From a virus, in the IMG/VR virus record IMGVR_UViG_3300030047_000127, positions 1 to 22,789 of that record: a DNA stretch of 22,789 bases; one strand, written 5' to 3'. Under the pieces are notes generated by a model, which saw only the letters and a list, made by a program, of their open reading frames with translations, was not told the DNA's origin and searched no databases. A program made the position numbers and the translations under genes. Of the stretch, positions 1-22,789 are shown piece after piece (positions within the stretch are counted from its first letter, which is position 1; every line of letters starts with the position of its first letter).

Positions 1-2
1 TC

Positions 3-425
3 CATGACAACCCGGCTTCGGCAGAAGCTATGAACGCGGCGAACGAAGACCTCATCATCGAGGCGCAAAACCTCATCGATTCCAACGGCTCGTCTCTCAG
101 GAGTATCGCGCTCATGGCGATGGCGATTATCGAAGATGTGACCATGGACGAGCTCACGGATGACCAGAAGGGGGTCATGCCAAGTTACAAGAACCCGGCG
201 ATGCCATCTATCGTATCACAGGCCGACGCGTGGACGAAGATAGTCAGCGTTGCCCCGGACGATGTGAAATCCGGTATATTCTCGTCTGATATATTCTGGG
301 AGCAGCTTGGCTTCTCAGAAGACCAGCGAGACAGGATCATGAAAGCTATGACCAAAGCATCGGCAACTGCTACTATCAACTCGCTTATGAACGAGGCCAA
401 GGCGGTGAAGAATGGACCGGCCTGA
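3..425 (+). CDS. Phage portal protein, C-terminal part (partial at 5' end)
   Basis: The reading frame is open from the left edge, so this is the tail end of a gene that begins outside the window. The first visible residues, HDNPASAEAM, match the stretch found near the C-terminal helical region of SPP1/HK97-type portals (DNPASAEAI-like). The portal is the dodecameric ring at the capsid vertex through which DNA is packaged and ejected. About 140 residues are visible, mostly helical and acidic. The stop overlaps the start of the MuF-like gene by 14 nt, the usual portal then minor head gene order. The identity rests on the short motif and on position. The catalogued portal core is not visible. 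Confidence 0.75.
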   Translation, partial: HDNPASAEAMNAANEDLIIEAQNLIDSNGSSLRSIALMAMAIIEDVTMDELTDDQKGVMPSYKNPAMPSIVSQADAWTKIVSVAPDDVKSGIFSSDIFWEQLGFSEDQRDRIMKAMTKASATATINSLMNEAKAVKNGPA

Positions 426-1173
426 TTTCCAAGACGTATGGGACTATGCAAAGCGGCTTCAAACCGTCTCCCTTGCGGCGCAGAACGAGTTGAAGTCTTT
501 CTTCGCACTGCTTGACACATCTAATCCCGAATACGCACGCGACAAGCTCATAGCGTTTTGCCGCGCATTGTCCGATAAGTACGGCCCGGTATCGGGGCAG
601 CTTGCCGCTGAGTGGTACGACAAGCTGAGGACGCAAGAAATCGGAAGCGGCTACACTGCGATAATTGGCTCCACTCCGCCGATAGGCAGCATAGAAGCAT
701 CGACTCGCTATATATGCGGCGACCTCTGGAACGAAGACTCGAACGATGCTTTGGGCGCACTTACCGGAATGGTAGACCGATACGTCAAGCAGGATGCCCG
801 CAATACCATCATGGAGAACATCGCAAATGAAGTCGATGCAGGAACCATGAAATCGAGAAAAAGGTATCAGCGCGGAAGCACGTCTCCAGGGTTCGCACGA
901 GTGCCGACCGGGCGTACTACATGCGCATGGTGCCTTCTGCTTGCCGGGCGCGGTTATGTCTACTGGAGTCCAGAAACAGCCGGAGAATTCAATAAATACC
1001 ATGCTCATTGCGATTGCGTGATAGTTCCGGCATGGGGGAGCGACCATTCGATATCTGGCTACGACCCGTCTGATTATTACGACATGTACCGGGAAGCGCG
1101 CAAACAGACCGAAGGCGTGAAAGACGCAAACTCGATATCAGCCACTATGCGCAAGATGTACGGACTGAGCTAA
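412..1173 (+). CDS. MuF-like minor head protein (VG15 type)
   Basis: This 253-residue protein is encoded between portal and scaffold, the standard place for an SPP1 gp7/MuF-type head morphogenesis protein. The C-terminal third carries the VG15-type signature: FARVPTGRTTCAWC at about 161-174, a second hydrophobic and aromatic stretch, then YHAHCDC at about 197-203. The Cys/His pattern could bind a metal. Proteins of this family sit inside the capsid at the portal vertex, and some are ejected with the DNA. The ATG lies inside the end of the portal gene, so the two are probably translationally coupled. Family assignment is good; the role of the Cys/His cluster is inference. Confidence 0.8.
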   Translation: MDRPDFQDVWDYAKRLQTVSLAAQNELKSFFALLDTSNPEYARDKLIAFCRALSDKYGPVSGQLAAEWYDKLRTQEIGSGYTAIIGSTPPIGSIEASTRYICGDLWNEDSNDALGALTGMVDRYVKQDARNTIMENIANEVDAGTMKSRKRYQRGSTSPGFARVPTGRTTCAWCLLLAGRGYVYWSPETAGEFNKYHAHCDCVIVPAWGSDHSISGYDPSDYYDMYREARKQTEGVKDANSISATMRKMYGLS

Positions 1174-1186
1174 GGAGGTGTTTTTG

Positions 1187-1219
1187 GTGGCAAAGAAGCC
1201 TAAGAAAGGCTGCAAATAA
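1187..1219 (+). CDS. Possible 10-residue basic peptide
   Basis: A near-perfect ribosome binding site (AAGGAGGTG at 1172-1180) overlaps the MuF stop. It is followed at good spacing by GTG and a 10-codon frame that reads MAKKPKKGCK and ends in TAA. Five of ten residues are lysine and one is cysteine. The ribosome site serves no other start, because the next gene begins about 150 nt further on with its own site. It could be a real micro-peptide, for example a DNA-binding head component, or a leader whose translation affects the hairpins just downstream. No family is recognised. Confidence 0.35.
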   Translation: MAKKPKKGCK

Positions 1220-1229
1220 CAGGGATCGA

Positions 1230-1319
1230 AGCGCCGCACGGCGCTTTTCCATATAGGCATGCATAAGGCATGCGCTCGACGGCACCCGCACGGGTGTCTT
1301 TTTTATTGCCCGCACGGGC
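1230..1319 (+). other. Cluster of hairpins ahead of the scaffold gene
   Basis: The gap between the MuF gene and the scaffold gene holds four inverted repeats in a row. They are 1230-1245 (6 bp stem, loop GCAC, then TTTT), 1257-1273 (GCATGC twice, 5-nt loop), 1281-1298 (7 bp stem, loop GCAC, then six T) and 1308-1319 (4 bp stem, loop GCAC). Three of the four share the same GCAC loop. Such an array could trim, stabilise or partly terminate the late mRNA so that scaffold and capsid are made in different amounts from the upstream genes. The function is inference; the repeats are seen directly. Confidence 0.6.
1281..1304 (+). terminator. Intrinsic-terminator-like hairpin inside the late operon
   Basis: GGCACCC (1281-1287) pairs with GGGTGTC (1292-1298) across a GCAC loop, with one G-T pair. 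Six T follow immediately at 1299-1304. This has the form of a rho-independent terminator, yet no promoter is apparent between it and the scaffold gene, so it probably acts as a leaky attenuator. Confidence 0.55.
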
Positions 1320-1335
1320 TGAAAGGGGTCACGAA

Positions 1336-1806
1336 ATGGCCGAAGAAGAGAAGCAGGAACAGGCAGAGCCACAGGAGTCCAAGGCAGAAGAGACGCACGC
1401 CGGAACTGCCGAAGAAACCGACTGGAAAGCCGAGGCCCGCAAGTGGGAAGCTCGGTCGAAAGAGAACAAGACCGCCGCTGAAGAGCTTGCGCAGCTGAAG
1501 GAAGCGGAGAAGAGCGAGATCCAGAAGGCGAACGAGAAGGCTGCGAAGGCAGAAGCGAAAGCAAACGCCTACGAGCTGGAAAAGAGCATTGCCGGATGGA
1601 AAGCCGATGTCTCGAAGAAAACCGGGATCCCCGCAGAAGTCCTTGCCGGTTCTACCGAAGAGGAGATAGAGGCGCACGCCGCATCCCTCGCACCTTACTT
1701 CAAGAAGCATCCGGCTCCCGTCGTCAAAGGCGATGGATACCGTCCCGCAGGCGAAGCGGGAAAGCGCGACCCCATGCGCGAAATGATAACCAACAAACTC
1801 AACTAG
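1336..1806 (+). CDS. Capsid scaffolding protein
   Basis: This is a 156-residue, highly charged protein directly upstream of the major capsid gene. Residues 1-30 are acidic (MAEEEKQEQ start). Residues about 30-100 form a long Ala/Glu/Lys-rich coiled coil with the scaffold-like motif WKAEARKWEARSKENK. The C-terminus is short and basic (ending MREMITNKLN), as expected for a capsid-binding tail. Scaffolds of this type direct procapsid assembly and then leave or are degraded. The ATG at 1336 is preferred over the in-frame ATG at 1270 because AAAGGGG lies just upstream, and the earlier start would translate through the hairpin cluster. Confidence 0.82.
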   Translation: MAEEEKQEQAEPQESKAEETHAGTAEETDWKAEARKWEARSKENKTAAEELAQLKEAEKSEIQKANEKAAKAEAKANAYELEKSIAGWKADVSKKTGIPAEVLAGSTEEEIEAHAASLAPYFKKHPAPVVKGDGYRPAGEAGKRDPMREMITNKLN

Positions 1807-1816
1807 GAGATTGAAA

Positions 1817-2917
1817 ATGCCTAATTACAACAGTGCAATCGGCTCTGACAACATCCCTTACGAGATGATGCCGGACGAAATCGTAACCCAGATCATCCAG
1901 GATGCACCGAAGTCTTCCGTTATCCTGACCCGTGCCAAGCAAGCCCGTATGTCCACGAAGAAGCAGCGCCAGCCAGTGCTCGACACCCTGCCCGATGCTT
2001 ACTGGGTGGGCGCTTCAGGCGGAATGAAGCAGACCTCCGGTCAGGCATGGCGCGGAATTACGATGACCGCCGAGGAACTAGCCGTCATCGTCCCCATCCC
2101 CGACGACATCATGGCTGACTCCTCATTCGACCTCACCGCAGAAATTGCCCCGCGCATCGCCGAAGCCATCGGCAAGAAGGTCGATCAGGCCGCTTTGTTC
2201 GGCGTTGATAAGCCTGATTCTTGGCCTACGGCGATAATCCCTTCCGCCATCGCAGCGGGCAACTCCGTCGCCCATGGAACCGGGAAAGACCTCGGCGTAG
2301 ATGTCGCATCGCTCGCCGAGAAGATAGCCAAGCAGGGATTTGGAATCAACGGATTCGCTTCTCGCCCCGGCTTGCAGTGGATGCTCAATGCGCTGCGCAA
2401 TACCAATGGAGACCCGATCTATACTACGTCGCTTCCCGGAGATACCCCGACCGGCCTCTATGGCTACCCGCTCAACGAAGTTTCCAACGGCGCATGGAAC
2501 GCCGCAACCGCCGAGCTTCTGATGGCCGACTGGACGAAGTTCGTATGCGGTGTGCGCCAGGACATCACTTACAAGGTGCTTACCGAAGCCGTCATCACCG
2601 ACGATGCCGGAGCGGTGATTCTCAATCTTGCCCAGCAGGATATGACCGCACTTCGCGTCGTGTTCCGCGTCGGCTTCCAGTGCGCGATCCCGCTTACCCG
2701 CCTTGCCGTGCAGACGAAATGGGCCGCAGAAACCGCCTATCTCGCCAACGCCGTCATCACGGCTAACGGGAACCTGTACAAGTGCACGACTGCAGGCACA
2801 AGCGGAGCCAAGGCCCCGACGTTCCCTGCTACCGGAACCGTCACGGATGGAACCGCCGTCTGGACGTATGTTTCCGCAAACGGATACCCCGCAGGAGTCA
2901 TCACCCCCGCAGCCTAA
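1817..2917 (+). CDS. Major capsid protein, HK97 fold, with added C-terminal module
   Basis: This 366-residue protein follows the scaffold gene. The body (about 1-300) has the features of phage coat proteins of the HK97-fold superfamily: an N-terminal arm, the AEELAVIVPIPDDIMADSSF region, a helix leading into KKVDQAALFG, and a late beta region that includes RVGFQCAIP. A distinct module of about 52 residues (301-352), starting WAAETAY and ending WTYVS, is attached at the C-terminus. The same module is embedded in the tail tube protein. It resembles small carbohydrate-binding-like repeats found in tail proteins and would be displayed on the capsid surface. ATG 1817 has AGGAGA upstream; a TTG two codons earlier is less likely. 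Confidence 0.85.
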   Translation: MPNYNSAIGSDNIPYEMMPDEIVTQIIQDAPKSSVILTRAKQARMSTKKQRQPVLDTLPDAYWVGASGGMKQTSGQAWRGITMTAEELAVIVPIPDDIMADSSFDLTAEIAPRIAEAIGKKVDQAALFGVDKPDSWPTAIIPSAIAAGNSVAHGTGKDLGVDVASLAEKIAKQGFGINGFASRPGLQWMLNALRNTNGDPIYTTSLPGDTPTGLYGYPLNEVSNGAWNAATAELLMADWTKFVCGVRQDITYKVLTEAVITDDAGAVILNLAQQDMTALRVVFRVGFQCAIPLTRLAVQTKWAAETAYLANAVITANGNLYKCTTAGTSGAKAPTFPATGTVTDGTAVWTYVSANGYPAGVITPAA

Positions 2918-2929
2918 GCACGCCCGTAA

Positions 2930-2958
2930 CCCTTCCCGTCTGAAAACGGCGGGAAGGG
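2930..2958 (+). other. Hairpin after the capsid gene
   Basis: CCCTTCCCG (2930-2938) and CGGGAAGGG (2950-2958) form a perfect 9 bp stem around an 11-nt loop. No T-run follows. It may protect the abundant capsid transcript or mark an mRNA processing point before the connector genes. Confidence 0.55.
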
Positions 2959-2980
2959 CCGCATAGAAAGGAGGACTCCA

Positions 2981-3385
2981 ATGGAGCCTTTCGCAACTGC
3001 GGACGATCTCGAAAAGCGTTGGCGTGTTTTGACGGATTCCGAAAAGACGCAAGCTGGAACATTGCTTGGAGACGCAACGTCGCTCATATCGGCAAAGCTA
3101 TCGCGGTCGGGAATCCCGGCATCTGAAATAGATGAGAACCTGCTGGAATCCATATGCTGCAACGTCGTCAAGCGGTCGATGATGTCCGGCACAGACGAGG
3201 CTCCTATGTCTCAGTTCAGCAACACGGTAGGCCCTTTCGCTGCGTCTTACACGTATGCGAATCCGACAGGCGACATCTACCTGACCTCAGCCGAGAAAAC
3301 CGCCTTGGGTATCAACCGCCAGCGTGTAGGAAGCCTCCGACCCGCGCTGCACGATTGGACGGGGGCGGTCGTAGATGGATGGTGA
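2981..3385 (+). CDS. Head-tail connector, Gp19/Gp15 adaptor type
   Basis: This 134-residue protein starts after a strong AAAGGAGG site. Its N-terminal half (FATADDLEKRW, then a helix with AGTLLGDATSLIS) has the pattern of the Gp19/Gp15/Gp42-like head-tail connector family, which fits under the portal as an adaptor ring in siphophages. It is the first of four short overlapping genes between capsid and tail tube, the standard neck cluster. Its stop overlaps the next start by 11 nt. Confidence 0.75.
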   Translation: MEPFATADDLEKRWRVLTDSEKTQAGTLLGDATSLISAKLSRSGIPASEIDENLLESICCNVVKRSMMSGTDEAPMSQFSNTVGPFAASYTYANPTGDIYLTSAEKTALGINRQRVGSLRPALHDWTGAVVDGW

Positions 3386-3701
3386 GAGCGTAACCGTCCA
3401 TGACAGGGTTCAGAGCGGCACGGATAGGTACGGAAAGCCCGTATGGACTGATTCCGACCAGGTGGTAAGCAACGTGCTCGTGGCTATCGGGTCATCGAAG
3501 AACGTATCCGATTCGAACAGGCCGGCAGGTGTTGTAGTCGCTTACACGCTCTACTTTCCGAAATCATATACAGGCGAACTCACATGGAAGGACGTTACCG
3601 TCCGTGGGCACCGATGCAACGTGATCGGAAACCCGGACAGGTGGGCGGATTCCCCGAACGAATGGAACATGGAAGTCGAGGTGACGAAGACCGATGGGTG
3701 A
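3375..3701 (+). CDS. Head closure (stopper) protein
   Basis: This 108-residue, beta-rich protein is second in the neck cluster. Its N-terminus (VTVHDRVQSGTDRYGKPVW) and the later YTLYFPKSYTG and VTVRGHRCNVIG stretches resemble small head closure proteins that plug the connector after packaging and bind the tail. Position, size and strand composition support this. No catalytic motif is expected. Confidence 0.65.
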   Translation: MDGESVTVHDRVQSGTDRYGKPVWTDSDQVVSNVLVAIGSSKNVSDSNRPAGVVVAYTLYFPKSYTGELTWKDVTVRGHRCNVIGNPDRWADSPNEWNMEVEVTKTDG

Positions 3702-3957
3702 CGTATCCGAAGCAAAGATGAATCACGCGGGGGCCAGGGAAATACTCAACTCGCCACAAGTACAGAAAGAACTGCTACGTCGTGCAAACCTAATAAAGGA
3801 AAGCGCCGACTCTATGGCATCCGGAAAGTACGATGCAGACGTTCAGACGGGAAAGAACCGCGCTCATGCGTTGGTCAAAACGACTGATCCCATGTCGTGT
3901 AATTCCAACGCCAAGCACAATACCCTGCTGAAATCACTCGATGCGGGGCGAGGCTGA
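3694..3957 (+). CDS. Neck/tail completion protein, HK97 gp10-like
   Basis: This 87-residue protein overlaps the genes on both sides (8 nt upstream, 1 nt downstream). The pattern is an N-terminal helix (AGAREILNSPQVQKELLRRA), a basic centre and a C-terminal NTLLKSLDAGRG. It matches the short HK97-gp10-like proteins that often sit between head closure and tail terminator genes in actinobacterial phages. It is shorter than many family members, and the exact role is inferred from order. Confidence 0.6.
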   Translation: MGDVSEAKMNHAGAREILNSPQVQKELLRRANLIKESADSMASGKYDADVQTGKNRAHALVKTTDPMSCNSNAKHNTLLKSLDAGRG

Positions 3958-4301
3958 TGGTAGACATCGAAGCCGCCGTCATCGCGTGGATAACCTCGAA
4001 TTTCGAATTCCATGCGTACGACTCCCCGCCAGAAGACCGTGCATTCGCTTTTGCAACTGTCGAGCGTACCGGAGGGCCGAGGGAGAACCCCGGAGTCGAT
4101 CATCCGATGGTTGCCATCCAGACATGGGCGACCGACAAGGGAACGGCTTATGACATGGCCGCTGCAATCGATTCGAAGATGCAGGACTTGAAGACGGTAC
4201 CGGGGATATCCGGCGCATCGCGCAACTCCCTCTATTACTTCCCCGATTCAGACAAAACACCGAGATACCAGATTGTCGCCGATATAACGACGACGGAATG
4301 A
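3957..4301 (+). CDS. Tail terminator protein
   Basis: This 114-residue protein is the last gene before the tail tube gene, which is where the tail terminator lies in siphophages. The sequence alternates helices and strands (MVDIEAAVIAWI; VAIQTWATDKGTAYDMAAAI; RYQIVADITTTE), consistent with the gpU/gp17-like fold that caps the tail tube and joins it to the neck. The start overlaps the previous stop by 1 nt (TGATG). Confidence 0.65.
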   Translation: MVDIEAAVIAWITSNFEFHAYDSPPEDRAFAFATVERTGGPRENPGVDHPMVAIQTWATDKGTAYDMAAAIDSKMQDLKTVPGISGASRNSLYYFPDSDKTPRYQIVADITTTE

Positions 4302-4308
4302 GGTTGAA

Positions 4309-5031
4309 ATGGATAACAACGCTGAAAACGTAGGTACGGGCTCGCCTAAACCAGGCGGCTCCGTACACGCTGCTCCTGCCGGAACCGCTGTTCCGATAGA
4401 TGCCACATCAGAACTTGGAACGGCATTCGCCAACATGGGGTTTGTCACCGATGACGGTTTGAAGAACAAGCAGAAACTTGATATCGCCCAGATCGATGCA
4501 TGGGGAGCGCCCAATATCGCATCGAAGATTAAAAGCTATGTCGAAACGTGGGCGCTTACCTTCCTTGAGAACAAATCCGATGTATTCAAGTTCGTCTACG
4601 GTTCCGGAAACGTCGTGCTTACCAGTGCGAACGCATGGGCTGCATCGCATGCTTATTCCCTGAACGACACGGTTGCAGCTGACGGTAAGCTTTACAAAGT
4701 CACGACCGCAGGCACTAGCGGGTCAACTGTTCCGACGTTTCCCGCTACTGGCACCGTCACAGATGGGACGGTTACTTGGACATACGTTTCCGTCGCAGAC
4801 CCGGCAATCTCCGTGATGCATGGCGGAGACGAGCGCGATGAATGGGTACTCGTTTTTGAAATCGTTGTCAACGAGCATCTTATTAAACGCATCGTGATCC
4901 CGCGTGCAAAAGTAACCGTTCTTGATGACGTATCGTACAAGGATTCGGACGGATTGGGATACGGGTGCACCATCACCGCCTATCCAGACGCTACTAACAA
5001 GACCTCATACGAGCACTTCGCGGAGGTGTAG
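4309..5031 (+). CDS. Major tail (tube) protein with inserted surface module
   Basis: This 240-residue protein sits between the tail terminator and the tail chaperone, the place of the tube subunit. The flanking segments (about 1-105 and 165-240) read as one beta-rich fold: WALTFLENKSDVFKFVYG before the insert, WVLVFEIVVNEHLIKRIVIP after it. Inserted at residues 110-161 is a 52-residue module from WAASHAY to WTYVS. It matches the C-terminal module of the capsid protein at 36 of 52 positions. Insertion inside the fold suggests a loop projecting from the tail surface. A GAGG ribosome site precedes the ATG. Confidence 0.8.
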   Translation: MDNNAENVGTGSPKPGGSVHAAPAGTAVPIDATSELGTAFANMGFVTDDGLKNKQKLDIAQIDAWGAPNIASKIKSYVETWALTFLENKSDVFKFVYGSGNVVLTSANAWAASHAYSLNDTVAADGKLYKVTTAGTSGSTVPTFPATGTVTDGTVTWTYVSVADPAISVMHGGDERDEWVLVFEIVVNEHLIKRIVIPRAKVTVLDDVSYKDSDGLGYGCTITAYPDATNKTSYEHFAEV

Positions 5032-5033
5032 TC

Positions 5034-5429
5034 ATGAAAGCACTTGCCAACATGACCGTTCCCGAAATCGAAGGCTATGCGAAGGCGCACGGAATAGAGC
5101 TTCCAGACGGCACCAAGCAGGAAAAGCTTGCAGCGATTGAAGAGGCGAATGGGCATACCGGTCCTCTGAACGTGACCGTATGGGGCATCGATGTGACGCT
5201 ACCCGGCGATGTTCTGGACGATGTTGAAACGCTCGATCTTATGTCTGCCGTGGGAGATGGGAATTTTCTCAAACTTCCTGCGCTTGAAAAAAGGATGTTC
5301 GGCGACGACTGGACGCGAATCCACGAGGCGATATCCGATGATAACGGGCGCGTGAAAGCCTCCGATGCCGCGCTTTTCTTCACGGAAGTCCTTACGGCAT
5401 CCAAGGGAGAGCTGGAAGCAAAAAACTGA
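5034..5429 (+). CDS. Tail assembly chaperone, short form (gpG-like)
   Basis: This 131-residue protein lies between the tube and tape measure genes. The N-terminus (about 5-40, MTVPEIEGYAKAHGIELPDG) looks like a small helical SAP/HeH-type domain. The rest resembles Gram-positive tail chaperones. It ends at TGA immediately after a slippery heptamer, so a fraction of ribosomes should make a longer fusion protein with the next frame. The two forms coat and fold the tape measure protein during tail assembly and are absent from the virion. An AGGTG-type ribosome site precedes the ATG. Confidence 0.8.
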   Translation: MKALANMTVPEIEGYAKAHGIELPDGTKQEKLAAIEEANGHTGPLNVTVWGIDVTLPGDVLDDVETLDLMSAVGDGNFLKLPALEKRMFGDDWTRIHEAISDDNGRVKASDAALFFTEVLTASKGELEAKN

Positions 5430-5464
5430 TACTGCTCGCTGATGCCAGAAGGCATCATGCGGGC
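5420..5464 (+). promoter_or_regulatory. Programmed -1 ribosomal frameshift signal
   Basis: The heptamer A AAA AAC (5420-5426) is in the correct phase directly before the TGA of the chaperone gene. Seven nt downstream a hairpin begins. GCTCGC (5434-5439) pairs with GCGGGC (5459-5464), and TGATGCC (5440-5446) pairs with GGCATCA (5451-5457) around loop AGAA. This gives 13 pairs with a single bulged T at 5458. Slippery site, spacer and stem are all canonical, and the -1 frame is open into the downstream coding region. Confidence 0.85.
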
Positions 5465-5800
5465 GAATTGACGGCTGACTTCCGCCAATACTACTCGTTG
5501 GACGCAGGCCGCATGGGCATCGATTACACGGTGCCTTATGCGGCCTGCCTCGTCTCCCAACTGCCAAGGGAATCGCGTGTGATGCGCTCGATGAACCCTG
5601 CTCTCGAATGGGGCACCTGCGAGTACATGCTAGCCGAGGTTCTCGACCGTCTCGCCATCATCTCATGGCAGTGGTCATCGGACGATTCGATTCCGAAGCC
5701 GACTCCGATGAGAAGGCCGGGACAGCCGGTCAAGCAGAATCAGGGAATGACGGTCAGCGAGTACGAAGAAGTACTGAACAAACCTAGAAGGGAGCGATAA
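5426..5800 (+). CDS. Tail assembly chaperone extension (gpT-like), reached by -1 frameshift
   Basis: After the shift the frame reads LILLADARRHHAGELTADF and continues for 124 codons, giving a fusion of about 255 residues with the upstream protein. There is no convincing independent start. The only early candidate is a TTG at 5468 without a good ribosome site. DARRHH...LTADFRQYY and the WGTCEYMLAEVLDRL segment are typical of the second half of siphophage tail chaperones. The C-terminal Pro/Arg/Gln-rich tail is probably disordered. It stops directly against the tape measure ATG. Confidence 0.8.
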   Translation: MILLADARRHHAGELTADFRQYYSLDAGRMGIDYTVPYAACLVSQLPRESRVMRSMNPALEWGTCEYMLAEVLDRLAIISWQWSSDDSIPKPTPMRRPGQPVKQNQGMTVSEYEEVLNKPRRER

Positions 5801-8602
5801 ATGGCAACTGAACTTGCATCCGCATACCTGAGCCTTGTACCGTCCCTTCGAGGTGCACAGGCATCTATCAACAGCCAGCTTGCAGGGATAGACACCACTG
5901 CGTCTGGAAACGAGATGGGGGAGAAAGCCGGTAGGGGATTCGCAGCAGGACTCCTCGGCACAGGTGCTATAGCCGGTGCTGCAGCAAGCATCACATCGAA
6001 GGCGATGGATGTTATCTCGTCATCTATAAGCGGTGCTGTATCGCGTGTCGATACCATGAACAACTTCCCGAAGGTCATGTTCAACTTGGGGTATTCGGCA
6101 GACGATGCTTCCAAATCTATACAGACTATGAGCGACCGTCTTAACGGGCTTCCTACATCACTCGATTCCATGACTGGCATGGTTCAGCAGCTTGCACCGC
6201 TTACGGGCGGACTTGAAGCTGCAACGAATATCGGTCTTGCATTCAACGATATGCTTCTTGCTTCCGGTAAAGGAACCGCCGATCAGGAACGTGCTATGGA
6301 GCAGTATACGCAGATGCTCGGCAAGGGAAGCGTTGACCTTGAGTCATGGAAGACATTGCAGGAAGTAATGCCCGGTCAGTTGACTCAGGTTGCGCAAGCG
6401 TTGCTTGGGCCTACTGCTAATTCTCAGGCACTCTATTCGGCACTTGAAACCGGCAAGCTCAAGATGAGCGATTTCAATAACGCTATGCTTGATCTTGATA
6501 GCAACGGGATTAATGGATTTGCGTCTTTCTCGCAGCAAGCAATAGATGCTACCGGTGGCATAGCAACAGCATTTACGCGTGTCCAGACAGCAGTAACGCG
6601 ATCTATGGCAAACATCATCCAGGCAATCGGGGCAAGCGGGATAGCTGCAGTTATCAACGATTTTGGCTCCGTAGTAACCGGGCTCGGAAAGATAGTCGTA
6701 TCCGGCATAGGGGAAGCCAAGGCTGGACTCTCTAGTTTTGCATCTGATATCGCTTCTTCGCTTACTATGGTGAGCAACGTCATAAACGATACGGTTGGAA
6801 CTGTCGGCGCTGCATTTGGTGAGTTCGGCTCTGAGATAGGAGTTGCGCTCGGAATAATACTGCCAAACATCGAGGGATTCGCGTCATCGTTCAACGGACT
6901 ATTCGCCAACGTCATAGCCAATGCCGGAGCGATAATCTCAAACATCGCCGGTTTGCTCATGGACTTCGGCACTTCTGTCATACCGGCGCTGGCACCTGCC
7001 ATCGACGGTGTATCGAGCGCCATGCAGATGGAGGTTGGAGTAATCGCTGGTGTGACCGATGCAATAAGCACTGTGATTCAAGCCATAGACTCTGCTGTAT
7101 CGAACCCGTCTTTTGTTGACTGGATTACAGGTATATCTACAGCCGTAGGTGGATTCTTCACGTCCGTGCAAGGCGTATATCTGGCACTTGTCCCAATCAT
7201 CCAGCAAGTCGCCGACTCTGTTTCTTCGCTGATTGGCCCGTTGTTCGCGCAAATGGAATCGCTCGATGTTGCATCCGTGATAAACGGGATATCGTCTGCA
7301 CTCTCGGGCGTTGCATCGTTCATAAACGAAAACAAAGATGCAGTTTCAGCTCTGGTCATCGGGATCGGTGCGGCGGTAGCAGCATATGAGGCAGTGCAGA
7401 TAGCAACATCGGCATGGGCCGCTGTCCAGTCTGCCGCGAAAGTTATCCAAATAGCGTTTGCAATAGCAACCGAAGGAACAACCGGGGCTCTCGCGCTTAT
7501 GACTGCCGCAATGGAAGGAGAGTCGCTTGGAGCGAAAGGAGCAGCCGCAGCACAGGCAATGCTTAATGCCGTAATGGACGCAAACCCTATATCTATAGTA
7601 ATCCTTGCAATCACTGCTCTTGTTGCCGCACTTGCATACTTTTTTACGCAAACCGATACAGGCCGTCAACTCTGGCAGCAATTCACCGATTTTATATCAG
7701 GCGCAATATCGGGATTACAGCAGAATTTCAGTAATTTCATCAGCATCGTCAGCCAAGGATGGAGCGATTTCTGGAACGGTATTTCCCAGGTTGCGATGGT
7801 TATTTTTTCGCCGCTTATCGCGTATATACAACTCTATCTATCCGCTGTTCAAATTGCTTTCTCGGCAATTCAATCGGTCGTATCGAGCATATGGAATGCA
7901 CTTTGGTCTGGTATCCAATCTGCGGTCAATGCCGTCATGCCCACAATCCAAGCAGTAATCGGAGACGGACTCGGCGTGATCCAGGGCATCGTTAACGCCA
8001 TCTCATCTGCAATGAACGGCGATTGGTCCGGTGCGCTTGACGGGATGATGCAGGCCGCTTCTTCTGCGATGTCGGTTATCGGAGATATTCTCGGAGGACT
8101 CTGGGGAATCGTATCCGGCGTATTCGACAACGCGGGACAGTGGCTCATCGATGCCGGCGGAAAGATCATCCAAGGGCTCATCGACGGCATCAAAGGCGCC
8201 ATGGATGACTTGGGAAGTTTCCTAGGCGGAATCGGTGACTTCATCGTCCAGCACAAAGGGCCTCCGTCTTACGATGCCGAGATGCTGAACGGCAACGGGC
8301 TTCTGATAATGCACTCGCTCATAAACGGGTTCGATGCTGGGAAACCGGCATTGCAAAGTTCGCTTGCAGATACGCAGAGCATGTTCGGGTTCGATGTCGC
8401 AGCGTCATATAACTACGGATCGAATGCAGCATATTCAAAGGCTTCTGTCGATTCGACATCATCAAGCGAGATAGCAGCTTTGCGTTCAGACATCAACAAG
8501 CACCTATCGGCACTTGGCGACACGATTCACGACAACGCTCCGACAGTATATTACACGCCGCGCGAAGCGCAGATGGTTACAAGGGAGGCGTTGAGGGGAT
8601 GA
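5801..8602 (+). CDS. Tail tape measure protein
   Basis: This 933-residue protein is the longest in the window. It is rich in Ala, Ser, Ile and Gly, with many hydrophobic helical segments (for example about 515-545 and 590-620). The N-terminal third has the tape-measure pattern around NLGYSADDASKSIQTMSDRL and LPTSLDSMTGMVQQLAPLTGG. The region after about 800 (FIVQHKGPPSYDAEMLNGNG) is the typical closing segment of Gram-positive tape measure proteins. It sets tail length. At roughly 0.15 nm per residue it predicts a tail near 140 nm, an inference from known siphophages. Ribosome site AAGGGAG lies 5' of the ATG. No peptidoglycan hydrolase motif is recognised. Confidence 0.9.
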   Translation: MATELASAYLSLVPSLRGAQASINSQLAGIDTTASGNEMGEKAGRGFAAGLLGTGAIAGAAASITSKAMDVISSSISGAVSRVDTMNNFPKVMFNLGYSADDASKSIQTMSDRLNGLPTSLDSMTGMVQQLAPLTGGLEAATNIGLAFNDMLLASGKGTADQERAMEQYTQMLGKGSVDLESWKTLQEVMPGQLTQVAQALLGPTANSQALYSALETGKLKMSDFNNAMLDLDSNGINGFASFSQQAIDATGGIATAFTRVQTAVTRSMANIIQAIGASGIAAVINDFGSVVTGLGKIVVSGIGEAKAGLSSFASDIASSLTMVSNVINDTVGTVGAAFGEFGSEIGVALGIILPNIEGFASSFNGLFANVIANAGAIISNIAGLLMDFGTSVIPALAPAIDGVSSAMQMEVGVIAGVTDAISTVIQAIDSAVSNPSFVDWITGISTAVGGFFTSVQGVYLALVPIIQQVADSVSSLIGPLFAQMESLDVASVINGISSALSGVASFINENKDAVSALVIGIGAAVAAYEAVQIATSAWAAVQSAAKVIQIAFAIATEGTTGALALMTAAMEGESLGAKGAAAAQAMLNAVMDANPISIVILAITALVAALAYFFTQTDTGRQLWQQFTDFISGAISGLQQNFSNFISIVSQGWSDFWNGISQVAMVIFSPLIAYIQLYLSAVQIAFSAIQSVVSSIWNALWSGIQSAVNAVMPTIQAVIGDGLGVIQGIVNAISSAMNGDWSGALDGMMQAASSAMSVIGDILGGLWGIVSGVFDNAGQWLIDAGGKIIQGLIDGIKGAMDDLGSFLGGIGDFIVQHKGPPSYDAEMLNGNGLLIMHSLINGFDAGKPALQSSLADTQSMFGFDVAASYNYGSNAAYSKASVDSTSSSEIAALRSDINKHLSALGDTIHDNAPTVYYTPREAQMVTREALRG

Positions 8603-9423
8603 TAATCTCTTACAAATCAACGCGTACAGAGGAGGCGTTCGGGTTCGATGACTCGGGCGCTTCCCTTAATTCATCCGACCTCGCCGGCTGGAAATGGGAT
8701 TCGTCATCGCTCAACGGCCATAGCCGATACTCCCGGAACGCGCAGGAGATGAAAGCCACGCTTTCGTTTTTCGATGCAGATTCCGCAGCGGCGTTCATGG
8801 CCCTCATCGATGCCGATACCGAAGCGGGAGTCGAAGGAATCCTCACAGTTACCGGGTGGTCGATACATGGCAACATCTCGGCAGGTTCGCTTTCATGGAA
8901 AACGCAAGATGGGCTTGCCGCCCAATACGAGGTGACGTTCCGTTCGGACTGGCCCATCTGGTACCGCGATGCCGGCAGTTGGTCGTTTCCCGCATCGTCG
9001 GCATCGGGTTCGGGCGGTCTGGATTATCCGCATGACTACCCGTTCGACTTCTGCCCGCCTCCGAGCGGTCGCAAGACCATCTCGGTAGACGGCATCTGCC
9101 CATGCGAGTTCGAGATCGTGGTTTACGGGGCCGCAACGAATCCGTCGATAACCATCAACGGCATCACCCACGAGGTCGATTGCAGCGTCCCATCAGGCTC
9201 GCTGCTGTTCGTCAACTCGCTCAACAACAAGAGGTCGATACCCGGTACGTCGATATTCCTTCGGGATTCCGCAGGTTCGATAACCAACGAGTACGGCAAG
9301 CAGAACCGGTCATCGGACGTGTTCGCACGCATAGAACCGGGCGATAACGTCATCACATGGACGGGGCTGTTCGGCTTCGATCTGATGCTTTACGAGACTA
9401 GGGGGATCCGTCCTTGGATGTAA
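8599..9423 (+). CDS. Distal tail protein (Dit-like)
   Basis: This 274-residue protein overlaps the tape measure stop by 4 nt (ATGA). It lies between tape measure and tail hub, the position of Dit. The N-terminal half is beta-rich and includes a YEVTFRSDWPIWYRD segment like the end of the Dit belt domain. A Ser/Gly linker (about 128-140) leads to a C-terminal domain (about 150-274) of galectin or carbohydrate-binding type appearance. Dit forms the ring that joins the tail tube to the adhesion apparatus. Confidence 0.7.
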   Translation: MIISYKSTRTEEAFGFDDSGASLNSSDLAGWKWDSSSLNGHSRYSRNAQEMKATLSFFDADSAAAFMALIDADTEAGVEGILTVTGWSIHGNISAGSLSWKTQDGLAAQYEVTFRSDWPIWYRDAGSWSFPASSASGSGGLDYPHDYPFDFCPPPSGRKTISVDGICPCEFEIVVYGAATNPSITINGITHEVDCSVPSGSLLFVNSLNNKRSIPGTSIFLRDSAGSITNEYGKQNRSSDVFARIEPGDNVITWTGLFGFDLMLYETRGIRPWM

Positions 9424-11087
9424 TAGAGACTGTATACACAGATGCAAGTTTCAGCGAACTGGGAACTGTCGGCAACTCAGGCATGAACGTCGCCTACGGC
9501 AGCGAGAATAACGATTGGGAGATGACCGTACCATCCGATATCGACATCCCGTACAAGGGCCTCGTCTATGTGCGGATTCGCCGCGATGGAAAGCTGGTCG
9601 GCACCGAGTACGGCGGCATGTTCACGAAGCGCAACCCGCATGCGGACAGCGACGGAAAGGCGGTTGTCACATATGGCGGTCCGTCGTGGCACGGGATACT
9701 CGGCAACCACGTCGTATGCCCGCCGAGCGGTAGCGCCTACCTCCATGTGACAGGAGAAGCGAATGCCGCTATAGGAACGGTCATCTCCGCGCTGGGACTT
9801 ACGGGTCTTTTCGCGGAATCGACCGATGCGAGCGGCATAACCGTGAGCCATGACTTCCGATACGCTGCAGGCTACGACGGATTGACCTCGATGCTATCCG
9901 AGAAAGGCGCGAAGCTCATCATGGCGTTCGACGGATCGCATGTCGTTTTAAGCGCCGTTGCCATCCATGATTACTCGACTGATTCGGAGTTCGACCAATC
10001 GCAGGTGCATCTCAACCTCAAAATCGACGGCAACCCGGTGAATCACCTCATATGCTTGGGAACCGGCGAAGGAGTTGACCGCATCCGCGTAGACCTCTAT
10101 GCCGACGATGACGGCAACGTCTCTACGACGCAAACGCAGGTCGGCCTTGCAGAGCATGCGGAGGAATACGACTACACATCTGCGGATGTCGACACTCTTA
10201 CAACCGATGGCACGAAGAAGCTCAAAGACTACCAGACGGCGGCAACGACTATCGAAGTGACTGTGGAGCCGTCGCTTACCGAATTCGATGTCGGAGACAT
10301 CATCGGTGCAATCGCACGGTCGGGCAACACTATCGATACCGCTTCAGCCTACGTCACTTACAAGAGCGCCACGGTCAACGGACAACACCTCGACGTTACC
10401 TACAAGGCCGGGACGGTGCTCAAGACCGCAGAAGAGCAAGCGGCACAGAGCCAGACCGCGCAATCGATAGCCGCATTGAACGAAGCTCTGGCGGCACATG
10501 GAACGGCAACGACGGCAAAAAGCTCTATCGACAACCTGCAAATCGGAGGTCTTAACCTGCTTACGGGTTCGCGTGGATTTTTTGGAACAGCGTGGCAGAA
10601 CCTGACAGCGTGGACCGCATCGGGATTCACCGCAGACGGATTCGCGATGATGTACAAGAACGGCCAATACGCCGGACTGTGCCAGACAATCGCGGCAAAA
10701 GCAGGAGAGCAGTACACGATCTCCGCATGGGTCGTAGGAAACGGCGAAGAGAACGTGCGCGTCTCTATGACGAACGGAGATGACTCGAAAGTATCTCCTG
10801 CAATCGTAGATATAGGCCAAATCGGCTCTACTGCAAAACGCATATCGGCAACGGTATCGGTTCTTGAAGATGTAACGCTCTGGATGCGCATAGAGAATTG
10901 GAACAGTTCGCCGCTTGCAATCTGGGGCTTGAAGATGGAGCGCGGGAACAGACCGACCGATTGGTCGCCCGCAACATTAGACTCGCACCTGTACTTATCG
11001 GCTGACCCAAATCCAACTGCAATGGATACCGGGCAGAAGTACACCAACATATCATCCGGCAAAACCTATACGGTGGTGGATAAATGA
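9414..11087 (+). CDS. Tail hub / minor structural protein with C-terminal binding domain
   Basis: This 557-residue protein starts at TTG 9414. The frame has a TAG at 9399, no ATG before codon 24, and a GGGGGAT site 7 nt upstream, so TTG is well supported. The start overlaps the Dit stop. Residues 1-320 look like a gp27/Tal-type baseplate hub (YKGLVYVRIRRDG; later EFDVGDIIGAIARSG). Residues about 325-370 form a helical Ala/Gln-rich linker. Residues 375-530 resemble a jelly-roll carbohydrate-binding domain, starting GGLNLLTG and ending RGNRPTDWSPAT, a motif common in phage minor structural proteins. No lytic domain is recognised. Confidence 0.72.
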   Translation: MDVIETVYTDASFSELGTVGNSGMNVAYGSENNDWEMTVPSDIDIPYKGLVYVRIRRDGKLVGTEYGGMFTKRNPHADSDGKAVVTYGGPSWHGILGNHVVCPPSGSAYLHVTGEANAAIGTVISALGLTGLFAESTDASGITVSHDFRYAAGYDGLTSMLSEKGAKLIMAFDGSHVVLSAVAIHDYSTDSEFDQSQVHLNLKIDGNPVNHLICLGTGEGVDRIRVDLYADDDGNVSTTQTQVGLAEHAEEYDYTSADVDTLTTDGTKKLKDYQTAATTIEVTVEPSLTEFDVGDIIGAIARSGNTIDTASAYVTYKSATVNGQHLDVTYKAGTVLKTAEEQAAQSQTAQSIAALNEALAAHGTATTAKSSIDNLQIGGLNLLTGSRGFFGTAWQNLTAWTASGFTADGFAMMYKNGQYAGLCQTIAAKAGEQYTISAWVVGNGEENVRVSMTNGDDSKVSPAIVDIGQIGSTAKRISATVSVLEDVTLWMRIENWNSSPLAIWGLKMERGNRPTDWSPATLDSHLYLSADPNPTAMDTGQKYTNISSGKTYTVVDK

Positions 11088-11860
11088 CAAAGCAACTCGA
11101 ACTAGACAAGGCTGACGAAACCCAAGAGTCATCGTGGGTGGACGAAAACGGGCTGAACATGTCGGCAACAGGTGACAAAGATACCAGCGGGTTCCATCAG
11201 CTGCTCACATCTGTTGCCAACTTTTTCAAATCAGGTACGACAAATCTGGCCCGTTTCGCATCCGACGCCATCGAACTCGGCATGAACTCGGCATCCTCAG
11301 TGATAAAGCTTTGTGCTGGCACTTTTTCAATCACCAAAGCATCGGGGTATGCAGTAATCAAATCAGACTCCCAGATGCTCATGATGGTACCTACTGGCGA
11401 CACTATCGCAATGACGACGTATGACAGTCTAGGCCAGCCCTCTGACAATGGTGTAGGGATGATCGGGTATGACGTTGCGCTTAAAGGGCATAACGTACAA
11501 ACCAGCAGCAAAACTATCCCAATGGATGTTTTCGAGTCGATTTTATCCCCTGCAACCGCAACTGGCAGTGCGAACTTTCCTGCTGACTGGACTGTCGGGG
11601 CTTTCGAGTTGCTGAAACGGGGCAACGAGGTGTGCTGCAGGATAGACGCTACATACAAGTCGGCTACCACACTCGATTACGACTTGTTCACTATACCTGC
11701 AGGTTTCCGTCCTGCTGCCGAGGCCACTGCGCCCGGAGTGTGGGCAACGGGAAGCGTATTCCCGGCATTTGTCAAATTCGAATCATCAGGCGTCGTTCAC
11801 GTTCTTTCGACTGGCGCGGGAATGCGCCTTACGTGCATAGCTAAATGGATGACGGCTTAG
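11084..11860 (+). CDS. Tail fibre / receptor-binding-type protein 1
   Basis: This 258-residue protein overlaps the hub gene by 4 nt. The N-terminal half (MTKQLELDKADE to about 150) has a repetitive beta pattern like a fibre shaft. The C-terminal domain (about 160-258) contains DATYK and FTIPAGFRPA and is clearly related to the C-terminal domain of the next gene. Location after the hub and before lysis genes fits a host-recognition protein. The receptor is unknown. Confidence 0.62.
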   Translation: MTKQLELDKADETQESSWVDENGLNMSATGDKDTSGFHQLLTSVANFFKSGTTNLARFASDAIELGMNSASSVIKLCAGTFSITKASGYAVIKSDSQMLMMVPTGDTIAMTTYDSLGQPSDNGVGMIGYDVALKGHNVQTSSKTIPMDVFESILSPATATGSANFPADWTVGAFELLKRGNEVCCRIDATYKSATTLDYDLFTIPAGFRPAAEATAPGVWATGSVFPAFVKFESSGVVHVLSTGAGMRLTCIAKWMTA

Positions 11861-11868
11861 GAGGCCAT

Positions 11869-12654
11869 ATGAACACTGATCTGGTAACAGGGTCGCGCAA
11901 CGGCACGCCTCACGTTCGCAGCGACCAGGGACGCAGCATACTCGCCCGCACGATAGGAACGGGAAACTACATCCTAACAGGGTGCGCGGCGACGATGGCA
12001 TCGGCCAACACCTTCCACATAGCGGATGGGTATGTAATGGTCCAAGGTGCGGTGGTGCAGGTAACAGGCGGCGATATGACTATCGCAAACGGCACCCAAG
12101 GCCAAAAAAGGAACGACCTCGTATGCCTCAGCTATTCGTTGGCAAACAACGTCGAAGCAGCACCTTTGGCAGTCGTGCAAGGCACCCCGTCAACGAGCCC
12201 CACGAACCCCGTAGACCCAACTGTAACGGGGTCGATACTCAACGGCGACACCACGGCGCAGATACCGCTTTGGAGGGTATGCCTCGATGGCATCACCCCG
12301 ACAATCGGACAGCTGGCGCAGAACCTATATCCACTTCATGGGGATTCGGCTGTCGGCAACGCGATATTCGCGTCGGACTGGGCGATCTCCGATTTCTCGC
12401 TGGTCAAGACCGGGAACATTGTGCATATGCACCTCGACGCTACCTACAAGGAGCAGACTACGCTATCTGATTCCGTAGCAATCTTTACGATTCCTGCAGG
12501 GTTCCGACCAGCAAAGATCATGGCGTACCCCGCTGCATGGGCCGCTGTAAACGTGGATTCCGCGTTTCTCAAGGTCGAAGCATCCGGTGATGTGCGCGTA
12601 CTCGCACCGACATCGCAACAGCGCATCGCATGCACGGCTGAATGGAGCGTGTGA
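11869..12654 (+). CDS. Tail fibre / receptor-binding-type protein 2
   Basis: This 261-residue protein starts at ATG 11869 behind TTAGGAGG, which overlaps the upstream stop. The in-frame ATG at 11845 has no such site. The N-terminal half (MNTDLVTGSRNGTPHV; QGQKRNDLVCLSYSL) resembles baseplate-associated phage proteins that attach to the tail tip. The C-terminal domain (about 165-261) shares DATYK, TIPAGFRPA and the closing aromatic strand with the preceding protein, while the N-terminal halves differ. The pair may form a two-component adhesion device or offer alternative specificities. Confidence 0.65.
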   Translation: MNTDLVTGSRNGTPHVRSDQGRSILARTIGTGNYILTGCAATMASANTFHIADGYVMVQGAVVQVTGGDMTIANGTQGQKRNDLVCLSYSLANNVEAAPLAVVQGTPSTSPTNPVDPTVTGSILNGDTTAQIPLWRVCLDGITPTIGQLAQNLYPLHGDSAVGNAIFASDWAISDFSLVKTGNIVHMHLDATYKEQTTLSDSVAIFTIPAGFRPAKIMAYPAAWAAVNVDSAFLKVEASGDVRVLAPTSQQRIACTAEWSV

Positions 12655-12992
12655 TGGATATCAATGCAATAACCGCATCCGTAATCGTGTGGATTGTAAC
12701 TGCATTGCTTGCTTACGTAGGCGGTAAGGCGCGCGAATACCGCAAATCGCAGCAAGGCAAAGATGCTGATCGCGCCAAGCTCGATGTGGCCCTGCAAAAC
12801 GGGATGCGATCGCTTTTGCGCAATGCCCTTATGGAAACGCACCGAAGATGCGTGGTCGAGCAGGGGTGGTGCACTGTTGCCGATAAAGAGGTCACAGAGC
12901 GCAATTACGTCGCATATCACGACCTCGGCGGAAACGGAACCGGGACGCGGCTCTACGAAGAGATCATGGCCCTGCCAATAAAGGAAGACTAA
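12654..12992 (+). CDS. Small membrane-anchored phage protein next to the holin
   Basis: This 112-residue protein has one N-terminal membrane segment (about 5-23), then a basic helix (AREYRKSQQGKDADRAK) and a soluble domain with ALQNGMRSLLRNAL and YHDLGGNGTGTRLYEEIMAL. The latter pattern is common in small proteins encoded just before the holin in Gram-positive phages. They are often called holin-like, but a role is not established. ATG 12654 overlaps the previous stop (TGATG). It could assist lysis as a membrane accessory protein. Confidence 0.6.
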   Translation: MDINAITASVIVWIVTALLAYVGGKAREYRKSQQGKDADRAKLDVALQNGMRSLLRNALMETHRRCVVEQGWCTVADKEVTERNYVAYHDLGGNGTGTRLYEEIMALPIKED

Positions 12993-13003
12993 GGAGAATC
13001 ATC

Positions 13004-13342
13004 ATGGAAGTAATCATCAACCAGGTAGCCGCACTCGTCATCGCGGTTGTGCTCCCGTTCGTCATCGCGCTCTTGCAAGGCGAGACGTGGAGCGCCAACG
13101 TCAAGAACTGGATTGCAATCGTCATCTGCGCGCTGACCGGCGCGGCTTACATGGTCACATCCGGCATCGCAATCACGCCGGAGAATATCACAGCCGTCGT
13201 GATGGTATTCGTCGGCGGCACGCAAATCGCATACCGCGCCTTTAAAGGCATTGGAATCACGAGCAAGCTGATGGACGCGCTTACTGCCGTCAAGGTCGTG
13301 GTCGATAAGACCGACGACAAAACCACCGATCAGGCAGCGTAA
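13004..13342 (+). CDS. Holin
   Basis: This 112-residue protein has three predicted membrane segments (about 8-25, 35-53 and 61-77) and a charged C-terminal tail (DKTDDKTTDQAA), the layout of a class I holin. It lies directly upstream of the endolysin gene and follows an AAGGAG site. Holins assemble holes in the cytoplasmic membrane at a set time. No second in-frame start near the N-terminus that would give an antiholin is obvious. Confidence 0.78.
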   Translation: MEVIINQVAALVIAVVLPFVIALLQGETWSANVKNWIAIVICALTGAAYMVTSGIAITPENITAVVMVFVGGTQIAYRAFKGIGITSKLMDALTAVKVVVDKTDDKTTDQAA

Positions 13343-13344
13343 CC

Positions 13345-14625
13345 ATGGGTCACTTCAGGCGCTGCAAATGGCGCTATCTAATCGGAGCATTTCTTGCTGG
13401 CGTCCTCGGGGCGCTTTTTTTTATGCCTTTGTGGATGTGGGGCCAGCCGGGTAATATGCTGGCCCACCGCGACGATTCGGCAAGCATGTCGCAAGACGCG
13501 TCAACGATGTCGCAGGCTGGCATCGACCAATCGGGGACAATCGCCCAGAAGGTCGTGCCTACCGCATCTGCTGATGGCGTTAGCAAAACTGTCATAGACG
13601 TGGGCTACTCGCAAGGTTATTTCGACTGGGATTCTGCCGCAGGACAAATAGACGGGGCCATCCTCGAATGCGGATACGGCAATAACGACAGCGCGCAGGA
13701 CGATTGGACGTTCGCCTACAACGTGCAGCAGTGCGAGCGTCTTGGCATCCCTTACGGCATCTACCTGTACTCGTATGCAAGTAACGATGACATGGCGAAT
13801 AGCGAAGCCGACCATCTTTTGCGCCAGGCATCCACCTGTAATCCGACTCTCGGCGTTGTCATCGACGTCGAACAAGGCGGCTTGGAGTGGTACTACCAGA
13901 GTGCGGCGAGCATCATCTGCCAGCGTGTGCAGGACGCTGGCTACCATGCGATATGGTACAGCGGCGCTTACAACGCAAGCTCGACGGGCCTTGCATCGCT
14001 GCCGTTTGACGGATGGGTTGCCGACTACAACGCGCCGCTCGACTACTCCGGTTCGGTTATCGGATGGCAATACGCTGACGATGGAGTTTGCGGGGTTGAT
14101 ACGTCCTATTGGTACGACTCCACTACAGCGGTCGTAGACCGTCCGCAACCCGCTCCGCAGCCTGCGCCATCCTATAGCAGCGACGTGCGCTACCAGGTTG
14201 CGACGCAATCACGCGGCGTGCTGTCCGAGATGGTGGGGCAGACCGACGCGGGCGGCAGCTCTGATTGGTTCGCGGGAGTCCAGGGCGACCCGATAATCTA
14301 CATCGCCATGCAGATGGACGGTTGGTACCAGGTCGGCACCGAGGACAAACCAGGCGGTCTTCCCGCTGTATCAGCCTACAACATCAATGACACTGCCAAC
14401 GGGTGCGCCGGGGACGGCTCCCCGATCATTTGGGTTCGCTGCTCCTACGACACGCCCGACCCGGCTTCTACGGGCTGGATGTCCGTCTACTATGCGGTCT
14501 CACCGCTCTACAGCGACTTCCTATCAACCATGAAAGATACGACCGACACGGGCGGCAGCAGCGATGATTTCGCTGGGAACTTCAAGCCAATCGACCGTTT
14601 TACCGCATACCTTTCGGCGGCTTAG
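13345..14625 (+). CDS. Endolysin, GH25 lysozyme with N-terminal anchor
   Basis: This 426-residue muramidase starts 2 nt after the holin stop with a weak ribosome site, so coupling is likely. Residues 11-33 are a Gly/Ala-rich hydrophobic segment preceded by basic residues, so a signal peptide or signal-arrest-release anchor. The GH25 domain spans about 80-260. It begins VIDVGYSQG (Asp85), has the catalytic pair in IDVE (Asp174, Glu176) and closes with GWQY and GVDTS. A Pro/Gln-Ala linker (266-276) leads to a C-terminal wall-binding-type region (277-426) containing a repeated motif, DAGGSSDWFAG and DTGGSSDDFAG. It would cleave the glycan strand of peptidoglycan. Classification as SAR type is inference. 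Confidence 0.88.
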   Translation: MGHFRRCKWRYLIGAFLAGVLGALFFMPLWMWGQPGNMLAHRDDSASMSQDASTMSQAGIDQSGTIAQKVVPTASADGVSKTVIDVGYSQGYFDWDSAAGQIDGAILECGYGNNDSAQDDWTFAYNVQQCERLGIPYGIYLYSYASNDDMANSEADHLLRQASTCNPTLGVVIDVEQGGLEWYYQSAASIICQRVQDAGYHAIWYSGAYNASSTGLASLPFDGWVADYNAPLDYSGSVIGWQYADDGVCGVDTSYWYDSTTAVVDRPQPAPQPAPSYSSDVRYQVATQSRGVLSEMVGQTDAGGSSDWFAGVQGDPIIYIAMQMDGWYQVGTEDKPGGLPAVSAYNINDTANGCAGDGSPIIWVRCSYDTPDPASTGWMSVYYAVSPLYSDFLSTMKDTTDTGGSSDDFAGNFKPIDRFTAYLSAA

Positions 14626-14639
14626 GCCGCACACCAAGA

Positions 14640-14683
14640 TGCCCCGCATCGCTGACGTAATGTCGCGGTGCGGGGCAGTTTTC
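14640..14683 (+). terminator. Terminator of the late operon
   Basis: TGCCCCGCATCGC (14640-14652) pairs with GCGGTGCGGGGCA (14665-14677), 13 pairs with one G-T, around a 12-nt loop, followed by GTTTTC. It lies 15 nt after the endolysin stop and ends the structural and lysis transcript. Confidence 0.85.
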
Positions 14684-14715
14684 GTGTTTATGGAGCAGTT
14701 TCGTTTGCCCAGTTC

Positions 14716-14736
14716 AACGGCTTGCGCAGAGCCGTT
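14716..14736 (+). other. Hairpin upstream of attP
   Basis: AACGGCT (14716-14722) and AGCCGTT (14730-14736) form a perfect 7 bp inverted repeat with a 7-nt spacer. There is no T-run. It lies in the non-coding attachment region and may be a protein-binding site or a second weak terminator. Confidence 0.45.
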
Positions 14737-14754
14737 CTAAGGCGCTATAGATAA

Positions 14755-14809
14755 ACTTACCGTATACTTACCGCATGATTTCAATATTGCCTTGCATTAA
14801 ATCATGCGG
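14755..14809. repeat. Short direct and inverted repeats in the attP arm
   Basis: ACTTACCG occurs at 14755-14762 and 14766-14773, one helical turn (11 bp) apart. The second copy runs into CCGCATGATT (14771-14780), which is inverted perfectly at 14800-14809 (AATCATGCGG). Phased direct repeats and a 10 bp inverted repeat in an attachment region suggest sites for excisionase, integrase arm domain or a host architectural factor. The specific protein is unknown. Confidence 0.5.
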
Positions 14810-14831
14810 TTGGCATAAAGGTATCAAAAGC

Positions 14832-14853
14832 GTGTACTAGATTTGTACTAAAA
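14832..14853 (+). repeat. attP arm repeat, copy 1
   Basis: This 22-nt element (GTGTACTAGATTTGTACTAA plus AA) is repeated exactly at 15074-15095 on the other side of the tRNA fragment. Each copy contains TGTACTA twice at 11 bp spacing. At this copy an inverted TAGTACAC follows at 14857-14864. Identical sites on both sides of the core are the expected form of integrase arm-type binding sites. Confidence 0.7.
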
Positions 14854-14959
14854 ACATAGTACACGATGCTTTGCAATGGTGCATAGTGGTGTATAGATAC
14901 CGCTGCTGAACTGCGAAAATGGTATATAGTGGATGATAGTGTTATACGTTTTTCATACC

Positions 14960-15004
14960 TTCACACGGAAGAGGCCACAGGTTCAAACCCTGTTACGCCC
15001 ACCA
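14960..15004 (+). other. attP core: 3' part of a tRNA-Val(CAC) gene
   Basis: The 45-nt segment reads as a tRNA from the anticodon loop to the CCA end. Loop TTCACAC has anticodon CAC at 14962-14964. It is followed by the 3' anticodon stem GGAAG, variable loop AGGCC, T arm ACAGG-TTCAAAC-CCTGT, acceptor strand TACGCCC, discriminator A and CCA at 15002-15004. No D arm or 5' acceptor precedes it, so it is not a tRNA gene. Tyrosine integrases commonly use such fragments so that integration restores the host tRNA. The integrase gene lies 92 nt away. The amino-acid identity rests on the CAC anticodon and actinobacterial tRNA-Val resemblance. Confidence 0.85.
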
Positions 15005-15011
15005 CTTAAAC

Positions 15012-15050
15012 AGCAGGTCAACCGTTGAATTTAGGTTGACCTGCTTTTTT
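15012..15050 (+). terminator. Strong terminator just after the attP tRNA fragment
   Basis: AGCAGGTCAACC (15012-15023) and GGTTGACCTGCT (15034-15045) form a perfect 12 bp stem with a 10-nt loop, followed by a T-run ending at 15050. It starts 8 nt after the CCA end, so after integration it would terminate the rebuilt host tRNA transcript and shield the converging integrase gene. Confidence 0.88.
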
Positions 15051-15073
15051 GTGTCTATACTTATTATCATCAT

Positions 15074-15095
15074 GTGTACTAGATTTGTACTAAAA
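15074..15095 (+). repeat. attP arm repeat, copy 2
   Basis: An exact 22-nt copy of 14832-14853 in the same orientation, abutting the stop codon of the integrase gene. See copy 1 for its likely role as an integrase arm site. Confidence 0.7.
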
Positions 15096-16274
15096 TCACT
15101 CGTGAGAATCCACGGCGTGCATTTTGGCAGCATCGAGCACGTCCATTGCGGATCCCATCTGCGCGGCGTGGACATGGGTATAGATGCCCAGTGAAGTACG
15201 CTCGCTCGCATGCCCTAGGAGCTTTGCCATGACCTTCGGATGCACATTGGCTTCTGCAAGGTCGGTTGCGAACGTGTGGCGGAATTGATGCAGGTGCCAT
15301 CCATCCATGCCGTAATCAGACGCGTGGCGTCTCCACCAATGGCGGAGCCCGTTCGATTTCAAACCCTCGCCGTGCTGGTCTGCCAATAAAGGCCATGACG
15401 ATACGTCGCCGGTGTTTGCAGCCTGCTTCAACCAAGCCTCGCGGGCATCGAGCGCGGATCGCAAAGTGGAGCTGATGGGCACATCGCGGATGCCAGCCGA
15501 ATCAACGTCGCCCTTCTTCTTCTTCGTGCGCGTCACATGCATGTACGTGCGCGTATCCGCCCATGTCATCGCATCGCCGCAGAATTCGCACTGCCGCAAC
15601 CCTGATTCGCACATGATGATAATCGCCAGCTGGTGAACTTCTTCAGGGTCGAGAGACACGATAAGCTGAACCTCGTCGCCTATTCCAAGCGCCGGCATCT
15701 CCGGCGTGTCCTGCTGAGGTCTCATTGCGTCGATGAATGGGTTGGATATAACCAACCCTGCCTTGCGGGCGTGCTCGAACATACCCCACGCGACCGTGGC
15801 ATAGCACCTGACCGTCGTTCCCGACAACTTGCGCCCCGAAGGGCTATCACCGGACATAAGCGCCGTAAAACAGTTCTCAACGTCTGTCACGGTCACGGCT
15901 TGGAGGTTAAGCGCGCCAAGATGCCGACTGATGGACTTAAGAAACGCCGCGTTCTTGGCATGCGTGGACGCGTCGATCACACCCATAGCCAGTTTCGAAT
16001 CGTTCCAGTGCGCGGCGTATTGAGAAAACGTCCACTGCGTGCGAGCCACGGTTTCGCCGGCATCCATGCTTTCGGCTATTCCGCGCGCCTTGTCGATGGC
16101 GGCGGTGTACGTGCCGTCGAAAACCTCGGTGCTCCACGATATGCCGCCTGCTTTGGTTTTTCCGTTCTCAACGCGGATTTGCCAATGCCGGCATTTCCCT
16201 TTCGGCGTACCCTTCGCAGCTCGTGGGATGGCTCCATAGCGGGTGCCGGACGAGGTTTTCATGATATGATGCAC
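15096..16274 (-). CDS. int: Tyrosine recombinase (phage integrase)
   Basis: This 392-residue protein has all the active-site residues of the family: Arg227 in SGLRQCEF, a Lys in the KKKK beta-turn (251-254), His329 and Arg332 in HQFRH, His355 in LLGHAS and the nucleophile Tyr365 in LGIYTH. An N-terminal arm-binding domain (about 1-65) and a core-binding SAM-like domain (about 80-185) precede the catalytic domain. It catalyses site-specific integration at a tRNA gene and reads towards its own attP. The start is uncertain: GTG 16274, or ATG 16262, with GAGAGGAC upstream of both. The C-terminal DAAKMHAVDSHE ends beside arm repeat copy 2. Confidence 0.93.
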   Translation of the reverse strand: MHHIMKTSSGTRYGAIPRAAKGTPKGKCRHWQIRVENGKTKAGGISWSTEVFDGTYTAAIDKARGIAESMDAGETVARTQWTFSQYAAHWNDSKLAMGVIDASTHAKNAAFLKSISRHLGALNLQAVTVTDVENCFTALMSGDSPSGRKLSGTTVRCYATVAWGMFEHARKAGLVISNPFIDAMRPQQDTPEMPALGIGDEVQLIVSLDPEEVHQLAIIIMCESGLRQCEFCGDAMTWADTRTYMHVTRTKKKKGDVDSAGIRDVPISSTLRSALDAREAWLKQAANTGDVSSWPLLADQHGEGLKSNGLRHWWRRHASDYGMDGWHLHQFRHTFATDLAEANVHPKVMAKLLGHASERTSLGIYTHVHAAQMGSAMDVLDAAKMHAVDSHE

Positions 16275-16300
16275 CTGTCCTCTCTTGTAAGTTTGGACTA

Positions 16301-16338
16301 GACCCGCGTAGGTGTTCCTGCACCGTTCAACGCGGGTC
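16301..16338 (-). other. Inverted repeat between integrase and membrane protein genes
   Basis: GACCCGCGT (16301-16309) and ACGCGGGTC (16330-16338) form a perfect 9 bp stem. The intervening 20 nt contain a smaller GGTG/CACC stem. It has no T-run on either side. It lies after the stop of the repressor operon and upstream of the integrase, so it may separate lysogenic transcription from integrase expression or act as an operator. Confidence 0.5.
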
Positions 16339-16350
16339 GAATTCTATCTA

Positions 16351-16926
16351 TTACCAGGTTCTTCCGTTGCCGTATCTGTCGTCATACCATTCATAATCGG
16401 CAACGCTTCCAGAGCCGTTTTTGTACTTGTAGAAATTAACCTTGGGAGTCGCAATATCATTCGGTCTGTTTATTGCAAAAGCAGCATCAGAAGTTGCCGT
16501 ATACACCATTACTGACATATTGCTTGAACCTGGATAGTCGCTATTCAGATGGGACAAAGCGTCATCGTATACAGATTGTGCAAGGGTTTGCTTGTCGTTG
16601 TCAGACAGATTAAAGAACGAGTCGTTATCTCCGATTGCATAATCTATATATACGGATTTGTTCTCGGATGTTTCATTCTGCAAAGTAAACGATGGAATCT
16701 TTGTTTCTGCAGGCTTTGTTTCAGTAGTTTCCGTAATTAGTGCCGAAGTTTTATTTTGAGTTGTAGCTTGGGGCTGCTGATTAGACGAATCAGCATCATT
16801 AGTGCTTGTTTGTGTGCTCTTGTTCCCGTTTATTGCCGATATGATTGCCACCAGCAATACAAATGTGACGATAAGCATCAACGCAAGCTTCTTCGGCGTT
16901 AATTTCCCTTTTGCAGACTCCGACAT
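16351..16926 (-). CDS. Membrane-anchored protein, candidate superinfection exclusion factor
   Basis: This 191-residue protein has a basic N-terminus (KGKLTPKK) and one strong membrane segment (about 13-33). A Ser/Thr/Gln/Asn-rich linker follows (about 35-75), then a soluble domain outside the cell. That domain includes SVYIDYAIGDNDSFFNLSDN and ends YEWYDDRYGNGRTW. No enzymatic motif is seen. It starts 14 nt after the repressor stop behind AGGGGAG, so both share one transcript in a lysogen. Base composition is visibly AT-richer than the late genes. Placement and topology fit superinfection exclusion or lysogenic conversion, an inference only. Confidence 0.6.
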   Translation of the reverse strand: MSESAKGKLTPKKLALMLIVTFVLLVAIISAINGNKSTQTSTNDADSSNQQPQATTQNKTSALITETTETKPAETKIPSFTLQNETSENKSVYIDYAIGDNDSFFNLSDNDKQTLAQSVYDDALSHLNSDYPGSSNMSVMVYTATSDAAFAINRPNDIATPKVNFYKYKNGSGSVADYEWYDDRYGNGRTW

Positions 16927-16940
16927 TTTTCTCCCCTTAC

Positions 16941-17291
16941 CTATGCAGTTCTTGAAACTTTATTATCTTCGCTTTGATATTCGCCGGACTTATACATCAC
17001 GTGCGCTTGCTCTGCAAGACGCTCCTGACCCCTTTTATTCATATTTTCATATGACATATTTATCATTTTCTGGTTTTCGTCGCTGTACTTTTCAACATTG
17101 AATTTTCTCCCAGCGAGTTCATCAAGAGAACAGTCTAGGGCATCAGCTATTTTGCATGCACTGTCGAGGCCCATCTTAGCTTCTTCGCGCTCCCATGACT
17201 GGATTGTGCGGATTCTTATGCCCGTTTTTTCTGCCAAGTCCTTTTGCAACATACCAGCTTGTTTGCGAAGGTTTTTAAGCTGCAAAGACAT
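16941..17291 (-). CDS. XRE-family repressor (CI-like)
   Basis: This 116-residue protein has an N-terminal helix-turn-helix of Cro/C1 type (about 5-60). It includes LQKDLAEKTGIRIRTIQSWE (recognition helix about 25-35) and CSLDELAGR. A short helical tail (NMNKRGQERLAEQAHVMYKS) resembles the C-terminus of small XRE repressors. There is no S24/LexA peptidase domain and no ImmA-like peptidase nearby. ATG 17291 is chosen for its GGGAG site; a TTG at 17336 would add 15 residues without support. It is divergent from the Cro-like gene. Confidence 0.8.
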   Translation of the reverse strand: MSLQLKNLRKQAGMLQKDLAEKTGIRIRTIQSWEREEAKMGLDSACKIADALDCSLDELAGRKFNVEKYSDENQKMINMSYENMNKRGQERLAEQAHVMYKSGEYQSEDNKVSRTA

Positions 17292-17326
17292 TATTGCTCC
17301 CAAATCGTATTCGGATAACGCGGCCA

Positions 17327-17355
17327 AGTTTACCAAAAAAGCAAGATAATGTAAA
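17327..17355 (-). promoter_or_regulatory. Candidate repressor promoter (leftward)
   Basis: On the - strand TTTACA (17350-17355) and TAAACT (17327-17332) are separated by 17 nt, with the repressor ATG about 36 nt downstream. The -35 box overlaps an ATGTAA half-site (17349-17354) shared with the operator on the other side, so the repressor could control its own synthesis. Confidence 0.5.
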
Positions 17356-17361
17356 TTTATG

Positions 17362-17389
17362 TTGACAGTTAGATAATCATGCCTATACT
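17362..17389 (+). promoter_or_regulatory. Candidate early/Cro promoter (rightward)
   Basis: A perfect -35 TTGACA (17362-17367) and -10 TATACT (17384-17389) are 16 nt apart. Transcription would start near 17396, within the inverted operator repeat. This is the best promoter match seen in the window and should drive the Cro-like and early genes. Confidence 0.7.
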
Positions 17390-17391
17390 AA

Positions 17392-17415
17392 GTTACATGA
17401 GCAAGCTGATGTAAC
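17392..17415. promoter_or_regulatory. Candidate repressor/Cro operator
   Basis: GTTACAT (17392-17398) and ATGTAAC (17409-17415) form a perfect 7 bp inverted repeat with a 10-nt spacer, centres 17 bp apart. A third half-site ATGTAA lies at 17349-17354. The repeat covers the predicted start of the rightward transcript, where bound repressor would block it. Confidence 0.55.
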
Positions 17416-17434
17416 TCACGGGGAGGTGATTAAA

Positions 17435-17641
17435 CTGGATGCTTCTTATGGCGGCTCTCTCAACTTGCTTCTCGAACGATCCGGAATGTCTGTTACTGAG
17501 TTCGCAAATCGAATGGGCGTTACTCGTCAGACCGTCTACCACTGGAAAAACTCTTCTTCCATTATGACTTTTGATGCTGCCGAAAAAGCAGCAGACATTC
17601 TCAACTGTTCACTTGATGAACTTGCTGGTCGTATCAACTAG
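17435..17641 (+). CDS. Cro-like XRE regulator
   Basis: This 68-residue protein consists almost wholly of one Cro/C1 helix-turn-helix: LNLLLERSGMSVTEFANRMG, then VTRQTVYHWK as turn and recognition helix, ending NCSLDELAGRIN. The last motif repeats CSLDELAGR of the divergent repressor. The start is unusual. A perfect anti-16S match (GGAGGTGAT, 17422-17430) is followed at 4-nt spacing by CTG 17435, with no ATG in reach. GTG 17426 lies inside the ribosome site and the first in-frame ATG would delete half the domain. Role as the lytic partner of the repressor is inferred from position. Confidence 0.72.
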   Translation: MDASYGGSLNLLLERSGMSVTEFANRMGVTRQTVYHWKNSSSIMTFDAAEKAADILNCSLDELAGRIN

Positions 17642-17654
17642 CAACACCAAAGCG
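17642..17654 (+). repeat. 13-nt leader repeat, copy 1
   Basis: CAACACCAAAGCG directly follows the Cro-like gene and recurs exactly at 18068-18080. In both places it lies about 35-50 nt ahead of an ATG with a strong ribosome site. A shared leader or regulator site is possible. Confidence 0.45.
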
Positions 17655-17686
17655 ATTAGCCCTACGAGCAAAGAAAGGAGAAAAAC

Positions 17687-17896
17687 ATGAAGGAAAAGCA
17701 ACGCGGAGGTACCCGCAGCAACAGGAACCTCCGCATCGACAAAGATACTACTTCGTTGAATCGATTTGAGGGACAAGCCAATTGTGATACGCCTCAAGCA
17801 TCGTCTCGGCAGCAGTTATCGCCATCGGCGTCGCTAACGCTTGCTCAAGCTTATATCCAGTGTATCCCTTCTCTTCAAGTGCAGGAGAAAGCTTAG
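17687..17896 (+). CDS. Doubtful short frame, antisense to the next gene
   Basis: An excellent ribosome site (AAAGGAG, 6 nt spacing) precedes ATG 17687 and the frame MKEKQRGGTRSNRNLRIDKD, 69 residues in all. The last two-thirds lie opposite the better-looking - strand gene and are Ser/Gln-rich without pattern. It may be a gene truncated when the - strand gene was inserted, a short regulatory peptide, or not translated. No family is recognised. Confidence 0.3.
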   Translation: MKEKQRGGTRSNRNLRIDKDTTSLNRFEGQANCDTPQASSRQQLSPSASLTLAQAYIQCIPSLQVQEKA

Positions 17897-17969
17897 AGCG
17901 GGCATCATAGATTGTCTGTGCAATCTGTGCTTTGTCAATCTCGCTTAGAAACTCTTCGAAGTTCTTCAT
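17748..17969 (-). CDS. Small hypothetical helical protein on the - strand
   Basis: This 73-residue protein starts at ATG 17969 behind GGGAGGTGAT (8 nt from GGAGG). It is predicted helical: MKNFEEFLSEIDKAQIAQTI, then GYTGYKLEQALATPMAITAAETM. Composition is balanced as in real proteins, unlike the opposing frame. It reads against the early genes, so it probably has its own promoter and could be expressed in the lysogen. Function unknown. Confidence 0.6.
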   Translation of the reverse strand: MKNFEEFLSEIDKAQIAQTIYDARSKLSPALEEKGYTGYKLEQALATPMAITAAETMLEAYHNWLVPQIDSTK

Positions 17970-18115
17970 AGATATCACCTCCCATCACAGGGATTGTATC
18001 AATCATTTCGCATCGTAAACGAACGTATATCTAACCACTTACAAATTAGCCCAGACAGCTTAACCACCAACACCAAAGCGGCCTAGACCGCGCAAGGAAG
18101 GAGGGAGAAATAAGG
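17970..18115. other. Intergenic region with no gene
   Basis: This spacer between the - strand gene and the next + gene contains the second 13-nt leader repeat. A small GCGG/CCGC hairpin (GCGGCCTAGACCGC, 18078-18091) partly overlaps it. An AT-rich stretch near 18000-18045 could hold a leftward promoter, but no good -35/-10 pair is clear. Confidence 0.4.
18068..18080 (+). repeat. 13-nt leader repeat, copy 2
   Basis: An exact copy of 17642-17654 (CAACACCAAAGCG), here upstream of the AAGGAGGG site of the two-segment membrane protein gene. Confidence 0.45.
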
Positions 18116-18463
18116 ATGGAACTGAACGCTTTCGCTCAATCGGTGGCGACACCAGATTACATCGCGATGAAGGTAGCAGATTGCCAGAACGCCGTCAATC
18201 AGTCGCAGACCGTCTTTTACATCGCGCTTGCGGCTATGGTCGTCGCCATCATCTGCGCAGTCATATTCGAGATCGTTCACACGAAATCGAAACGGTTGGA
18301 CGAATGGGACATTGCGGCAGACATATCTATCGCCGTCGCGGTGGTTGCCGCTCTGGTACTCACGTGCGCTGCTGTTTTTTGGGGCAGCTATGCCGGAAGC
18401 CTTATCGACTGGCAGAACGACCCGCTGACTATGGTCATGCAGCATGTGGCAAAAGCACTCTAG
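18116..18463 (+). CDS. Hypothetical membrane protein, two membrane segments
   Basis: This 115-residue protein has an N-terminal soluble part (1-30), a membrane segment at about 32-53, a short charged loop (HTKSKRLDEWD), a second segment at about 68-91 and a C-terminal tail with SLIDWQNDPLTMVM. A strong AAGGAGGG site lies about 10 nt upstream of the ATG. The small hairpin-type topology resembles early membrane proteins of Gram-positive phages, but no family is recognised. Confidence 0.6.
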   Translation: MELNAFAQSVATPDYIAMKVADCQNAVNQSQTVFYIALAAMVVAIICAVIFEIVHTKSKRLDEWDIAADISIAVAVVAALVLTCAAVFWGSYAGSLIDWQNDPLTMVMQHVAKAL

Positions 18464-18497
18464 CAGCAGCAATCACCACGGGCGCTAACCGCTCGAA

Positions 18498-18511
18498 TGC
18501 TCTTTGAAAAC
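18498..18511 (+). promoter_or_regulatory. boxA-like antitermination element
   Basis: TGCTCTTTGAAAAC matches the boxA element of rRNA leaders and spacers (TGYTCTTTRAM core), which binds NusB/NusE and suppresses premature termination. It lies in the untranslated gap 53 nt ahead of a short gene in the early region. No clear boxB hairpin is adjacent. Phages use such sites to recruit host antitermination factors, so it may let transcription continue into the recombination genes. Confidence 0.5.
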
Positions 18512-18563
18512 CGAATATATGTCATGGGTGCAGCAGACGCGAAGTGGAGAAAAGAGGTTGTAA

Positions 18564-18734
18564 ATGCCCGATATCGAAGAACCTGTCAAATCTGTTGTGT
18601 TGAAGATAAAACTCGAAGGTCTCGATGATGTGCAAGATAAGGTTGTGCGTCTTTCCGAGCTTCTATCCGAGGCGGAATCCATTCTCGAAGAACTTAATGG
18701 AGTCCATACCATAACCCCGGTAGTAAAAAGCTAG
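18564..18734 (+). CDS. Small hypothetical coiled-coil protein
   Basis: This 56-residue protein starts MPDIEEPVKSVVLKIKLEG and continues as an amphipathic helix with leucines in heptad spacing (VVRLSELLSEAESILEELNG). An AAAGAGG site lies 9 nt before the ATG. Its stop shares the bases CTAG with the stop of the converging zinc-ribbon gene. Similar short helical proteins occur in early regions of Gram-positive phages. No function is assigned. Confidence 0.6.
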   Translation: MPDIEEPVKSVVLKIKLEGLDDVQDKVVRLSELLSEAESILEELNGVHTITPVVKS

Positions 18735-18919
18735 AGGTGCTTCGGCCTGTACTCGACCCCGCAATGCGGGCACTGTAGCTGTTCGTTGCTCAGGGTGAAC
18801 GTGTTTCCGCATACGGTGCAATCGACCTCGATGCCTCTTTCTAGCGCATCGTCCATCGCACTGTTGGCTATCTCATCCATTGCATCTTGGTTGAACTCGA
18901 TTTTTATATCGCTTCCCAT
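18731..18919 (-). CDS. Small zinc-ribbon protein
   Basis: This 62-residue protein starts at ATG 18919 behind AGGAG (5 nt spacing). The N-terminal half is an acidic helix (KIEFNQDAMDEIANSAMDD). The C-terminal half has two Cys pairs, CTVC and CPHC, about 14 residues apart, forming a zinc ribbon. Such ribbons bind nucleic acid or protein. It is transcribed against its neighbours from the spacer shared with the excisionase-type gene. Confidence 0.65.
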   Translation of the reverse strand: MGSDIKIEFNQDAMDEIANSAMDDALERGIEVDCTVCGNTFTLSNEQLQCPHCGVEYRPKHL

Positions 18920-18983
18920 TGTTGCTCCTAAGTCTGGATTCCCCACTTCGCATCCAGACAGATTCTAACGCTGCATCCGTGAC

Positions 18984-19012
18984 ATATATTCGGAATTCTC
19001 GCTCATTGACAA
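18984..19012 (-). promoter_or_regulatory. Possible promoter for the zinc-ribbon gene
   Basis: On the - strand TTGTCA (19007-19012) and ATATAT (18984-18989) are 17 nt apart, upstream of ATG 18919. The match is moderate. The reverse reading of the same site, TTGACA at 19006-19011, could be a rightward -35 box, but no good -10 follows at the right distance. Confidence 0.3.
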
Positions 19013-19075
19013 TCGCATAGCCGCTCAACGCGTACAACGCCGAATCCCCTAGACCTCCCTGCATTAAGGGAGCGA

Positions 19076-19100
19076 GGGTAGGTAGGTTGGCGGAGGGCGG
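19076..19100 (+). other. G-rich leader with quadruplex potential
   Basis: Short G-runs separated by 1-2 nt (GGGTAGGTAGGTTGG, then CGGAGGGCGG) lie in the leader of the excisionase-type gene, 29 nt before its ATG. Four or more GG runs could fold into a two-layer G-quadruplex in RNA or in the non-template strand. Whether it forms is unknown. Confidence 0.35.
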
Positions 19101-19128
19101 AAAGGAAAACAAGAGGAAGGAGCAAGCC

Positions 19129-19335
19129 ATGCTGATGACGTGCGATGAATACGCAGCGGCTAAATCGGTGCATCGAAACACCGTTTACCGCTGGATGAAA
19201 AGCGGAATCGTGCACGCGGTGAGGATGGCTGGTACGCACAAGTGGCTGATAGAAGCCACGGATGCGGACTGGGCGACTTACAAGGCGAAGGAGCAAGCAT
19301 GCCAGCAAGAGCATATGCACGCGGTCACCCGATAA
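19129..19335 (+). CDS. Excisionase-type helix-turn-helix protein
   Basis: This 68-residue protein has an N-terminal MerR/excisionase-type DNA-binding domain. The pattern CDEYAAAKSVHRNTVYRWMK is followed by GIVHAVRMAGTHKWLIEATD, the wing. ATG 19129 has AAGGAG 6 nt upstream; the longer frame from TTG 19087 would read through the leader. It may be the Xis partner of the integrase or a transcriptional regulator. It lies far from attP, which is common for Xis in early operons. The last 12 codons overlap the next gene. Confidence 0.7.
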   Translation: MLMTCDEYAAAKSVHRNTVYRWMKSGIVHAVRMAGTHKWLIEATDADWATYKAKEQACQQEHMHAVTR

Positions 19336-19514
19336 CCTACCGCGACGGCAGCTGGTTCTACGAGGACACAGGCGAGCCTTTCGACGATTCGAGGCCATGC
19401 ATACGATGCGGGAAGATGCCGACCCCCGAAGGGTACGACGCATGCATCGGGAATATACCGGGTGCATCGTCCGCATGCTGCGGGCATGGGGTCGGAGAAG
19501 GATATATCAAGTAA
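19299..19514 (+). CDS. Small Cys-rich phage protein
   Basis: This 71-residue protein starts at ATG 19299 behind AAGGAG and overlaps the previous gene by 37 nt. It contains CIRCGKMPTPEGYDACIGNI followed by SACCGHGV, a CxxC and CC-GHG pattern seen in widespread small early phage proteins. Metal binding is likely. Function unknown. Confidence 0.68.
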   Translation: MPARAYARGHPITYRDGSWFYEDTGEPFDDSRPCIRCGKMPTPEGYDACIGNIPGASSACCGHGVGEGYIK

Positions 19515-19550
19515 CGAGTGGCCCGAACTAGGGCTGGTAAGGGAGGAATC

Positions 19551-19829
19551 ATGAAGGAAAAAGAAGAAGCTTGCGAAAGCGAGGCACCGGAACGCAAGCC
19601 GCCTGAATACCGAGCAGACATTCTATGCTCGGTCAATTATTTCAACATCCCAGAAGATTTTGTCCAATACCACGTGGCGCACGTGGAGTTTAGCGAATCC
19701 AATGATGTTTCCGCTGTCGCTACGGCGTTCTATCTTTCGAAAAAAGATCGGCGGGCATCTTCGTTCGCTTGTCGAACTGGACGAAAGCTACAACCCACTA
19801 CGCATGGTGATAACAGATGCACCGCGTAA
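19551..19829 (+). CDS. Hypothetical early protein, probably frameshifted
   Basis: A GGGAGG site precedes ATG 19551. Residues 1-64 look like a normal soluble protein (NYFNIPEDFVQYHVAHVEFS; ATAFYLSKK). After an A6 run (19740-19745) the same frame turns into Arg/Ser-rich text ending DNRCTA at 19829. Reading one base on (+1), the sequence continues as KIGGHLRSLVELDESYNPLR and then MVITDAPRKS, ending at TGA 19834-19836, 12 nt before the next gene. That continuation looks far more protein-like. One extra A, a sequencing error, or slippage on the A-run would explain this. The intact form would have about 95 residues. Confidence 0.6.
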   Translation: MKEKEEACESEAPERKPPEYRADILCSVNYFNIPEDFVQYHVAHVEFSESNDVSAVATAFYLSKKDRRASSFACRTGRKLQPTTHGDNRCTA

Positions 19830-19848
19830 GTCTTGAAAGGGAGGAATC

Positions 19849-20088
19849 GTGAAGAACTACTACACGTACGGGGAACCGTACCAAAAAGAAAACGCCCGCA
19901 GCCTGGAAAGCATGGGCGTAATCGATGGATGCACCATCCCGGACATCATACAGCGTCTCGCCGACTGGGGCAAATCCTGGGTGGATGACATGCAAAGCGA
20001 GGCGTTCAAGGTCGGGATTTGTTCCTTCCTCGGCTTGCTGCTGGTCGTGTACGGGCTCGGGCTCGCGAAGTCTGCGGGGTGGTACTGA
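19849..20088 (+). CDS. Hypothetical protein with C-terminal membrane segment
   Basis: This 79-residue protein starts at GTG 19849 behind GGGAGGAATC, the same ribosome site as the preceding gene. The N-terminal part is soluble (YYTYGEPYQKENARSLES). A membrane segment spans about 54-74 (KVGICSFLGLLLVVYGLGLA), which makes it a probable tail-anchored protein. The stop overlaps the next ATG by 1 nt. No family recognised. Confidence 0.58.
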   Translation: MKNYYTYGEPYQKENARSLESMGVIDGCTIPDIIQRLADWGKSWVDDMQSEAFKVGICSFLGLLLVVYGLGLAKSAGWY

Positions 20089-20300
20089 TGGCTACCAAGA
20101 AGATCTACTGCGTTCGACGCCACAAGTCAGAGGAACCCCGAATCGCGTTCATGAACCGCAGCGATGCGATGGTGATTGCCCGCGCCATGTCCTACGTCGA
20201 GGACAGCGACTCGGTAGACGAGTTCGTATCGGAGCTTGATTTCATCGATTCGCTGGGAGACATCCAATCGTTTGTCAAGCCGCGGGCGGTGATGGAGTGA
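20088..20300 (+). CDS. Hypothetical protein, paralogue of the 21070 gene product
   Basis: This 70-residue protein begins MATKKIYCVRRHKSEEPRIA and continues FMNRSDAMVIARAMS, with an acidic C-terminal half. The pattern KK(I/V)Y-x-VR, then P-x-x-AF, then DA lies at matching spacing in the protein starting at 21070. This suggests an old duplication of a small alpha/beta domain. It is translationally coupled on both sides (TGATG overlaps). Confidence 0.58.
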   Translation: MATKKIYCVRRHKSEEPRIAFMNRSDAMVIARAMSYVEDSDSVDEFVSELDFIDSLGDIQSFVKPRAVME

Positions 20301-20641
20301 TGGAGCAGATGGCACTTATCGACACCGGAAAGGGCGACGAATTTACCGCCAAGGCGATGCGGTGGATAGACGAGAACCGCGATGCATGGGGTTGGATGTG
20401 CCGCAAGGCCCAGAAGTACGCCAAGGCCGGACAAAGGTTCGGCATCGGCGCCCTGTGCGAGGAAGTCCGCTGGCACATGCACCTCGAAGGTATCGACGGG
20501 TTTAAGGTCAACAACAACATCCGCGCGGCCCTGGCACGGCAGATGATCCGGCAGTTCCCCAATGTCCGCAAGTACTTGGAGATACGCGAATCCGCTTGCG
20601 ACGTTTCAACTGATTCGGTGAAACAGGCGAACGACCTATGA
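20300..20641 (+). CDS. Hypothetical early phage protein
   Basis: This 113-residue protein is mostly helical: KAMRWIDENRDAWGWMCRKA, then RFGIGALCEEVRWHMHLEG, then KVNNNIRAALARQMIRQFPN and YLEIRESACD. The NNNIRAALAR and LEIR motifs recur in proteins encoded near RusA genes in Firmicutes and actinobacterial phages. They suggest a nucleic-acid-related accessory role, unproven. ATG 20300 overlaps the upstream stop. Confidence 0.62.
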   Translation: MEQMALIDTGKGDEFTAKAMRWIDENRDAWGWMCRKAQKYAKAGQRFGIGALCEEVRWHMHLEGIDGFKVNNNIRAALARQMIRQFPNVRKYLEIRESACDVSTDSVKQANDL

Positions 20642-21060
20642 GGCAGACGTTCAGCATTCCGGGCCGCTTGATGGGCCTGAACGAGTATATAGACGCCTGT
20701 AGGACGAACAAGCACGTCGGGGCCAAAGCGAAATCGGAGCAGACCGAAGCCGTCACATGGGCGATACGGTCAGCCGGCATCAAACCCATGGACGGGCCTA
20801 TCGAGGTCGGAATCTCATGGATAGAGGGACGCAAGAAGAACGGCGCCCTCCGCGATGTGGACAACATCCAATTCGCGAGCAAGTTCATCCTAGACGGACT
20901 GGTGGATTGCGGGATCGTCCCGGACGATTCGCCGAAGTTCATACGCAACGTCTACCACCACTACAGGTTCAACGCCAACAACCCGCACATCGAAGTGACC
21001 GTCATGCCGTACAACCCGGACGGCCGTATGGTCGGATACTTGCCGGTTACGGGAATCTAA
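20638..21060 (+). CDS. RusA-type Holliday junction resolvase
   Basis: This 140-residue protein has the RusA signature RDVDNIQFASKFILDGLVDC, with acidic residues Asp73, Asp75 and Asp90 placed like the metal-binding aspartates of RusA. The N-terminal IPGRLMGLNEYIDACRTNKH is also typical. Members cut four-way DNA junctions symmetrically, resolving recombination or branched replication intermediates before packaging. Start ATG overlaps the upstream stop by 4 nt. Grouping with the ERF gene fits a phage recombination module. Confidence 0.87.
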   Translation: MRQTFSIPGRLMGLNEYIDACRTNKHVGAKAKSEQTEAVTWAIRSAGIKPMDGPIEVGISWIEGRKKNGALRDVDNIQFASKFILDGLVDCGIVPDDSPKFIRNVYHHYRFNANNPHIEVTVMPYNPDGRMVGYLPVTGI

Positions 21061-21069
21061 GGAGCAGAA

Positions 21070-21333
21070 ATGAAGAAGGTATACATCGTCCGCAAAGACG
21101 ATTATTCGGACACGCCGATCATGGCTTTCGACAATTACAACGACGCGGTGCATGCCGCCGCATCGCTGAGCGGCAAGAGCGAGACCGCGAATAAGCTCGT
21201 CCTCTCGTTGCCTTATTTCACGAACGAGCCGATCAGCATCGACACGAAAGACCTCCAATCGGTCATAGATATGACGATCAAAGCCACGACGTGCGCTTTC
21301 GAATCAGTCAAGAAGACCGATGAACCCGACTGA
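21070..21333 (+). CDS. Hypothetical protein, paralogue of the 20088 gene product
   Basis: This 87-residue protein begins MKKVYIVRKDDYSDTPIMAF and continues DNYNDAVHAAASLSG, parallel to the protein starting at 20088. The C-terminal half is unrelated to it. AAGGAG precedes the ATG. The start overlaps nothing, but the stop is coupled to the next gene (TGATG). Function unknown. Confidence 0.58.
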   Translation: MKKVYIVRKDDYSDTPIMAFDNYNDAVHAAASLSGKSETANKLVLSLPYFTNEPISIDTKDLQSVIDMTIKATTCAFESVKKTDEPD

Positions 21334-21545
21334 TGGGCGCGGTGGAACCAAGCGAACTGGCTGACATGTTCTTAGCGGAGCAGGATCGCCGGTTCGAGGA
21401 ATCAAAGCAAGGTAAGAAATGCCGGGATTGCGGCAGGTGCGTCCTGCCGGATTTCGGGCACAAGGATGCAGGCTGGTGCCTCGAATACGGGGAGTTCGTA
21501 GACCTCGATTCGTCGGTAGCCGACTGCGAGAGGTGGGGAGAATGA
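21333..21545 (+). CDS. Small Cys-rich protein
   Basis: This 70-residue protein has an N-terminal helix (ELADMFLAEQDRRFEE). A Cys cluster follows: CRDCGRC at about 30-36, a WC pair near 49-50, and a last Cys in DCERWGE. Such short Cys-rich proteins are common in early phage operons. The spacing allows zinc or Fe-S binding, which cannot be told apart here. Confidence 0.6.
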   Translation: MGAVEPSELADMFLAEQDRRFEESKQGKKCRDCGRCVLPDFGHKDAGWCLEYGEFVDLDSSVADCERWGE

Positions 21546-22378
21546 ACGAGATAGCGAAGTATACGCCGCCCGTCATCGAGTGCGACTTCAAGTCGATGCA
21601 GGAGCGGTTGGACAAGGAGCTGGAACCCTACAAGGGATACAGCGAAGAGCAGATCGCCGTTATGGACGAGGAAGCCGTCAAGGTTTCCGCCAAGGCCCTG
21701 CGAGGCATGTTCAAGGACATCGACGAATCGCGCAAGGAGATAAAGCGCAAGTATAACGAGCCCTTGAACCGGTTCGAAGCCGGCGTAAAGGGAATAACCG
21801 AGCAGATAAACGCCACGCTCTCACTGTTCTCCAGCGTCGAGAAGCGCAACGAGGAAGCACGGAAAGAGGAACGCCGCTCAACGCTCGAAGAGGACTGGAA
21901 AGGGGCGGTCGGCGACCTTGCCGAACTGGTGCCGTACTCGGTCATCGAGGACACGAAGTGGCTCAACAAGACCACGACCATGAAGAAGGCCGAGGACGAG
22001 CTCTTCGCCAAGATTACCAAAGTATTGGAGGACAGGCGGACGCTTTCGAGCCTGTGCCTACCGCACGCCGAAGCGTGCGACGCGCTCTATTGCAGGACGC
22101 TCGACCTGCAGAAGGCGATAGACGAGGACAAGCGGCTCACCGAAGCAGAGGCGGAAGCGGCGGCACGCGCTCGCAGGGCCATGGAGATAGACCGACAGGC
22201 GCAGAAGCGCCACGAGTCGGCACCTACTCAGGAAAACCCGCAAACGCCCGTCAGCGAGCCTGTGAAGACATGGGAGCTTAAGTTCAGCGGGACGCACAGC
22301 CATGCGGTACTTATCGCCAAGTACGTCTCGACGGTAGGAGCGCAGGGCATCGGGGCTATCAAGGCGGTGGCCGAATGA
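21542..22378 (+). CDS. DUF1351-type phage protein
   Basis: This 278-residue protein starts at ATG 21542 (4-nt overlap with the preceding stop). It has the order typical of DUF1351: an N-terminal segment, a basic helix (SRKEIKRKYNEPLNRFEAGV), a long coiled coil (RNEEARKEERRSTLEE) and WLNKTTTMKKAEDELFAKI. A second charged helix follows at about 190-225, then a disordered Pro/Gln stretch. A small beta end follows (TWELKFSGTHSHAVLIAKYV). The family usually sits immediately before a recombinase gene, as here, and is thought to support single-strand annealing. The biochemical role is not known. Confidence 0.78.
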   Translation: MNEIAKYTPPVIECDFKSMQERLDKELEPYKGYSEEQIAVMDEEAVKVSAKALRGMFKDIDESRKEIKRKYNEPLNRFEAGVKGITEQINATLSLFSSVEKRNEEARKEERRSTLEEDWKGAVGDLAELVPYSVIEDTKWLNKTTTMKKAEDELFAKITKVLEDRRTLSSLCLPHAEACDALYCRTLDLQKAIDEDKRLTEAEAEAAARARRAMEIDRQAQKRHESAPTQENPQTPVSEPVKTWELKFSGTHSHAVLIAKYVSTVGAQGIGAIKAVAE

Positions 22379-22789
22379 GCGACGAGCGCACCATAGACGA
22401 CCGCTTGGCAGCGGCCCAGGGGAACATAGCCAACCCGAAGATGGACGCTGAAGCCGACATGGGGCGCTTCAAGACCAAGTACGCGACCCTCGCTAACGTC
22501 CTAGACGTGGTAAGGCCCGCATGCAACAAGGAGGGATTGTTCCTCACCCAGCGGCTCATCGAGAAGAAGGACGGGAAGAGCGCGGTAATCACGAAGGTGT
22601 CTTGCGGCGGCAAGTCCGAGACATTGGATATGTTCCCGGTCGACGTGGTGCCTAACATGCAATCTTTCGGTTCGACCATCACATACGCGCGGCGTTACAG
22701 CCTGTTGAATGCTTTCGGCATAGCAGGGGCCGACGACGATGACGGGACAGGCGGAGAGCAGCAGGAAGCGCCCGAATCGGATGCATCGC
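22375..22789 (+). CDS. ERF-family single-strand annealing protein (partial at 3' end)
   Basis: The frame starts at ATG 22375 (ATGA overlap) and runs off the right edge after 138 codons. It has the hallmark ERF region: FKTKYATLANVLDVVRPACN, then MQSFGSTITYARRYSLLNAF and GIAGADDDDG. ERF proteins bind ssDNA and anneal complementary strands, supporting genome circularisation and recombination of phages. The acidic, Gln-rich stretch at the edge is the start of the linker found after the ERF core, so the core is nearly complete. Confidence 0.87.
   Translation, partial: MSDERTIDDRLAAAQGNIANPKMDAEADMGRFKTKYATLANVLDVVRPACNKEGLFLTQRLIEKKDGKSAVITKVSCGGKSETLDMFPVDVVPNMQSFGSTITYARRYSLLNAFGIAGADDDDGTGGEQQEAPESDAS

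Follow-up and report, generated by a model that had tools for sequence, protein, structure and literature searches.

A tRNA-Val(CAC) 3' half as probable core of an undivided attachment site in an uncultivated phage

Between the lysis genes and the integrase gene of a 22,789-nt stretch of viral DNA (hereafter the window) lies a fragment of a tRNA gene. Does this fragment represent the core of a phage attachment site (attP), and if so, what does its undivided state imply for the target of integration and for the form of the assembled DNA?

The tRNA fragment and its neighbouring genes

Positions 14960 to 15004 of the plus strand read TTCACACGGAAGAGGCCACAGGTTCAAACCCTGTTACGCCCACCA and follow the tRNA numbering gap-free from anticodon-loop position 32 to the CCA end, corresponding to the 3' half of a tRNA-Val(CAC) gene. 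The fragment comprises the anticodon loop TTCACAC with CAC at positions 34-36 (14960-14966), the 3' anticodon stem GGAAG (14967-14971), a variable loop of 5 nt (AGGCC), the T-arm ACAGG-TTCAAAC-CCTGT, which is present in the predicted fold of the core, and the acceptor strand TACGCCC with the discriminator A, followed by CCA (15002-15004). Compared to six genuine tRNA-Val(CAC) genes (L126, L127, L095, L096, L103, and L119, called by ARAGORN in other records), 37 to 39 of the 45 positions are equal without gaps. For the 3' half of L119 the best ungapped match in the window was obtained at 14960-15004 (39/45); other window positions reached no more than 25/45, and 30 shuffled windows no more than 27/45. 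The 45-nt fragment from the anticodon loop to CCA that the original prediction had named was thereby recovered with exact coordinates.

No tRNA gene was found by ARAGORN in the window, and the Rfam tRNA model gave a good alignment for the 3' half alone (19.6 bits, below the gathering threshold). Therefore, the fragment represents a 3' half lacking its 5' half. In place of the 5' anticodon stem CTTCC that would be expected in a complete gene, ATACC is observed, and the core does not reach past the CC of this stem. The 5' limit of tRNA identity is thus situated 2 nt beyond the loop, and the stretch formed by this CC and the loop TTCACAC (14958-14966, plus strand) is the likely strand-exchange region. 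This limit fits the expectation that crossover takes place in the anticodon loop, and its exact position is likely near this loop.

A gene encoding a tyrosine integrase of 392 aa (15096-16274, minus strand; PF00589, 1e-21; phrog_1, 1.4e-43) is located convergent to the tRNA fragment, with its stop codon 91 nt from CCA. Relatives of this integrase were not found by peptide patterns in the genome and viral collections. On the other side, the last late gene before attP encodes a GH25 endolysin (13345-14625, plus strand; PF01183, 9.8e-11; phrog_291 endolysin, 3.2e-24), preceded by a holin-like membrane ORF (13004-13342, plus strand), which contains hydrophobic segments and obtained no match in family searches. 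The profile matches to endolysin and integrase confirm that the fragment lies between lysis genes and integrase. Behind the integrase gene, a probable lysogeny repressor of the Cro/C1-type HTH family (16941-17336, minus strand; HTH_3, 1.4e-13; phrog_8, 6.1e-15) is followed by a divergent gene for a small Cro- or Xis-like HTH protein (17426-17641, plus strand), for which weak matches to RstR and excisionase failed to reach the curated cut-offs. A tRNA 3' fragment which reaches from the anticodon loop (14958 or 14960) to its 3' end and adjoins a tyrosine integrase gene corresponds to an A-site attP of the Islander/Williams class. Among tRNA islands identified by Islander, 2083 of 3919 have an anticodon-centred site (PMC4383910).

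Two further ORFs of the neighbourhood were observed. A small membrane-anchored ORF without assigned family is situated between integrase and repressor (16351-16926, minus strand), and a possible lipoprotein ORF takes the same place after the integrase of contig L159 (2200-2769, minus strand).

Arm-type repeats and the undivided state of the locus

Copies of the motif TGTACTA flank the core on both sides. Candidate P-arm integrase sites (14833-14863, plus strand) consist of tandem motifs at 14833 and 14844 and an inverted copy at 14857-14863, whereas the candidate P'-arm sites are given by the identical 21-nt tandem pair TGTACTAGATTTGTACTAAAA (15075-15095, plus strand). The tandem pairs belong to a 25-nt repeat, identical at 24 of 25 positions (14832-14856 and 15074-15098), of which the copies are 242 bp apart and each contain two TGTACTA motifs at a distance of 11 bp. 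All five exact TGTACTA motifs in the 22.8 kb are located at attP (0.8 expected). The 21-nt pair occurs at two places alone in the window, even if three mismatches are allowed, and was found in none of the shuffles (0 expected). Between the flanks of the core the longest exact match amounts to 22 nt, compared to at most 14 nt at the other tested window positions with matched spacing. Arm-type sites repeated to the left and right of the core, as observed here, characterize a bivalent tyrosine-integrase attP of the lambda/L5 type, and the anatomy of the sites is as in mycobacteriophages (PMC3203893, PMC3706429). Judged from the motif pattern, the TGTACTA copies are candidate binding sites of the integrase. 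Upstream of the P arm a 19-nt imperfect inverted repeat (TATACTTACCGCATGATTT / AAATCATGCGGTTGGCATA, 14763-14817) was noticed; it may represent a terminator or the site of a protein.

The arm-site repeats are the best evidence for one undivided attP, and this evidence is additional to that of the original prediction. Since integration would send the two repeat sets to opposite ends, whereas here they occur within 270 bp, both flanks appear to derive from one attP, and it is unlikely that either of them is host DNA. We consider it very probable that a temperate siphovirus-like phage has its complete attP at positions 14833-15095, with the captured 3' half of a host tRNA-Val(CAC) gene as core, undivided in the assembled DNA. 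The integrase would bind to the arm sites of both flanks, and strand exchange between the core and the host tRNA-Val(CAC) gene would occur near the anticodon loop. The tRNA would be rebuilt from the 5' half of the host gene and the 3' half brought by the phage, and would be directly followed by a phage-carried terminator and then by the convergent integrase gene, and the host's own tRNA 3' half would be displaced to the lysis end. The idea that integration reconstitutes a host tRNA-Val is supported by this anatomy. The general principle that the target gene is restored by a tRNA 3' half within attP has been known for decades, and such a half with an integrase alongside is a common, well-known arrangement of low surprise.

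The ends of the contig indicate which part of the genome was assembled. The left end lies within the late operon, in the C-terminus of the portal protein (1-425, plus strand; phrog_104, 4.4e-16), and the right end cuts the gene of an Erf-like annealing protein (22375-22788, plus strand; phrog_2324, 4.6e-30). A fragment identical over 4811 bp (L005) continues the left side with more portal sequence and long upstream ORFs, which by reading appear compatible with a terminase and an HNH protein. It is therefore the far side of the genome that is missing, and the contig crosses the prophage cut point. Fragments of the same phage, related by their capsid region and 91-100% identical, were observed in four further IMG/VR records with different metagenome sample ids (L003-L006); attP is spanned by none of them. 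In case of a more distant relative with 64% capsid identity (L007), a related or Pfam-detectable tyrosine integrase was not found.

Due to the continuity of lysis genes, P arm, core, P' arm, and integrase, the assembled molecule does not represent a single integrated prophage; its physical form would be virion, circular, concatemeric, or tandem DNA. The original prediction had taken the intact attP as evidence of virion, circular, or tandem DNA. Its undivided state, with phage genes on both sides, stood and is strengthened by the arm repeats, while the free form is presumed for a record classed as linear and incomplete, in which neither end repeats nor an end-to-end overlap were found.

An attP-like junction that is locally indistinguishable from attP would also be crossed in a tandem dilysogen, i.e., two same or related prophages at one tRNA-Val gene. 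The lack of an end overlap, by which circularity of the contig could have been recognized, agrees with such an array, and tandem islands do exist (125 tandem cases among the 3919 Islander islands; PMC4383910). They are uncommon, however, and identical arm sites on both sides require one integrase for both flanks and at least the same phage type, so that we regard a dilysogen as very unlikely. Bridging during assembly, by which the lysis and integrase ends of a true prophage were joined through the 47-nt attL/attR repeat, is highly improbable. A core of just 47 nt is indeed beyond the resolution of short k-mers, but assemblers usually break at repeats with two ways in and two ways out, and the same junction in the separate phage records MW202801, LC644972, and LC644973 argues for a natural configuration. 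Hardly credible is tRNA-dependent lysogeny as known in actinophages, in which the overlap of attP and attB is too small to rebuild the tRNA (a core of approximately 10 bp) and the phage brings a tRNA gene of its own (PMC10865867): here, the 45-nt core extends over the entire 3' half with its CCA end, and no tRNA gene is present in the window, though the assembled genome is incomplete. Fortuitous resemblance, or a decayed tRNA without a role in integration, in favour of which nothing can be put forward except the absence of an identified host, is contradicted by a match far above the chance level, by canonical bases at every structural position, and by the location of the fragment next to an integrase gene and between arm repeats.

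Related attachment sites and the probable host

The interpretation as a complete attP with a tRNA-Val target can be compared to an independent contig of 44 kb, IMGVR_UViG_3300021426_000134 (G013, also listed as L141), which was found by the pattern of a tRNA 3' end plus following hairpin, without use of the integrase. In its attP region (21.5-22.8 kb), an integrase 31% identical to that of the window over 369 aa (E 8e-47, 151 bits) was identified, a match better than any among the matches listed in phage or plasmid collections. G013 contains the tRNA-Val(CAC) 3' half from the loop onward, with identity ending 1 nt before TTCACAC, and, as in the window, its CCA is followed by a hairpin with the stem GCAGGTC. 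On either side of the G013 core lies a copy of a 20-nt direct repeat, at a spacing of 239 bp (242 bp in the window), and the G013 gene order amidase, attP, integrase, HTH repressor equals the order lysis, attP, integrase, repressor of the window. In contrast to the window, the orientation of the core relative to the integrase gene is reversed, the terminator is situated on the lysis side, and the arm sequence is different. Due to their opposite core orientations, integration at the core of G013 (L157, 1576-1620) and at 14960-15004 of the window would place the integrase gene at opposite ends. Two homologous integrases adjoining the same tRNA half in otherwise unrelated contigs provide, on comparative grounds, good evidence for the probable target, and the assignment of the locus as attP is thereby corroborated.

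A degenerate pattern retrieved 38 stretches of viral contigs with a tRNA-Val(CAC) 3' half, 34 of them lacking the 5' half; as the pattern demanded the loop, this count cannot gauge the use of other sublocations. Neighbouring ORFs matched PF00589 in 19 of the 31 tested cases, the integrase of the window being the 20th matching member. The integrated form is exemplified by the L095/L091 contig, which served as a control: a complete tRNA-Val is located at one of its ends, and the opposite end has the displaced fragment. Undivided fragments near an annotated integrase gene occur in MW202801.1 and LC644972.1, both circular records, and in LC644973.1, and in case of PP058680.1 the fragment is located among hypothetical genes. 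The circular record MW202801.1 (Podoviridae sp. ctQWt234) resembles the window in its tRNA-Val(CAC) 3' fragment and a convergent integrase gene 96 nt downstream, but differs in a fragment identity of 36/45 and in the lack of the GCAGGTCA hairpin within the first 46 nt past the fragment. A fragment reading as the 3' half of tRNA-Ile(GAT) was noticed in a Streptomyces plasmid (L129, 1994-2038), probably the attachment site of another element.

Almost the same anatomy is given by attP of the mycobacteriophage Cluster J members Omega and BAKA (PMC3706429), which share the tyrosine integrase, the position of attP on the 3' side of int, and the left end of attB in the anticodon loop, and contain a 44-bp common core approximately 100 bp from the int 3' end with paired direct arm sites on both sides. 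They differ in the tRNA-Leu target and the arm consensus TGCATAC, and their integration was proved experimentally (PMC3706429). Similarly, attP of mycobacteriophage Pixie comprises a 47-bp core in a tRNA gene, a left pair of arm sites with one inverted left copy, and a set on the right, but its target is tRNA-Lys, three sites occur on the right, and int is situated on the other side of attP (PMC3203893). Prophages of Eggerthella lenta likewise combine tyrosine integrases with attP sites containing tRNA 3' ends, with tRNA-Leu, -Ser, -Ala, and -Arg instead of -Val as targets (PMC8778435).

The exact 42-mer of the core was present in none of 84,980 species genomes, and exact core searches at 43, 42, and 27 nt gave no match; the host with this exact core is probably not represented among the genomes searched. 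Since the endolysin obtained its best matches in Eggerthella phages (46%) and the capsid protein is 55-60% identical to actinophage capsids, protein similarity suggests an actinobacterial, possibly coriobacterial host. The uncultivated phage is thus placed as temperate, tRNA-Val(CAC) is named as its probable integration target, and a testable attP/integrase pair is made available for a group of hosts in which tools are scarce. The major capsid protein (1811-2917) contains a C-terminal CBM_5_12-like carbohydrate-binding domain (aa 304-335, 2.8e-6).

The hairpin behind the CCA end

Three nucleotides past CCA, folding revealed a stem-loop terminator, probably bidirectional (GCAGGTCAACC ... GGTTGACCTGC TTTTTT; 15008-15049, plus strand; -22.0 kcal/mol), which a terminator scan missed due to its loop limit of 8 nt. 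A BLAST search of the terminator region against phages and plasmids returned nothing significant. A putative terminator is situated between core and arm site of CrimD as well (PMC3203893).

The GCAGGTCA stem was also observed 3' of tRNA fragments in L136 and L141 (both Val), L145 (read as Met, CAT), and L148 (read as Lys, CTT). Contig L136 ends 10 nt past the hairpin. In L145 an integrase-like ORF is located convergent and approximately 100 nt downstream, as in the window, and is not a close relative of the window integrase. Because the GCAGGTCA search pattern was drawn from the window and L136, this recurrence is ascertained and constitutes a lead rather than a result. Tentatively, and with less than even confidence, it may be speculated that tRNA end and terminator form a cassette in the phages of one bacterial lineage, which would differ in integrases and targets (Val, Met, Lys) and share the GCAGGTCA-TGACCTGC hairpin after the captured 3' end. 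This doubtful but possible reading would cover the occurrence of the hairpin in either orientation relative to int, with integration restoring the tRNA together with its transcription stop and shielding it from phage transcription; the hairpin may be a copy of host tRNA terminators, or selection may act on it. It is mildly unusual that tRNA fragments of three types, observed in different phage contigs, have a GCAGGTCA-TGACCTGC hairpin directly on their 3' side, and this recurrence of the terminator stem among several phages is the only less familiar point of the locus.
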